Assembly: GCA_023269635.1 (NCBI GenBank)
Contig: JAHFPN010000001.1
Coordinates: forward strand, 59,037-123,036
Source of the DNA: Hyphomicrobiales bacterium
Lineage (GTDB): Bacteria; Pseudomonadota; Alphaproteobacteria; Rhizobiales; Xanthobacteraceae
Length of the DNA: 64,000 nt
Direction: 5' to 3'
Shown: positions 1 through 64,000 of the stretch, in pieces
How positions within the stretch are numbered: the stretch's first letter is position 1
Layout of the letters: each line of letters starts with the position of its first letter
Program-made: the position numbers and the translations under genes
Notes under the pieces: model-generated
Databases searched by the model: none
What the model was told of the DNA's origin: nothing
The model's input: the letters and a program-made list of their open reading frames with translations, nothing else

Positions 1-1838
1 GAAATGCCAACGTCGGCGGCGTGCAGGGCGGGCGCGTCGTTGATGCCGTCACCGAGGTAGCCGACGGCGTGCCCGACCTGTTGCAGGGCTCTGACGATTC
101 GCTCCTTCTGCTGCGGGTCCACCTCCACGAACAGATCGGTCCGGTCGGCGAGGTGCCAAAGCGACTCGTCCTTGAGGTCGGCGATCTCCTTGCCGGTGAG
201 CATCGACTTCGGGTCGAGACCGATGGACGCAGCGAGGTGCGCGGTGACGTACCGGTTGTCGCCGCTGATGATCTTGATGCGGATGCCGAGGCCGGCGAGG
301 TCGCGGATCGTCTTCTCGATTCCGCGCTTGGGCGGATCGGAAAACAGGAGAAAGCCGACGAATGACATTCCGCGCTCGTCGTCGCGCTCGTAATGCGGCT
401 TCGCCTCGACGCGCTTGGTGGCGATGGCGAGGACTCGGAACCCTTCGGCGCCCTTCTGCCGGAAATACTCCTCTAGGCGCTCACGTTCGGCCTGCGCGAG
501 CGCGGACTCGACGTCCCCGCGGCTCACCATCGTGCAGGTGGCAAGCACGTTGTCGAAGGCGCCTTTGGTCACGATCAGATGCTTGCCGGGATCGCTCTCG
601 TCGGTGGTGACGATGGTGAGGCGCTTGCGGGAGAAATCGTAGGGAATCTCATCGATCTTTCGTTGCCCAGCGGTCGAAAGGCCGAGTTTCTCTCCGGCGG
701 CGACGATCGCGGCGTCGAGCGGGTTTTCGATCCCGGTCTCGAGGGAGGCATTGAGAAAGGCGAGGCGCTGCGCCTCGCTCGAGGGCCGCCCGTCCGGATC
801 GACGACGCCGGTGAGCGCGATCACGCCCTCGGTCAGAGTTCCGGTCTTGTCGGTGCACAGCACATCGATGCTGCCGAGGTTCTCGATCGCATCGAGGCGG
901 CGAACGATCACGTGCTTACGCGCCATGGCGCGTGCGCCCGCCGACAGCGTGACGCTGACGATCGCCGGCAGCAGTTCCGGGGACAGTCCGACCGCGAGGG
1001 CGACGGCAAACAGCAGCGACTCGATCGTCGGCCTTCCGAGCACCTGATTGATGGTCAAGACGAACAGGACCATCACGATCATCACCTGCAGCAGCAGGTA
1101 GCCGAACTGCCGTACGCCGCGCGCGAACTCGGTCTCGGGTGCCTGGGCGGCGATACGCGCGGCGATGTTGCCGAATACGGTCCTGCGGCCAGTCTCGACC
1201 ACCAGCACCGAAGCGGTTCCGCTCCGCACCGAGGTGCCCAGGAACACCGAGTTGGTGCGTGCGAGGAGCGCGGCATCGGTCACCGCGAGTCCGGGCCGCT
1301 TTTCGACCGGGAACGATTCGCCGGTCAGACTCGCCTCAACGACGAAGAAGTCCTTGGCCTCGAGCAGCAGGCCGTCCGCGGGGACGAGATTTCCCGCCGA
1401 CAAGAGCACGACATCGCCCGGAACGATGCTGCTCGCCGGCACCGTCTGCGCCGCGCCGTCGCGAATGACCCTCGCGCTCAGCGCGATGCGCTGTCGCAGC
1501 TCCGCAACGGCGGCGGAAGCGCGGTACTCCTGCGTGAAGCCAAGGAGCGTGCTGCCGAAAACGACGATCAGGATGATCGAGGCGTCGCCCCAATCGCGAA
1601 CGAAGAGCGAGATCGCCGCGCCAAAGACCAGGATCAGTACGAGGGGACTCTGGACCTGGCGGAGCAGCAGTCTGAGCGCCGAGACCCGCGACTGATCCTC
1701 GACGGTATTTTGACCGTGGCGCCGCAGCCGCTCGGCGGCCTCCGCGGCCGAGAGGCCGCGGGGGCTGGTGCCGAGATCAGCCATCACATCGGCGGCATTC
1801 CGGCTCCAATAGTCACCTTTGGGCGCAGCGGCTTGCAC
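1..1838 (-). CDS. Magnesium-translocating-type P-type ATPase (3' end outside window)
   Basis: Minus-strand reading gives P-ATPase phosphorylation motif LCTDKTGTLTEG (~820-860), TGES region (ASLTGESFPVEKRPG) and GDGINDAPALHAADVGIS at the window edge; N-term YWSRNAADVMADLGTSPRGLSAAEA is typical of MgtA-like pumps. Start codon uncertain (GTG 1838 or ATG 1784). Confidence 0.9.
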   Translation of the reverse strand, partial: MQAAAPKGDYWSRNAADVMADLGTSPRGLSAAEAAERLRRHGQNTVEDQSRVSALRLLLRQVQSPLVLILVFGAAISLFVRDWGDASIILIVVFGSTLLGFTQEYRASAAVAELRQRIALSARVIRDGAAQTVPASSIVPGDVVLLSAGNLVPADGLLLEAKDFFVVEASLTGESFPVEKRPGLAVTDAALLARTNSVFLGTSVRSGTASVLVVETGRRTVFGNIAARIAAQAPETEFARGVRQFGYLLLQVMIVMVLFVLTINQVLGRPTIESLLFAVALAVGLSPELLPAIVSVTLSAGARAMARKHVIVRRLDAIENLGSIDVLCTDKTGTLTEGVIALTGVVDPDGRPSSEAQRLAFLNASLETGIENPLDAAIVAAGEKLGLSTAGQRKIDEIPYDFSRKRLTIVTTDESDPGKHLIVTKGAFDNVLATCTMVSRGDVESALAQAERERLEEYFRQKGAEGFRVLAIATKRVEAKPHYERDDERGMSFVGFLLFSDPPKRGIEKTIRDLAGLGIRIKIISGDNRYVTAHLAASIGLDPKSMLTGKEIADLKDESLWHLADRTDLFVEVDPQQKERIVRALQQVGHAVGYLGDGINDAPALHAADVGI

Positions 1839-1899
1839 GGCAATTCCAGAGCGGCTCCCGGCTACTCGAGCCCCAGTCTGCCCGGCTGAACGGGCGCCG

Positions 1900-2808
1900 T
1901 CATCCCGTGCCCCCGACGATCGTCCCCGCAGCGCCGTCGAGGATGGCCTCGGCCTGTTCGATGGCGCCGATGCCCGCGGTTCCACCGGTGCGCTCGACGA
2001 AGCGGCAGGCCGCTTCAACCTTCGGGCCGATCGAGCCGGGCGCGAAGCTGAAGCTGCGAAGCTCCGCCGGCGTCGTGTGCCCGATCGGCCGGCCTTCGGA
2101 CATCGGCCATCGCGTCCATACCGCGGAAACGTCGGTCAGCAGCAACAGAGCATCGGCGCGAATCTCTTCCGCGAGCAGCGCGGCGGAGTGATCCTTGTCG
2201 ATTACGGCTTCGACGCCATGAAGGCCGCCATCGCTCGCAATAACCGGGATGCCGCCACCGCCCGCGCAAACGAGCACGATGCCGGACTCGACCAGCAGCT
2301 TGATCACGTTGATTTCGCGGATGCGTTTCGGTGCCGGCGAGGGAACTGCGCGGCGGTAGCCGCGGCCGTCCGCGACCAACGTCCAGGACGTCTGCGCCGC
2401 GAGCCGCCGCGCTTCGGCCTCGGCGTAGACCGGGCCGATCGGCTTGGTGGGATTGGCAAAAGCCGGGTCGGCCGCGTCGACTTCGACCTGCGTGATCAGG
2501 GTCGCGATCTCGCGGCCCGGCAGCTCGCTCGCGAGCGCCTCTTCGATCAGAAAGCCGATCATTCCTTCGCTTTCGGCGCCGAGCACGTCGAGCGGATAGG
2601 GCCGCACGTCGCGATAGGCCGCGGCTTGCAGCGCGAGCAGCCCGATTTGCGGGCCGTTGCCGTGCGTGATGACGACCCGATGCCGGCGGGCGATCGGCGC
2701 CACCGACTTCGCGACCGCGGAAAGCAGATTCCGCCGCTGCACGTCCGCTTCCAGCGGCTCGTTGCGGCGGAGCAGCGCGTTGCCGCCGAGCGCCATCACG
2801 ACCAGCAT
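1900..2808 (-). CDS. arcC: Carbamate kinase
   Basis: MLVVMALGGNALLRR...VVITHGNGPQIGLLALQ...CAGGGGIPVI...IDKDHSAALLAEEIRADALLLLTDV: amino-acid kinase family/carbamate kinase motifs; ATG overlaps stop of upstream gene. Confidence 0.92.
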   Translation of the reverse strand: MLVVMALGGNALLRRNEPLEADVQRRNLLSAVAKSVAPIARRHRVVITHGNGPQIGLLALQAAAYRDVRPYPLDVLGAESEGMIGFLIEEALASELPGREIATLITQVEVDAADPAFANPTKPIGPVYAEAEARRLAAQTSWTLVADGRGYRRAVPSPAPKRIREINVIKLLVESGIVLVCAGGGGIPVIASDGGLHGVEAVIDKDHSAALLAEEIRADALLLLTDVSAVWTRWPMSEGRPIGHTTPAELRSFSFAPGSIGPKVEAACRFVERTGGTAGIGAIEQAEAILDGAAGTIVGGTG

Positions 2809-4187
2809 CAGCCTTTCCTCTCCTTCGGCCGGATTCGATCGACAAAGGCGTCGACCAAGGCGGAGAGCCTTGGCTCGCCGGTTTCGGCATATTCGTAGCG
2901 CGCCCGCACGACCGGCTTGTTCAGGCGAAGCAAGCGCGCGAGATCGACCGGAGTCGCCGCCACCACCACGTCGGCGTCCGCGCCGTTGATCGTAGCCGCG
3001 AGCGCGGCAAGTTGCCCCTCGCCATAGCCGACCGCCGGCAACACGCGGCCGATGTGAGGGTAGGTCTTGAATATCGTCGCGATCTCCGGCACCGCCGAAA
3101 TTCTGGGGTCGACGATTTCCGAAGCGCCAGCGGCGATCGCCGCGACGTGGCCGGCGCCATAACTCATACCGCCGTGTGTGATGGTCGGCCCGTCTTCGAC
3201 CACGATCACCCGCCGTCCTTTCACGGCGCGCGCGTCGTCGAGCCGGATCGGCGAGGCCGCCTGCACGATCGGTGCCCTGGCGTTGACCCTCCGGAGCTCT
3301 TGCATGGCGGTGCGAATGTCGTCCGCCGGTGCGGCGTCCACCTTGTTGATGACCAGCACATCGGCCATGCGCGCCACCGTCTCGCCGGGGTGGTGGGTCG
3401 CGATCTGGCGCGGCCGCAAGGCGTCGGCCACGGTGATATGGAGGCTCGGGCGGATGAACGGAAAATCGTTGTTGCCGCCGTCCCAGACGATGATCTCCGC
3501 TTCCGCCTCCGCCCGGCGGAGGATTTCGGAATAATCCACGCCGGCGAAGACCACATTGCCCGCGGCGATGTGAGGCTCGTATTCCTCCCTTTCCTCCGCG
3601 GTGCAGTCGGCAGCATCGAGGTCGCCAAGCGACGCGAACCGCTGGACGGCTTCCCGCGCGAGATCGCCATAGGGCATCGGGTGCCGCAGCACGGCGACGC
3701 GCAGGCCCCGCTCGCGCAGCCGGCGCGAGAGCCAGCGCGCGATCGGCGACTTGCCGCATCCGGTGCGCACGGCGGTGACCGCGATCACCGGCAACAATGC
3801 CGCCAGCATGGTGCGCTTCGGACCGAGGAGGACGAAATCGGCGCCGGTCGCGAGCGCGCGCGAGGCGAGATGCATCACCTGCTCGTGCGGAATGTCGCTG
3901 TAGGCGAAGACGACCTCATCGACCGCGTGCGCGCGGCATACTTCTTCGAGTCCTGCCTGCTCGACGATGGGAATACCGTCGCGATAGAGCGCCCCCGCCA
4001 GTGACGGCGGATAGCGGCGGCCCGCGATACCCGGGATCTGCGCCGCGGTGAACGCGACGACTTCGCTTCGCGGATCGTCGCGGTAGACGAGATTGAAATT
4101 ATGGAAGTCGCGGCCCGCCGCGCCGACGATGACCACCCGCCGCCGCGATTCCGGACGCTGTTCCGATCGTCCAGCCGCGGCCGTCAT
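2808..4187 (-). CDS. Cyclic 2,3-diphosphoglycerate synthetase-like P-loop protein
   Basis: 459 aa; VVIVGAAGRDFHNFN...VIAVTAVRTGCGKSPIARWLSRRL (P-loop-like), VLVINKVDAA, THGGMSYGAGHVAA; resembles bacterial proteins annotated as cDPG synthetase family. Confidence 0.75.
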   Translation of the reverse strand: MTAAAGRSEQRPESRRRVVIVGAAGRDFHNFNLVYRDDPRSEVVAFTAAQIPGIAGRRYPPSLAGALYRDGIPIVEQAGLEEVCRAHAVDEVVFAYSDIPHEQVMHLASRALATGADFVLLGPKRTMLAALLPVIAVTAVRTGCGKSPIARWLSRRLRERGLRVAVLRHPMPYGDLAREAVQRFASLGDLDAADCTAEEREEYEPHIAAGNVVFAGVDYSEILRRAEAEAEIIVWDGGNNDFPFIRPSLHITVADALRPRQIATHHPGETVARMADVLVINKVDAAPADDIRTAMQELRRVNARAPIVQAASPIRLDDARAVKGRRVIVVEDGPTITHGGMSYGAGHVAAIAAGASEIVDPRISAVPEIATIFKTYPHIGRVLPAVGYGEGQLAALAATINGADADVVVAATPVDLARLLRLNKPVVRARYEYAETGEPRLSALVDAFVDRIRPKERKG

Positions 4188-4196
4188 CTGGATCGC

Positions 4197-5036
4197 CTAT
4201 CGTCTCGACGCCGAGGTTCGTGCCGTGGGCGGCCCTTCAACATGCCGCTGCTCTTCCTGCGCATGCAAGCGGGCAATGCTGTTGACGACTTGGGCGACCT
4301 CGGAGTCGTCGAGCGGCGGGCGGCAGCGCACGCGGTTCCATGCGAGCAGCAATTCCAGCGCGACTTCGGGATCGACGCCGTGCCACAGCAAATGGCCGGT
4401 GAGCGACGCGACGGTGGAATTGCGCTGGCCCTCCGGGACCCCTTCGTGCACGAGCCGTCGCCAATCGGCGAGCGACCGGCCGGCGCGGGGCCCGTCCGGG
4501 AGCGCATAGAGCCAGCGCGGCAGCGGCGCGAGGGCGATCTGGTCGGGTGAATGGCCGGCGGCCCATGCGTAGGGCCGGCCGCTCGGATGAATCGACGGTG
4601 GGGCGACGATATAGCCGCCATCGCCGCGCAGATCGATGCCTTGCGCGAGGCCCGCGCGGTTGCGCACGAGGCCGCCGGGATGGGTGAAGTAGAGATGCCT
4701 GCCGCCGCCGCCGGTCACGGCCTCGACCGTCGGCGGCAGGGTGCCGAAGCGCCGCTCGAGTGCAATCAGCGAGTCGTCTCCGCCGTGCTTGGGATCGACG
4801 TCGAGCACGACGAGATTCGAAATCTCGCCGGTGACGACTCCGAGGTTGGCGTCGGGCCAGCGTCGGAACCAGTCGGCGATCTCGATCGCGGAGGCGTGGA
4901 CGCTTTGAAACCCTTCCCAGCGGACGAGTGGTCTCTTCTCAAGGGGGCGCAGCGGCAGGACCGACCAACCTCTCGCATGATGGCTGGCGGCAGCCCGCCC
5001 GATCGGCGAATCCTGCGCTCGCGCGATCCTCTGCAT
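4197..5036 (-). CDS. Bifunctional DNA primase/polymerase (Prim-Pol/AEP) with C-terminal PriCT-like helical domain
   Basis: GWSVLPLRPLEKRPLVRWEGFQ...LVVLDVDPKHGGDDSL...VEAVTGGGGRHLYF...GIDLRGDGGYIVAPPSIHPSGRPYAW...GQRNSTVASLTGHLL; DxD and RH catalytic motifs intact. Start could be upstream (ORF to 5117). Confidence 0.88.
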   Translation of the reverse strand: MQRIARAQDSPIGRAAASHHARGWSVLPLRPLEKRPLVRWEGFQSVHASAIEIADWFRRWPDANLGVVTGEISNLVVLDVDPKHGGDDSLIALERRFGTLPPTVEAVTGGGGRHLYFTHPGGLVRNRAGLAQGIDLRGDGGYIVAPPSIHPSGRPYAWAAGHSPDQIALAPLPRWLYALPDGPRAGRSLADWRRLVHEGVPEGQRNSTVASLTGHLLWHGVDPEVALELLLAWNRVRCRPPLDDSEVAQVVNSIARLHAQEEQRHVEGPPTARTSASRR

Positions 5037-5055
5037 CGTCGGCCCGGCAAGATCG

Positions 5056-5319
5056 CTACTGATGAACCTTATTCCATAGCACCGCGAAGGCGGCGCCGAC
5101 CACGTAGCCGACCGCACCCGTGACGACGATCAGGATCAGCGCGGTGATCATATTGAACGGTTGAATGACGTAGATTGGCTTGATGAAGTGGATCCAGAAT
5201 ATGAAGTCGATCAGCGGCTGGGCCCAGCCGACCAAGACCAGCAGCGACCAGGCGAGGTGCCATCCGGCGAGAAGCACGCCGAGCGCAATGCCAACTTTGT
5301 TCGGGCTCATGGTTGTCAT
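5056..5319 (-). CDS. Small membrane protein (87 aa), unknown function
   Basis: ORF with three hydrophobic segments (VGIALGVLLAGWHLAWSLLVLVGW; FIFWIHFIKPIYVI; MITALILIVVTGAVGYVVGAAFAVL). Confidence 0.6.
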   Translation of the reverse strand: MTTMSPNKVGIALGVLLAGWHLAWSLLVLVGWAQPLIDFIFWIHFIKPIYVIQPFNMITALILIVVTGAVGYVVGAAFAVLWNKVHQ

Positions 5320-5364
5320 GATCGCCTCCTGAGGAGTCGCGGCGTCGACGAGTTCGAATTGGAA

Positions 5365-5640
5365 CTAATGCGCCGGTGTCCGCGGCTCTTCTTCCTCCTC
5401 CTCCACGGAAAGAATTTCGACGATCTCGGCGGGAATGCCGACGAGGGGCCGGCCGGACTTGCCGAGCGCCTCGCCCTCGCCCGCGGCATAGAGCGCCGCG
5501 ATTTCGAGGTCGGAGACGGTCGGATGCAAGGCCAGGATTTCGATGGCCGTCTCGGCGTCCATCTCACCGAGAATGCGCCGCAAGTCCGCGTGCGTCGCGC
5601 CCGTCTTGCGTGCTTCGCTCTTGTCCTCTGCGCTCGCCAT
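5365..5640 (-). CDS. Small acidic hypothetical protein (91 aa)
   Basis: Intact ORF 22 nt after groEL stop; acidic C-term EEEEEEPRTPAH. Confidence 0.5.
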   Translation of the reverse strand: MASAEDKSEARKTGATHADLRRILGEMDAETAIEILALHPTVSDLEIAALYAAGEGEALGKSGRPLVGIPAEIVEILSVEEEEEEPRTPAH

Positions 5641-5661
5641 CGTCTCTCCTCCCGAGCCGCC

Positions 5662-7284
5662 TCACATGGCGACCTCCGGCTCCGCAACCTGTTCTTTCCT
5701 GACCTCGGGAATCTCGGTCATCGTGGCCTCGGTGAGAAGCAGGACGCTCGCCACCGATACCGCGTTTTCGAGCGCCACCCGCACGACCTTGGCGGGATCG
5801 ATGATGCCGGCCTCGACCAGATCCACATATTCCTTGCGCGCAGCGTCGAAGCCATAGTTGCCCTGGCCGCTCAACATCCGGGCCACGACCACGCCGCCGT
5901 CGACGGCCGAGTTCTCCGCGATCTGGCGCGCCGGCGCCTCGAGCGCGCGCTTCAAGATCTGCACGCCGGTCTTCTCGTCGCCTTCGCATTTTGCCTCGAC
6001 GCTGGCGGCCGCCTCGATGCAACGAAGCAGTGCAAGGCCGCCGCCGGGCACGATGCCTTCGGCCACCGCGGCCTTGGTGGAGCTGATCGCGTCGTCGAGC
6101 GCCTCCTTCTTCGATTTCATCTCCGCCTCGGAGGGAGCACCGACGCGGATCACCGCGACGCCGCCGGCGAGCTTGGCGAGACGTTCTTCAAGCTTCTCTT
6201 TGTCGTAGTCGCTCGTCGTCTTTTCGATCTCGTGGCGGATCTGCTGGATGCGGGCGTCGATGCGCGCCCGGTCGCCGGCGCCACGGATGATCGTGGTGTC
6301 CTCCTTGCCCACGACCACGCGCGCCGCCCGGCCGAGCTGCTGCACGGTCACGTTTTCGAGCTTGAGGCCGAGATCCTCCGCAATGACCTGCCCGCCGGTC
6401 AGCACCGCCATGTCCTCGAGCATGGCCTTGCGGCGATCGCCGAAACCCGGCGCCTTTACCGCGCACGCCTTCAGGACGCCGCGGATCTGATTGACGATCA
6501 GGGTCGCGAGCGCCTCGCCTTCCACGTCTTCGGCCACCACCAGGACCGGGCGTCCGGACTTCGCGATCTGCTCGAGCAGCGCGAGCATGTCCCTGAGCGC
6601 GCTGATCTTGCGGTCCGAGAGCAGAATGAAGGGATCTTCCAGCACCGCCTCCATCCGCTCCGCGTCCGTGATGAAGTAGGGCGAGAGGAAGCCGCGGTCG
6701 AACTGCATGCCTTCGACCACTTCGAGAATGGTTTCGGTGGTCTTGGACTCTTCGACCGAGATCACGCCGTCGTCGCCGACTTTTTCCATGGCCTCGGCCA
6801 CCAGCTCGCCGACCGTGGGATCGTTATGCGCCGAGATCGTGCCGACCTGTGCCTTCTCCTTGCGGGTTTTGACCGGACGGGACAGGGCACGCAGCGCATC
6901 GATCGCCGCCTTGGCGCCGCGATCGAGGCCCCGTTTGATGTCGATCGCGCTTGCGCCGGCAACGACGTTGCGGACGCCTTCAGAAAAAATCGCGTGCGCC
7001 AGAATCGTGGCGGTGCTGGTGCCGTCGCCGACCAAGTCGCCGGTTCTCTCGGCCGCCTGGCGCAGCACCTGCGCGCCGAGGTTTTCTTCCGGGTCCTTGA
7101 GATCGATTTCCTTTGCGATTGTGACCCCGTCATTGCAGACGAGCGGAGGCCCCCATTTCTTCTGCATCAGCACGGACTTCGATTTCGGCCCGAGCGTCAC
7201 GCGGATTGCATCGGCGAGCTGCGTCGCGCCGCGGAGAATTTTCTCGCGGGCGGCCGAGCGAAATAGGATGTGCTTGTGCGTCAT
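5662..7284 (-). CDS. groEL: Divergent GroEL/Cpn60 chaperonin paralogue
   Basis: [41 protein letters not shown]...[14 protein letters not shown]...[14 protein letters not shown]; no canonical GGM tail; no adjacent groES. Confidence 0.93.
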
Positions 7285-7339
7285 GGGTGCAAGCGCGCCA
7301 ATTCTCATGAACTCTCGCTCGCGCAGGGGCGCAAACGCT

Positions 7340-7353
7340 TTGCGCTGGATCAA
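7340..7353 (-). promoter_or_regulatory. FixK2-type box upstream of groEL operon
   Basis: TTGCGCTGGATCAA fits TTG(A/C)-N6-(T/G)CAA; centre ~62 nt upstream of ATG 7284. Confidence 0.6.
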
Positions 7354-7488
7354 TTTCCCCCGCTGCGCCGGGCTTGGCGGGCCTGTTGCGGACAGCGCGG
7401 TCGCTAGCGCCACCTCCCCAGGCTCTCGATGGGCTCAACCAAAAGGGTTCCGCCGCTGCCCCCGCCGCGAACGTCCGCGCTAGTTCGG

Positions 7489-8586
7489 CTACTTACGCTT
7501 CGCCTTTGCTTTGGCGGCGCCGCCACGCCGGGCCCTTTCGCCCGATATTTTCCGAGCTCGCACGCGGTCCACGATGACTTCCTCGACCGGACGCCGCGGC
7601 GTGCGCTGGACCCGCGTCCCGTACCCGAGACGCAGGACAAGCTGCGGGTTTCCGCTGACGTCGTCGATCAACCCGAGCCGCGTCCGGAGCTCGGGCACTT
7701 CGCAGGGCTGATTGAGGTACGATGCATTCAACCCGAAAGCTTCCGCGGTCAGCACGACAATGCCCAGCGCCTCGCCGCAGACCAGCCAATCGTAGGGTTC
7801 ATCGAGCGGCGTGGTGAAGACCAGAATGCCAGGCGAGCCCTTGAGCAATTCTTCGTCGCGCGCGGCCCTTCCACTGCCGAGGTCGAACGTGCGGATCATG
7901 AGCGGCGCCACGTAGGAAGCCGGGAATTCGATGCCGAAGGCCGGCGCCGGCATTCCATCGGCAGCGGAAGCGGCCGAGGGTCGAATCCAGGTCGCAAGCT
8001 CGCCCCGGAACGCGCGGTTTTCGAACTGCTGCCGATCGGCGGTCATGATCAGTTCGGCCAGTTGCGAGCGGTCGTTGCTGTCGTCGATCCAGGTCGCGCG
8101 CGCGCCGGCTTTCTCCGCCGCCGCTTGCAGCGCATTCCTCGCGTCCGCCGCGATCGGCTTCGGACCGAATGCTTGCCGGCAAGTGCGCCGGTTGAGAATG
8201 GCTCGGAACAGATCGACGTCCTGTGCCGAGGCCTCGCGCAGTCCGCTGAGCTGGAGACTTGCCAGCAGATCTTCCTTGTCCTCCGCCGGAAATCGGCGCA
8301 CCGCCGGCTTGCAGCCCAACCCGATCGCCGCGACCTGCAGGAATGCGAGCGCGGCGCCGCAAGAGATGATCAGCTCCCGATCGAAGGGATCGACCTCCGG
8401 GAGCGCGCGGCGGCGGTCGGCCACGAGATCGACATGGTCGTCATGAAGATGAAACAGCCAAGGCTGGGAATTGTGACTTGACGGCGCCAGGATCGCGTAA
8501 CGCACGAGAAACCGTAATTTCTCGGCGTCGGTTCCTTTGGTTGGGAAGTCGGACGCTTTGACGTCCCAATTCTCGAATTCATTCAT
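7489..8586 (-). CDS. Acg-family nitroreductase-like FMN protein
   Basis: KLRFLVRYAILAPSSHNSQPWLFHLHDDHVDLVADRRRALPEVDPFDRELIISCGAALAFL: matches the Acg (Rv2032-type) nitroreductase family pattern. Confidence 0.8.
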   Translation of the reverse strand: MNEFENWDVKASDFPTKGTDAEKLRFLVRYAILAPSSHNSQPWLFHLHDDHVDLVADRRRALPEVDPFDRELIISCGAALAFLQVAAIGLGCKPAVRRFPAEDKEDLLASLQLSGLREASAQDVDLFRAILNRRTCRQAFGPKPIAADARNALQAAAEKAGARATWIDDSNDRSQLAELIMTADRQQFENRAFRGELATWIRPSAASAADGMPAPAFGIEFPASYVAPLMIRTFDLGSGRAARDEELLKGSPGILVFTTPLDEPYDWLVCGEALGIVVLTAEAFGLNASYLNQPCEVPELRTRLGLIDDVSGNPQLVLRLGYGTRVQRTPRRPVEEVIVDRVRARKISGERARRGGAAKAKAKRK

Positions 8587-8639
8587 GACCCGCGCCTCTG
8601 GTCAGCCGGACTTCTCTATTGTCGCAATCCTGTTTCGAA

Positions 8640-8653
8640 TTGATCAAGATCAA
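8640..8653. promoter_or_regulatory. FixK/FNR box between Acg-type nitroreductase and HPF-CSD gene
   Basis: TTGATCAAGATCAA, perfect TTGAT-N4-ATCAA; centre ~60 nt upstream of minus-strand ATG 8586. Confidence 0.8.
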
Positions 8654-8794
8654 GATAGCGGCGGTTTGCGGCGCCTAAGCAAGATTGAGCATGCTGGGGG
8701 TGATGCGCGACCTATTGCATATGAGCCCGACTTGCGGCCTGCTCTCTCGCTGTAACCAGTGAGATCCGACTTTGAAGCCGAGGGAGAACCAGCG

Positions 8795-9361
8795 ATGCAG
8801 ACTCCTGTGCAAATCGACTTTCAGGGAATGCCCGTCGACGAGCACATGCGCGAGAGCATCATTGGCCACGTCGCCAAGCTCGAGGATCGGTTCGGACGGG
8901 TGACGGCGTGCCGGGTCATGGTCAAGGCGCCGGGCGGCCACCATCGTACCGGCGGGCTTTACGAAATTCATATCCGCCTCGCGCTGCCGAACGGGAAGGA
9001 AGTCGATGTCGGCCGCACGCCGCAGAACGACGAGCGGTACGCGGACAAGGCCTTTGCGATCAACGACGCCTTTAAGCGTGCGCGCCGGCAGTTGCAGGAT
9101 CAGGTCCGCCATCTGCAAGGAAAGGTGAAAGAGCACGAAGCGTCTCCGCTCGCCAAGGTCGCGCGGATCGATCATGACGGCGGCTTCGGCTTTCTCGAGA
9201 CTGCCGACGGACGCGAGATCTATTTTCATCAGAACAGCGTCTTGAACAGCGCATTCCCGCGCCTGCGCGTCGGTACGCGCGTCGCGTTCGCGGAAGAGAT
9301 GGGCGAAAAAGGTCCACAGGCGAGCACGGTGAAAATCGCCGGGAAGCACGGCATGCGGTGA
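8795..9361 (+). CDS. HPF/RaiA-type ribosome hibernation factor fused to C-terminal cold-shock domain
   Basis: N-term VQIDFQGMPVDEHMRESIIGHVAKLEDRFGRVTACRVMVKAP (HPF/YfiA S30AE-like) and C-term AKVARIDHDGGFGFLETADGREIYFHQNSVL (CSD, RNP-like GFGFL). Confidence 0.82.
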   Translation: MQTPVQIDFQGMPVDEHMRESIIGHVAKLEDRFGRVTACRVMVKAPGGHHRTGGLYEIHIRLALPNGKEVDVGRTPQNDERYADKAFAINDAFKRARRQLQDQVRHLQGKVKEHEASPLAKVARIDHDGGFGFLETADGREIYFHQNSVLNSAFPRLRVGTRVAFAEEMGEKGPQASTVKIAGKHGMR

Positions 9362-9807
9362 TGGCAGGCGCTGCGCCCGGGAAATCTTCCAAGCAGCTCG
9401 GCTGGGAGCATTTTCCGCATGCGGCCGACGTGGGGCTGCGCGGCTTCGGACCGACGCCCGAACGCGCCTTCGAGCAGGCGGCCTTGGCTTTGACTGCGGT
9501 CGTCACCGATGCGGAGGTGGCCCCGACAACCCGGGTTGAGGTTTCCCGCGACGCGCCCGATCTCGAGCTTCTGTTCGTCGAATGGTTGAACGCGATCATT
9601 TACGAGATGGCCGTGCGCGGCATGCTGTTCGGCAAGTTCTCGGTGCGCATCGTGGGCTTGCACCTCGACGGCGAGCTTTGGGGTGAAGCGGTCGATCCGG
9701 CGCGGCACGCGCCCGCCTGCGAGCCGAAAGGCGCCACCTACACCGCGCTGCGCGTGGCCGAAGGACCCGCTCGCCTGTGGTCCGCCGCTTGCGTCGTGGA
9801 CGTCTGA
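9358..9807 (+). CDS. Archease
   Basis: WEHFPHAADVGLRGFGPTPERAFEQAALALTAVVTD...LELLFVEWLNAIIYE...GEAVDPARH; archease signature; overlaps HPF stop. Confidence 0.88.
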   Translation: MMAGAAPGKSSKQLGWEHFPHAADVGLRGFGPTPERAFEQAALALTAVVTDAEVAPTTRVEVSRDAPDLELLFVEWLNAIIYEMAVRGMLFGKFSVRIVGLHLDGELWGEAVDPARHAPACEPKGATYTALRVAEGPARLWSAACVVDV

Positions 9808-9821
9808 TCGGAAGCCGCCGC

Positions 9822-11252
9822 ATGGACCCCGCACGCTTCACCCGCATCGACGCGACCGCCTGGCGGATCGAGCCGACCGGGGCGATGCGCGTGCCGGCCA
9901 TCATTTATGCCGACGAAGAGCTGATCCGCGGCATGGACGAGAAGGTCTGCGAGCAGGCCGCGAACGTGGCGACGCTCCCGGGTATCGTCGTCGCCTCCTA
10001 TGCCATGCCGGACGCCCATTGGGGCTATGGCTTCCCCATCGGCGGCGTCGCCGCATTCGACGCCGAACAGGGCGGCGTGATTTCCGCGGGCGGGGTTGGC
10101 TTCGACATCTCCTGCGGTGTCCGCACCATGCTCACCGGAATCTCGGTCGCCGAGATCAAGCTCAAGCAAAAGGCGCTCGCGGATTCGCTGTTCCTGCAGA
10201 TTCCGGCCGGCGTCGGCAGCCACGGTTCGATCACGCTCGACCCGGCGGAGATGGAAGCCATGCTGAAGGGCGGCGCCCGTTGGGCGATCGAGCGCGGCTG
10301 GGGCGAAGTGCGCGATCTCGAGCGGATCGAGGAGCATGGCACCATGGCCGGGTCGCGGCCGGAGTGCGTGTCCGATCGGGCCAAGCACCGCCAGCGTCGC
10401 GAAATGGGGACGCTCGGCTCGGGTAACCACTATCTCGAGATCCAGGCGGTCGACACGATCCACGACGCCGAGGTGGCCAAGGTCTTCGGTCTGGTCAAGG
10501 ACCAAGTGGTGGTCACCATTCACTGCGGCTCCCGCGGACTCGGCCATCAGATCGGCAGCGAGTTCCTACTGGAGATGGCGGTGGCGGCGAAGGAGGCCGG
10601 CATCGCCCTGCCGGACCGCGAGCTCGCCTGCGCGCCGATCAAGTCCGAGGTTGGGCAGCGTTATCTCGGCGCGATGCGGGCGGCGATCAATTGCGCGCTG
10701 GCGAACCGCGAAATCCTTGGCCATTTGACTCGCAGGATCTTCTTGCACTTTTTTCCCAACGCCAGGCTCGATCTCCTGTTCGACGTTTCGCACAACACTT
10801 GCAAGGTCGAGACCCATTCGGTGGAGGGCAAGCCGCGCGAGCTTTTTGTGCATCGCAAGGGCGCGACGCGGGCGTTCGGACCGGGCCACCCAACCCTGCC
10901 TGAAGCGTTGCGCTCCGTCGGTCAGCCGGTGCTGATCGGCGGCAGCATGGGCACAGACTCCTACGTGCTCGTCGGCGCACGGACCGGTGAAGAAAAGGCA
11001 TTCGCGTCCGCATGCCACGGTGCCGGCCGTGCGCTCTCCCGCCACGCGGCGACCAAGCGCTGGAGCGGCCGCAAGGTTACCGACGAACTGGCTGCCAGGG
11101 GAATTTTGGTGCGCAGCCCGTCCATGCGCGGCGTCGCCGAGGAAGCGCCGGGCGCCTATAAGGATTGCGGTGCCGTCGTGGCTGCGGCCGAACAGGCCGG
11201 GCTCGCCCGCCGGGTGGCGCGGCTCACGCCGCTCGTATGCATCAAGGGGTGA
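9822..11252 (+). CDS. rtcB: RtcB-family RNA ligase
   Basis: MPDAHWGYGFPIGGVAAFD...GGVISAGGVGFDISCGVRTML...GSGNHYLEIQ...HCGSRGLGHQIG...FDVSHNTCKVE...GGSMGTDSYVLVG. Confidence 0.95.
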   Translation: MDPARFTRIDATAWRIEPTGAMRVPAIIYADEELIRGMDEKVCEQAANVATLPGIVVASYAMPDAHWGYGFPIGGVAAFDAEQGGVISAGGVGFDISCGVRTMLTGISVAEIKLKQKALADSLFLQIPAGVGSHGSITLDPAEMEAMLKGGARWAIERGWGEVRDLERIEEHGTMAGSRPECVSDRAKHRQRREMGTLGSGNHYLEIQAVDTIHDAEVAKVFGLVKDQVVVTIHCGSRGLGHQIGSEFLLEMAVAAKEAGIALPDRELACAPIKSEVGQRYLGAMRAAINCALANREILGHLTRRIFLHFFPNARLDLLFDVSHNTCKVETHSVEGKPRELFVHRKGATRAFGPGHPTLPEALRSVGQPVLIGGSMGTDSYVLVGARTGEEKAFASACHGAGRALSRHAATKRWSGRKVTDELAARGILVRSPSMRGVAEEAPGAYKDCGAVVAAAEQAGLARRVARLTPLVCIKG

Positions 11253-11276
11253 CGATCCGCCGCCAGGAGCGATCCG

Positions 11277-12995
11277 ATGCCGGTCCTGAACGCCGAGATC
11301 GCGGCGATGTTCGATCAGACCGCCGAGCTCCTTGAAATCGACGGCGCCAATCCGTTCCGCGTACGCGCCTATAGGCGCGCCGCCCGCGTCATCGACGCCT
11401 TGCCGCAGAGTGTCGAGAGCATGCTGGCGGCGGGCAAGGATCTCTCGGAGCTACCCGGCATCGGCAAGGATCTCGCCGGCAAGATCGCGGAGATCGTGAG
11501 GACGGCGAAGTTCCCGCTGCTCGAATCCCTGAAACGCAAACTTCCCGGCGACCTGGTCGAGATCGCGGGGATCCCGGGCCTCGGCCCCAAGCGGGTCAAG
11601 CTCCTATTCACGCGGGCGCGCGTCCGCACGCTCGAGGATCTCCGGCGCGCGGCGAGAAGCGGCAGGCTTCGCCGCCTCGAGGGCTTTGGTCCGAAAGTGG
11701 AGCAGAACATCCTCGCCGCGCTCGCCAAACGTGTCGGAACCGAGAAGCGCACCAAGCTTTCGGTCGCCGAAGGCGAGGCCGACGCATTCGTGCGCTATCT
11801 GCAAGCCGGGTCGCCGCGCTGGCGCGTGGTCGCGGCCGGAAGTTTCCGGCGGCGGCGCGAGACCGTGGGCGATCTCGATTTCCTGGTAACCGCGTCCAAT
11901 GCCCGGGCGGTCGCCGATCGTTTTGTCGGCTACGAGAATGTCGCCGAGGTGCGCACCCATGGGCCGGAGCGGGCCACGGTCATCCTGCGCTCCGGCCTGC
12001 AGGCCGATCTGCGCGTGGTGCACGACGCGAGCTACGGTGCGGCACTACTTTATTTCACCGGATCGAAGCCGCATAACATCGCGCTGCGCGGGGTCGCCAA
12101 CGAGCACGATTGGAAGCTCAATGAGTACGGTCTGTTCGCGGGCAACCGGCGCATCGCCGGGGCGACCGAAGAAGATGTGTACCGCAAGCTCGGGCTCGAC
12201 TTCGTGCCGCCGGAGTTGCGCGAGGATCGCGGCGAGATCGATCGCGCCCGCGCGCGCAGGCTACCGAGGCTGATCACGCTGGCGGACATCCGCGGCGATC
12301 TGCACACCCACACCAAGTGGACGGACGGCAATGCCACGGTCGCGGAGATGGCGGGGGCCGCCAAGGCGCGCGGCTACGAATATCTCGCGGTCACCGATCA
12401 CAGCCGCAAGGTCACGGTGGCCCATGGCCTCGATCCCCGGCAGCTTTCGCGTCAGCTCGACGAGATCGACCGGGTGAATGACAAGCTCGACCATTTTGTG
12501 GTCCTGAAGGGAATCGAGCTCGACATCCTGCCCGACGGCCGCCTCGATCTCCCGGACATGATCCTTTCCCGCCTCGACATCGTAGTCGCGGCGGTCCATT
12601 CTGGGTTCGATCTGCCGCGCGAAAAGCAGACGGCGCGGGTAATCCGCGCCATGGATAGCCGCCGCGTTTCGATCATCGCCCACCCGACCGGCCGCCTGAT
12701 CGGTGAGCGGGATCCCTACGAGATCGACATCGAGCGGATCATCGAGGCGGCGCGCGAGCGGGGCTGTCACCTCGAACTCAACGCGCAGCCCGATCGTCTC
12801 GATCTGAACGAAGTCCACGCCCGCGCCGCCAAGGAGGCCGGGGTCAAATTGGCGATCTCGAGCGACGCCCATTCCACCGCGACACTCGATTGGGTGCGCT
12901 TCGGCATTGATCAGGCGCGGCGCGGCTGGATCGAGCCGGACGACGTGATCAACACCCGGCCGCTTGCCGCGCTGCGCAAGAGCCTCAAGCGCTAA
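11277..12995 (+). CDS. polX: DNA polymerase/3'-5' exonuclease PolX (PolX core + PHP domain)
   Basis: HhH motifs LSELPGIGKDLAGKIAEIV and IAGIPGLGPKRVKLL, VAAGSFRRRRETVGDLDFLV (Pol beta motif), PHP domain GDLHTHTKWTDG...YLAVTDHSR...IAHPTGRL...ISSDAHS. Confidence 0.93.
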   Translation: MPVLNAEIAAMFDQTAELLEIDGANPFRVRAYRRAARVIDALPQSVESMLAAGKDLSELPGIGKDLAGKIAEIVRTAKFPLLESLKRKLPGDLVEIAGIPGLGPKRVKLLFTRARVRTLEDLRRAARSGRLRRLEGFGPKVEQNILAALAKRVGTEKRTKLSVAEGEADAFVRYLQAGSPRWRVVAAGSFRRRRETVGDLDFLVTASNARAVADRFVGYENVAEVRTHGPERATVILRSGLQADLRVVHDASYGAALLYFTGSKPHNIALRGVANEHDWKLNEYGLFAGNRRIAGATEEDVYRKLGLDFVPPELREDRGEIDRARARRLPRLITLADIRGDLHTHTKWTDGNATVAEMAGAAKARGYEYLAVTDHSRKVTVAHGLDPRQLSRQLDEIDRVNDKLDHFVVLKGIELDILPDGRLDLPDMILSRLDIVVAAVHSGFDLPREKQTARVIRAMDSRRVSIIAHPTGRLIGERDPYEIDIERIIEAARERGCHLELNAQPDRLDLNEVHARAAKEAGVKLAISSDAHSTATLDWVRFGIDQARRGWIEPDDVINTRPLAALRKSLKR

Positions 12996-13076
12996 ACCTT
13001 GTTCTAACCTGCAAAATCCCAATCGGCGACCTCGGCCAGCCCGCAATCCGGCGTCGTCTCCATTGGGGCGAAGCTT

Positions 13077-13090
13077 TTGATTCAGGTCAA
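13077..13090 (+). promoter_or_regulatory. FixK/FNR box upstream of CBS-BON gene
   Basis: TTGATTCAGGTCAA; centre ~62 nt upstream of ATG 13146. Confidence 0.72.
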
Positions 13091-13145
13091 AGAGAAGCCT
13101 GCTTTTCGGAATGAGATTGTTCTGGAACAAACCGGAGCAATTCCG

Positions 13146-13838
13146 ATGAAAGCTTCCGATGTAATGGTTTCAAATGTCATCACGGCGAAGCCGGATGCCT
13201 GCGTTCAGGATGTGGCCAAGCTCCTGCTCGAAAATCGAATTAGCGCCGTCCCGATCGTCGACGAGCGCGGCGCGCTCGTCGGGGTCGTCAGCGAAGGCGA
13301 TCTCATGCGCCACGTGGAGACGGGAGCCGCTCGCCGTCGGCCCTGGTGGCTGCAGATGATGATGGGAAGCGAGGCGCTCGCGGACGCCTATGTGAAAGAG
13401 CACGCACGTAAGGTTGCCGATCTGATGACACGGAAAGTCATCACCGCCAACCCGGACACCTCGCTCAGCGACGTCGCCCGTTTGCTCGAAAGGAACGGCA
13501 TCAAGCGCGTTCCCATCGTCAAGAACGAAAAGATCGTCGGCATCGTGAGCCGCGCCAATCTCCTGCGCGCGCTCGCGAGCCTCGGCAAGGAGATCGAGAG
13601 GCCCCGCACGGCTGACGACAACGCGATCCGTAACCAGGTCGAGGCGCAATACAAGGTACAGCCCTGGGCGAAGCCCGGCCTTGTCAACGTGATCGTGCAC
13701 GACGGCACCGTCGAGCTGTGGGGCATCGTGAACAGCGAAGCCGAGAAAAAGGCCATGCGGGTTGCAGCGGAGGTCACGCCCGGCGTCCGCGCCGTCAATG
13801 ACAATCTCGTCATTCGGCCGATCGCCTACGGTATGTGA
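13146..13838 (+). CDS. CBS-pair + BON domain protein
   Basis: MKASDVMVSNVITAKPDACVQDVAKLLLENRISAVPIVDERGALVGVVSEGDLM... two CBS motifs, C-term BON-like NVIVHDGTVELWGIVNSEAEKKAMRVAAEVTPGVRAVNDNL. Confidence 0.9.
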   Translation: MKASDVMVSNVITAKPDACVQDVAKLLLENRISAVPIVDERGALVGVVSEGDLMRHVETGAARRRPWWLQMMMGSEALADAYVKEHARKVADLMTRKVITANPDTSLSDVARLLERNGIKRVPIVKNEKIVGIVSRANLLRALASLGKEIERPRTADDNAIRNQVEAQYKVQPWAKPGLVNVIVHDGTVELWGIVNSEAEKKAMRVAAEVTPGVRAVNDNLVIRPIAYGM

Positions 13839-13998
13839 GGTTGGCGAAGGAGTTGGCGCGGGTCGTCAGGCGCTCGCCGACGTGTCCATCAACACCTCCT
13901 ACGCGCCGGCGCCCGTGGTGCCGGCGCTCGATTCAAGGAATTCTGTTCGTGATCCGGGCGGCCGGCGGCGATATCCTCGCTCCATCCGATAGGCGAAT

Positions 13999-16464
13999 GT
14001 GGCCATGACGTCCGACCAATCGAGTGCGGGTAAGGGCTCCCTGCCGGGCGCGGTGACCGCGTTGCCGGCGGATCGGCTCTATCGCCCCTCCGATCTTTCC
14101 AAACTCGCATTCGCATCGACTGCCGAGATTGAACCGCTCGAAGGCATTGTGGGCCAGCAACGCGCCTTGGAAGCGGTGCAGTTCGGCACCAAGGTGGAAA
14201 AGCCCGGCTTCAATCTGTTTGTGATCGGCCCGCCCGGCACCGGCATGCGCCAGGCGGTTGAATCGTTGCTCAAGTCTCGTGATCAACGCGAAACCGTTCC
14301 GCCCGACTGGGTGTACGTCAACAATTTCGCCGATCCGCAACGGCCGGTGGCGATCGATCTCCCTGCGGGCAAGGCACCGGAGTTCCGCGATGCAATGCGG
14401 GACCTGATCGAGGAACTCAAGACGGCGTTGCCGGCCGCATTCGAGAGCGAGGATTACCAAACGCGCCGTGGCGCGGTCGACGAAGCGTTCCAGAAACGGC
14501 AGGCCGAGGCTTTCGGCGCGATCCGCGGTCGCGCGAGCGAAAAGGGGATCGCGATCCTGCGGACTCCGCTCGGCTTCGCGCTCGCGCCCACCCGCGACGG
14601 CACGGTCGTGCCGCCGGAGGAGTTCAATGCCTGGCCGGATGCCAAGCGGCGAGAGACGCAGCGGACGATCGAGGAACTCGAGAACGAGCTCGAACGCATC
14701 ATGCGTCAGGTGCCGCAATGGGAAAAGGAGCGCCGCGAGGAGATTCGCAAGCTCAATCGCGAGACAGCGAAATATGCGGTGGATCAGTCGATCGAGGAGA
14801 GCAAGGCGCTCCTGAAGGACATTCCTCGCATCGTCGAGCATTTTGAGACCGTGCATAACGATCTCATCGAAAACGTCGGCATGTTCATTGCCAAGGGTGA
14901 GGAGGGCGAGGGCATGGCGATGGGTGCCGGACCCGGCGGGCCATTCGATCGCTACGAAGTGAACGTGCTGGTGACCCAGGCTGGGCGCGAGCGAGGTGCG
15001 CCGGTGATCGAGGAGCCGCACCCGACGCTCGGCAATCTGATCGGCCGCATCGAGTACGTCGCCCGCATGGGCGTGCTCGGGACCAACTTCCGCCTGATCA
15101 AGCCGGGCGCGCTGCACCGCGCGAACGGTGGGTACTTGCTGCTCGATGTGCGCAGCCTCTTGTTGGAGCCGTTCAGCTGGAGCGCGCTCAAGCGGGCGCT
15201 ACAGCAGCGCGAGATCATGATCGAGGACCCGGCGCGTTTTCTCGGTCTTGCGAGCACCGTCTCGCTGGAGCCCGCCCCGATCCCGCTCGATATCAAGGTC
15301 ATCCTGTTCGGCGACCGGCTGCTTTATTATCTGCTCGCCGCGTTCGATCCGGAACTGCGCGAGCAGTTCAAGGTTCTGGCCGATTTCGAAGACGATCTTA
15401 GCCGCTCACCGGACAGCGAAATGGTGTTCGCGCGCCTGGTCGCGGCGATAACCCGCCGCGACGGCTTGCGGCCGGTCGATCGGTCGGGTGTCGCCCTGGT
15501 CATCGAACACGCGGCGCGGCTCGCCGATCACGCCGGCAAACTTACGCTCTTGGTCGACCAGATTCGCGACATCCTTGCCGAGAGCGACTTCTGGGCCAAA
15601 GAGGGCGGACGCAGCGCGATCGCGCGCGTGGATGTGGAGAGGGCGCTCGACGAGAGGACACGCCGGGCTTCGCGGCTGCGCGACCGGGCCCAGGAATTGG
15701 TGCTGCAGAACGTCGCCCTCATCGATACGACCGGCGCTTGCGTCGGCCAGATCAACGGATTGAGCGTCACCGAGCTCGGCGGCTTCCGCTTTGGCCACCC
15801 CAACCGCATCACCTGCCGGGTCCGGCCCGGCGCCGGCAAGCTCGTGGATATCGAGCGGGAAGTCGAGCTCGGCGGCCCGATCCATTCCAAGGGCGTGCTT
15901 ATCCTCTCGGGCTTCCTCGCCGGCCGGTATGCGATCGAAACACCGATGTCGCTGTTCGCGAGCCTCGTCTTTGAGCAGTCCTATGGCGGCGTCGAAGGCG
16001 ACAGCGCTTCCGCCGCCGAGCTGTTCGCGCTGCTTTCGGCGCTCTCCGAAGTCCCGCTGCGTCAGGAGCTTGCGGTGACCGGTTCGGTCAATCAGCACGG
16101 GGAAGTGCAGGCAATCGGCGGGGTCAACGAGAAGATCGAGGGATTCTTCGACATCTGTCGCGTGCGCGGGCTCACCGGCACGCAGGGCATCGTGATTCCG
16201 CAATCGAATGTTCAGCACTTGATGCTGCGCAAGGACGTGGTCGAGGCCTGCACTCAAGGAAAGTTCATGATCTATCCGATCCAGACCATCGACCAGGGGA
16301 TTGCGTTGCTGACCGGCCGTCCGGCGGGCGAGCGCGGCGCGGATGGCATGTTTCCGGCCGATAGCATCAATCGGTTGGTGGAAGACCGGCTGCGCGCCTT
16401 CGCCCGCATCCGCCGCAGTTTCGGCGAGGATCGCGCTCCGGAATCGCGCGAAGGGGCGCACTGA
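13999..16464 (+). CDS. Lon-family (LonB/YcbZ-like) ATP-dependent protease
   Basis: Walker A FVIGPPGTGMRQAV; C-terminal Lon proteolytic dyad region GDSASAAELFALLSALSEVPLRQELAVTGSVNQHGEVQAIGGVNEKIEGFFDIC. Confidence 0.9.
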   Translation: MAMTSDQSSAGKGSLPGAVTALPADRLYRPSDLSKLAFASTAEIEPLEGIVGQQRALEAVQFGTKVEKPGFNLFVIGPPGTGMRQAVESLLKSRDQRETVPPDWVYVNNFADPQRPVAIDLPAGKAPEFRDAMRDLIEELKTALPAAFESEDYQTRRGAVDEAFQKRQAEAFGAIRGRASEKGIAILRTPLGFALAPTRDGTVVPPEEFNAWPDAKRRETQRTIEELENELERIMRQVPQWEKERREEIRKLNRETAKYAVDQSIEESKALLKDIPRIVEHFETVHNDLIENVGMFIAKGEEGEGMAMGAGPGGPFDRYEVNVLVTQAGRERGAPVIEEPHPTLGNLIGRIEYVARMGVLGTNFRLIKPGALHRANGGYLLLDVRSLLLEPFSWSALKRALQQREIMIEDPARFLGLASTVSLEPAPIPLDIKVILFGDRLLYYLLAAFDPELREQFKVLADFEDDLSRSPDSEMVFARLVAAITRRDGLRPVDRSGVALVIEHAARLADHAGKLTLLVDQIRDILAESDFWAKEGGRSAIARVDVERALDERTRRASRLRDRAQELVLQNVALIDTTGACVGQINGLSVTELGGFRFGHPNRITCRVRPGAGKLVDIEREVELGGPIHSKGVLILSGFLAGRYAIETPMSLFASLVFEQSYGGVEGDSASAAELFALLSALSEVPLRQELAVTGSVNQHGEVQAIGGVNEKIEGFFDICRVRGLTGTQGIVIPQSNVQHLMLRKDVVEACTQGKFMIYPIQTIDQGIALLTGRPAGERGADGMFPADSINRLVEDRLRAFARIRRSFGEDRAPESREGAH

Positions 16465-16466
16465 CA

Positions 16467-17225
16467 ATGGCCGCAGCCACGTTCAAGCGGGTCGTGCTCG
16501 GCTTGCACCGTAGCGTGTCCGAGGAAACAGCGATCGGCGCTGCCGCGGATTTCGCCGGTCTGCTTCGGCTCGATCTTCTCGGCCTGTTCGCGGAAGATCC
16601 GAACTTGCTGGCGCTGGCGGGGCTGCCGTTCGGGCGCGAGCTGAGGACCCGAGAAGGTGGTTGGCGCCCCATTGACGCCGAGCAACTCGCTAGGGCAATG
16701 GAGGCGGCCGCGCGCCGGGCGCGTCGCGCGTTCGTCGAAAAGGCCTCCTCCATGCAGCTGACCGCCGACTTTCGGTCGGTGAAGGGTTCGATCGCCGAAC
16801 TGGTCGAGTCCCTTTTGAGCGCCGGCGATATCGTCGCGGTGCCGTTGCCGATCAGCGCCGCCGAGCGCGCGACCGCGCAGTTTTCGCGGCTCTTCGAAGC
16901 TGCATCGCGATCGGCTGCGGCGGTGCTGCTGTTGCCGAGCGAGATCGCGCGGCAGACCGGCGCGATCGTCGCGGTGGCGGCGACGCCGGCCGATACGGGC
17001 GTTCAGATCGGCCGCATCATCGCCGCTGCCGCCAAGGAAGAATTCGTGCTGGTCGATGCAATCGCGGGCGCACGAATGAGACCGGAATCGCTCAGCGCTC
17101 CACTATTGAGCGGAATGAGCGAGCGACTGGTGGTCCTGACCCGCGGTGCGATCGACGAAGCTCGTGTTCAAGCGATCGCCTCCGCGCGACGGGTCCCGGT
17201 TTTGGTGGTCGAACCCGAAAATTGA
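16467..17225 (+). CDS. Universal-stress-protein-like protein
   Basis: FKRVVLGLHRSVSEETAIGAAADFAGLLRLDLLGLFAED... and DIVAVPLPISAAER: USP-like fold pattern; co-directional 2 nt after the Lon gene. Confidence 0.55.
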   Translation: MAAATFKRVVLGLHRSVSEETAIGAAADFAGLLRLDLLGLFAEDPNLLALAGLPFGRELRTREGGWRPIDAEQLARAMEAAARRARRAFVEKASSMQLTADFRSVKGSIAELVESLLSAGDIVAVPLPISAAERATAQFSRLFEAASRSAAAVLLLPSEIARQTGAIVAVAATPADTGVQIGRIIAAAAKEEFVLVDAIAGARMRPESLSAPLLSGMSERLVVLTRGAIDEARVQAIASARRVPVLVVEPEN

Positions 17226-17287
17226 TCGGAACGCAATGCCGAGCCGGCACGGCACGAATCAAGGTCACGGTTGAAGCGAGGAAGACA

Positions 17288-17743
17288 ATGGAAAAACTCA
17301 AGCTCGAGAACGGCGGTTGGGTCGTGGTGTGCGACGGTCGCAAGGCGATCATCCTCAGAAACGCCGGCGACGAAACCTACCCGAATCTGAAGACCAGCGA
17401 GGTGCGCGAGCACGCCGAGCCGCCGACGCGCGATCTCGGAGCGGATAAGCCGGGTCGGGTCCATACCGCCGCGGTAAGCGGGCGCACCGTGCGGAGCACG
17501 GTCGAGCCGACGGACTGGCATGACGAGTCCGAACGCGCGTTCCTCAAGAGCCTCGCGGACCATCTCGATTCCGCCGTCACGGCGGGCAAGACCCGCGCGC
17601 TGGTCTTGATCGCCCCGGCACGCGCGCTCGGGGTCTTGCGCAAGGCGTTCTCGCCGGCGGTGAAGAGCAAGCTGCGCGCGGAAATCGAGCATGACTACGT
17701 CAAGCTTCCGGTCAGTGAGATCGAGCAACGACTTTTTCGGTGA
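17288..17743 (+). CDS. Host attachment protein family (baeRF-like)
   Basis: GGWVVVCDGRKAIILRNAGDETYPNLKTSEVREHAEPPTRDLGADKPGRVHT... FLKSLADHLDSAVTAGKTRALVLIAPARALGVLRKAFSPAVKSKLRAEIEHDYVKLPVSEIEQRL. Confidence 0.75.
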   Translation: MEKLKLENGGWVVVCDGRKAIILRNAGDETYPNLKTSEVREHAEPPTRDLGADKPGRVHTAAVSGRTVRSTVEPTDWHDESERAFLKSLADHLDSAVTAGKTRALVLIAPARALGVLRKAFSPAVKSKLRAEIEHDYVKLPVSEIEQRLFR

Positions 17744-17785
17744 AATCACAGTCCTTTAGCCAGGGCTCAAGGCAATGCGCGCGGA

Positions 17786-17799
17786 TTGATCGAAATCAA
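17786..17799 (+). promoter_or_regulatory. FixK/FNR box with no downstream ORF
   Basis: TTGATCGAAATCAA, perfect TTGAT-N4-ATCAA, between convergent genes. Confidence 0.75.
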
Positions 17800-17833
17800 A
17801 GCGCAAGGTGGCGAACGAAGGGATTTTTCTCGA

Positions 17834-17916
17834 GCGCGGGATTGTTCGCGTTTCCCCTCCCGCGGCGTTCCCCCCAGCATCCTTGAGCCCCGGCGCGTCC
17901 CGCCGGGGCTTCTTAT
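17834..17916 (+). ncRNA. Candidate small RNA under FixK/FNR control (no ORF)
   Basis: Perfect TTGATCGAAATCAA box at 17786-17799 lies between convergent genes; predicted class-II TSS ~41 nt downstream of its centre; 10-bp-stem intrinsic terminator at 17886-17917. 5' boundary inferred only. Confidence 0.4.
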
Positions 17917-17917
17917 T
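17886..17917 (+). terminator. Rho-independent terminator
   Basis: agccccggcg-cgtcc-cgccggggct followed by tcttatt: 10-bp perfect stem, 5-nt loop, T-rich tail. Confidence 0.75.
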
Positions 17918-17967
17918 CGCCATCGGAGCCGTGATTGGCAGGCTGGGCTGTTTTGTATCCGATTCGA

Positions 17968-18387
17968 TTACAGATGACCCAGCTCGAACTCTTCGCACGA
18001 GCAATCGAACGCAGCGAGGCCTTCTTCGAGGAGGTCCGGCAACAGCGGCATGCCGAGAAGGTAACTCGCGGTCCGCTTGTTGTGCGCCCGCGCCGCTTCC
18101 CCCCGGATTTCCTTCCAATCGACAATCGTGCCGTCGCCGCGGCCGAGCCAGGCGAGCGCCACCAGGTCGATCTGTTCGTCCTCGCTCAACATGTCGATGA
18201 CCGACTTGAGCTCGACATAGGTCGGGTCGTCGGGATGATCCTCGAGCACCGTGCGCATGGCGTCGTCGGCAGCGCTCGAACTCGAATCGGGATCGGTGAC
18301 CACATCCTTGACGTCGAATTCGCGCGCCTTCATCACGATGAAGCAGACCTTCTCGGGCGAAATGGATAGAGCGGGGCTCGCCTTCAT
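17968..18387 (-). CDS. DUF3775-like protein
   Basis: MKASPALSISPEKVCFIVMKAREFDVKD...DDPTYVELKSVIDMLSEDEQIDLVALAWLGRGDG; pattern of DUF3775 proteins. Confidence 0.65.
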   Translation of the reverse strand: MKASPALSISPEKVCFIVMKAREFDVKDVVTDPDSSSSAADDAMRTVLEDHPDDPTYVELKSVIDMLSEDEQIDLVALAWLGRGDGTIVDWKEIRGEAARAHNKRTASYLLGMPLLPDLLEEGLAAFDCSCEEFELGHL

Positions 18388-18845
18388 AGCACCACCGCCT
18401 TCTTCTCCGACTGCCCCTGGGACGGCCACAGTTTCCGCAAGTCGGCGGGCAGCGCCTGGCGAACGTCCCTGATCTCGCCGCCCGAGATCAAGTCTGACAA
18501 TAAGTGAAATACGGAAATCACCGCGAACTCGGTGTCGGCCAGCGGGTCGGTGACAAAGGCGGCATCAACCCGCGCTAGGAACGTCGCCTTGCTCCTATCC
18601 TTGGTCGGCACCGTGGCCGGGCGCCAATGCTCGTAATAGACGCCGCGCAAGAGCGTCGGAAGCTGCGCGGCCAGATCCACGGCCTCGTTCACCTGCAGCC
18701 AGTCGCGCAAGGCGTGGAGCACCGTGCGCAGCAGCCGGTAGCTGCGCGGCTTATTGCTCCACTTGAGCCGCGCATCAAGGTCGTTGATCCACGCATGCGT
18801 GAGCTGCACCGTGTGATCGATGCTTTCGAGTCCAACCGCGCTCAT
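18384..18845 (-). CDS. DUF2267-like protein
   Basis: TVQLTHAWINDLDARLKWSNKPRSYRLLRTVLHALRDWLQVNEAVDLAAQLPTLLRGVYYEHWRP; characteristic of DUF2267. Confidence 0.75.
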   Translation of the reverse strand: MSAVGLESIDHTVQLTHAWINDLDARLKWSNKPRSYRLLRTVLHALRDWLQVNEAVDLAAQLPTLLRGVYYEHWRPATVPTKDRSKATFLARVDAAFVTDPLADTEFAVISVFHLLSDLISGGEIRDVRQALPADLRKLWPSQGQSEKKAVVL

Positions 18846-18899
18846 GGCAATGACTCCTGAAATTGCTCGAAAACGCTATCGCGCATCGGCTCCGTCGCC

Positions 18900-18913
18900 T
18901 TGAGATAGGTCAA
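18900..18913 (-). promoter_or_regulatory. FixK2-type box upstream of DUF2267 gene
   Basis: TTGAGATAGGTCAA fits TTGM-N6-KCAA; centre ~61 nt upstream of ATG 18845. Confidence 0.6.
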
Positions 18914-18984
18914 ATCGACCCATGGCGTCGGCGCATGCCGCACCTTTTCGACGTCGCGCAACTAGGCGGCGTGGCGTCGATGTT

Positions 18985-21690
18985 TCAACTTCTCGGGCGC
19001 TCGAGTGACAGCGTGACCAGCCGGACATTGGCGTCGTCCGGATCAAGGCTGATGCTGAAGCCGAGTTTCTCGCAGATCTCGAGCATCACGCGGTTTTCCG
19101 CCAGTACCTGGCCTTCGATACGCCTCAGGCCTTCGCTGCGCCCATATTCGATCATCAGTTCCATGAGCTTCCAGCCGAGACCGCGCCCTTTGAGATCCGA
19201 ACGTACCATGATCGCATACTCGCCGGCCTCGTAGTTGGCGTCGGCCAACAGGCGTACGACCCCGAACATTTCTTCGCTCGCCTCGTCGATCGCGACGAAT
19301 GCGATCGCCCGCGCGTAATCGAGCTGCGTCAGTCGCGCGAGAAAAGCGTGACCGATGCGTTTGATCGGCGCGAAATAGCGCAGCCGCATATCGCCCGGCG
19401 TGACGTTCTTGAAGAACTTGCGGAACATTGCCTCGTCTTCCGGCCGCACCGGGCGGACGAGAACGGGCGAACCCTTATCGTAAACGAGGCGACGCTCCCA
19501 TTCCTTCGGGTACGGCCGGATCGCGAACCGCGGGTGACCGGGGCCCTTGTATTTCGGCTTGGAAGTCGCCACCGCCACGCGCGCGTCGAGTGCGAGCGCG
19601 CCGTCCTGATCGGCGAGCAGCGGATTGATGTCGATTTCCCGGATTTCGGGGAGGTCGGCGGCGAGCTGCGCAAGTTTCACCAACACCAGATCCACATCGG
19701 CCTCGTTCGCGGCCGGTACGTTGCGGTAAGCCTTGAGCAGGCGCGATACGCGCGTGCGCGAGATGAGGTTGTGCGCGAGCCCGAGATCGAGCGGCGGCAG
19801 GCCGAGCGCCTTGTCATCGATGACTTCCACCGCGGTGCCGCCGTGTCCGAACACGATGACCGGGCCGAACGTGGGATCGTCCGCGATCCCGGCGATCAGC
19901 TCGCGCGCCTTCGGTTTCACGATCATGGGATGGACGGTGACGCCCACGATGCGGGCCTCGGGCCGCAGCGCGCGCGCGCGCGCCATGATCTCGGTTGCCG
20001 CTTCGCGCACCGAATTTTCGTTCGTGAGGTTGAGTCGTACCCCGTCGACGTCGGACTTGTGGACGATGTCGCGCGAAAAAATCTTCACCACGACCGTCTT
20101 GCCGGCGGCCAGGAAGGCGGTCGCCGATTTCGCCGCCTCGTCGGCGGTCACGGCCGGAATCGCGGGCGTAATCGGGATTGCATAAGCCCGAAACAGCGCG
20201 TCGATCTCAATCGGGTCGAGCCACGTGCGCCCCGACGACACGGCCGCCGCGATCGCTTGGCTCGCCGCGGCGACATCGGGTTTGAAATCCTGCGGCAGGC
20301 TCGGCGGCGTTTCCATCAGCACATCGAGCGCCTCCCGGTAGCGCACGAGGTGCGTGAAGCCGCGCACCGCGTCGGCTTCGGTCGGATAGGACGGGATGCG
20401 GGCCTGCTCGAAAGCGCGCGAGACCGCCGCTTCCTCGCCGATCCAGACCGCGAGCACCGGCTTTGGCGGATGAACCTTCGACCGCTCCTTCCGCACCACC
20501 TCGGCGACCGCCTTGGCCGCTTCGACCGGCGACGCGAGCGCGGTCGGAACGTTCATCACCAGCACCGCATCGCTCCCCGGATCGGCGAGCATCGCTTCCA
20601 GCGCGGTGGCATAGCGTGCCGCGTCGGCATCGCCGGCGAGGTCGACCGGGTTGGCCTTCGACCAGATTGGCGGCAGCGCCTTGTCGAGCCGCTCGAAGGT
20701 CTCGGGCGAAAGCGTCGCGAGCTTGCCGCCGTGGTCGATCAGGCGATCGACCGCGAGCACGCCCAGGCCGCCGCCATTGGTGAGAATCGCGAGCCGATCG
20801 CCGGCGAACGGCTTCAGCCATCCGAGCGTCTCGGCCGCATCGAACAGCTCTTCGAGGTCATAGACGCGCAGCAACCCGGCGCGGTGGAAGGCGGCCTCGT
20901 AGACCGCGTCCGAGCCGGCAAGCGCGCCCGTATGCGTGGCTGCGGCTTTCGCCCCTTGCGCGTGCCGGCCCGCCTTCACCACCACGACCGGCTTCGCGCG
21001 CGCCGCGGCGCGCGCCGCCGACATGAACTTGCGCGCATCCGTGATCGCTTCGACATAGAGGAGAATCGCGCGGGTCGCGCGGTCGAGCGCGAAATAGTCG
21101 AGCGTATCTCCGAAATCGACGTCGATCGCGTCGCCCAAGGACACGATCGCGGAGAAGCCGACCGAGCGCCGCGCCGCCCATTCGACGATGCCGGCAATGA
21201 GCGCGCCGGATTGCGAGACGAGCGCGAGGTCCCCCGCTTCCGCCATGCGCGCGGCAAAACTCGCATTGAGCTTTGCCCGCGGCGCGATCACGCCGAGGCA
21301 GTTGGGGCCCAAGAGCCGGAGGCCGTGGGCGCGGGCCGCCGTCTCGGCCGCCTCGGCCAGCGAGCCGGGCCCGTGCCCGAGTCCGGCCGTGATGATGATC
21401 GCCGCGGCGATACCCTTGGCGCCGGCTTCGGCAATGATCGCGGGCACCGTATCGGGCGGCGTCGTGATGACGGCGACGTCGGGCACCTCGGGCAGCGCGG
21501 CGATGCAGCTCGCGGCCGCGATACCCTCGACTTCCGGATGGTTCGGATTGACCAGCCGGAGCGGGCCCTTGAACCCGGCCGCGATCAGATTCTTCAGCAC
21601 CACGTGACCGAGCGAATTCGGACGCGGACTCGCGCCGACCAGCGCGAGCGAGCTCGGCGCAAAGAGCTTTTCGAGACGATAGGTGGACAT
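18985..21690 (-). CDS. Bifunctional NDP-forming acyl-CoA synthetase-like / GNAT N-acetyltransferase (Pat-type)
   Basis: N-term LFAPSSLALVGASPRPNSLGHVVLKNL..., ATP-grasp segment, C-term GNAT VRSDLKGRGLGWKLMELMIEYGRSEGLRRIEGQVLAENRVMLEICEKLGF. Confidence 0.92.
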   Translation of the reverse strand: MSTYRLEKLFAPSSLALVGASPRPNSLGHVVLKNLIAAGFKGPLRLVNPNHPEVEGIAAASCIAALPEVPDVAVITTPPDTVPAIIAEAGAKGIAAAIIITAGLGHGPGSLAEAAETAARAHGLRLLGPNCLGVIAPRAKLNASFAARMAEAGDLALVSQSGALIAGIVEWAARRSVGFSAIVSLGDAIDVDFGDTLDYFALDRATRAILLYVEAITDARKFMSAARAAARAKPVVVVKAGRHAQGAKAAATHTGALAGSDAVYEAAFHRAGLLRVYDLEELFDAAETLGWLKPFAGDRLAILTNGGGLGVLAVDRLIDHGGKLATLSPETFERLDKALPPIWSKANPVDLAGDADAARYATALEAMLADPGSDAVLVMNVPTALASPVEAAKAVAEVVRKERSKVHPPKPVLAVWIGEEAAVSRAFEQARIPSYPTEADAVRGFTHLVRYREALDVLMETPPSLPQDFKPDVAAASQAIAAAVSSGRTWLDPIEIDALFRAYAIPITPAIPAVTADEAAKSATAFLAAGKTVVVKIFSRDIVHKSDVDGVRLNLTNENSVREAATEIMARARALRPEARIVGVTVHPMIVKPKARELIAGIADDPTFGPVIVFGHGGTAVEVIDDKALGLPPLDLGLAHNLISRTRVSRLLKAYRNVPAANEADVDLVLVKLAQLAADLPEIREIDINPLLADQDGALALDARVAVATSKPKYKGPGHPRFAIRPYPKEWERRLVYDKGSPVLVRPVRPEDEAMFRKFFKNVTPGDMRLRYFAPIKRIGHAFLARLTQLDYARAIAFVAIDEASEEMFGVVRLLADANYEAGEYAIMVRSDLKGRGLGWKLMELMIEYGRSEGLRRIEGQVLAENRVMLEICEKLGFSISLDPDDANVRLVTLSLERPRS

Positions 21691-21787
21691 CGAGCGTTGC
21701 GCGCTGTGGCAAGGCGGAGCGACCCGCGCCCGCCTTTTGCCTAGCTTGCTCCTAACAGCAAATGATCAAGGATGAGCAAATCGGGCG

Positions 21788-21801
21788 TTGACCCTGGTCA
21801 A
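21788..21801. promoter_or_regulatory. FixK2-type box upstream of acyl-CoA synthetase-GNAT gene
   Basis: TTGACCCTGGTCAA, near-perfect palindrome. Confidence 0.6.
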
Positions 21802-22091
21802 TCGGATCATCGTTCGGCTGCCGCCAGGCGGCGGATGGCCCGCCGCAAGCGGTTGAATTGCGCCGGTCGGCTGCCGGACAGGCATCCGCAGCCAGGCCCG
21901 ACTTTCCGGGTTTGCGACCTTCTGGGTCAAATTTGGCGCTGTCCGCGGGATGTGCATGTGGCCGCGTGCCGCTGCATCGATTCCTGTAAGCGCGTTGTGG
22001 CAGGTCATTTTCGCGCTAACCTAGTGGAAACCCCGAGGCCGGACCGCCACCTCATCGCGCGCGTCCGGCACGGCGGATGGTGGAGGAGTCG

Positions 22092-23303
22092 ATGCAACGT
22101 TCATACTTAAGCCGGTCGGTGCTCGCTGCGGTCGCGGCGGGGTCGACGATGATGCTCGCGGCCGGCGTGCCGGTCGCGGCCCAAGAGCTGAAGATTGCGC
22201 TGATCGCCGGCAAGACCGGTCCGCTTGAGGCCTATGCCAAGCAGACCGAGACCGGCTTCATGATGGGCCTCGAGTACCTGACCAAGGGCACCATGACCTG
22301 GGAAGGGCGCAAGATCGTGGTCGTGGTGAAGGACGATCAGATCAAGCCCGACCTGGCGCGCTCGCTCCTGGAGCAGGCCTATAACGACGAGAAGGTGGAC
22401 ATTGCGGTCGGCACCACGTCGTCGGCCGCCGCGCTTGCGATGCTGCCGATCGCGGCGGAGTACAAGAAGGTGTTGCTCGTGGAACCCGCGGTCGCCGACG
22501 CCATCACCGGCGACAAGTGGAACCGCTACATCTTCCGCACCGGCCGCAACTCGACCCAGGACGCCTACGCGGCGGCGGCCGCGTTCCCGAAGACCGGCGA
22601 GGTTTCGGTTGCCACGCTGGCGCAGGACTACGCCTTCGGCCGCGACGGCATCGCCGCGTTGAAGGCGGCGCTCGCCGCGATCCGGCCGAACGTGAAGGTG
22701 GTCTCCGAGGAGTACGCGCCGCAGACCACGACCGATTTCACCGCCTACGCGCAGCGCCTGTTCGACGCGCTGAAAGAGAAGCCCGGCCGCAAGGTGATCC
22801 CGATCATCTGGGCCGGCCCGCACCCGCTGCCGAAGATCGCCGCGCTCGATCCCAAGCGCTACGGCATCGAGATCGCGCCCGGCGGAAATATTCTCCCGGT
22901 GATGCAGCTCTACAAGGACTACCCGGGCATCGAAGGCGCGATCTATTACTACTGGGCCTTCCCGCAGAACGAGATGAACAAGTGGCTCGTGGCCGAGCAC
23001 CAGAAGCGCTTCAACACGCCGCCGGATTTCTTCACCGCCGGCGGCTTCGCCGCCGCCGCCGCCGTGCTCGCCGCGGTCAAGGCCGCGCGCTCGACCGACA
23101 CCGAGGCGCTGATCAAGGCGATGGAAGGTCTCTCCTTCGATACGCCCAAGGGCAGAATGACCTTCCGCGCCGATGACCATCAGGCGGTGCAGGAGATGTA
23201 TCACTTCAAGGTCAAGGCCAACGCCACCGGCAATGATCTTCTCGACCTCATGGCGGTAATCCCGGCCGCGGACTTGCCGATCCCGGTGCGTAACAAGCGC
23301 TGA
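22092..23303 (+). CDS. ABC transporter substrate-binding protein (Leu/Ile/Val-type)
   Basis: Signal peptide then ELKIALIAGKTGPLEAYAKQTETGFMMGLEYL...; followed by livGFHM-like genes. Confidence 0.9.
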   Translation: MQRSYLSRSVLAAVAAGSTMMLAAGVPVAAQELKIALIAGKTGPLEAYAKQTETGFMMGLEYLTKGTMTWEGRKIVVVVKDDQIKPDLARSLLEQAYNDEKVDIAVGTTSSAAALAMLPIAAEYKKVLLVEPAVADAITGDKWNRYIFRTGRNSTQDAYAAAAAFPKTGEVSVATLAQDYAFGRDGIAALKAALAAIRPNVKVVSEEYAPQTTTDFTAYAQRLFDALKEKPGRKVIPIIWAGPHPLPKIAALDPKRYGIEIAPGGNILPVMQLYKDYPGIEGAIYYYWAFPQNEMNKWLVAEHQKRFNTPPDFFTAGGFAAAAAVLAAVKAARSTDTEALIKAMEGLSFDTPKGRMTFRADDHQAVQEMYHFKVKANATGNDLLDLMAVIPAADLPIPVRNKR

Positions 23304-23385
23304 GCCGCACTCGCCGGCCAGAGGCCCCGATGGCATGCTTGCGGGCGAAGGCGGAAGCGCCGCCTTCGCCCGTTTCGTTCAGACC

Positions 23386-24156
23386 ATGAACGCGATCACA
23401 CCCGTTCTCGAGACCCGCGACCTCACCATCCGCTTCGGCGGGCACGTGGCGGTGAACGCGGTGAGCTGCGCGTTTCGGCCCGGAACGCTGACCGCGATCG
23501 TTGGTCCGAATGGCGCCGGCAAGACCACCTATTTCAATCTGATCTCGGGCCAACTTCCGGCCACGGCCGGGCGCGTGCTGGTGAAAGGCGAGGACGTGAC
23601 CCGGCTCTCGGCCTCGGCGCGCACGCGGCGGGGCCTGGGCCGCGCGTTCCAACTCACCAACTTGTTTCCCAATCTCACCGTGTTCGAGAACGTTCGCCTC
23701 GCGGTGCAGGCGCGGGTGGGCGCGGGCTTGGATCTGTTCACGTTGTGGAGCGACCGGCGCGATCTCATCGCGGCGGCCGACGTGATTCTCGAGCGCGTCC
23801 GCCTGACCGACAAGCGCGAGACCATGGTCAGCGCGTTGCCGCATGGCGATCAGCGCAAGCTCGAAGTCGCGTTGCTGATCGCGCTCGAGCCGGAAGTATT
23901 CATGTTCGACGAGCCGACCGCCGGAATGTCCCTGGACGAAGTGCCGACCATCCTCGACATCATCCGCGAGCTGAAGGCCGACCGCAGCAAGACCATCCTT
24001 CTGGTCGAGCACAAGATGGACGTGGTGCGCTCGTTGGCCGAGCGGATCATCGTCCTGCACAACGGCGCGCTCGTGGCCGACGGGGCGCCGACTGAAGTGA
24101 TGGCCTCGAAAATCGTGCGCGAAGCCTATCTCGGGCAGGAGCTCGACGATGAGTGA
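23386..24156 (+). CDS. livG: Branched-chain amino-acid-type ABC transporter ATP-binding protein
   Basis: Walker A GPNGAGKTTYFNLISG; LivG-type architecture. Confidence 0.9.
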   Translation: MNAITPVLETRDLTIRFGGHVAVNAVSCAFRPGTLTAIVGPNGAGKTTYFNLISGQLPATAGRVLVKGEDVTRLSASARTRRGLGRAFQLTNLFPNLTVFENVRLAVQARVGAGLDLFTLWSDRRDLIAAADVILERVRLTDKRETMVSALPHGDQRKLEVALLIALEPEVFMFDEPTAGMSLDEVPTILDIIRELKADRSKTILLVEHKMDVVRSLAERIIVLHNGALVADGAPTEVMASKIVREAYLGQELDDE

Positions 24157-24874
24157 CGCGCTGCTGACGCTCGAGGGCGTTCATACCCACATCGGCCGCT
24201 ACCACATCTTGCAGGGCGTGGACCTCGTGGTTCCGCGCGGCGGCTTCACCATCTTGCTGGGCCGGAACGGCGCCGGGAAGACCACGACGCTGCGCACCAT
24301 CATGGGCCTGTGGCGCGCGTCGCAAGGCACGATCCGGTTTGCCGGCGCCGATGTGACGGCGCGCCCGACCCCGGACATCGCCAGCGCCGGCATTGCCTAT
24401 GTGCCGGAGAACATGAGCATTTTCTCCGGGTTGACGGTGAGGGAGAACCTCGTGCTGGCGGCGCGCGCGGGCCCGCTGCAGGCCGGCAAGCTGGAGCGGA
24501 TCTTCTCGCTGTTTCCCGCGCTCGAACGCTTCTACGGTCTCGCCGCCGGTGCGCTCTCCGGCGGGCAGAAGCAGATGCTCTCGATCGCGCGCGCGCTGAT
24601 CGAGCCGCGCGATCTGATCCTGATCGACGAGCCGACCAAGGGGCTCGCGCCTGCGATCGTCACCAACATGATCCGGGCTTTTCGCGAAGTGAAGAAAGCG
24701 GGAGCGACCGTCTTGCTGGTGGAGCAGAACTTCATGGCCGCCCGCATGCTCGGCGATACCGTCGCGGTCATGGACGACGGCCGCATCGTGCACCACGGAG
24801 CCATGGCGGAGCTCGCCGCCGACCACGCGCTGCAGCACCGGCTGCTCGGGCTGCATCTGGACACGCACCAATGA
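24149..24874 (+). CDS. livF: Branched-chain amino-acid-type ABC transporter ATP-binding protein
   Basis: GRNGAGKTTTLRTIMG; LSGGQKQMLSIARALI; DEPTKGLAP. Confidence 0.92.
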   Translation: MSDALLTLEGVHTHIGRYHILQGVDLVVPRGGFTILLGRNGAGKTTTLRTIMGLWRASQGTIRFAGADVTARPTPDIASAGIAYVPENMSIFSGLTVRENLVLAARAGPLQAGKLERIFSLFPALERFYGLAAGALSGGQKQMLSIARALIEPRDLILIDEPTKGLAPAIVTNMIRAFREVKKAGATVLLVEQNFMAARMLGDTVAVMDDGRIVHHGAMAELAADHALQHRLLGLHLDTHQ

Positions 24875-25896
24875 CCGACGCCGCCGCGCCGGGCAAGGAA
24901 GAGGTCCGCGTCGGCGCGGCGCCGATCGACTGGATTCCGATCGTGCTCACCGCGACGGTGGCGCTCGCGGCGCTGCCGCTCGTCGGCAGTTTCTCCACCT
25001 GGGTCACGCTCACCGTCGCCGGACTGGCGATGGGGATGATGATTTTCATCATGGCATCGGGCCTCACGCTCGTGTTCGGCCTCATGGACGTGATCAATTT
25101 CGGCCACGGGGTTTTCATCTCGGTCGGCGCCTATGTGAGCTTGCTGGTGCTGTGGCCGCTCTCGGGCTGGGTCAACTCGCCCTCGGTCGCGCTCAATGTC
25201 GGCGTGTTCCTGCTCTGCATCCTGCTCTCGATGGCGGCCACCGGCCTGTTCGGCTGGGCATTCGAGCGCGTGATCGTGCGGCCGGTCTATGGCCAGCACT
25301 TGAAGCAGATCCTCGTCACCATGGGCGGGCTGATCGTGGTCGAGCAGCTGATCCACGTGTTCTGGGGGCCGAGCCCGATCACGATCGCTTTGCCGGAGAG
25401 CTTTCGCGGCGCGATCGCGCTCGGCCCCGGCATGGTGGCGGAGCGCTATCGGCTGATCGCGGTCGCGGTCGGCCTCGTGGTGTTGATCGCGATGCTCGTG
25501 ATCCTGAACCGCACGCGCATCGGCTTGCTGGTGCGGGCCGGGGTCGAGAATCCGGAAATGGTGGAGGCGCTCGGCTATCACATCCGCCGGCTGTTCGTCG
25601 GCGTGTTCGTGGCGGGCTCGGCGCTTGCCGGCTTGGGCGGCGTGCTGTGGGGCTTCTACCAGCAGACCCTCACCGCCGGCATGGGCTTGCAGGTGCTGGT
25701 CCTGATCTTCATCGTGGTCATCATCGGCGGGCTCGGCTCGATCGGCGGCTGCTTCATCGGATCGCTCCTGGTGGCGCTGGTCGCGAACTACACCGCATTC
25801 CTCGAGCCCAAGATCGCGCTCGTCTCCAATATCGGCCTGATGCTGATCGTGCTGCTGTGGCGGCCGCGCGGGCTCTATCCGGTGGCGGGGCACTGA
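24871..25896 (+). CDS. livH: Branched-chain amino-acid-type ABC transporter permease
   Basis: GLTLVFGLMDVINFGHGVFISVGAYVSLL; start at ATG 24871 overlapping livF stop. Confidence 0.92.
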   Translation: MTDAAAPGKEEVRVGAAPIDWIPIVLTATVALAALPLVGSFSTWVTLTVAGLAMGMMIFIMASGLTLVFGLMDVINFGHGVFISVGAYVSLLVLWPLSGWVNSPSVALNVGVFLLCILLSMAATGLFGWAFERVIVRPVYGQHLKQILVTMGGLIVVEQLIHVFWGPSPITIALPESFRGAIALGPGMVAERYRLIAVAVGLVVLIAMLVILNRTRIGLLVRAGVENPEMVEALGYHIRRLFVGVFVAGSALAGLGGVLWGFYQQTLTAGMGLQVLVLIFIVVIIGGLGSIGGCFIGSLLVALVANYTAFLEPKIALVSNIGLMLIVLLWRPRGLYPVAGH

Positions 25897-26990
25897 TGCT
25901 CGCGCGCATCCTCTCCCGCGACTACCCGCGCTCCCGCCCGCTCACTTTGGTGCTGGTCCTGATCCTGTTCGGGCTCGCGTTCGCGCCGTTCGTGTTCACC
26001 GGCTCGCAGCCGCTGAACGTGGCGGCCAAGATCTGCGTGTTCGTGCTGCTGGTCGCGGCCTATGACCTTCTGCTCGGCTATACCGGCATCGTCTCGTTCG
26101 CGCATACGATGTTCTTCGGCATCGGCGGCTATGGCGCGGCGATCGCGCTTGCGCGCCTGGGACCGACTTGGGAAGCACTCGGGCTTGGGATTGTCTCGGC
26201 ACTCGTGGTCGCCGGCCTGCTGGCGTTGGTGATCGGGCTGTTCTCGTTGCGCGTGCGGGCGATCTTCTTCGCCATGATCACGCTCGCCGTGGCGAGCGCG
26301 TTCGCGGTGCTCGCCTCCCAGCTCTCGGGCTTCACCGGCGGCGAGGACGGGCTCAACTATCAGATCCCGGAGGTCCTACGTCCCGCGTTCCGCCTGCTAG
26401 AGAATCCGGTGCTCGGCACGAATGTCAACGGTCGGATCATCACCTACTATCTCGTCTTCTTCGTCGCGCTTGCGGCCTTCCTGGTGATGCTCCGGATCGT
26501 CAATTCGCCCTTCGGCCGCGTGCTGCAGGCGATCCGCGAGAACGATTTCCGCGCCGAGGCGCTGGGCTATCCGGTCGTGGTCTATCGCTCGATCGCGAGC
26601 GTCGTCTCCGCGGTGATGGCGGCGCTGGCCGGCATCGTGCTGGCACTTTGGTTGCGCTACACCGGGCCGGATACGACTCTTTCTTTCTCGATCATGATCG
26701 ACGTGCTCCTGATGGTGGTGATCGGCGGCATGGGCACGCTCTATGGCGCGGTGATCGGCGCCACGCTCATGATCATCGCCGAGAATTATCTGCAAGTCTT
26801 AATGGGCCGGCTTGGCGAGGTCAGCAAAGGGGTGCCGCTGCTGTCCGCGCTGTTCTCGGCCGATCGCTGGCTCTTGTGGCTCGGGATTCTCTTCATCTTG
26901 AGCGTCTATTTCTTCCCCGAGGGCGTGGTGGGAAAATTGCGCGCGCTTGCGCTCGGCCGTCGTACCGAAACGTCGGCAGGAGAGCGCTGA
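25896..26990 (+). CDS. livM: Branched-chain amino-acid-type ABC transporter permease
   Basis: YDLLLGYTGIVSFAHTMFFGIGGYGAAI...VIGGMGTLYGAVIGATLM. Confidence 0.92.
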   Translation: MLARILSRDYPRSRPLTLVLVLILFGLAFAPFVFTGSQPLNVAAKICVFVLLVAAYDLLLGYTGIVSFAHTMFFGIGGYGAAIALARLGPTWEALGLGIVSALVVAGLLALVIGLFSLRVRAIFFAMITLAVASAFAVLASQLSGFTGGEDGLNYQIPEVLRPAFRLLENPVLGTNVNGRIITYYLVFFVALAAFLVMLRIVNSPFGRVLQAIRENDFRAEALGYPVVVYRSIASVVSAVMAALAGIVLALWLRYTGPDTTLSFSIMIDVLLMVVIGGMGTLYGAVIGATLMIIAENYLQVLMGRLGEVSKGVPLLSALFSADRWLLWLGILFILSVYFFPEGVVGKLRALALGRRTETSAGER

Positions 26991-27046
26991 CCGGGATTTC
27001 GATTCCACTCGATCAAGGTAACGCGCTCGCGGTCCGTCCTGCAGGT

Positions 27047-27454
27047 CTAGCTCGTTGGCGCGGCCGGCCGGCTCAAGGCTTCGCGGATGCTGTCGATGAG
27101 CACGTTGCCGAACAGCGGCTTCTCGACGATGTGCACGCCTGCGTCCGCCGCGCGCTTCCGCAGGATCTGGTTGGGGTGCGAAGTGATCAGGAGCGCGGGG
27201 GCCTTGACCTTGCGCTCTCGCAATTTCTGCAGGACCTCGAGCCCATCCATGTCGGGAAGGCGAAAGTCGATGACCAGGCACCCGGTATTGGCGAGCGAGG
27301 ATGAATTCAGCACTTCGCGCCCGGTACGATAACCCAGGACCGACATTCCCTCGATTTCCAACGCGAACTTCAGGGAATTCAACACCGCCGGATCATCGTC
27401 GATCACGACGATTGCGGCGCCCTGGGCCGGCACCTTTGCTCCATCGAACTTCAT
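27047..27454 (-). CDS. Orphan single-domain response regulator (receiver only)
   Basis: AAIVVIDDDPAVLNSLKFALEIEGM...LVIDFRLPDMDGLEVL...LLITSHPN...HIVEKPL: acidic pocket, phospho-Asp, Ser and Lys all present; no output domain. Confidence 0.88.
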   Translation of the reverse strand: MKFDGAKVPAQGAAIVVIDDDPAVLNSLKFALEIEGMSVLGYRTGREVLNSSSLANTGCLVIDFRLPDMDGLEVLQKLRERKVKAPALLITSHPNQILRKRAADAGVHIVEKPLFGNVLIDSIREALSRPAAPTS

Positions 27455-27533
27455 CGCCTGACCGTCCGGGGCAAACGCGAGACAATTGCCATCCAATAAC
27501 TGCCAATTTGCCGCAGATTCTCGGATTGCCGCC

Positions 27534-27547
27534 TTGATCTATCTCAA
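27534..27547 (-). promoter_or_regulatory. FixK2-type box upstream of orphan receiver gene
   Basis: TTGATCTATCTCAA; centre ~86 nt upstream of ATG 27454. Confidence 0.6.
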
Positions 27548-27592
27548 GCGGCGACGGTGGCGGCTGGGCCGGGCCGGTCCTCGGCGTTCACT

Positions 27593-28219
27593 TCAATCGG
27601 CGGCAGTGGCGAGGGTGCCCGAGATCAGCGCCATCCGGACCAGCTCCGAAAGGCTCCCGGCCTCCATCTTCGTCATCACATTGGCGCGGTAAATCTCCAC
27701 CGTGCGCGGGCTGATGCCGAGATCAAAGGCGATCACCTTGTTGGCTTTGCCGGAGATGAGGCCGTCGAGCACCTGCCGTTCACGGTTCGACAGAGCCGCG
27801 AGCCGGGCCTGGATCGCGGCTTTGTCCACCCCGAGCTTGGCGTCCTTCTCGTTGCGTTGCAGCGCGGTACGGACGGAAGCCAGCAGGGCGTCGTCGTCAT
27901 AGGGCTTCTCGAAGAAATCCACAGCCCCGATCTTCATGGCTTCCACCGCGAGCGGAATGTCGCCGTGGCCGGTGATCACGATGACGGGGAGGCCGGTCCC
28001 CGATGCTCTCAGGTGCCGCAGCAGATCGATGCCGCTCATGTCCGGCATCCGTACGTCGGTGATCACACATCCTGCGGCGGAGGCAGGCAGCGCCTTGATG
28101 AAGTCGGCGGCCGATTCGTGGGTACGCACCGGAAGCGACGCCGCCTCGAGCAGGAATTTCAGCGAATTCCGCGCGGCTTCATCATCGTCGATGACATGAA
28201 TGATGGCCTCACTGCGCAT
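27593..28219 (-). CDS. fixJ: FixJ-type LuxR-family response regulator
   Basis: [22 protein letters not shown]...[20 protein letters not shown]...[12 protein letters not shown] + [46 protein letters not shown]; overlaps fixL. Confidence 0.93.
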
Positions 28220-29750
28220 CGGCGAATTCCTCTTTGCTTACGGTTCGAAGCGTGAAGCGGAATACCGAGCCCCCGCCCGGATTGGGCTCGACCGAAATCT
28301 CTCCGCCGTGGGATTCGACGATGGTGCGCGAGATCGAGAGGCCCACGCCCATCCCGTGCGGCTTGGTGGTGATGAACGGCTGAAACAGCTGAGCGGAGAT
28401 TTCCGGCGAGATGCCGGGGCCGGTGTCCGAAACAATGATCGCAACCATCGAGTTGCTCGTCGGCTCGGAACGGACGATGAGCTCGCGGCGGCGCGATCCC
28501 TCCATCGCCTCGATGGCGTTCCGCATCAGGTTGAGCAAGACCTGCTGCACCTGGACCTTGTCCGCGAGCACGAGGTCGACCGCCGGCTCGAATTGGAACC
28601 TCACCCGCACGCCGAGTTCCTTGGCGCCCACAAGCGCGAGCGCGCTTGCCTCCTCGGCGAGCTTGGTAATGCTCTCGACCCGCCGCTCACTCTCGCCGCG
28701 GGCCACGAAGTCGCGCAGCCGTCGGATGATCTGGCCGGCCCGCATCGCCTGCTCGGCGGCCTTGTCCATGGCGTCGCGCAGCGTGGCCGATCGCGGGTCG
28801 GGGCTCACCTCCAGCAGTCGCCGGGACCCCTTCATGTAGTTGGCGATCGCCGACAGCGGTTGATTGAGCTCGTGCGCCAGCGCCGAGGCCATCTCGCCGA
28901 GGGCGGTGAGCCGGGAAATATGCACGAGCTCGGACTGCAACTCCTGGAGCCTCACCTCGGTTTGCTGCCGCTCGGTCAAATCGCGGATGAAGCCGGTGAA
29001 GAAACGCTGATCGCCGGATTTCATCTCGCCGACGGCGAGTTCGATCGGAAACGTCGAGCCGTCCTTGCGTTCGCCGACGACCACGCGGCCGATGCCGATG
29101 ATCCGCCGCTCGCCCGTCTTCAGGTAGCGATCGACATGGCTGTCGTGATTCTCCCGATACGGCGAGGGCATCAGCATCTTGACGTTGCGGCCGATCGCCT
29201 CGGCCGCCGAATAGCCGAACAGCCGCTCGGCGGCGAGGCTGAAGGATTGGATGATGCCGCGCTCGTCGATGACGATCATCGCGTCGGGCACCGTGTCGAG
29301 GATCGACTTCACATGCGCCTCGCGCGCCAAGAGATCGCGCGTGGAGGCGGCGGAACGGGTTCGACTGCGGTGCAGACCCTCGCCGACCAGCGCCATGCCG
29401 ATCCCGACCACCGCGAATGCTGCCGCACTGATGAGCTCGGGGCGATCGAGACCGGTGGCGTATTGGAACGCCAGGGTGAGCAACAGGGCGAGCGCGGTCG
29501 CGAGCAGACCGGGCCCGAGACCGCCGAGCGAGCTCGCGAGCAACACGGCCGGGGCATAGAACAGGTAGCGGGCTTCGCTTCCGACCAGCGCCGCCAGCGC
29601 CGACTGGGCGGCAAACGCGATCGCGACCAGCATCAGCGCCAGCACGTAACTCGCCGCGCCGGCGCGTCCGCTGTCGGCGACGCCCTTCGAAACGAATTTG
29701 GTGCTCCGCGCGGTCAAGTCGGTCATCGAGGCAAGTCGACTATCAAGCAA
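28209..29750 (-). CDS. fixL: FixL oxygen-sensing haem-PAS histidine kinase, membrane-anchored
   Basis: N-terminal hydrophobic TM block; PAS segment [27 protein letters not shown] preserves haem His and the two Arg at the spacing known for B. japonicum FixL H200/R206/R220; kinase H-box [25 protein letters not shown]. Confidence 0.93.
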
Positions 29751-29906
29751 GGTGCCGAAGATTTGCGGTTGGGAAAAGGCTTGGTTCTGCTCGTACGCGA
29801 TGATTATAGCCGCTCTTCCGGGATTCCCCTTATGGACAAGACCTGAATTCCGGGCCCGCGCATTGGCCGATATTCACCAGACCAACCCAACTCGGAGGAC
29901 CCGGCG

Positions 29907-30617
29907 ATGCTCACTCGGACCCTAGCCGAACCCCATACGCCCCGGACCCGCGTTTCCAATCCAGCGCCCGTCGCGAGCGCCCGTTCCCAGCCGGCCATCG
30001 GCGGGGGCCCATTGGCCGAGGTCATCGCCCTTTGTGGCGCCTTGATGTCGTTTCGGCGCAACGAGGAAATCTACGGCGAGGATGAACCGGCCGATTACGT
30101 CTACCAGGTGAAGAGCGGCGCGGTCCGGACCTACAAGCTCCTGAATGACGGCCGCCGCCAGATCGGCGCCTTTCATCTGCCGGGCGATATCTTCGGCCTG
30201 GAAGCCGGGAACGAGCACCGCCTCACGGCCGAGGCGATCTCCGACGCCACCGTCATCGTGATCAAGCGCGGCACGCTCGTTTCGCAGGCCGCGCGCAACG
30301 TCGAGATCGCCCGCGAGCTCTGGGCCTTCACCGCGCGCGCCCTCGAGCACTTGCAGAACCTGATGCTCCTGCTCGGGCGCAAGAACGCCCAGGAGCGCGT
30401 GGCCGCCTTCCTGCTCGAAATGGCAAGCCGCGCACCCGAGGCCGGCGCGGTCGAATTGCCGATGTCGCGGCAGGATATCGCCGACTATCTCGGCCTCACC
30501 ATCGAGACGGTCTCGCGCACGCTCACCCAGCTCGAGAACGCGGCGACCATCGAGCTGCCGAGCTCGCGGCGGATCCTGCTGCGGAACCGCACGGCGCTCC
30601 GCCAACTCAACGCCTGA
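29907..30617 (+). CDS. fixK: FixK/FNR-like Crp-family regulator
   Basis: cNMP-like domain VKSGAVRTYKLLNDGRRQIGAFHLPGDIFGLE and HTH MSRQDIADYLGLTIETVSRTLTQLEN (E-SR recognition helix); no N-terminal FNR-type Cys cluster. Confidence 0.9.
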   Translation: MLTRTLAEPHTPRTRVSNPAPVASARSQPAIGGGPLAEVIALCGALMSFRRNEEIYGEDEPADYVYQVKSGAVRTYKLLNDGRRQIGAFHLPGDIFGLEAGNEHRLTAEAISDATVIVIKRGTLVSQAARNVEIARELWAFTARALEHLQNLMLLLGRKNAQERVAAFLLEMASRAPEAGAVELPMSRQDIADYLGLTIETVSRTLTQLENAATIELPSSRRILLRNRTALRQLNA

Positions 30618-30705
30618 GGCTTCGGTGAAAGTAGTCGCATTCAATCGGGTTCAAGGAGCCGGACGTCCGAGCGGAGAATCGGACGTGCCGGAGAGGAGAC
30701 GACCC

Positions 30706-31401
30706 ATGCGAGCCCGCGACGTAATGACTACGCACGTGATCACCGTGGGGCCCGATGCGACGATCCAGGAAGTCGCGCAGCTCCTGCTCAAGCACCGATT
30801 TAGCGCCGTGCCGGTCGTCGACCGGCAGGGCGAACTCGTCGGCATCGTCAGCGAAGGCGACCTCTTGCGCCGCGCCGAAGTCGGGACCGATCGCCGCCGC
30901 GCCTGGTGGCTCCGGCTCCTGACCGGTGCCGAGACGCTCGCGGCCGACTACGTGAAGTCGCACTCTCGCAAGGCATCGGACGTGATGACGAAGCGCGTGA
31001 TCACCGCGACATCAGATACGCCGCTCAGCAAGATCGCGACGTTGCTCGAACGGAACTCGATCAAGCGCGTGCCCGTCGTCGATGAAGGCAAGCTGGTCGG
31101 CATCGTGACCCGGGCCAATCTCGTCCAGGCCTTCGCAACAATGCACAAGGAAGCCGCGCCCGAAGTGGCGCCGAACGACTCGGCGATCCGCGAGAAGCTA
31201 CTCGCGCAGCTGCGCACGGAGCCGTGGGCGCAATCCTGGCAGCTCAACGTGACCGTGAAGGACGGGGTCGTGGATCTCTGGGGCGTGGTGAGCTCGGATG
31301 CGGAGCGGAAAGCAGTCCGGGTCGCCGCCGAGAATACGCCGGCGGTGCGCGCGGTGAACGACCACCTGGTTCAGCAGCCGACTCAGAGCTGGGCTTATTG
31401 A
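30706..31401 (+). CDS. CBS-pair + BON domain protein (paralogue of 13146-13838)
   Basis: MRARDVMTTHVITVGPDATIQEVAQLLLKHRFSAVPVVDRQGELVGIVSEGDLL...; C-term BON. Confidence 0.9.
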   Translation: MRARDVMTTHVITVGPDATIQEVAQLLLKHRFSAVPVVDRQGELVGIVSEGDLLRRAEVGTDRRRAWWLRLLTGAETLAADYVKSHSRKASDVMTKRVITATSDTPLSKIATLLERNSIKRVPVVDEGKLVGIVTRANLVQAFATMHKEAAPEVAPNDSAIREKLLAQLRTEPWAQSWQLNVTVKDGVVDLWGVVSSDAERKAVRVAAENTPAVRAVNDHLVQQPTQSWAY

Positions 31402-31428
31402 TCGAATCCGGAATCCGGCGGCCAAGGC

Positions 31429-32130
31429 CTAGGCGGCGCGCTTGAGGAATCGTGCGCCGACCTTCAGATCCTCGACCAGCCGGCCAAATTCCGCCGCCTT
31501 AGCCCTTTCATCCTCGATGCGCAGCAGGAACGAGGGATGGATCGTCACCAGCACGCGGCCGCCGTCGGCCAGCGTGCGAACTTCGCCGCGTAGCCCGGAA
31601 ACCGTGACCGTGCGGCCGAACAGGCTGCGGGCCGCCGTCGCGCCCAGTGCCACTACGAGCGCCGGCTTCACGATCTCCCGCTCCAGGTCGAGCCACCACC
31701 TGCATCGCTCGATCTCGTAAGCGTCAGGCCGCTGGTGCAGCCGCCGCTTGCCGCGCGGTTCGAACTTGAAGTGCTTGACTGCGTTGGTCACGAACGCTTC
31801 CGCGCGGTCGATCCCGGCTTCTTCGAGCGCGCGATCAAGCACGCGGCCGGCGGGTCCGACGAAGGGTCGGCCGGTCAGGTCTTCATCGTTTCCCGGCTGC
31901 TCGCCCACGAGCATCAGCCGGGCTTTGGTCTTCCCTTCACCGGGGACCACTTGCGTGGCCTTGCGGAATAGCGGGCAGCGCGTGCAGGCGGCTTCGGCTT
32001 CGCGGAGCGCCGCAAGCGTGGTGATGGTGGTCGGCGTGGCCAAGATCGGGGTCCCGGTTGCCGCGCGGCGTGGAGATGTCCGTCGGCGTCTGGTCCGAGT
32101 ATTTGACGTGCGCAAAGCCCTGGACGTCAA
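31429..32130 (-). CDS. UdgX-like uracil-DNA glycosylase
   Basis: CTRCPLFRKATQVVPGEG, MLVGEQPGNDEDLTGRPFVGPAG, and the UdgX-type insert VKHFKFEPRGKRRLHQRP, HPSFLLR. Start codon uncertain. Confidence 0.88.
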   Translation of the reverse strand: MTSRALRTSNTRTRRRRTSPRRAATGTPILATPTTITTLAALREAEAACTRCPLFRKATQVVPGEGKTKARLMLVGEQPGNDEDLTGRPFVGPAGRVLDRALEEAGIDRAEAFVTNAVKHFKFEPRGKRRLHQRPDAYEIERCRWWLDLEREIVKPALVVALGATAARSLFGRTVTVSGLRGEVRTLADGGRVLVTIHPSFLLRIEDERAKAAEFGRLVEDLKVGARFLKRAA

Positions 32131-32167
32131 TGCGATCGGCGCCGCATGCCGACCGATGAAAGCGTAC

Positions 32168-32198
32168 GGCCCGGTGCCGGAAATCCGGGCACCGGGCC
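32168..32198 (-). terminator. Strong hairpin between minus-strand genes, possible terminator
   Basis: ggcccggtgcc-ggaaatccg-ggcaccgggcc: 11-bp perfect stem; no clear U-tract. Confidence 0.4.
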
Positions 32199-32232
32199 GC
32201 TTGGGTTAGCTCCGGCGGCTAGGCCGGCCGGA

Positions 32233-33243
32233 TCATTTCAGGAATTCGTCGGTGTAGAGGCCGTCGTAGCTCTTGAGCGCGTCCTTGGGGTCGAGCAGCT
32301 TCGCCACCAGGCTCACCTTCTGCGAGTTCTCGAGCTGCGGCACCGTCACGCGAATGTCCTTTGCATGGGCCTGCTGCGCGACCTTCCACGCGGCAGCGAG
32401 CAGGTCCGGGTCCATCCGCGAGAAGCGCTTTTTCAGGATCTCGAAGACCTCGGCCGGCTTTTCCTGGATCATCTTGGCGGCGGCGGCATAGGCACGCCCC
32501 ATGCGTGCGCACATCTCGCGCTTCTGCTGGCACACCTCGGGCCGCGTATAGACCAGCGCGTAGGCGAACGGGACCAGCTCGGGAGCGTCGAACACGGAGC
32601 TCGCCAGCATGATTGCGTCGCCCTTCACCACCGCCTGGGTCGTGAACGGCATCGAGGTGGCGTAGCCGTCGATCGCCTTGTTCTGGAGCGCGGGATACAT
32701 GGCCGGCGGATCCATCGGCGCGATGCGGACATCCTGCTCGACATCGAGGCCGCCGCGGGCGACGACGTAGCGCTCCCACGCGTGAATGATGCTGCCGACG
32801 CCCTGGATCGCGATGGTCGTGCCCTTCAGACGCTTGGCGCGCTCGACCACGGGCATCTTGTCGGTGATGCCGAGCCGTTCGGCGACGTCCTTGCGCAGCA
32901 CGAACTCCACCATCGGCCGGTCGACGAGGTTGGCGATGGCGAGGAATCTCTGTCCCTGCGCGGCGGCGCGGAGGAAGACCGGACCGGTGCCCATGGTGAA
33001 GTCCGCGCTGCCCGCGAGCACGGCGTTGGGCGAAGCCACGCCCACCAGGTTGCGGGTGGTGACTTTCAGGCCTTCCTTCTGGAAGAAGCCGGCATCCTCG
33101 GCGACGAAGTGGGCGGTAAACGTGAGCGTCAAGGCCGGTATTGCAAATACGACCTCGATCTCCTGGCTCTTGGCGGCGGTAGGACCAAACGCGGTCGTGA
33201 TCGCAAGGGCCGCGGCGGCCGCCTGATTTCGCCATTTGAACAT
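32233..33243 (-). CDS. ABC transporter substrate-binding protein (SsuA/TauA/NMT1-like)
   Basis: Signal peptide; EIEVVFAIPALTLTFTAHFVAEDAGFFQKEGLKVTTRNLVGVASPNAVLAGSADFTMG. Confidence 0.88.
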   Translation of the reverse strand: MFKWRNQAAAAALAITTAFGPTAAKSQEIEVVFAIPALTLTFTAHFVAEDAGFFQKEGLKVTTRNLVGVASPNAVLAGSADFTMGTGPVFLRAAAQGQRFLAIANLVDRPMVEFVLRKDVAERLGITDKMPVVERAKRLKGTTIAIQGVGSIIHAWERYVVARGGLDVEQDVRIAPMDPPAMYPALQNKAIDGYATSMPFTTQAVVKGDAIMLASSVFDAPELVPFAYALVYTRPEVCQQKREMCARMGRAYAAAAKMIQEKPAEVFEILKKRFSRMDPDLLAAAWKVAQQAHAKDIRVTVPQLENSQKVSLVAKLLDPKDALKSYDGLYTDEFLK

Positions 33244-33392
33244 CGCGTCCTCCCGCTTTATCGTTTCAGGCCGAAGTTCTTTAACAGGAACGGCGCCGCG
33301 TCACAACGGACGGGGCGCGGCGTTGGCGCTCGCGAATGCCGCGGCGTGCAATCGTAGCGCCGACCCCTCGGCGATGCGTGGCTGGAGTCGAG

Positions 33393-34226
33393 ATGGCGAC
33401 GCTGGAAGGAAGCCCGGACTCGAACGGCGCGATCCGCGGCGGGCGCGCGGGCGCGCTCATGCGCGAGCGCGGCGATCAATTGCTCGTGCTCGTCGTGCTG
33501 ATCGCGATCTGGCAGGCGCTCAGCATGATCTACGGGGTCTATTGGATCGGCTCGCCCTGGGGCGTGCTCGTGCGCTTCAGCGAGGGCGTGCTCAAAGGCG
33601 AGCTCCTGCGCCACACGTCCTACACGCTGTGGGAGGCGGTCGCGGGCTTCATCATCGGTGCGGTGCCGGCCGCGGCGCTGCCGTTCCTGCTCCGCCGCCG
33701 GCCGATCATCACCGCGATCCTCGATCCCTTCATGGTTGGCGGCTATGGCGCGCCAAAGCTGGCGCTGGCGCCGCTCTTCGTCCTGTGGTTCGGCATCGGC
33801 ATCGAATCCAAGGTCGCGCTCGTCGCCATCACCGTGTTTTTCATCGTCTATTTCAGCGCGCTCGCCGGCATCCGCTCGCTCGACGCCAAGCTCGTGCAGA
33901 TGGCCCAGGTCATGGGTGCGAACGAGCGCGACGTCGCCCGCCACATCGTGTTTCCGGGCGCGGTGCCCTACATCTTCACGGGTTTGCGCATCGCCATGCC
34001 CTATTCGATCGGCGGCGCGGTGATCGCCGAGCTGATCTCCGCCAATCGCGGGCTCGGTTATCTGATCCAGCTCGGCGCCATGAACTTCGACACCACCGGC
34101 GTGTTCGTCGCACTCGTCGCCGTCACCTGCATCGTGATCGTCGGCAATTGGAGCGTGAATGTGGTCGAGCGCCGGCTCTTGCGTTGGCGTCCGCCGGCGG
34201 ACCTCAAGCTCGAGACCGGGGCCTGA
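33393..34226 (+). CDS. ABC transporter permease (SsuC/TauC-like)
   Basis: Multiple TM segments; DAKLVQMAQVMGANERDVARHIVFPGAVPYIFTGLRIAM (EAA-like loop). Confidence 0.9.
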   Translation: MATLEGSPDSNGAIRGGRAGALMRERGDQLLVLVVLIAIWQALSMIYGVYWIGSPWGVLVRFSEGVLKGELLRHTSYTLWEAVAGFIIGAVPAAALPFLLRRRPIITAILDPFMVGGYGAPKLALAPLFVLWFGIGIESKVALVAITVFFIVYFSALAGIRSLDAKLVQMAQVMGANERDVARHIVFPGAVPYIFTGLRIAMPYSIGGAVIAELISANRGLGYLIQLGAMNFDTTGVFVALVAVTCIVIVGNWSVNVVERRLLRWRPPADLKLETGA

Positions 34227-34227
34227 C

Positions 34228-35025
34228 ATGGCCGGCCAGCCGCTCCTCGAAATCCATGACTTGAGCAAGCGCTTCGCGCAGCGTGCCGGCCGCGAGCCGC
34301 CGCCCTGGGTGATTCAGGACCTGAGCTTCACGGTGGGCGAAGGCGAGTTCCTGACCATCATCGGGCCGTCGGGCTCCGGCAAAACCACGCTCCTGAACAT
34401 GATCGCGCAGATCGACAGCGCGAGCGGCGGCAGCGTGCGTTTTCAGTCGCAGATCGCGCCGATCGCGGATCCGAAGGCGCTGAACCCGGGCCTCTCGTGC
34501 CAGATCGGCTACGTCACCCAGGAGGACAATCTGCTGCCCTGGCGGACGACGCTGCGGAACGTGCTGTTCCCGCTCGAAGTCCAGGGCCGGCTCAACGACG
34601 AGACTCGTGCGCACGCGCAAATGCTGATCCGCGCCGTGGGTCTCGCCGGGTTCGAGGACCACTATCCGCACGAACTCTCCGGCGGCATGCGCAAGCGCGC
34701 CTCGTTGATCCGCACGCTGGTGTACGATCCTCCAGTCATCCTGATGGACGAGCCGTTCGGCGCGCTCGACGCGCAGACCCGCGCCCAGCTCCAGGAGGAC
34801 CTGCTGCGGCTGTGGGATCTCGGCCGCAAGACCATCGTGTTCGTGACCCACGATATCGCGGAAGCCATCGCGTTGGGCGACCGCACGCTGGTGCTGACGC
34901 GGGCGCCGGCGCGCATCGCCGGCGAGCACAAGATCACGATCCCGCGGCCGCGCGACATTCGCGGCATCATGACTCATTCGGAGTTCGGCCCGCTCTATCA
35001 GCGCATCAGAGCAGAATTGCAATGA
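34228..35025 (+). CDS. ABC transporter ATP-binding protein (SsuB/TauB-like)
   Basis: GPSGSGKTTLLNMIA; ELSGGMRKRASLIRTL; LMDEPFGALDAQTR. Confidence 0.92.
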   Translation: MAGQPLLEIHDLSKRFAQRAGREPPPWVIQDLSFTVGEGEFLTIIGPSGSGKTTLLNMIAQIDSASGGSVRFQSQIAPIADPKALNPGLSCQIGYVTQEDNLLPWRTTLRNVLFPLEVQGRLNDETRAHAQMLIRAVGLAGFEDHYPHELSGGMRKRASLIRTLVYDPPVILMDEPFGALDAQTRAQLQEDLLRLWDLGRKTIVFVTHDIAEAIALGDRTLVLTRAPARIAGEHKITIPRPRDIRGIMTHSEFGPLYQRIRAELQ

Positions 35026-35840
35026 CGAGCCAGGACACCGCACTCGAGCTTACGCAGCCGTCACGGCTCCAGCGGCAATACTATGCGGTGATCGCGGGCC
35101 GCATCGGACTTGCGTTGCTCCTGCTCGCAGCCTGGAAGACCGGCGCGGACCGTGCCGGGCCGGTCTATGTCGCCGATCCCTTCCAGGTGATCGAGCGGAT
35201 ATTCGTGGACACGCAGTCGGGCGTGCTCTTGCGGCACATCTACGTGACACTCCGGCTCTCCGCGATGGGGTTTGCGATCGGCTGTTTCTTCGGTGTGGCG
35301 CTGCCGTTCCTGCTCCGCCGCATGCCGCGGCTCACCAACGCGGTCGAGCCCTACATCATGGCGTCGGTCGGCGTGCCGAAGTACGCGCTGGTGCCGCTCT
35401 TCATCTTGTGGTTCGGCATCGACGACGCGCCGAAGCTCTGGCTGGTCGGCTTGCTCGTGTTCTATCCGATCTTCATCGCGGTGTTCGCCGGCATCCGCAA
35501 CGTGGACCGGCGGCTGATCAACATGGCGCGCATCGTCGGCGCCAGCGAGACCAAGATCTCGCGCGAGGTGATCTGGAACTCGCTGCTGCCGTTCTTCTTC
35601 GCCGCGCTCAAGATCGCGCTGCCGCGCGCGGTCAGCGCCGCGATCATCGGCGAGTTCCTGGTCGGCAACGAGGGCCTCGGCTATATGATCGAGTACTCGC
35701 GCCAGAACTTCGACACCACCGGCGTGTTCGCCGGCATCGTGGTGGCGACCGCGCTGGTGCTGGTCATCAATGCGATGCTGGTGGAAGTCGACCGGCGCTT
35801 CAATGCCTGGCGGCCGACCGAGCGGCACATGGAGCTCTGA
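35022..35840 (+). CDS. Second ABC transporter permease
   Basis: DRRLINMARIVGASETKISREVIWNSLLPFFFAALKIALP; overlaps upstream stop. Confidence 0.9.
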   Translation: MTSQDTALELTQPSRLQRQYYAVIAGRIGLALLLLAAWKTGADRAGPVYVADPFQVIERIFVDTQSGVLLRHIYVTLRLSAMGFAIGCFFGVALPFLLRRMPRLTNAVEPYIMASVGVPKYALVPLFILWFGIDDAPKLWLVGLLVFYPIFIAVFAGIRNVDRRLINMARIVGASETKISREVIWNSLLPFFFAALKIALPRAVSAAIIGEFLVGNEGLGYMIEYSRQNFDTTGVFAGIVVATALVLVINAMLVEVDRRFNAWRPTERHMEL

Positions 35841-36125
35841 GGCGCGCCGGGGCCGAACTGGTAGCCTGATGTGCCGCGGCTCGGTCGGGGGCTGGCGCTT
35901 GCCGGCGGTCCCGGCACCGATCGCGCGGTGCGGCGCATGTCGGTCTAGCGTCCCGCGTGGGCCGCGTCCCCCGGTGTGCGCGAACGCGCCTTTCGACCGG
36001 CGTGCAAATGTAGTTTACTTGGACAGAGCGGTGCCGGGCCGAACGCACGCCAAAGGGCCGCGCCTTCGAGTTTCAATTCATGAAACCCGGCGGCAGACCG
36101 GGCGCGGCAGGGAGGCGACAGCACC

Positions 36126-37748
36126 ATGAGCGAAGCGGAAATCTTTGACTATGTGATCGTCGGCGCGGGAACCGCGGGCTGCATTTTGGCACGGCGCCTG
36201 ACCGAGGACGGCAAGACCAATGTCTGTCTCATCGAGGCGGGGCCGCCGGACAAGAATCCGCTCATCCACATGCCGCTCGGCTTCATTCGCATGCTGTTCG
36301 AGCCGAAATACAACTGGATGTTCATGTCGCCGCCCGACCCGAACATCAAGAACCGCCCGATGTTCGCGCCGCGCGGCAAAACGCTCGGCGGCTCGAGCTC
36401 GATCAACGGCATGATCTACATGCGCGGCCACCGGCGCGACTATGACGAGTGGGCCTCGCTCGGCAACGCGGGCTGGGCCTATGACGATATTCTTCCCTAT
36501 CTGCGCAAGCCGATGCACAACGAGAACTACAACGACGGCAAGGTGCACGATCGGAACGGGCCGTGGCACATCAAGTATCTCGAGGAGCCCAATCCGCTGA
36601 ACCACGTGTTCCTGCAGGCCGCGGAGTCGCTACAGAAGAAGCGCATTCCCGATTTCAACGCCGGCGACAACGAGGGCTTTGGCATCTACCAGGTCACCAT
36701 CTCGAACGGCCGGCGCACGACCGCGGCGACCGCGTTCCTCGATCCGATCAAGGACAGGGCGAATTTGAAGATCCTGACCGAGGTCCAGGTTTCGCGGATC
36801 GTGGTCGAGAACGGGCGCGCCACCGGCGTCGAGTTCGGCGCCAACGGCGCGCCGCGCCGGATTAACGCGCGCCGCGAGGTGATCCTGGCGGCCGGCGCCT
36901 TCCAGTCGCCGCAGGTGCTGATGCTCTCCGGCATCGGCGACGGCGCCGAGCTCAAGAAGCACGGCATCGAAGTCACGCATGCGCTGCGCGGCGTCGGCAA
37001 GAATCTGCAGGATCACATCTCCTGCCCGATCCACTTCATGAGCCCGCGCACGACGTCCTACGGCGTGTCGTTCGCGGCGATGCCGAGGATCGCGTGGAAT
37101 TTCCTGCGCTACGTGACGACCCGCAAAGGCTTCTTCGGCAACAACATCGTGGAGAGCGGGGGCTTCATCAAGACCAAGCCGATCCTCGACCGCCCCGACA
37201 TCCAGCACATCTTCGTGCCGACCCATCAGGGCAAGCCGGGCCAGCTCTTGGCCTGGGGCCACGGTTTCCGCATCACCTGCTGTCTCCTGCATCCGAAGAG
37301 CCGCGGCGAAGTGAGGCTCGCGAGTGCGAAGGTGAGCGACGCGCCGGTGATCGATTTCAAGTTCTTCTCCGATCCGCAGGGCCCGGACTCGGACATCGAG
37401 GTGCTGATCCGCGGCATCAAGGATGGGCGGCGCATCCTGACCGCGCCGGCGTTCGACTATTATCGCGGCGAGGCGGTGTGGCCGGCCGACAACGTCAAGA
37501 CCGACGACGACTATCGCGATTTCGTGCGCGAGTTCTCCTCGACCGTGTTTCACCCGGTCGGCACCTGCAAGATGGGCAAGGACGACATGGCGGTGGTCGA
37601 CGACCGGCTGCGCGTGCGTGGGCTGAAGGGCCTGCGCGTGGTCGATGCCTCGATCATGCCCACGGTCACCACCGGCAACACCAACGCGCCCACCATGGCG
37701 ATCGCGGAAAAGGGCGCGGACATGATCAAGGCCGACGCCCGCGGCTGA
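36126..37748 (+). CDS. GMC-family FAD oxidoreductase (choline/alcohol dehydrogenase type)
   Basis: [47 protein letters not shown]...[30 protein letters not shown]. Confidence 0.93.
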
Positions 37749-37909
37749 GCCGCGGATCGAGGCCGTCGCCGATTGGCGCCGCTGCCGCATTTGGCGGCGG
37801 CGCTCCGTCTTGGCGGCGACATGCTGGCGCAGCCGCTCCCTCCCGGTGGCGATTTCAATTAGAGTTGCGGGCGCCGCGGTCGGCGCGGCGGCGTGAAGGG
37901 GAAACGGAC

Positions 37910-38767
37910 ATGGCTGAGGCTGGCAAAGGCGGCCGCGAAAGCGCGGAGCCCAAGGGCAAGACCGTGCTGGTCGAGTTCGAGAACGGCATCGCCTGGGTGA
38001 TCCTGAACCGGCCGGCGAAGCGCAACGCCATGAATCCGGAGATGAACAGCGAGATGGTGCGCGTGCTCGACGCGCTCGAAACCGACGAGCGCTGCAAGGT
38101 GCTCGTGCTCACCGGCGCCGGCGATTCGTTCACCGCCGGCATGGACCTGCGCGAATATTTCCGCTCCACCGACAAGATGCGCCACGTCGAGCGGGTGCGC
38201 ATCTATCGCGAAGCGCAGCATTGGCAGTGGGTGCGGCTGATGAACTACTACAAGCCCACGATCGCCATGGTGAACGGCTGGTGCTTCGGCGGCGCCTTCA
38301 CGCCGCTGATTTCCTGCGATCTCGCCATCGCCGCCGAGGAGGCGAAGTTCGGTCTCTCCGAGATCAATTGGGGGATCCTGCCCGGCGGCAACGTGTCGAA
38401 GGCGCTGCATCTGCTGAACCGGCGCGCCGCGCTCTACTACATCATGACCGGCGAAACTTTCGACGGAAACAAGGCCGCCGAAATGGGCCTCGTGAACGAG
38501 GCGGTGCCGCTCAAGAAGTTGCGCGCGCGCACCGTCGCGCTCGCGAACCGGCTGATGGAGAAGAACCCGACCGTGCTGCGCCAGGCCAAGGTCGCCTTCA
38601 AGAACGTCGAGCACATGCCCTGGGACGTCGCCGCCGACTACCTCAGCGCCAAGAACGAGCAGGGTATCCTGCTCGATCCCGAGCGCGGCCGCGAGCAGGG
38701 CTTGAAGCAGTTCCTCGACGACAAGTCCTATCGGCCCGGCCTTTCCGCCTACAAGCGCGGCGCGTGA
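37910..38767 (+). CDS. p-Hydroxycinnamoyl-CoA hydratase/lyase (crotonase family)
   Basis: IAWVILNRPAKRNAMNPEMN...TGAGDSFTAGMDLREYFR...YKPTIAMVNGWCFGGAF...FGLSEINWGILPGG...YYIMTGETFDGNKAAEMGLVNEAVPL...REQGLKQFLDDKSYRPGLSAYKR: close to remembered HCHL sequences. Confidence 0.9.
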   Translation: MAEAGKGGRESAEPKGKTVLVEFENGIAWVILNRPAKRNAMNPEMNSEMVRVLDALETDERCKVLVLTGAGDSFTAGMDLREYFRSTDKMRHVERVRIYREAQHWQWVRLMNYYKPTIAMVNGWCFGGAFTPLISCDLAIAAEEAKFGLSEINWGILPGGNVSKALHLLNRRAALYYIMTGETFDGNKAAEMGLVNEAVPLKKLRARTVALANRLMEKNPTVLRQAKVAFKNVEHMPWDVAADYLSAKNEQGILLDPERGREQGLKQFLDDKSYRPGLSAYKRGA

Positions 38768-38773
38768 ATTTCC

Positions 38774-40903
38774 GTGGCCGAGATTGACCCGGCGGCGATT
38801 GCGCGCCTCTTGAAGCCGCGCTCGGTCGCCGTCGTCGGCGCGTCGGAAGACGCCAGCACGATCGGCGGCCGGGTGTTCAACAATCTCTTGCGCGCCAAGT
38901 TCACGGGCGATCTGCATCTGGTCAGCCGCACGCGCGCCGAGATCGGCGGCCATCGTTGCGTTAAGACGATCGATGACCTTCCATTGGGCGTGGATGCGCT
39001 GGTCCTGATGGTGCCGGCCGAGGCGGTGCGCGACTCGATCGCGGCATGCGTCCGGCGCAAGGTGAATGGCGCGATCATTTTTTCCTCGGGCTTCGCCGAG
39101 ATGGGTGATTCCGGCAAGGCCGAGCAAGCGGCGCTCGCGGCCATGGCGCAGGAGGGCGGATTGCTCGTGGTCGGACCGAACTGCCTCGGCTTCACCAATT
39201 ACGTCGACGGCGTTCCGCTCACCTTCGACGAATACAAGCCGATGGCGCCTGCGGCCCGCCCCGGCGTCGCGCTGATCGCGCAGAGCGGCGGGCTCGTGAA
39301 CAGCATCCGCGATTCGCTGGTCGGAAGCGGCGTCGCGGTCACCTACAATGTGAGCTCCGGCAACGAATCCGTGGTCACGGCCGAGGATTTTCTCGACTAC
39401 GCGGTGGACGATCCGGCGACTGGGACGATCATCCTGTTCGTCGAGCAGGTTCGCCGGCCGCAGAAACTGCTTCGTCTCGCCGCCAAGGCGCGCGCGCGGA
39501 AGAAGTCGATCGTGCTGATGCAGCCGGGCCGCACCACCAAGGCGCGCGCGGCGGTGCAGTCCCATACCGGCGCGCTGACCGGCGATCTCGCGATGATGCG
39601 CGCGGTGCTCGGCCGCGAGGGCGTCGCGGTGGTCGACAGCTTCGACGCGCTGGTGGACGCGGCGCTGATCCTCAATCGCTACGCGCCTCCGAGCGTCGGC
39701 GGCGTGGCGATGCTCACCAATTCCGGCGCCATGCGCGGCGTCGCCTTCGATATCGCGGAACAGACCGGCATCGACCTCGTCGAATTCTCGGAGCGCACGC
39801 TCTCGACGCTGCGCGCGATCGTACCGCCCTATATGCCGGCGGAGAATCCGTTCGACATCGCGACGCTCACGTTCAAGCAGCCGGAGCTCTGGGGGCGGGC
39901 CGCCGAGATTCTGCTGGAAGAGCCGCGCGCCGGCGCGCTGCTGATTTCGATCTTTCCCGGCACGCTCTCGCAGCAGGCGAGCCGGATGAAATACATGCTG
40001 CCGGTGCTGCGCCCGTCGAAAAAGCCGATCGTGTTCGTGATGTTGGGCGAGCCGATGCCGCTCGACGAGACCTTCGTGGCGGAGGTGCGGGCCGAGGGCA
40101 TCCCGCTGTTCCGATCGACCGAGCGCGCCATGCGCGCAATGGCCGCGGTGATTGAGCTTGGCGTGGCGCGAAAATACGCCGGCAAACCCGCGGCGCCGAA
40201 AGCGCCCGCGCCGATCTCCAATCCGGCGGGCGGTACGATCGCGGAATACCGGAGCAAAGAGATCCTCGCCGCCGCCGGGGTGCCAATCCCTAAGGGCGCG
40301 CTTGCGAAGAATATCGGCGAGGCGGAGCAGGTTGCCTCGCGCATCGGCTATCCGGTCGTTTTGAAGGCGCAAGCCCCGGCGCTCGCGCACAAGAGCGATG
40401 CGGGCGGCGTCATCACGAACATCGCCGACGCCGCCGCCCTGCGCGCGGCTTGGGAGCGCATTCAACAGAATATCCGCAAAGCCCGCCCGGGCCTCGTCCT
40501 CGACGGCGCGTTGGTCGAGCAGTCGGCGCGGCCCGGGCTCGAGATGATCGTCGGCGCCAGGCGCGATCCCGGCTGGGGCGTGGTGCTGATGCTGGGCCTC
40601 GGCGGCATCTGGGTCGAGACGCTGCGCGACGTGCAGGTGCTTCCGGGTCAGGCCGCCGAGGAGGAGATCGTGGCCGCGCTCCGCCGCCTGCGCGGCGCGC
40701 CGTTGCTCGCCGGAACCCGCGGCATGCCGCCGGTCGATCTTGCCGCGGTGGCGCGGGTCGCACGTATCCTCGCCGAGATCTTGGAACAGTCGCCGGCCGC
40801 GACCGAGATCGAGATCAATCCCCTGGTCGGGTATGCGGCCGGGGAGGGTGCGCTGGCGTTGGACGCCCTGATCGTGACCGGGCCAACCCCGCCCGCTGCC
40901 TAG
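38774..40903 (+). CDS. NDP-forming acyl-CoA synthetase (feruloyl/hydroxycinnamoyl-CoA synthetase candidate, FerA-like)
   Basis: IARLLKPRSVAVVGASEDASTIGGRVFNNLL...VVGPNCLGFTNYVDG...IAQSGGLVNSIRDSL...SHTGALTGD; 7 nt downstream of HCHL gene; GTG start. Confidence 0.85.
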   Translation: MAEIDPAAIARLLKPRSVAVVGASEDASTIGGRVFNNLLRAKFTGDLHLVSRTRAEIGGHRCVKTIDDLPLGVDALVLMVPAEAVRDSIAACVRRKVNGAIIFSSGFAEMGDSGKAEQAALAAMAQEGGLLVVGPNCLGFTNYVDGVPLTFDEYKPMAPAARPGVALIAQSGGLVNSIRDSLVGSGVAVTYNVSSGNESVVTAEDFLDYAVDDPATGTIILFVEQVRRPQKLLRLAAKARARKKSIVLMQPGRTTKARAAVQSHTGALTGDLAMMRAVLGREGVAVVDSFDALVDAALILNRYAPPSVGGVAMLTNSGAMRGVAFDIAEQTGIDLVEFSERTLSTLRAIVPPYMPAENPFDIATLTFKQPELWGRAAEILLEEPRAGALLISIFPGTLSQQASRMKYMLPVLRPSKKPIVFVMLGEPMPLDETFVAEVRAEGIPLFRSTERAMRAMAAVIELGVARKYAGKPAAPKAPAPISNPAGGTIAEYRSKEILAAAGVPIPKGALAKNIGEAEQVASRIGYPVVLKAQAPALAHKSDAGGVITNIADAAALRAAWERIQQNIRKARPGLVLDGALVEQSARPGLEMIVGARRDPGWGVVLMLGLGGIWVETLRDVQVLPGQAAEEEIVAALRRLRGAPLLAGTRGMPPVDLAAVARVARILAEILEQSPAATEIEINPLVGYAAGEGALALDALIVTGPTPPAA

Positions 40904-41808
40904 CGGCCGAGGATACGCGCGGCTTCCGCGAATACCTCGTCGACCTCGAATTTCCGCGGGATCACCTTCTGCTCGAAGGCGTATTGCACGATCGTTTCGA
41001 GCGACTTGCGGTTGGCTTCGATGCCGAACGGAAAAAAATCGATGCCGTCGGCCGGCGGCGGCGCGGCCTTCTTGCTTTCGAAGAGCACGCGGTAGATTTC
41101 CCGCACCGCGTCCGACCGCGCGTCGGCGAGCGGCTTCTGCACCGCGACCAGGTGATTGATCGGGACCACTTTGTTTTTCTCGTACCAGGCGCGCGCCGCG
41201 GCTTGCGGATCGGGAATCAGCGGACGAATTCGCGCGTCCTGGGGCGCATCGGGAATCACCGCGGCGTCGATCTCGCCGTCGAGCAGCATCTGGACGAACG
41301 GCTTGGCGCCCGGCTTCGTGCGCTCGACATTGGGCGGGTCGCGATATTCCGCCAGGTGACCGTCGTCGGAGCAGACCCAGGTCACGCGCGCCGGATCGAC
41401 GCCGTACTCGTGCTGCAGGATGCCGCGCACCCAGGTCGCGGTCGTCACGGTGTAGGACCTCAAGCCCACGCGCCGCCCGTTCAGGTCGCTCGGCTTCAGC
41501 GGCCCACGGTCGGCGTTGTAGAGGAGCGTATGCTGCTGGAAGCGGCCGAGCACGGTGGCGGGCAGCAGGATGAGCGGCTTTCCATAGACCTTGGCCTGCA
41601 AGAACGTGACGATGGCGAGCTCGCCCGCGTCGAACTTGCCCTCCCGTACCATCGGCTTGAAGCCCTGGTTCGCGATCTTCGGGCCGCAGAAGTCGAAGCT
41701 CACCAGATCGGATTTGATCTCGCCCGCTTTCAGCGCGCGCGTGGCCGGATGATCGCCGAGATTGGCCTTGAGCGTGATCGGGCCGCTCGCGGGATACGCG
41801 CTCGTCAT
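40900..41808 (-). CDS. 4,5-dihydroxyphthalate decarboxylase-like / substrate-binding-fold protein
   Basis: LKANLGDHPATRALKAGEIKSDLVSFDFCGPKIANQGFKPMVREGKFDAGELAIVTFLQA...; family pattern. Confidence 0.7.
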   Translation of the reverse strand: MTSAYPASGPITLKANLGDHPATRALKAGEIKSDLVSFDFCGPKIANQGFKPMVREGKFDAGELAIVTFLQAKVYGKPLILLPATVLGRFQQHTLLYNADRGPLKPSDLNGRRVGLRSYTVTTATWVRGILQHEYGVDPARVTWVCSDDGHLAEYRDPPNVERTKPGAKPFVQMLLDGEIDAAVIPDAPQDARIRPLIPDPQAAARAWYEKNKVVPINHLVAVQKPLADARSDAVREIYRVLFESKKAAPPPADGIDFFPFGIEANRKSLETIVQYAFEQKVIPRKFEVDEVFAEAARILGR

Positions 41809-41812
41809 CGGC

Positions 41813-42676
41813 TCATTTCCGTCCGGCCAACTCGCGCGCCTTGTCGAGGTGCGCGTAGCTGCGCGTCGGCGCGCACATGAGGAACGTGTAGCCCTCTTTC
41901 AGGATGCGCTCGGCATTGCCGACCTCTACGTGCGGATGGCCGACCGGCACCTTGTGCTCCTTGCAGGTCTTCACCACGTGCGCCATCGCTTCCAAGAGCT
42001 TCGGGTGCTCGTACTGGCGCGGAAACCCGAGCTCCTGCCCGAGATCGCCCTCGCCGATCAGGATCGCGCCGATGCCCGGGACCTTCTTCAGGATGTCGGC
42101 GAGGTTGTCGACGCCCTTGGTGTCCTCGATCTGCAGCACCACGAAAATCTCGCCCTTGGGATCGAGCGGCCAGACGTCGGCGCGCTGGTAATATTCCTGC
42201 TGGGTCAAGCCCCAGTAGCGCACCGCGGCGGTCGGGCCGTCGCCGCGGATGCCGGCCGGCTCGAAGCGCGGCGCCGATTTCAGGCGTGGGTAACGGCAGG
42301 CCGCGACCGCGTTATAGGCCTCGTCCACCGTGCTGATATGCGGCCAAACGATCCCGTAGCAGCCGAGATCGAGCGCTTGCTTCGCGTGCCACTGGCCCTT
42401 CTCGACACCGTTCACCGGGATGCGCACGAACGGCGTCACCGCCGGAGCGAGCGCGCCGGCTTTCGCGATCTGCGCGCGGTTCAGCATGTATTGCAGGCAG
42501 TCCCTGAGCGCACGCCCGTCCCACGGCGCATGCTCCATCTCGAACACGACGCCGTCGTATTTGGAGACGCTCATCGCGAGCGCCGCGTCGATTTCGGCGG
42601 GCGAAAAGGCGGTGAACGCCGGCTGCCCGCTCTCCAGCGCGCGGATCACGCCGTTCAGTCGCGGAAGTTCGGCCAT
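41813..42676 (-). CDS. HpcH/HpaI-family aldolase
   Basis: AELPRLNGVIRALESGQPAFTAF...YDGVVFEMEHAPWDGRALRDCLQYML...VLQIEDTKGVDNLADILKKVPGIGAILIGEGDLGQELG. Confidence 0.88.
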   Translation of the reverse strand: MAELPRLNGVIRALESGQPAFTAFSPAEIDAALAMSVSKYDGVVFEMEHAPWDGRALRDCLQYMLNRAQIAKAGALAPAVTPFVRIPVNGVEKGQWHAKQALDLGCYGIVWPHISTVDEAYNAVAACRYPRLKSAPRFEPAGIRGDGPTAAVRYWGLTQQEYYQRADVWPLDPKGEIFVVLQIEDTKGVDNLADILKKVPGIGAILIGEGDLGQELGFPRQYEHPKLLEAMAHVVKTCKEHKVPVGHPHVEVGNAERILKEGYTFLMCAPTRSYAHLDKARELAGRK

Positions 42677-42867
42677 GCAACCCCCTGCAAAAAAGCCGCG
42701 CGCGAACTTTGCGCTCGCATCGGCGCATTGCGGATATAGCCGATACGGCATTCGCCTCACAAGCGAGGCGCGGCGGCTGGCCGGTTTGACAATCGCCGGG
42801 CAGCCCGTAGCATTCGATGCATCGCGCACAACCGCGCGGCCTTCTCATCACTTACAGCGTCGGAATC

Positions 42868-43899
42868 ATGATTATCGATTGTCACGGCCATTACACGACC
42901 GAGCCGAAGAACCTGCACCGCTTCCGTCAGGACCAGATCGCGGCGGTGAAGGAAAAGAAGCCGCTACCCCCGCGCGCCGCGCTGAAAATCAGCGATGACG
43001 AAATTCGCGCGAGCCTGGAAGGCGCCCAGCTTAAACTTCAGCGCGAGCGCGGCACCGATCTCACGATCTTTTCTCCGCGCGCCTCCGGCATGGGTCACCA
43101 CATCGGCGACGAGACCGTCAGCATGGAATGGTCGCAGGTCTGCAACGACCTCATCCATCGCGTCTGCGGCCTCTATCCGCAGAATTTCATCGGTGTTTGC
43201 CAATTGCCGCAGTCGCCGGGGGTGCCGCCGAAAAATAGCGCCCGCGAGCTGGAGCGTTGCGTCCACGAACTCGGCTTCGTCGGCTGCAATCTCAATCCCG
43301 ATCCTTCCGGTGGCGCTTTCAGCTCGCCGCCGCTCTCGGACAAGTGGTGGTATCCGATTTACGAGAAGCTGGTCGAGCTCGACGTGCCGGCGATGATCCA
43401 CGTCAGCGGCTCCTGCAACCCCGCCCAGCACACCACCGGCGCCTACTACATCAACGCCGACACCATGGCGTTCATGCAGCTGCTGATGTCCGATCTGTTC
43501 AAGGATTTCCCGACGCTGAAATTGATCATTCCCCACGGCGGCGGCGCGGTGCCGTTCCATTGGGGCCGCTATCGCGGCCTCGCGCTCAACAACAACCGTC
43601 CGCCGCTCGACGAGCTGATGCGGAACAACGTCTACTTCGACACCTGCGTCTATCATCTGCCGGGAATCGAGCTGCTCACCAAAGTCGTGCCCATCGACAA
43701 CATTCTGTTCGCTTCCGAGATGGTCGGTGCCGTCAAAGGCATCGACCCGGAGACCGGGCACTATTTCGACGACACCAAGCGCTACGTCGACCAGGTGTCG
43801 TGGTTGTCGGCCGCGGATAAGCAGAAGATTTTCGAGGGCAATACACGGAAAGTTTTCAGTCGGCTGAAAAAGAAATTAGCAACCGCCGCGCGGTTCTGA
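42868..43899 (+). CDS. Amidohydrolase-family 4-oxalomesaconate hydratase-like (LigJ-like)
   Basis: MIIDCHGHYTTEPKNL...TDLTIFSPRASGMGHHIGDETVSMEWSQVCNDLIHRVCGLYPQNFIGVCQLPQSPG...GCNLNPDPSG...PHGGGAVPFHWGR...FASEMVGAVKGIDPETG. Confidence 0.82.
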   Translation: MIIDCHGHYTTEPKNLHRFRQDQIAAVKEKKPLPPRAALKISDDEIRASLEGAQLKLQRERGTDLTIFSPRASGMGHHIGDETVSMEWSQVCNDLIHRVCGLYPQNFIGVCQLPQSPGVPPKNSARELERCVHELGFVGCNLNPDPSGGAFSSPPLSDKWWYPIYEKLVELDVPAMIHVSGSCNPAQHTTGAYYINADTMAFMQLLMSDLFKDFPTLKLIIPHGGGAVPFHWGRYRGLALNNNRPPLDELMRNNVYFDTCVYHLPGIELLTKVVPIDNILFASEMVGAVKGIDPETGHYFDDTKRYVDQVSWLSAADKQKIFEGNTRKVFSRLKKKLATAARF

Positions 43900-43907
43900 C
43901 GAAGACT

Positions 43908-45029
43908 CTAGGCTGAGCCCCATACCTCTCGCGCGACCTCCACCACGAGCCTGAGCTTACTGACCTCGTCGTCGTACGTCATCGCGTTGCCGCCGATGCC
44001 GCTCGAGAAGCCGCATTGCGGGCTTAAGGCTAGCTGCTCCAATGGTGCGTAGCGCCCCGCTTCATCGATGCGGCGCTTCAGCTCGTCCTTGCCCTCGAGC
44101 TTCGGACTCTTGGTGGTGACGAGGCCGAGCACCGCCGTCTTGCCCTTGGGCAGCAGGCGTAAGGGCTCGAAGCCGCCGGCGCGCGGACTGTCGTATTCGA
44201 GGAAATAGCCGTCGACCTTGATCTCGTTGAACAAGAGATCGGCGATCGGGTCGTAGCCGCCTTCGGCCACCCAAGCGCCTTGAAAATTGCCGCGGCAGAG
44301 GTGCAGGCAGATGGTCATGCCCGGCGGCCGCTCCGCGATCGTATCGTTCAGGAGCTTGGCGTAGGTCTGCGGCAACGCCTCCGGGTCTTCGTGGAAATTG
44401 GCGACCTCCTTCCGCAAGGCCGGATCGCAGAGATAGGCGAGGTTCACCTCGTCGATCTGAAGATAGCGGCAGCCAGCCGCCGCAAGGTCGCGGATTTCCT
44501 CCCGGTAGAGCCGCGCCAGGTCCGCGTAGAATTCCCGCATCTCGGGATAGGCCGTTCTGTCGATGGCGTCGCGCCCGCCGCGGAAGTGCATCACCGTGGG
44601 CGAGGGGATCGTCACCTTCGGCAGCGCGCGCGCGACCGATTTCAAGAAGCGGAAGTCGTCGACGAAGATCTCGTTCGGGCGCGCGAGCTTGCCGCTGACG
44701 CCGAGCGCCGCCGGCTTTCGATCCCGCACGCCCTCCGTGGTGTGGAACCGCGCCGTCATCTTGGAGGGCATTTCCGCGACGTTGCGGAACTTCAGCACGA
44801 AGTCGCGTTGCCAGAAGCCGCGATTGAACTCGCCGTCGGTGACCAGCCGGAATCCGATTTCCTCCTGCAGCCGCACGATGTCGCGGATCGCACCCTGCTG
44901 GATGCGCTGAAGCTCCGCTTTCGGGATTTCGTTCTTCGTCGCCGCCTGGCGCGCCGCGATCAATGCGTCCGGCCGGATCAGGCTGCCGACGTGGTCGGCG
45001 CGGAACGGGGGCGTGGTGCGCTCGAGCAT
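43908..45029 (-). CDS. Short MetE-like (cobalamin-independent methionine synthase C-domain type) methyltransferase
   Basis: FRADHVGSLIRPDAL...LVTDGEFNRGFWQRDF...YLQIDEVNLAYLCD...CLHLCRGNF...LGLVTTKSP...LSPQCGFSSG. Confidence 0.88.
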   Translation of the reverse strand: MLERTTPPFRADHVGSLIRPDALIAARQAATKNEIPKAELQRIQQGAIRDIVRLQEEIGFRLVTDGEFNRGFWQRDFVLKFRNVAEMPSKMTARFHTTEGVRDRKPAALGVSGKLARPNEIFVDDFRFLKSVARALPKVTIPSPTVMHFRGGRDAIDRTAYPEMREFYADLARLYREEIRDLAAAGCRYLQIDEVNLAYLCDPALRKEVANFHEDPEALPQTYAKLLNDTIAERPPGMTICLHLCRGNFQGAWVAEGGYDPIADLLFNEIKVDGYFLEYDSPRAGGFEPLRLLPKGKTAVLGLVTTKSPKLEGKDELKRRIDEAGRYAPLEQLALSPQCGFSSGIGGNAMTYDDEVSKLRLVVEVAREVWGSA

Positions 45030-45096
45030 GATCTTGTAAGATTACCTCAACCCGTGTCGCCGTCGCAGGCGCCGAATAGCCGCATAGGTTCTAGAA

Positions 45097-46110
45097 ATGT
45101 TTCCGCAGGCCCTGGGATACATCGGATTCCGCGCCAAGGAATTGGACGACTGGCGCGGCTACGGCGCGAAGCTCCTGGGCTTTCAAGTCGTCGACAAGAG
45201 TCGCACCACGCTCGCCTTCCGCATGGACGACCGCAAGCAGCGGGTGCTGATCGACGCCGACGGCGGCGAGGGCTTGAAGTTCATTGGTTGGGAGGTCGCC
45301 GACGCCGCGGCGCTCGACAAGCTCGCCGCGCGCGTGGAAGCGGAGGGCGTCGCGGTCGCGCGCGCCTCGCGCGCGCTCGCCGAGGAGCGACGGGTCAAGG
45401 ATCTCGTCGTCTTCAACGATCCCCTGGGCAACCGCCTCGAGCTATTCCACGGGGGCGAAAGCACCTCCGACCCGTTCGTGCCCGGACGCAACATTTCCGG
45501 GTTCCGCACCGGGCCGCTCGGCCTCGGCCACATCGTGATGACGGTGGAGCGGATCGAGGAGGCGGCGTCCTTCTATCGCGAGACGCTCGGCTTCGGCTTG
45601 AGCGACTACTACTCGCGTCCGTTTCCGGGCATGTTCTTCCACGTCAACCCGCGTCACCACAGCCTGGCCATGATCCAGACCGGGAAGAGCGGCGTGCATC
45701 ACATGATGGTCGAGCTCTTCAGCTTCGACGACGTCGGCCAGGGCTATGATCTCGCGCAGATCGACGAGCGGCGGCTTGCGGTGACGCTCGGGCGCCACGC
45801 CGGCGACTACATGACCTCGTTCTATACCTGGACGCCGTCGGCCTTCATGGTCGAATACGGTTGGGGCGGCCGCTCGATCGATCCCAAGTCCTGGCGGCCG
45901 CGCGAACGCGTCGAGGGTCCGAGCATCTGGGGCCACGAGCGCACTTGGTTGTCGCCGGAGAAGCGCGCGGAGGCGCGGCAAATGCGCCTCGACAACGCGG
46001 CCAAGGGTCTGCGCCAGCCGGTGCAAGTGATCGAGGGCAACTACGAGCTCAATCCCGGCACTTGCCCGTGGTGGGACGCGGTGAAGAAGTCGCAGCGCAG
46101 CGCGAGCTGA
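45097..46110 (+). CDS. Extradiol (BphC/HsaC-like) VOC-family ring-cleavage dioxygenase
   Basis: Two VOC modules: LGYIGFRAKELDDWRGYGAKLLGFQV... and LGLGHIVMTVERIEEAASFYRETLGFGLSDYY...; RHHSLAMI, FMVEYGWGG. Confidence 0.85.
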   Translation: MFPQALGYIGFRAKELDDWRGYGAKLLGFQVVDKSRTTLAFRMDDRKQRVLIDADGGEGLKFIGWEVADAAALDKLAARVEAEGVAVARASRALAEERRVKDLVVFNDPLGNRLELFHGGESTSDPFVPGRNISGFRTGPLGLGHIVMTVERIEEAASFYRETLGFGLSDYYSRPFPGMFFHVNPRHHSLAMIQTGKSGVHHMMVELFSFDDVGQGYDLAQIDERRLAVTLGRHAGDYMTSFYTWTPSAFMVEYGWGGRSIDPKSWRPRERVEGPSIWGHERTWLSPEKRAEARQMRLDNAAKGLRQPVQVIEGNYELNPGTCPWWDAVKKSQRSAS

Positions 46111-46137
46111 GCATCGGCGCCGGTACGGAGTTTTTCC

Positions 46138-47109
46138 ATGAAAGCAGCGGTCGGCACCGAGAACGGACTCGAACTGCGCGACGTGCCGCAGCCCAAGCCC
46201 AAGCCCAACGAGGTGCTGGTGCGCGTGCGCGCGGCCGGCCTCAACCGCGCCGACTTGAACGCCGCGCGCGCCAAGTCGCACGCCAGCCACGCCACCGCGG
46301 GCAATCCCATCGGTCTCGAGTGGTCCGGCGAGGTCGCCGAGGTCGGCGGCGAAGTGAAGGCGATTAAGCCCGGCGATCGCGTGCTTGCCTCGGGCAGCGG
46401 CGGCTACGCCGAGTACGCGGTGTGCGATTGGGGCCGGATCATCCCGATGCCCGCGCGCGGCATGAGCTTCGAACAGGCCGGCTCGCTCTCGCTCGCGCTG
46501 CTGACCATGCACGACGCGGTCGTCACCAACGGCCGGCTCAAGGCCGGGGAGAGCGCGCTCATTCAGGGCGCGAGCTCCGGCGTCGGCATCATGGGCCTGA
46601 TGATCGCCAAGCACATGGGCGCCAAGCTCGTGATCGGCACCTCCACCAACGAGGCGCGGCGAGAGCGGCTCAAGCAATTCGGCGCCGATCTCGCGCTCGA
46701 CTCGCGCGACGCCAATTGGCCGGACGAGGTGCTGAAGGCGACCGGCGGCAAGGGCGTCAATCTGATCGTCGACATGATCGCCGGCGCGATCATGAACCAG
46801 AACATGAAGGCGGCGGCCGTGCTCGGCCGCATCGTCAATGTCGGTCGCTTGGGCGGCACCAAGGCCGAGTTCGATTTCGACCTGCACGCGCTCCGGCGCA
46901 TCGACTATGTGGGCGTGACCTTCCGTACCCGCTCCGTCGAAGAGGTGCGAGAGATCGTCCGCCGTGCGCGCGCCGACCTCTGGGACGCGATCGTCGCCGG
47001 CAAGCTCAGGCTCCCCATCGACAGGACCTTCCCGCTCGATCAGGCCGCGGCGGCGCAGGCCCACATGAAGGCGAACGCGCATTTCGGGAAGATCGTGCTG
47101 ACGCCTTGA
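46138..47109 (+). CDS. Zinc-binding/quinone oxidoreductase-like MDR
   Basis: PKPNEVLVRVRAAGLNRADL...GLEWSGEVAEVGGEV...GASSGVGIMGLMIAKHMGAKLVIGTSTN. Confidence 0.9.
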   Translation: MKAAVGTENGLELRDVPQPKPKPNEVLVRVRAAGLNRADLNAARAKSHASHATAGNPIGLEWSGEVAEVGGEVKAIKPGDRVLASGSGGYAEYAVCDWGRIIPMPARGMSFEQAGSLSLALLTMHDAVVTNGRLKAGESALIQGASSGVGIMGLMIAKHMGAKLVIGTSTNEARRERLKQFGADLALDSRDANWPDEVLKATGGKGVNLIVDMIAGAIMNQNMKAAAVLGRIVNVGRLGGTKAEFDFDLHALRRIDYVGVTFRTRSVEEVREIVRRARADLWDAIVAGKLRLPIDRTFPLDQAAAAQAHMKANAHFGKIVLTP

Positions 47110-47140
47110 GCCGGCGCCGCCCTCAGCAGCGAGTTCAAGA

Positions 47141-48244
47141 ATGACGAAGAGGATCAAGCCGCCGTTCCGCGCCGATCACGTCGGCAGCCTGCTCAGGCCG
47201 AAGGAGCTGCTCAAGGCGCGCGACGACTTCGCGGCCGGGCGCATCTCGTCGGCCGAGCTCAAGCGGATCGAAGACAGCGCGGTTCGCCAGGTCGTCAAGC
47301 TGCAGGAGGATGTCGGCCTGCAAGGCATCACCGACGGCGAGTACCGCCGCCGCGACTGGGTCATCGACTTCAAATATGCGCTCGGCGGTGTGCAGAAGCT
47401 CGACAACGTCGTGAAGGTGCCGTTCAAGAGCGAAAGCGGCGACGTCGAGTGGTCGTTCGTCGAATACACGGTGGCGGACAAGCTCTCGCTCAAGCACACG
47501 ATCTTCGGCGAGGATTTCAAGTTCCTGACGTCGGCGACCAAAGGCACGGCGAAGCTCACGATCCCATCGCCGAGCATGATGCATTACCCCGGCGGCCGCG
47601 GTATTGACCGCAAGGTCTATCCGGAGACGGAGGAGTTCTTTCAAGATCTCGCTCGCATCTACGCGCAAGAGATCGCGGCTCTGGCTAAGCTCGGCTGCAG
47701 CTATCTGCAGCTCGACGACACCAGCCTCGCATTCCTCAACGATCCCCGGCGCCGCGCCGCGATCGGGGAGGGCGCCGAGAAGATGCACGTGCGCTACATC
47801 GAGCTCTTCAATGCCTCGATCGCGAACCGGCCCGCGGGCATTAGCGTCTGCACGCATCTCTGCCGCGGCAATTTCCGTTCCGCCTGGCTCGCCGAGGGCA
47901 GCTACGAGCACGTGGCCGATGCGCTGTTCAATCGTCTCGCGGTCGACGGCTTTTTCTTGGAATACGACGACGAGCGCTCGGGCGGCTTTGAGCCGCTGCG
48001 CTTCGTGCCGAAGGGCAAGATGGTCGTGCTCGGGCTCGTGACCACCAAGCGCGCCGCGCTTGAGAACAAGGACGATCTCAAGCGGCGAATCGATCAGGCC
48101 GCCAAATTCGTGCCGGTCGAACAGCTAGCCTTAAGCCCGCAATGCGGCTTCGCGTCCACCTTCGAAGGCAACGCGCTCACCATCGAGGACGAGATCGCGA
48201 AGTTGCGCCTCGTGGTCGAAACCGCGCGCGAGGTCTGGGGCTGA
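47141..48244 (+). CDS. Short MetE-like methyltransferase (paralogue of 43908-45029)
   Basis: FRADHVGSLLRPKELL...GITDGEYRRRDWVIDF...YLQLDDTSLAFLND...CTHLCRGNF...LGLVTTKRA...LSPQCGFAST. Confidence 0.88.
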   Translation: MTKRIKPPFRADHVGSLLRPKELLKARDDFAAGRISSAELKRIEDSAVRQVVKLQEDVGLQGITDGEYRRRDWVIDFKYALGGVQKLDNVVKVPFKSESGDVEWSFVEYTVADKLSLKHTIFGEDFKFLTSATKGTAKLTIPSPSMMHYPGGRGIDRKVYPETEEFFQDLARIYAQEIAALAKLGCSYLQLDDTSLAFLNDPRRRAAIGEGAEKMHVRYIELFNASIANRPAGISVCTHLCRGNFRSAWLAEGSYEHVADALFNRLAVDGFFLEYDDERSGGFEPLRFVPKGKMVVLGLVTTKRAALENKDDLKRRIDQAAKFVPVEQLALSPQCGFASTFEGNALTIEDEIAKLRLVVETAREVWG

Positions 48245-48551
48245 GCCGGCGTCGATCGGCGGGCGTGCCTCCCCCGAACGGACCGGCTGCACTGCCGCCC
48301 GAATCCGGCGTTTTTCGCTGCCCACTTGGGGCTGAGCGCCCGTTCGAGCGATCTATTGGGCAAAGGTAGCGCGCTGGGGCGCGCGGCCATCGATCCTGGC
48401 GAACATTGAAAAGGTCCCCGGCTAACTGATAGCCTCCATCACCAATTCCGGGGGAGTGCGGAAGCTAGAGCGAATGCTTGTGTCGCGCACCGATGCGCGG
48501 CGCAAACGTCTCCCCCGAACAAGAAAACTGACGCAGAGGAGGAAGGCTTCG

Positions 48552-49691
48552 ATGACGATCAAGCACTTTGCACCGGTCGCGACGGCGGCTTTCGCGGTTG
48601 CGTTGCTGGCCGCCGGAACGGCCTCGGCCCAGCAGGAACTCGTTTACGGCAACTGGACGCCTCCGCGCGAGTACCAGAACGTCCAGGTGATGCCCTACAT
48701 GTTCGCGGAGATCGAGAAGGAAACCAAGGGCGCCATTAAGTGGAAGCTGATCGCCGGCGGCCAGCTCGCCGACGGCAAGACTACCTTCACCGCGGTCAAG
48801 GACGGCCTGATGCAGGCGGGCCTCGGCATCGCCACCTATGTGCCGAACACGGTGCCCTCGCTCTACACCATCTACAGCACCGTCATCCTCGGCCATAACG
48901 ATGTGGTGGCGGCGACCGGCGCGGCCATGGAAGTGTTCTACCTGCGCTGCCCGTCCTGCCTCGAGGATTTCCGCAAGATCAACTCCGTTCCGCTCGGCGG
49001 CTGGACCAGCTCGGCTTATCTCTTGGCCTGTAACCAGCCGGTCAAGTCGCTCGCCGATCTGAAGGGCAAGCGCGTGCGTGCCACCGGCGGCAACGCCGAA
49101 CTGTTCCGGGTGGCCGGCGCGGTGCCGGTCGGCGCCACGCTGGTCGAGGCGGTTGGGCTCCTGCAGCGCGGCGGCATCGAATGCCAGCACGGCATCGCCG
49201 ACTGGCTGCGCACCTTCGGTTACGCCGACTTCGCCAAGTACGTGACCGATTATCCGCTCGGCCTCACCGGGCCGGCGATCGGCTTCGTGCTCAATCGCGA
49301 TACCTGGAACAAGTTCACGCTCGAGCAGAAGAAGATCCACATCAAATGGGCCGCCTGGATGAGCGCCAAGCTCGCGATCGGCAACTTCATCATCGCCAAC
49401 GAAGAAGGACTCCAGACCGTCATCAAGGACAAGGGCGTCCAGATGGTGAAAGTGACGAATCCGGCCGAGTGGGAAGCGGTGCTGCAGAATTACAAGAAAT
49501 TGGAGCGCGATCGGAACATCGCCACCGGCAAGGAGTTCGGCGTGAAAGACCCGGCTGCGATCATGGACGACTATGAGAAGACGATCGTGAAGTGGCGCGC
49601 CCTGTCCAAGGACATCGGGCGCGACATCGACAAGTTCCAAGCAGTGCTGATGCGCGAGATCTACTCGAAGATCGATCCCGAGAAGCTCTGA
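48552..49691 (+). CDS. TRAP transporter solute-binding protein DctP (copy 1)
   Basis: Signal peptide; ELVYGNWTPPREYQNVQVMPYMFAEIEKETKGAIKWKLIAGGQLADGKTTFTAVKDG... Confidence 0.9.
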   Translation: MTIKHFAPVATAAFAVALLAAGTASAQQELVYGNWTPPREYQNVQVMPYMFAEIEKETKGAIKWKLIAGGQLADGKTTFTAVKDGLMQAGLGIATYVPNTVPSLYTIYSTVILGHNDVVAATGAAMEVFYLRCPSCLEDFRKINSVPLGGWTSSAYLLACNQPVKSLADLKGKRVRATGGNAELFRVAGAVPVGATLVEAVGLLQRGGIECQHGIADWLRTFGYADFAKYVTDYPLGLTGPAIGFVLNRDTWNKFTLEQKKIHIKWAAWMSAKLAIGNFIIANEEGLQTVIKDKGVQMVKVTNPAEWEAVLQNYKKLERDRNIATGKEFGVKDPAAIMDDYEKTIVKWRALSKDIGRDIDKFQAVLMREIYSKIDPEKL

Positions 49692-49763
49692 ACGCTCGGC
49701 GGCGGGCGGCGGCCATCCGGCTGTCGCCCGTCGCGGGACTCGCGCCACGGGGAGGGGCAATTC

Positions 49764-50891
49764 ATGATCAGACATCGCGTCGCGATGACTGCGGCCGCGC
49801 TTTGCTTCGCCGCCGCGATCGGCAGCCCGGTGACGGGGGCTGAATTCACCTATGGTTCTTGGCCGCCGGCCGGCGACCACCTGAATACGACCGCGCTGCC
49901 GCGCGCGTTCAAGGCGATCGAGGAGGAGACCAAGGGCGCGATCAAGTGGAAGCTGATCCCCGGCGGCCAGCTCGCCGATGGCAAGGGCACGTTCCAGGCG
50001 GTGCAGGACGGCGTCATCCAGGGCGGGCTCGGGATCGCGGTCTATGTGCCGAATCTAGTGCCGTCGCTGAACGCGATCTACAGCACCATCATTTTCGGCG
50101 ATGACGTGGTCGCTGCCACCGGCGCCGCGATGGAAACCTTGATGCTGAACTGCCCGTCCTGCATCGAGGAATTCCAGAAGATAAATGCGGTCGCCATGGG
50201 CGGGTTCACCGGCGCGCCCTACGCGCTCTATTGCCGCGAGCCGGTCAGGACCGTCGCGGACCTGAAGGGCAAGCGTATCCGCGGCACCGGCGGCGGCGTG
50301 GAACTTTGGAACATGGCGGGCGCGGTTCCTGTGGCGGCGACGCTCACCGAAGCGGTCGGTCTGTTGCAGCGCGGCGGGCTCGACTGCATGTGGGGCGTGT
50401 GGGAATGGCTGCGGACCTTCGGCTACGGCGACTTCGCCAAGCACGTCGTCGACTACCCGCTCGGCATCACCGGTCCCGCCATCGGCCTGATGCTCAACCG
50501 CACCATGTGGCAGAGCCTGACCCTCGAGCAGAAGAAGCTCCACCTCAAGTACGCCGGTTACGTGACCGCCGAGATGGCGCTCGGCAACTTCGTGATCAAG
50601 AACGAGGCTTCGCTCAAGGAGGTGATGGCCACCAAGGGCGTCACCATGGTCAAGGTCGACGGCAAGGAATTCGACGATCTCACCAAGCGCTACAAGGCGG
50701 CCGAGCGCACGCGCAACATCGAGAACGCGAAGAAATTCGGCGTCAAGGATCCGGAAGCGATTCTCGACGCCTACGAGAAGAATCTTGCGAAGTGGAAGAA
50801 TCTCTCGAAGGACATCGGCCGCGACATCAACAAGTTCGCCGAGGCGATGAATCGCGAGGTCTACAGCAAAGTCGATCCCGACAAGTTGTGA
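49764..50891 (+). CDS. TRAP transporter solute-binding protein DctP (copy 2)
   Basis: EFTYGSWPPAGDHLNTTALPRAFKAIEEETKGAIKWKLIPGGQLADGKGTFQAVQDG...; clear tandem paralogue of copy 1. Confidence 0.9.
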   Translation: MIRHRVAMTAAALCFAAAIGSPVTGAEFTYGSWPPAGDHLNTTALPRAFKAIEEETKGAIKWKLIPGGQLADGKGTFQAVQDGVIQGGLGIAVYVPNLVPSLNAIYSTIIFGDDVVAATGAAMETLMLNCPSCIEEFQKINAVAMGGFTGAPYALYCREPVRTVADLKGKRIRGTGGGVELWNMAGAVPVAATLTEAVGLLQRGGLDCMWGVWEWLRTFGYGDFAKHVVDYPLGITGPAIGLMLNRTMWQSLTLEQKKLHLKYAGYVTAEMALGNFVIKNEASLKEVMATKGVTMVKVDGKEFDDLTKRYKAAERTRNIENAKKFGVKDPEAILDAYEKNLAKWKNLSKDIGRDINKFAEAMNREVYSKVDPDKL

Positions 50892-51087
50892 CCTGCGATC
50901 ATGCGGGAGCCTGCGGCGCTTTGAGCGCCGGGGCTCTCGCCTTCGGCGGGAAACGACTGCTGAGCATGGCGCTATCGGCGGGGCCGCCGGAGCTTAGCTG
51001 GCGGCCCCAAATGCTACGAAGTGTCTGTCGAAGGAAAGCCGCGGTGTGCGCTAGCTTGCCGCCGATGATGTGCGCAGGGGGACGAGC

Positions 51088-51621
51088 ATGAACTTCGTCG
51101 ATAGGGTGCTCAAGTGGTTGGAAATCCCGATCAACATCATGATGTGGGGCGGCCTGATCGCCGGCTTCTTGATGATGATGCACGTCACCGTCGACGTGAC
51201 CGGTCGCACCGTCTTCAACCATCCGTTCGCCGGCACCACCGAGATCGTCTCGGGCTGGTACATGGTCGCGGCGGCTTATTTGCCGTGGGCATGGATCGCG
51301 CGCAGTGACGGTCACATCCTCGTCGACCTGTTCACGCGGGCGGCCTCGCCGCGCGTTCTCGCGATCCTCGACGTTCTGGTCAAGCTGCTGACCATCGCGT
51401 GGGTTTCGGTATTCACCTGGCAGACCTTCATACGCGCGGTTCAGCAGACGCGCGCCGGCGAGGTGTGGGAGGCCGCCGGCGGATTCATCCCGATCTGGCC
51501 GAGCCGGTGGATGTTGCCTTTGGCCGGCGGGTTGATGGTTCTGTACCTGGTTCTCCGCGTGGTGTCGGACATCGGTCACCATAGCCACCGTTTGGGCACG
51601 CCGAAGGTGGAACAAGTATGA
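51088..51621 (+). CDS. TRAP transporter small permease DctQ
   Basis: MMWGGLIAGFLMMMHVTVDVTGRTVFNHPFAGTTEIVSGWYMVAAAYLPWAW; overlaps DctM start. Confidence 0.88.
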   Translation: MNFVDRVLKWLEIPINIMMWGGLIAGFLMMMHVTVDVTGRTVFNHPFAGTTEIVSGWYMVAAAYLPWAWIARSDGHILVDLFTRAASPRVLAILDVLVKLLTIAWVSVFTWQTFIRAVQQTRAGEVWEAAGGFIPIWPSRWMLPLAGGLMVLYLVLRVVSDIGHHSHRLGTPKVEQV

Positions 51622-52934
51622 GCGCGTTCTGGGTTTCGATCATCACGCTGGTTTCCATTCTGATTCTGATCGGACTGCGAGTGCCGATCGGCGTGGCGAT
51701 CGGCTGCGTCGCCTTCGTCGGGTTTTGGCTCTATCGCAATTTGGACGTGGCGCTGAGCGTTCTCAGGGATACGCCGTTCGTGTTCGCCGCCAGCTGGGAC
51801 CTGACCGCAATTCCGATGTTTCTGTTGATGGGGTCGTTGACCAACAATTCCGGCATCAGCACTTCTTTGTTCCGCGCCGCGCGCGCATGGTTCGGCGGCT
51901 GGCCGGGCGGCCTCGCCGTGGCCACCAACATGGCCTGCGCCGGCTTCGCCGCCGCCTGCGGATCGAGCGTCGCCGCCGCCGCGGCGATGGCGCGGATCGC
52001 GATCCCGGAGATGCTGAAACACGGCTACGACAAGGGCCTGGCAACCGGCGTGGTGGCGAGCGCGGGTACGCTGGCGGCCTTGATTCCGCCCAGCATCCTG
52101 TTTGTGCTTTACGGCATTTTCGCCGAGGTCTCGATCGTCAAGCTCCTGATCGCCGGAATTCTTCCGGGTCTGTTGACGGCGGCGATCTACGCCATCATGA
52201 TTCTCGTCCGTTGCAGGCTCGACCCCTCGCTGGCGCCGCTCATCAAGTTCGAGAATCGCGAGGAGCTTTGGCGCGAACGTTGGGCTTCGCTCTGGGAAGT
52301 GTGGCCGCTGATCGTGCTCATCCTCGGCATCATCGGCGGGCTCTACGGCGGCGTCTTCACCCCGACCGAGGCTGGTGCGGCGGGCGCGTTCCTCGCTGCG
52401 GTGATCGGATTCCTACAACGGAGGCTGACGTTCAGGACTTTTCTGGACAGCCTGCAAGACTCCATGGTCACCACGGCGACGCTGTTTTTCATCGGCGTCG
52501 GCGCCGTGATGTACACCAAGCTCCTGGCGCTGGCGGGAATTTCCGCGATGTTCACCGACATCATCGGCAGTTGGGCGCTCGATCCCCTGCTGCTCGTGAT
52601 CGCGACCTCGATCGTCTATCTGATCCTCGGCATGTTCCTGGACCCGCTCGGGATCGTCCTGATCACGATCCCGATCTTCGTGCCGATGTTCGCGGCGCTC
52701 AAGCTCGATCTCGTTTGGCTCGGCGTGCTGGTGGTGAAATACGTGGAGATCGGCTTGCTGACGCCGCCGGTCGGTTTCAACGTCTACGTGGTCAAGAACG
52801 TGGTCGGCGAGTCGATTCCGCTCGAGACGATTTTTCGCGGCTGCTTCTGGTTCCTTGCCTGCGAGGTCGTGATCATGACGCTCTTGATCGCCTTCCCGCA
52901 GATTTCGCTCTGGCTGCCGAGCACGATGAACTAG
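51618..52934 (+). CDS. TRAP transporter large permease DctM
   Basis: VPIGVAIGCVAFVGF...FAAACGSSVAAAAAMARIAIPEMLKHGYDKGLATGVVASAGTLAALIPPSILFVLYGIFAEVSIVKLLIAGILPGLL. Confidence 0.93.
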   Translation: MSAFWVSIITLVSILILIGLRVPIGVAIGCVAFVGFWLYRNLDVALSVLRDTPFVFAASWDLTAIPMFLLMGSLTNNSGISTSLFRAARAWFGGWPGGLAVATNMACAGFAAACGSSVAAAAAMARIAIPEMLKHGYDKGLATGVVASAGTLAALIPPSILFVLYGIFAEVSIVKLLIAGILPGLLTAAIYAIMILVRCRLDPSLAPLIKFENREELWRERWASLWEVWPLIVLILGIIGGLYGGVFTPTEAGAAGAFLAAVIGFLQRRLTFRTFLDSLQDSMVTTATLFFIGVGAVMYTKLLALAGISAMFTDIIGSWALDPLLLVIATSIVYLILGMFLDPLGIVLITIPIFVPMFAALKLDLVWLGVLVVKYVEIGLLTPPVGFNVYVVKNVVGESIPLETIFRGCFWFLACEVVIMTLLIAFPQISLWLPSTMN

Positions 52935-52971
52935 ACGGCGGCGCCGGCTGAATGAGCCGAGCGATTCGGAA

Positions 52972-54222
52972 TCACGCGCGAATGGCTTTTTTTACGACGC
53001 GGATCGCTTCGCCAGCGCCGTCCTCCAGCGCGATATGCTGGGCCACGCGCGCGGCGCGCTGTGCGAAGCCCGGATCGCCGGTCGCCTCCTGAATCAGCCT
53101 GGCGAGCCGATCCGCGCTGAGCTTCGATCGCGGAAGCGGTCGCGGCGAGAGGCCGAGCGCATAGAGGCGGCTGCCCCAGAAGCGCTGGTCGGCGAAGAAC
53201 GGCACCGTGATGGAAGGGATCCCGGCGCGCACGCACGCACCGACAGTGCCCGGTCCGCCATGATGCACCATCAGGCTCACGCGCGGCAGCAGCCAGCCAT
53301 GCGGCGCCTCCTCCATCACGAAAAGGTCGCGTTCCGGCACTATCGACGCGATGGCACCCCAGCCGGTGAGCACGATCGCGCGCTTGCCCGCGGCGCGCAC
53401 CGCGTCCCGCACGATTGCCGCCAGCTGTTCCGGTGCGCGCGCCGTCATGCTGCCGAAGCCGATGCAGACCGGCGGCGGTCCTGCCGCGAGAAAATCGAGG
53501 AGCTCCGGCGGCGGTATCCAGGTCTCGCCCGCGTTCGGCACCCAGAATCCGGTTGGCTGCACCGGGTCGCCGCGTGCTGCCGGAACGATCGAGGGGCTCA
53601 TGCCGAGGAGCGCCGGCCCGCGGGTCATGGCTTCGCCGACCCGTCGCGCGAGGCGCGGGAACTCTCCGCCACGACGGCGCATGTCGTCGAACTTTCGCCG
53701 GAACATGTTCCAGTAGGCCTGCTTCGCCAGGTAGTGGCTCAGGCGGTTGCCGGATTTGCCCAGGGAAAACTCGAACGGGAGAAAGACCGAAGGATAGGCG
53801 CCGGTGGGGAACGCCGGGAGCGTATAGGTGGGAATGACGCGCGCGCCGGAGTCGCGCGCGATCGCAAGCGCCGGCACGACCGCCAGCCACGAAGCGAGGA
53901 TCAATTCGGCGTCGCGGCACGCCTCGACGCAATCCTCATACCCCTGCTGGAGGACCTGCTCGATCAGCGGCTCCAGGCCCGCCAGCAGTCGCATGGGGTT
54001 GCCGGCGCTTTCGAGCCAGGTGTGCCCCGCGCTCTGTTGCAGGAGTTCGCGTGGATCGCCGGCGACCGGCCTTGCGGTCAGGCCCTGGGCCGCGACGAAT
54101 TCGTGCATCCGCCGGTGGGTGGCCACGCTGACGTCGAAGCCGGCGTCGGCCATCCGCCGCGCCAGCGCGACATATGGTTCCACATCGCCGCGCGATCCGA
54201 TCGTGAGGATTACAGTCCGCAT
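52972..54222 (-). CDS. UDP-glycosyltransferase-like (GT1/GT28 type)
   Basis: MRTVILTIGSRGDVEPYVALARRMADAGFDVSVATH...CIGFGSMTARAPEQLAAIV...SLMVHHGGPGTVGACVRAGIPSITVPFFADQRFWGSRL. Confidence 0.9.
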   Translation of the reverse strand: MRTVILTIGSRGDVEPYVALARRMADAGFDVSVATHRRMHEFVAAQGLTARPVAGDPRELLQQSAGHTWLESAGNPMRLLAGLEPLIEQVLQQGYEDCVEACRDAELILASWLAVVPALAIARDSGARVIPTYTLPAFPTGAYPSVFLPFEFSLGKSGNRLSHYLAKQAYWNMFRRKFDDMRRRGGEFPRLARRVGEAMTRGPALLGMSPSIVPAARGDPVQPTGFWVPNAGETWIPPPELLDFLAAGPPPVCIGFGSMTARAPEQLAAIVRDAVRAAGKRAIVLTGWGAIASIVPERDLFVMEEAPHGWLLPRVSLMVHHGGPGTVGACVRAGIPSITVPFFADQRFWGSRLYALGLSPRPLPRSKLSADRLARLIQEATGDPGFAQRAARVAQHIALEDGAGEAIRVVKKAIRA

Positions 54223-54591
54223 CTTGCTCGTGCGGGGGCCATGCTGCCCCGCCTTCGCCACCATAGCCCGGGCGCGCGTCCGGTACACCACGCCGAGAGG
54301 GTGCGAGCAGCCCGGGATCAACAAAGGATTTTCTCACCGAAAAACAATGACATGGGCCACATTTCGGATAGGCTTGCGCCGGCTGGGCGATCTTGCGAAA
54401 AAAAGCGCCGTGCAGCGCGGGGCGGAATGGTCAGCCTTCTTGGCGGTCGGCATCGGGGGCGTTCGCAGGCCTGCCGCAACGGGGTCGGTGGCTCCAGCTG
54501 CGGATGCCTAGCGTCTAGTCACTCGTCGTCCCGGTCCGCTGCGACCGGCGGCGCATTTCGCATCGTCATGACTTGATCGAGGCCAACCGGC

Positions 54592-56316
54592 GTGACGTCG
54601 CAATTGAAACTCGCCACCAAGGCCGCCGGCGTACGCCCGGTCGCGGCCGGCGCACGGCCGTGGGACGACGTGCCCTGGCGCTCGCTCGGCGAGCTCCTGT
54701 GCGAACGGGCCCAGACTTGCCCCGAGCACCCGTTCACCCGTTTCGATCCACAGACCGGGGATGCCGATCTCGGCTATGGCCAAGCCTGGGCGCTGGCCTG
54801 CCGCTGGGCCGAGCTGTTCGAGGCCGCGGACATTCCGCCCGGCAAGCCGGCGCTCCTCGCATTGCCGAACGGGGCCGATTTCGTCGGCGCCTTTTTCGGC
54901 GCGCTCCTGGCCGGCCTCGTGCCGGCGCCGACGATTCCGCGCCGTTCCGCCCGCACCGTGGGCTTCTTGTCGATGCTGAGCGAACGCACCGATCGCGTCG
55001 ATGCCAGGGTGGTCGTACTGCCGTCCGATCAGCAGGAGCAAGCTTTGATCGGCCGCGCGCCGGTCGTGACCGCGGCATCCTTGCCGGGAACCGCCCGCGA
55101 CCGGAGCCCCGGCACCCGCGGCGATCTCCTCGGCCTCCTGCAGTTCACCTCCGGCACCTCCGGCCGCTCCAAGGCGGTGCAGCTCAGCCAGGACGCGCTC
55201 TTGTTCCAGGGCGCCGCGATTACGCGCTCGCTCGGCGTCCGCCCTGACGACTTGGGCCTCAGCTGGCTTCCGCTCTATCACGACATGGGGCTGCTCGGAT
55301 TCTTGATCACGTCGGCTGCAGCCGGCTGCTCGGTCTATCTCCTGCGCACGGAAGCCTTCATCAGCCGGCCGACCATCTGGATGGAGGCGGTCTCGCGCGA
55401 ACGCGCCACCATCACCTCGGCGCCGCCCTCGGCCTATGCGCTTGCGGCCCGACTGGTGCGTCCGAACGGCAAGCGGCCGCTCGATCTCTCCTCGCTTCGC
55501 ATCGCGATCATGGGCGCGGAGCGCATCACCCGCGGCGCGCTCGAAGCGGTGCGCAACAATCTCGTTCCGGCCGGTTTTTCCTGGGGGGCGCTGGTGCCGG
55601 CCTACGGCATGGCTGAGGTCGGGGTCGCCGTCACCATGACCCCGCCCGGCCGCGGCGCCGCCTGGGAGACCGTCGATCCCGTCCGCCTCCAGCGCGACGG
55701 GGAAGCGCGGCTTGCCGACGGCGAGGGACAGGACGTGACCGGCTGCGGGTTCCCGCTCGAACGCACCGAGGTCCGCATCGTCGACGACCAGGGCCACCAG
55801 CTGCCGGAGCGGCGGGTAGGGCAGGTTCTGGTGCGGTGCCCGAGCCTGATGCGCGGCTATATCGGCGCCGCCGCAAACAATCACGGGCATGTGGGCGTGC
55901 GCGACGGTTGGCTGCACACCGGCGATCAGGGCTACATCTCCGCCGGCGAATTGTACGTCACCGGCCGCATCCACGATCTCCTCAATGTGGGCGGCAACAA
56001 ATATATGCCCGAGGAGTTCGAGGAAGTGGCGCAGACGCTGGAAGGCGTGCGTGCCGGCCGCGTGGTGGCGGTCGCGCGCGAGAACGAGACCGTCGGGACC
56101 GAGAGCGTCGTGCTCCTGGTCGAAACCGCGCTCGCCGACGCGGACGCGCGCCGCCAGTTCGCCCTCAACATTCGCCAGGCACTGAGCCGGCGGTCGCTGC
56201 CGATCGGTGACGTCGTGTTCGTGCCGCCCAAGACCATTCAGCTCACCCCGAACGGCAAGCTGCCGCGTGCTCAGTACAAGGCGCGCCTGCTCGCGGGAGA
56301 ATTCACCGTTGGCTAG
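54592..56316 (+). CDS. Fatty-acyl-AMP ligase (FAAL)-like adenylating enzyme
   Basis: LQFTSGTSGRSKAVQLSQ, LSWLPLYHDMGLLGFL, GAERITRGALEAVRNNLVPAGFSWGALVPAYGMAEVGV: FAAL hallmark segments. GTG start. Confidence 0.88.
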   Translation: MTSQLKLATKAAGVRPVAAGARPWDDVPWRSLGELLCERAQTCPEHPFTRFDPQTGDADLGYGQAWALACRWAELFEAADIPPGKPALLALPNGADFVGAFFGALLAGLVPAPTIPRRSARTVGFLSMLSERTDRVDARVVVLPSDQQEQALIGRAPVVTAASLPGTARDRSPGTRGDLLGLLQFTSGTSGRSKAVQLSQDALLFQGAAITRSLGVRPDDLGLSWLPLYHDMGLLGFLITSAAAGCSVYLLRTEAFISRPTIWMEAVSRERATITSAPPSAYALAARLVRPNGKRPLDLSSLRIAIMGAERITRGALEAVRNNLVPAGFSWGALVPAYGMAEVGVAVTMTPPGRGAAWETVDPVRLQRDGEARLADGEGQDVTGCGFPLERTEVRIVDDQGHQLPERRVGQVLVRCPSLMRGYIGAAANNHGHVGVRDGWLHTGDQGYISAGELYVTGRIHDLLNVGGNKYMPEEFEEVAQTLEGVRAGRVVAVARENETVGTESVVLLVETALADADARRQFALNIRQALSRRSLPIGDVVFVPPKTIQLTPNGKLPRAQYKARLLAGEFTVG

Positions 56317-58075
56317 AGTCAGTGCGGCGCATGCGGTCATCGACATCCTCGACCGCGAAAATGTCCGCTACGTGTTCGGCATCCCGGGCGGGCCGGTGCT
56401 GGGCTTGTGCGATCTCTTGGCGAAGCACCCGCGCATCCGCTTCATCCTGACCAAACACGAGCAAAGCGCGGCCTACGCCGCCTTCGCCTATGCGCGCGCA
56501 ACCGGCAAGCTCGGGGTCTGCCTGGCGACGCTCGGCCCCGGCGCCACCAACCTGCTCGCCGGCCTGCCGGTCGCCGCGATCGAGAGCGCGCCGGTGCTCG
56601 CGCTCACCGGCCAGGTGCAGTCGAGCGGCGTCGCGCGTGGCGCGCACCAGGAAAGCACCGGCTGGTTCGAGACGCCGGATCAGCAGGCGATGTTCCGCGC
56701 GGTATGCAAGCAGTCGAGCACCTGCACTGACGCCCTGCGCCTGCCGGACCTCTTGCGCCACACCATCCGCATCGCGCTCTCCGGGCGGCCGGGCCCGGCC
56801 CACCTCATCCTTCCTTCCGATCTTCTGCACCGGAAGATCGATTACCTGCCGCTCGAGCCGCGGCAATATCGGCTGATCGAGGACGCGGCGGTGGACGAGA
56901 ACGCGGCTGCCCGCATCGCGGTGCGCATCGCACGCGCCCGCCGGCCGGCGCTCGTGTTCGGCGGCCGCTCGATGCAGCCCGATTGCGGCCCGGCGGCGCT
57001 GGAGCTCGCCGAGGCGGCCGTCATTCCGCTCATCACCGACATGTCGTGCAAGTCGGTGGTGGACGAGCGCTCGGAGCTGTTTCTCGGGTGCATCGGAGTG
57101 ATGGGGCACAAACTCGCCGAGAAGTATCTGAAAGAGGAGAGCGACCTCATCGTCACTATCGGCCAGACCTTCGACGAGATCACCACGCTTTCGTGGGACC
57201 CGGCATTTGCCGGCCGCGATCTGATCCAGCTCGATATCGATCCGCACGAGATCGCCAAGTCTTTCCCGGTCGCGGATGCGAGCACCGGCCACTTGCCGAC
57301 GCTGCTCGCGCGCATCACCGCGCACCTGCGCAAAGAGAAGATTCCGCACGCCGCCGAGCGGCGCGAGCGCATCAAGGACTTGCGCACGCGCCAGCCGCTG
57401 TTCGCGGCGCCGGAAATGTCGAGCAAGAAGGTGCCGCTCCTGCCGCAGCGAGTGGTGGCGGAACTGCGCGCGGCCTTGCCGGACAACGCGCTTGTGCTCT
57501 CCGACTCGTCGAAATGGGCGCGCTGGTTCGGCCGCTATTTCCAGGCCGCGCGCGGCCAGGTGCTCTCCGCCCATGACTACGAGCCCATGGGCTGGGCGGT
57601 GGCCGGCGTGCTCGGCGCCAAGCTCGCCCATCCGGATCGGCCGGTGGTTTGCGTCTGCGGCGACGGCGCCTTCCTGATGGCGGCGATGGAAATCTCGGCC
57701 GCCGCCAATCACGGCATCGACGCGATCTGGGTGGTGATGAACGACCAGCGCCTCGGCATCATCTACGATCTGCAACAGGGCCTCTACGCCGGCCGCATTT
57801 CCGGCACCACGTTCAAGAATCCGGATTTCGTCCGCTTCGCCGAATCCTTCGGCATTTCGGGGCGCGTAGTATCCGAGCCGGGCGAGCTGACCGAAGCGAT
57901 GCGCGACGCGGTCAAGCGCGGCGGCTCGTTCCTGTTCGACGTGCGTTTCGACCCCGACGAGATTCCCTCGATCCGCCCACGCAGCCTCCTGATTACCAAG
58001 GGCATGGGGCTCCCCGATCCCACGCCGACCGTCATCACCACCAAGGCGCTGATCAAGCTGCTCAAGGACAAGTGA
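56309..58075 (+). CDS. Thiamine-diphosphate-dependent (acetolactate synthase-like) enzyme
   Basis: YVFGIPGGPVLGLCDLL, FILTKHEQSAAYAAFAYARATGKLGVCLATLGPGATNLL (catalytic Glu), ThDP motif CGDGAFLMAAMEISAAANHGIDAIWVVMND. Likely TTG start overlapping FAAL stop. Confidence 0.9.
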   Translation: MARVSAAHAVIDILDRENVRYVFGIPGGPVLGLCDLLAKHPRIRFILTKHEQSAAYAAFAYARATGKLGVCLATLGPGATNLLAGLPVAAIESAPVLALTGQVQSSGVARGAHQESTGWFETPDQQAMFRAVCKQSSTCTDALRLPDLLRHTIRIALSGRPGPAHLILPSDLLHRKIDYLPLEPRQYRLIEDAAVDENAAARIAVRIARARRPALVFGGRSMQPDCGPAALELAEAAVIPLITDMSCKSVVDERSELFLGCIGVMGHKLAEKYLKEESDLIVTIGQTFDEITTLSWDPAFAGRDLIQLDIDPHEIAKSFPVADASTGHLPTLLARITAHLRKEKIPHAAERRERIKDLRTRQPLFAAPEMSSKKVPLLPQRVVAELRAALPDNALVLSDSSKWARWFGRYFQAARGQVLSAHDYEPMGWAVAGVLGAKLAHPDRPVVCVCGDGAFLMAAMEISAAANHGIDAIWVVMNDQRLGIIYDLQQGLYAGRISGTTFKNPDFVRFAESFGISGRVVSEPGELTEAMRDAVKRGGSFLFDVRFDPDEIPSIRPRSLLITKGMGLPDPTPTVITTKALIKLLKDK

Positions 58076-58077
58076 AG

Positions 58078-58524
58078 ATGAGCTCGGCCACCCGCCTCAA
58101 TCTCCTGCGCCATCTCAAGGCGCCCGCGTCCGAGGCCTTTCGGATCGTGGAGGAGATCGAGCGCTTTCCGGACTTCATGGAGAACGTCACCACCGTCGAG
58201 GTGCTGTCGAACGACGGCAAGAAGAAGCTCGCGGCCTGGGAAATGGTCATCGACGAAGCTCCGCTCAACTGGATCGAGGAGGCGGTGTACGATAAGAAGA
58301 AGCTGCGCGTGGAATTCCGCTCCACCGAGGGGGTATTCGACCGTTTCGACGGTTTCTGGCAAGTTCATGCCAAGCCGAGCGGCTGCACGGTCGAGCTGCA
58401 GCTCGAATACGAGGTCGGACTTCCGGAAATCGAGGACATCATCGGCCCGATCCTGAAGAAGCGGCTGACCGCTAATCTGGAGCTGATGCTGAAGTGCATC
58501 GAAGAGCGCGCGAAGACGAAATGA
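58078..58524 (+). CDS. SRPBCC/START-like (polyketide cyclase-type) protein
   Basis: LNLLRHLKAPASEAFRIVEEIERFPDFMENVTTVEVLSNDGKKKLAAWEMV...GLPEIEDIIGPILKKRLTANLELMLKCIEER. Confidence 0.85.
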   Translation: MSSATRLNLLRHLKAPASEAFRIVEEIERFPDFMENVTTVEVLSNDGKKKLAAWEMVIDEAPLNWIEEAVYDKKKLRVEFRSTEGVFDRFDGFWQVHAKPSGCTVELQLEYEVGLPEIEDIIGPILKKRLTANLELMLKCIEERAKTK

Positions 58525-59633
58525 CCGAGGCAGCGCAAGATATCCGCTTCGTACTGCTCGGCCACCCGGCCGATTACGATCATTTCGTCGAGCTCGCGCA
58601 GCACTCGGCTAAGTCCGCGAAGCCCGAACGGTTCGAGCGCCATCGCGCGACGTTTCGGAAGTTCATGGAATGGATGCCGAGCTACGTCACCACCCACCGT
58701 CCGGCGGTGGCGACGCGCGCCGGCATCGTGACCGGACGGCTCGTGGTCTGCCCGTTCTTCCCGGACGAGATCAAGTCGCCGCAGCAGATGAAGCGCGCCT
58801 ATGACAAGGTCGTCGCCGGCTGCAAGCTCGCCAAGGAGCTCGGCGCCCACGTGGTCGGGCTCGGCGGCTTCACCTCGATCTTGGAGGGTGCGAACGGCAA
58901 TGTGCTCGCCGCCCGCCTCGGGCTGACGATTACCTCGGGCAACGCGCTCACCGCCGCGCTTGCGATTGAACAGGTGCGCGCGGTGCTCGTGCAAGCCAAA
59001 CGGCCGCTCGAGCGCGAAACCGTGGCGGTGATCGGCGCCACCGGCGACATCGGCCGGGTCTGCACGCTGGAGCTCGCGAAGAGCGCCAAGCGCCTGGTGC
59101 TGATCGCGCGCAATCGCGATCGTCTGGAAGCGTTGCGCGCCGAGATTGGCAAGGACACTGGGATCGAGGTGGCGAGCGATCCGCTGGCGGCGCGGCGGGC
59201 GAGCGTGATCGTTGCGGCGGCGAGCGCCAGCACGCCGATCATCACCGAGGCGCAGCTCGCGCCCGGGACCATCGCCTGCGATGTCGGCTATCCGAAGAAC
59301 TTGAGCGAAGCGCCGGCAGCCCGCGACGACGTGCTGATCTTCTCGGGCGGCCTGGCCAAGCTGCCGGGGCCGATCGATCTCAAATCCTATACCCGGCTGC
59401 CCGCGCCCGATCTCCTGCACGGCTGCTTCAGCGAGGCGATCGTGCTCGCCGCCAAGCCCGAGTACCTCGGCCTTTCCACCGACCAGGGCGGGGCCAATAT
59501 CGACCGCGTGAAGGCCATTTTCAAAGCCGCTTCCGAGCTCGGCTTCGAGCCCGCACCCCCCTATCGTGGCGACCGCCGAATTGCGGTAGAGTCCATCGAA
59601 CGGTTTGGGCGGGGGTTCGTGGTGGCGGCATGA
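58521..59633 (+). CDS. Acyl-ACP reductase-like (cyanobacterial AAR-like) aldehyde-forming oxidoreductase
   Basis: GLGGFTSILEG, TSGNALTAALAIEQ, VAVIGATGDIGRVCTLELAKSAKRLVLIARNRDRLEALRAEIG, IACDVGYPKNLSEAP, HGCFSEAIVLAAKPEYLG: parallels AAR motifs LGGFSSI / TTGNTHTA / VAVCGATGDIG...LLLIARNRQRLENLQEELG / DGGYPKNL / FACFAEAMLLEFEGW incl. catalytic Cys. Confidence 0.8.
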   Translation: MTEAAQDIRFVLLGHPADYDHFVELAQHSAKSAKPERFERHRATFRKFMEWMPSYVTTHRPAVATRAGIVTGRLVVCPFFPDEIKSPQQMKRAYDKVVAGCKLAKELGAHVVGLGGFTSILEGANGNVLAARLGLTITSGNALTAALAIEQVRAVLVQAKRPLERETVAVIGATGDIGRVCTLELAKSAKRLVLIARNRDRLEALRAEIGKDTGIEVASDPLAARRASVIVAAASASTPIITEAQLAPGTIACDVGYPKNLSEAPAARDDVLIFSGGLAKLPGPIDLKSYTRLPAPDLLHGCFSEAIVLAAKPEYLGLSTDQGGANIDRVKAIFKAASELGFEPAPPYRGDRRIAVESIERFGRGFVVAA

Positions 59634-59905
59634 GCGGCAATCCACTGGGGGCAATCGAAGAACTGCTGCGTTCGTTGATCGCCGACCGGCTCAAGGTCGA
59701 GGCCGAACGCGTGCCGCTCGACGCTTCCATCGTCGAGGAGCTGGGCCTCGAATCCATCGAGGTGATGCAGTTCCTGCTCGAGATCGAGGAGCGCTATCCG
59801 GATTTCCGCTTTACCGACCCGCAGGTGTCCGAGCTGCAGACCTTGCGCGATCTCGCGCACCATCTCGAGATGATCACCCGCGGCATGTTCCCTCGCGAGG
59901 CCTGA
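59630..59905 (+). CDS. Acyl carrier protein
   Basis: 91 aa; VEELGLESIEVMQFLLEIEERYPDFRF: phosphopantetheine-Ser motif; overlaps reductase stop. Confidence 0.88.
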   Translation: MSGNPLGAIEELLRSLIADRLKVEAERVPLDASIVEELGLESIEVMQFLLEIEERYPDFRFTDPQVSELQTLRDLAHHLEMITRGMFPREA

Positions 59906-59922
59906 CTTCCCGCCCGTCGTCA

Positions 59923-60717
59923 CTAAGCCGTGGTCCCGCCGTCGATCGGGATCACCGCGCCGGTGATGAAACTGCCTGCGGGCGAGGCGAGCAGGAGCGC
60001 GAGCCCCTTGATCTCGTCGGTCTTGGCGATGCGGCCCATGGGGACCGTCTCGGCAACGTGCTTCGCGACTTCCGGGTCCTTGCGCATGACGCCGCCACGA
60101 ATGTTCGTGAGGAAGGGGCCCGGCGCGATCGCATTGATGCGCACGTTGAAGGGTGCAAGCTCGGTTGCCGCCTGCCGCACCAGATTGTGCACCGCCGCCT
60201 TGGTCGCGATGTAAGGATAGCCCACGTAGGACTCGGCGTGGATGCCGGCGATCGAGCCGGTGACTACGATGCTCCCGCTTCGTTGCCGCTTCATGTGCCG
60301 CGCCGAGAATTGCACGGTGCGCAGCACCGAGGTGAGATTGAGGTCGATCACGCGCCGGTAGACATCGGAATCGATATTCTCGATGCCGCCGGTCGGGGAC
60401 AAGCTGAAGCCCGGGCCGGAGCTCATTCCGGCATTGGCGAACACCGCGTCGAGGCGGCCGTGCCGCGCCGCCGCGCCGTCGAGCGCGGCACGCAACTGGT
60501 CCGCGTCGGTGACGTCGACGGTTGCGCCCTCGACATCGCATCCCGCGGCCTCGAGCCGCGTAACTTCTTTCTCGAGCGCGCCGGTATCGACGTCCGCGAG
60601 CACGGTCTTGGCGCCGTTCTCGGCCATGACCTCGGCATAGGCGAGGCCGAGGCCGCTCGCGGCGCCGGTGACGAAGGCGACGTGGCCCTTGACGTCGAAC
60701 AGCTCTCCGACCTTCAC
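59923..60717 (-). CDS. SDR-family oxidoreductase
   Basis: FDVKGHVAFVTGAASGLGLAYAEVMAENGAKTVLADVD...SGSIVVTGSIAGIHAESYVGYPYIATKAAV; GTG start overlapping upstream stop. Confidence 0.92.
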   Translation of the reverse strand: MKVGELFDVKGHVAFVTGAASGLGLAYAEVMAENGAKTVLADVDTGALEKEVTRLEAAGCDVEGATVDVTDADQLRAALDGAAARHGRLDAVFANAGMSSGPGFSLSPTGGIENIDSDVYRRVIDLNLTSVLRTVQFSARHMKRQRSGSIVVTGSIAGIHAESYVGYPYIATKAAVHNLVRQAATELAPFNVRINAIAPGPFLTNIRGGVMRKDPEVAKHVAETVPMGRIAKTDEIKGLALLLASPAGSFITGAVIPIDGGTTA

Positions 60718-61502
60718 GCCGCCTCCGGATTGCGTACCAGGAACGCCTCGCCGCGCTCGAGGAAGGCGCCGATCAGCCGCGCCACCCGCTCCGGCTGGTC
60801 GTACTCGAGCGCGTGCGCGGCGCCGTAGATGAAACTCAAGTGCGAGTGCGTAATGCCGGCCTTGAGCCGCCGCCCGGTCTTCTCGACCGGACAAACCTCG
60901 TCCTTGGTTCCGAACAGGATCAGCGTGCGGGCCTTGATGCGCGGCAGCGCTTCGAGCAGCGCCTGGTCGAGGCTGATCCCGGCGGCATAACCCTCGCGCA
61001 CTTGCCGGTTACGCGCCAGAGCCTCCGGCGACCGCGTCGGTTTCGGCGCGCGCTCGGGCACCGCATAGAGCATGCGGCGAAGCTCGGCCGGATCGTCCGG
61101 CAGCCCGCCGGTTCCCGGATCGCGCAGGCCCGCCGGCGCCTCGAGCACGAGCTGGTCCACTAGGTCCGCGTGGCGGGCGGCGAGCCACGCGGCCACCCAG
61201 CCGCCGAAACTCAAGCCGATCACGTCGCTTGGGCCGCCGATGACCTTGCGGATGAACTCCGACTGGAGATCGGCGAGATCGGTCACCGATCGGGTCGACG
61301 GATGCGCCGGCATGCCGTCGAACCCCGGCGCCACCGGTTGATAGATCGTGTGCCGCTGCGCGAGGTTCTCGAGCATCGGCGAGAGGTTCGGCCCGCCGGT
61401 GCCGTGCAGGTGCAGAATCGGGCGTCCGACGCCGCCCGTGCGGAACGTGAGCGGTCCGTTTGAGAGCTCGATCCGCTGCTCGCTGAACGAGGGTGCGGTC
61501 AT
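60714..61502 (-). CDS. Alpha/beta-fold hydrolase
   Basis: RPILHLHGTGGPNLSPMLENLAQRHTIYQPVAPGF...DVIGLSFGGWVAAWLAARHADLVDQLVLEAPAGL (GLSFGG nucleophile elbow). Confidence 0.9.
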   Translation of the reverse strand: MTAPSFSEQRIELSNGPLTFRTGGVGRPILHLHGTGGPNLSPMLENLAQRHTIYQPVAPGFDGMPAHPSTRSVTDLADLQSEFIRKVIGGPSDVIGLSFGGWVAAWLAARHADLVDQLVLEAPAGLRDPGTGGLPDDPAELRRMLYAVPERAPKPTRSPEALARNRQVREGYAAGISLDQALLEALPRIKARTLILFGTKDEVCPVEKTGRRLKAGITHSHLSFIYGAAHALEYDQPERVARLIGAFLERGEAFLVRNPEAA

Positions 61503-62623
61503 AGCGCGGCCACCTCCGGCAGCACCCGGTCGCGGAACAGCTCCATGCCGCGGCGCACGACCGCGTCGGGGATGTTTCCGATCTTCATGTTGATGTTGAA
61601 GCGTCCGGCGCCGAGCTCGCCGTGGATGCGGCGGATTTGCTTCACCACGCTCTGCGGGCTGCCGCACAGCACCGAGCCCGCGTCGATCATCTCGTCGATC
61701 GAGCGCTCCTTCAGCGTCTCGAGCCGGTTCACGAAGCGCTCGCCGTGTTGCTCCTGGGCGAAGAAGCGCGATTTCTGGATCACCAGCCGCTGCGCGTCGC
61801 GGATCGAGTGCATCAGCACCCGGTGGAAATAGCGCTGGCCCTCGCGCAAGGCCGCGCGCGCCTCCTCGTCGGTCTCGGCGATGCAGGTGTTGTAGCCGAG
61901 CAGAATGTGCTCGGGCGCGGGCTCGAACCCGTGCGCCCGCGCCGCCGCGCGATACACCTCGATCGAGCGGCGCGCGAGCTTGAGATCGGCGATCAGCGTG
62001 ATCCCCATCATTGCCCTGTGCTGACCGGCGAACTCGGCCGAATCCTCGTTGCTCGCCGACATCAGCAGCGGCGGGTGCGGGCGCTGATACGGTTTCGGCC
62101 AGATCGACACGGAAGGATATTGATAGAACTCGCCCTCCCAGCCGAACGGCTCGGGCTCGGTCCAGGCTTTCAGGATCAGCGCGGTCGCCTCGCGCAGCCG
62201 CTCGCGCGATTCCCCGGGCGCCACGTTATAGGCGATGTACTCGTGCGGCACGCCGCGGATGAGCCCGGCGACCAGCCGGCCGCCGCTCATCACGTCGATC
62301 ATCGCGTATTCCTCGGCGACGCGGATCGGGTTCAGCAGCGGGATCAGGTTCCCGAGCATGGCGAGCTTGATGTTCTTGGTGCGGCTCGCCAGCACCGAGC
62401 CGATCAGGTTGCAGTTCGCCATCAGGCCGTACGGGCTGAAATGGTGCTCGTTGCAGCCGACCCAGTCGAAGCCGCAGGCTTCCGCGAACGCCATGGTGTC
62501 GATATAGCCGTCGTAGAGCTCCTTGCCGCGCTCGGGCTTGAAGGCGCGGTTGCTCACCGGCCATTGCGCCGGCGCCTCTTCGAGATCGGTCCACGGCATC
62601 AGATGGAAATAGGAGAATTTCAT
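61499..62623 (-). CDS. LLM-class flavin-dependent monooxygenase
   Basis: MKFSYFHLMPWTDLEEAPAQWP...CGFDWVGCNEHHFSPYGLMANCNLIGSVLASRTKNIKLAMLGNLIPLLNPIRVAEEYAMIDVMSGGRLVAGLIRG. Confidence 0.92.
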   Translation of the reverse strand: MKFSYFHLMPWTDLEEAPAQWPVSNRAFKPERGKELYDGYIDTMAFAEACGFDWVGCNEHHFSPYGLMANCNLIGSVLASRTKNIKLAMLGNLIPLLNPIRVAEEYAMIDVMSGGRLVAGLIRGVPHEYIAYNVAPGESRERLREATALILKAWTEPEPFGWEGEFYQYPSVSIWPKPYQRPHPPLLMSASNEDSAEFAGQHRAMMGITLIADLKLARRSIEVYRAAARAHGFEPAPEHILLGYNTCIAETDEEARAALREGQRYFHRVLMHSIRDAQRLVIQKSRFFAQEQHGERFVNRLETLKERSIDEMIDAGSVLCGSPQSVVKQIRRIHGELGAGRFNINMKIGNIPDAVVRRGMELFRDRVLPEVAAL

Positions 62624-62627
62624 CGGG

Positions 62628-63494
62628 TTATCCCGTCTTGCGGCGGCCGCGGTCGCCGGCCTGCTCCGCGAGCCAGCGCTCACAGTCGTCATAGGCGTCG
62701 ATGATGCGCTGCTGGCGCGCGAGCAGCCAGTCCTTGGTCTCCATGTGGGTGAAGATGTAGAGCTCGCGCTCGCGGATCGCGCGTACCACGCGCTCGCCGA
62801 CCACGTCGGGCTCGAGCCCGTGCTCGAGCTCGTTCTGAAACGGGTTGTTGCCCGACTCCTCGTAAGCGCCGCCGAAGCGCTCGGGCCGGTTCTCGCCCGA
62901 AGTATAGATTCGCGTCTTCACCGCCGCCGGCGCGAGCACCGAGACCCCGATCGGCGTCTCGGCGAGGTCGAAGGCGAGCGATTCGGAGAGCGCCACCACC
63001 GCGAATTTGGTCGCGGCATAGGCCCCGCTCTTCCGATAGCCGCGCACCTGAAATCCGGCGATCGAGGCGGTGTTGACGATGTGCCCTTCGCCCTTGTGCG
63101 CCTGAATCATCGGCAGAAAAATTTCGATGCCGTGGATCACGCCATAGAGATTGACGCCGATGATCCAGTCCCATTCCTCCGGGGTCAGTAGCGCGATCGA
63201 CTTGCCGTGGATGGTGACGCCGGCATTGTTGCAAGCGACGTGCAGCGCCCCGAACGCCTCGTGGGTCGCTTCGGCGGCGTTCCGGACGGACGCGCGGTCG
63301 GAGACGTCGGTTTCGATCGCGATGGCGCGCGCGCCGAGCCCGCGCACCTCGGCAAGCGCCGCCTCGAGCCGGTCGCCGCGGATGTCGCAGAGCGCGACCG
63401 CCATGCCGTGGCGAGCGAAGGTGCGGGCGAGACCGAGGCCGATCCCCGATGCCGCGCCGGTGACGACGGCCGTCTTGCCTTCGAGCACACGCAT
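62628..63494 (-). CDS. SDR-family oxidoreductase
   Basis: LEGKTAVVTGAASGIGLGLARTFARHGMAVALCDIRGDRLEAAL...NTASIAGFQVRGYRKSGAYAATKFAVVAL. Confidence 0.92.
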   Translation of the reverse strand: MRVLEGKTAVVTGAASGIGLGLARTFARHGMAVALCDIRGDRLEAALAEVRGLGARAIAIETDVSDRASVRNAAEATHEAFGALHVACNNAGVTIHGKSIALLTPEEWDWIIGVNLYGVIHGIEIFLPMIQAHKGEGHIVNTASIAGFQVRGYRKSGAYAATKFAVVALSESLAFDLAETPIGVSVLAPAAVKTRIYTSGENRPERFGGAYEESGNNPFQNELEHGLEPDVVGERVVRAIRERELYIFTHMETKDWLLARQQRIIDAYDDCERWLAEQAGDRGRRKTG

Positions 63495-63610
63495 CGGCCG
63501 CTCCCGGGAACAACGTCCGGCGGACTGTCGTACACCCTCCGCGAGACTGTCAACGCGGCGCCGTGACCGCGCCGTGAGCCGAGGACGCAGGAGGATGGGA
63601 TACCGGCCGC

Positions 63611-64000
63611 TCAGTTCTTCTTCGGCGGGCGCGCGAAAAACTCGGCGAGCGCTTCGGTTTCCTCTCGCGAATGCTCGAAGTCATCGGCGAGCCGCTCATA
63701 GAGCCCGGCGATGCCCTCGAACATCTCGCGCTCGGGCCGGTCGCCGACGAAGCTCGCGATCTCTTCCATTTCCGCGACCCAGCGATAGGCCTTGGGGAAC
63801 ATGTCGGGCACGGCCTGCACGAGCCGCGCGAACACGGCGGCCTGGCTCGCCGAGAGCTCGCTCTTCAACGCATCGGCGACGCCGGCGCGGTGCGCCGCGA
63901 GCGCCATCGCCGCGCCCATGGCGGTGAGCCCCTTGGTCACTCCGCCGAAGCACATCTTGAGCGCGGAGGCCGCGCCGATCCCGCCGTCCATCACCCGGAT
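63611..64000 (-). CDS. 6-phosphogluconate dehydrogenase-like / DUF1932 C-terminal domain protein (5' end outside window)
   Basis: GGIGAASALKMCFGGVTKGLTAMGAAMALAAHRAGVADALKSELSASQ: DUF1932-type C-terminal domain. Confidence 0.7.
   Translation of the reverse strand: MRVMDGGIGAASALKMCFGGVTKGLTAMGAAMALAAHRAGVADALKSELSASQAAVFARLVQAVPDMFPKAYRWVAEMEEIASFVGDRPEREMFEGIAGLYERLADDFEHSREETEALAEFFARPPKKN

Follow-up and report, generated by a model that had tools for sequence, protein, structure and literature searches.

The convergent gap and its genome setting

The window, by which we mean the whole 64-kb stretch of DNA analyzed, is part of a 2.67-Mb MAG that is 83% complete and represents an isolated lineage of uncultured alphaproteobacterium. 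It contains an intergenic gap of 224 nt (17744 to 17967) flanked by converging genes (Table 1), of which the Host_attach gene is the last of a Lon-like/Usp-like/Host_attach series. The preliminary description gave the coordinates of the locus correctly, and both of the converging flanks that it named are real, as each has a Pfam match and normal G+C by codon position. It also saw no credible ORF between them, and the codon-position G+C, Pfam, and Shine-Dalgarno checks all argue against one. ORFs of 63 and 130 amino acids in the gap region were rejected as genes on their noncoding G+C periodicity, and no Pfam match was found for the 130-aa ORF. A 14-codon TTG frame at 17842, ending at the terminator, was rejected for its lack of a Shine-Dalgarno sequence.

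The best-covered relatives of the MAG belong to the same family, and no same-genus genome was among the matches of any relative search. Host_attach homologues with 54 to 57% identity were the sole matches in one scan of GTDB genome contigs. Because all five named Host_attach loci from that scan are Bradyrhizobium, the MAG belongs near this genus.

Table 1. Positions of genes, boxes, and predicted elements in the window
Feature	Position	Strand	Remarks
FixK/FNR-type boxes of the window (six)	8640, 13077, 17786, 18900, 21788, 27534
Host_attach/baeRF family 12 gene	17288-17743	+	Upstream flank; Pfam match
FixK/FNR-type box TTGATCGAAATCAA	17786-17799	symmetric	43 nt past the Host_attach stop codon
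Weak -10-like hexamer GATTTT	17822-17827	+	-12 to -7 if start is box center + 41.5
Predicted sRNA, ~80-84 nt	17834-17917	+	Predicted 5' end; 3' end at terminator
Short hairpin CGCG-UUUCCCCUCC-CGCG	17847-17864	+	4-bp stem; first C-rich tract in loop
Second C-rich tract TTCCCCCCAG	17868-17877	+	Aligned to UUUCCUCCCUAG core of RF00519
Intrinsic terminator	17886-17917	+	10-bp stem, 5-nt loop, tail TCTTATT
DUF3775 gene	17968-18387	-	Converging flank; Pfam match
DUF2267 gene	18384-18845		Precedes DUF3775; pair's own box at 18900-18913
PAS/HisKA histidine kinase gene	28209-29750	-
fixK-like CRP/FNR regulator gene	29907-30617	+	Best NCBIfam model FixK NF050806

Low-oxygen regulatory context

The box in the gap is a perfect TTGAT-N4-ATCAA, so the FNR/FixK palindrome of the preliminary description is an exact match and lies where it had been placed. 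Exact TTGATNNNNATCAA sites occur twice in the 64-kb window, versus an average of 0.1 for palindromes with these letters permuted. Genome-wide, there are 38 TTGAYNNNNRTCAA boxes versus 2 for the reversed pattern, a count from the same genome that gives only a rough background, as a reversed box is no FixK site. The reversed control is an improper null for pattern searches in relatives and was left unused there.

The window boxes adjoin nitroreductase-like, CBS/BON, DUF2267-DUF3775, acyl-CoA ligase/GNAT, and response-regulator genes. The box at 18900 is positioned to drive DUF2267/DUF3775 and that at 13077 is positioned for a CBS/BON gene. The genome also encodes a candidate activator of its own, the fixK-like gene, which scores 256.8 bits to its best model, below the cutoff of 300. 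Its product is probably the activator acting on the box in the gap. This gene and the PAS/HisKA kinase gene lie 10 to 12 kb from the gap, and the window is a low-oxygen island. The fixL/fixK-like cluster extends from 27047 to 30617 and includes a response regulator gene (27047 to 27493, minus strand) with the box at 27534; a CBS/BON gene (30625 to 31401) comes after the fixK-like gene.

In relatives, a FixK-like box (TTGATCTCGCGCAA, TTGCGCAGGATCAA, and similar) is frequent upstream of Host_attach/baeRF12 genes (L006 to L034 and L095 to L099). This suggests that the family is widely under low-oxygen regulation, and the upstream boxes are therefore in keeping with the low-oxygen setting of the gap.

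Promoter, terminator, and predicted RNA

The GATTTT hexamer begins exactly 23 nt past the box, which is the class II position. TAnnnT hexamers peak at 22 to 23 nt from the end of the other boxes (8 and 3 of 74 sides), and this peak corresponds to class II spacing. GATTTT matches TATAAT at three of six bases, retaining the -11 A and the -7 T and losing the first T. A motif model fitted to the other boxes gives it 1.4, which is at background level (for random sequence, the 90% quantile lies at 2.8). The putative promoter at 17786 to 17827 is rightly placed, but its sequence is no proof of it.

The terminator that the preliminary description reported about 90 nt 3' of the box is present, with arms at 17886 to 17895 and 17901 to 17910, a loop at 17896 to 17900, and a tail at 17911 to 17917. 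Nine of its ten pairs are G-C. It is predicted to work on the plus strand only, with the T run absent on the minus side. Scanned strictly on both strands, the 64 kb yielded seven hairpins, including this one. A nine-G-C-pair hairpin with a T-rich tail within 300 nt was found at 1 of the 38 boxes, that at 17786 alone. At six of them, a hairpin-plus-T site of some kind lay within 300 nt to one side or the other, and this means little against the approximately 2.6 expected from local density. The tail, UCUUAUU in the RNA, has fewer U residues than genuine alpha-r8 RNAs of relatives have in theirs. The terminator could equally well end the Lon-Usp-Host_attach operon.

The predicted RNA folds at -38.2 kcal/mol (z of -3.3), mostly owing to the terminator. 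The C-rich tracts that had been described for it, TTTCCCCTCCCG and TTCCCCCCAG, are both present, and a 52-nt stretch with equal C-run richness occurs at 0.05% of window positions. The energies calculated for duplexes with 18 start regions in the window singled out no target; they ignore accessibility and were discarded.

Conservation in relatives

Conservation of the box was set beforehand as a refutation test of the proposed sRNA, and the outcome was negative. The unit of box, C-rich stretch, and terminator was not found in any of approximately 300 relatives' genomes, and a box downstream of the Host_attach gene was found at 0 of 34 homologue loci. A DNA search of 101 genomes with the gap and one of 300 genomes with the gap core each yielded the query itself together with terminators of ordinary genes or coding sequence, for example, ...FLERGIVR.... 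With a covariance model built from the single sequence (R1), ordinary gene terminators only were found in 300 genomes. The pattern of a box plus a GCCCC..GGGGCTT terminator, sought in 349 genomes, matched in three others besides the query genome. The match within the family (L167) was rejected as a homologue: a phaC promoter box stands beside an Hsp20 terminator on the opposite strand. Of the matches to a box plus CCCTCC in 250 genomes, those inspected were likewise rejected as ordinary gene promoters. A plasmid search matched none. The absent conservation is not decisive because the collections include no genome close to this organism. The unit may be lineage specific, and conservation is neither for nor against function.

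Two further arrangements were seen in other genomes. At L067 and L068 (approximately 1501 to 1612; two genomes of one genus), an FNR-like box is followed by a leader with CCCTCC and then GGAGGGGGAGG before an ATG; by folding back, this leader could mask the ribosome-binding site of the gene at that oxygen-type promoter. At G004:C481:17675-17753 (minus strand; L156, 1501 to 1579), CCCCCCACCCTCC lies in a hairpin loop and is followed by a GCCCCGCCG terminator. This locus of a relative resembles a C-rich sRNA, and a perfect FixK box is absent.

Relationship to known sRNAs

No Rfam family reached its gathering cutoff in the window. The closest family is RF00519 (MmgR/alpha-r8), which matches the candidate over its full length at 24.6 bits (E value of 0.002 to 0.004 over all families), short of the gathering score of 41 bits. 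An RF00519 search of the genome passes over the locus at first look, and the 24.6 bits come from separate scoring. A canonical MmgR/alpha-r8 RNA in the same genome (G000:C138:22225-22301; L198, 1501 to 1577) scores 69.1 bits. The stretch GCCCTyCTTGGGCGTTTCCTCCCTAGACTTGGGCCG hardly varies among 29 alpha-r8 sequences from the order; tandem alpha-r8 copies occur in several genomes. The single-stranded core of MmgR/alpha-r8, UUUCCUCCCU, lies downstream of a weak hairpin (PMC12559287). This core, which is invariant in the 29 sequences, is absent from the candidate, in which the aligned stretch is GUUCCCCCCA; the candidate itself has CCCTCCCGCGGCGTTCCCCCCAGCATCCTTGAGCC. Alignment of the candidate to the alpha-r8 consensus scores 27, a value matched by 0.9 to 1.2% of shuffles of its own letters, and 19 terminator-bearing control loci score at most 23. 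With an nhmmer alpha-r8 profile, the candidate scores 0.1 bits, which approximately 4% of shuffles reach.

The candidate is similar to MmgR/alpha-r8/SisA-D in its length (approximately 77 to 84 nt) and in the order of a C-rich anti-Shine-Dalgarno stretch and then a terminator, which is Rho independent as in the family. However, it lacks the invariant core and remains below the family cutoff. Much of the likeness to RF00519 is compositional, arising from a terminator together with C-richness. The preliminary description proposed a resemblance to CCUCC-motif sRNAs, and this holds as an analogy but not as family membership; the candidate may work as an alpha-r8 RNA does, and we do not file it as a member. 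No FixK-type box was found at promoter distance before any of the 30 alpha-r8 copies examined, and a response of MmgR to NtrC and AniA has been reported (PMC7143759). To alpha-r14 (RF02344, NfeR1), another alphaproteobacterial sRNA family, the candidate scores 17.2 bits, far under the cutoff of 58.8. Elsewhere in the genome, a subthreshold RF00519 match of 27.8 bits (G000:C161:28641-28718, minus strand; L199, 1501 to 1578) has a GCCTCCCTG stretch and a good terminator and is possibly a further C-rich sRNA; a FixK box is absent upstream.

FNR-regulated sRNAs are a kind already known. FnrS of Escherichia coli, the classical example, is an FNR-activated, terminator-ended, trans-acting intergenic sRNA (PMC8139620). 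The candidate shares with it a predicted activation of FNR type, an end at a terminator, and an intergenic site, but differs in having no Rfam FnrS match, C-rich pairing regions, and FixK in place of FNR. In Rhodobacter sphaeroides, ChIP-seq showed that FnrL binds the promoter regions of the sRNA genes RSs0019 and RSs2461, the effect on their levels being unmeasured in that study, and some FnrL sites were at no known gene (PMC4263372). As with RSs0019 and RSs2461, the candidate would be an alphaproteobacterial sRNA gene with a promoter site for the FNR family, but it is known from prediction only. No characterized FixK-activated sRNA was found in the searches of open-license papers.

Interpretation of the locus

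The best single reading, which we hold tentatively and at somewhat less than an even chance, is that the gap encodes a FixK-activated anti-Shine-Dalgarno sRNA, a plausible orphan. The box, the class II spacing, the C-rich stretch of approximately 50 nt, the strong terminator, the missing ORF, and the fixK-like gene support the preliminary description in part on this point, but the unit is not conserved. The sequence itself shows these elements, their spacing, and the low-oxygen setting. We infer that FixK (or FNR), which probably comes from the fixK-like gene, would bind the box when oxygen is low and bring RNA polymerase to a class II promoter whose -10 is weak, giving a start near 17834. Transcription would end at the hairpin at 17886 to 17910 and yield an RNA of approximately 80 nt, whose C-rich tracts, one of them borne on a loop, could pair with G-rich Shine-Dalgarno sequences. 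Such pairing, probably aided by Hfq, would lower the translation of some mRNAs at low oxygen, and the terminator of the sRNA would also stop transcripts reading through from the Host_attach operon.

This reading is favored by the excess of boxes (38 versus 2), the six boxes in the window, and the nearby fixK-like and kinase genes. It is further favored by the unique GC hairpin with its T tail, the position of GATTTT, the density of C runs, the full-length but subthreshold MmgR/alpha-r8 match, and the FnrL precedent (PMC4263372). The missing conservation, the weak -10, and the U-poor tail speak against it, as do duplex energies that yield no target and the fact that a convergent gap would be expected to hold a terminator in any case; with a MAG that is 83% complete and whose lineage is isolated, close testing of conservation is limited.

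An ordinary 3' end ranks close behind the sRNA and is a serious, if less probable, explanation. The terminator would then close the Lon-like/Usp-like/Host_attach operon, and the box would be due to chance, a relic, or bound by FixK without giving a transcript. The hairpin is indeed the sole intrinsic terminator after Host_attach, the -10 is weak, no relative has a box at that place, and the FnrL sites at no known gene (PMC4263372) offer a parallel. However, the stop codon and the hairpin are 143 nt apart, which is long, and the C-rich stretch is unusual; the approximately 2 chance boxes genome-wide are mostly expected in coding DNA, which makes a chance intergenic box unlikely.

It is unlikely that RNase E cuts the segment from the Host_attach operon mRNA, with or without an internal FixK promoter, as a 3'UTR-derived sRNA. 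The sense orientation, the place directly after the operon, and the shared terminator agree with this origin, and such sRNAs are known in alphaproteobacteria, UdsC of Rhodobacter sphaeroides being an example. But a full class II box between the stop codon and the RNA body would be needless for processing alone. Still less likely is a diverged alpha-r8-like anti-Shine-Dalgarno sRNA, a regulator of nutrient type duplicated and rewired to FixK and oxygen in this lineage.

We consider it very unlikely that the box drives the minus strand and so yields an RNA antisense to the 3' end of Host_attach. The box is symmetric and a GCTAAA hexamer is present on the minus side, but at 26 nt from the box, the start of this hexamer misses the 22- to 23-nt TAnnnT peak; the minus side also scores at background (1.1 with the same motif model), and the strict hairpin scan found no terminator for the region on that strand. 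Least probable of all is a coding function, as a very small protein from the frame at 17842 or as a gene in the longer frame at 17808, since these frames exist but no Shine-Dalgarno sequence is present, codon-position G+C is noncoding, the 130-aa frame has no Pfam match, and the 17808 frame extends antisense across DUF3775.

With evidence from a single genome, the FixK-activated sRNA is a candidate to be listed and not a discovery. Its expression would give the FixLJ-FixK low-oxygen cascade an sRNA arm. sRNAs of the FNR type allow a transcriptional activator to repress as well, and for a rhizobial-type FixK cascade this is a testable question.
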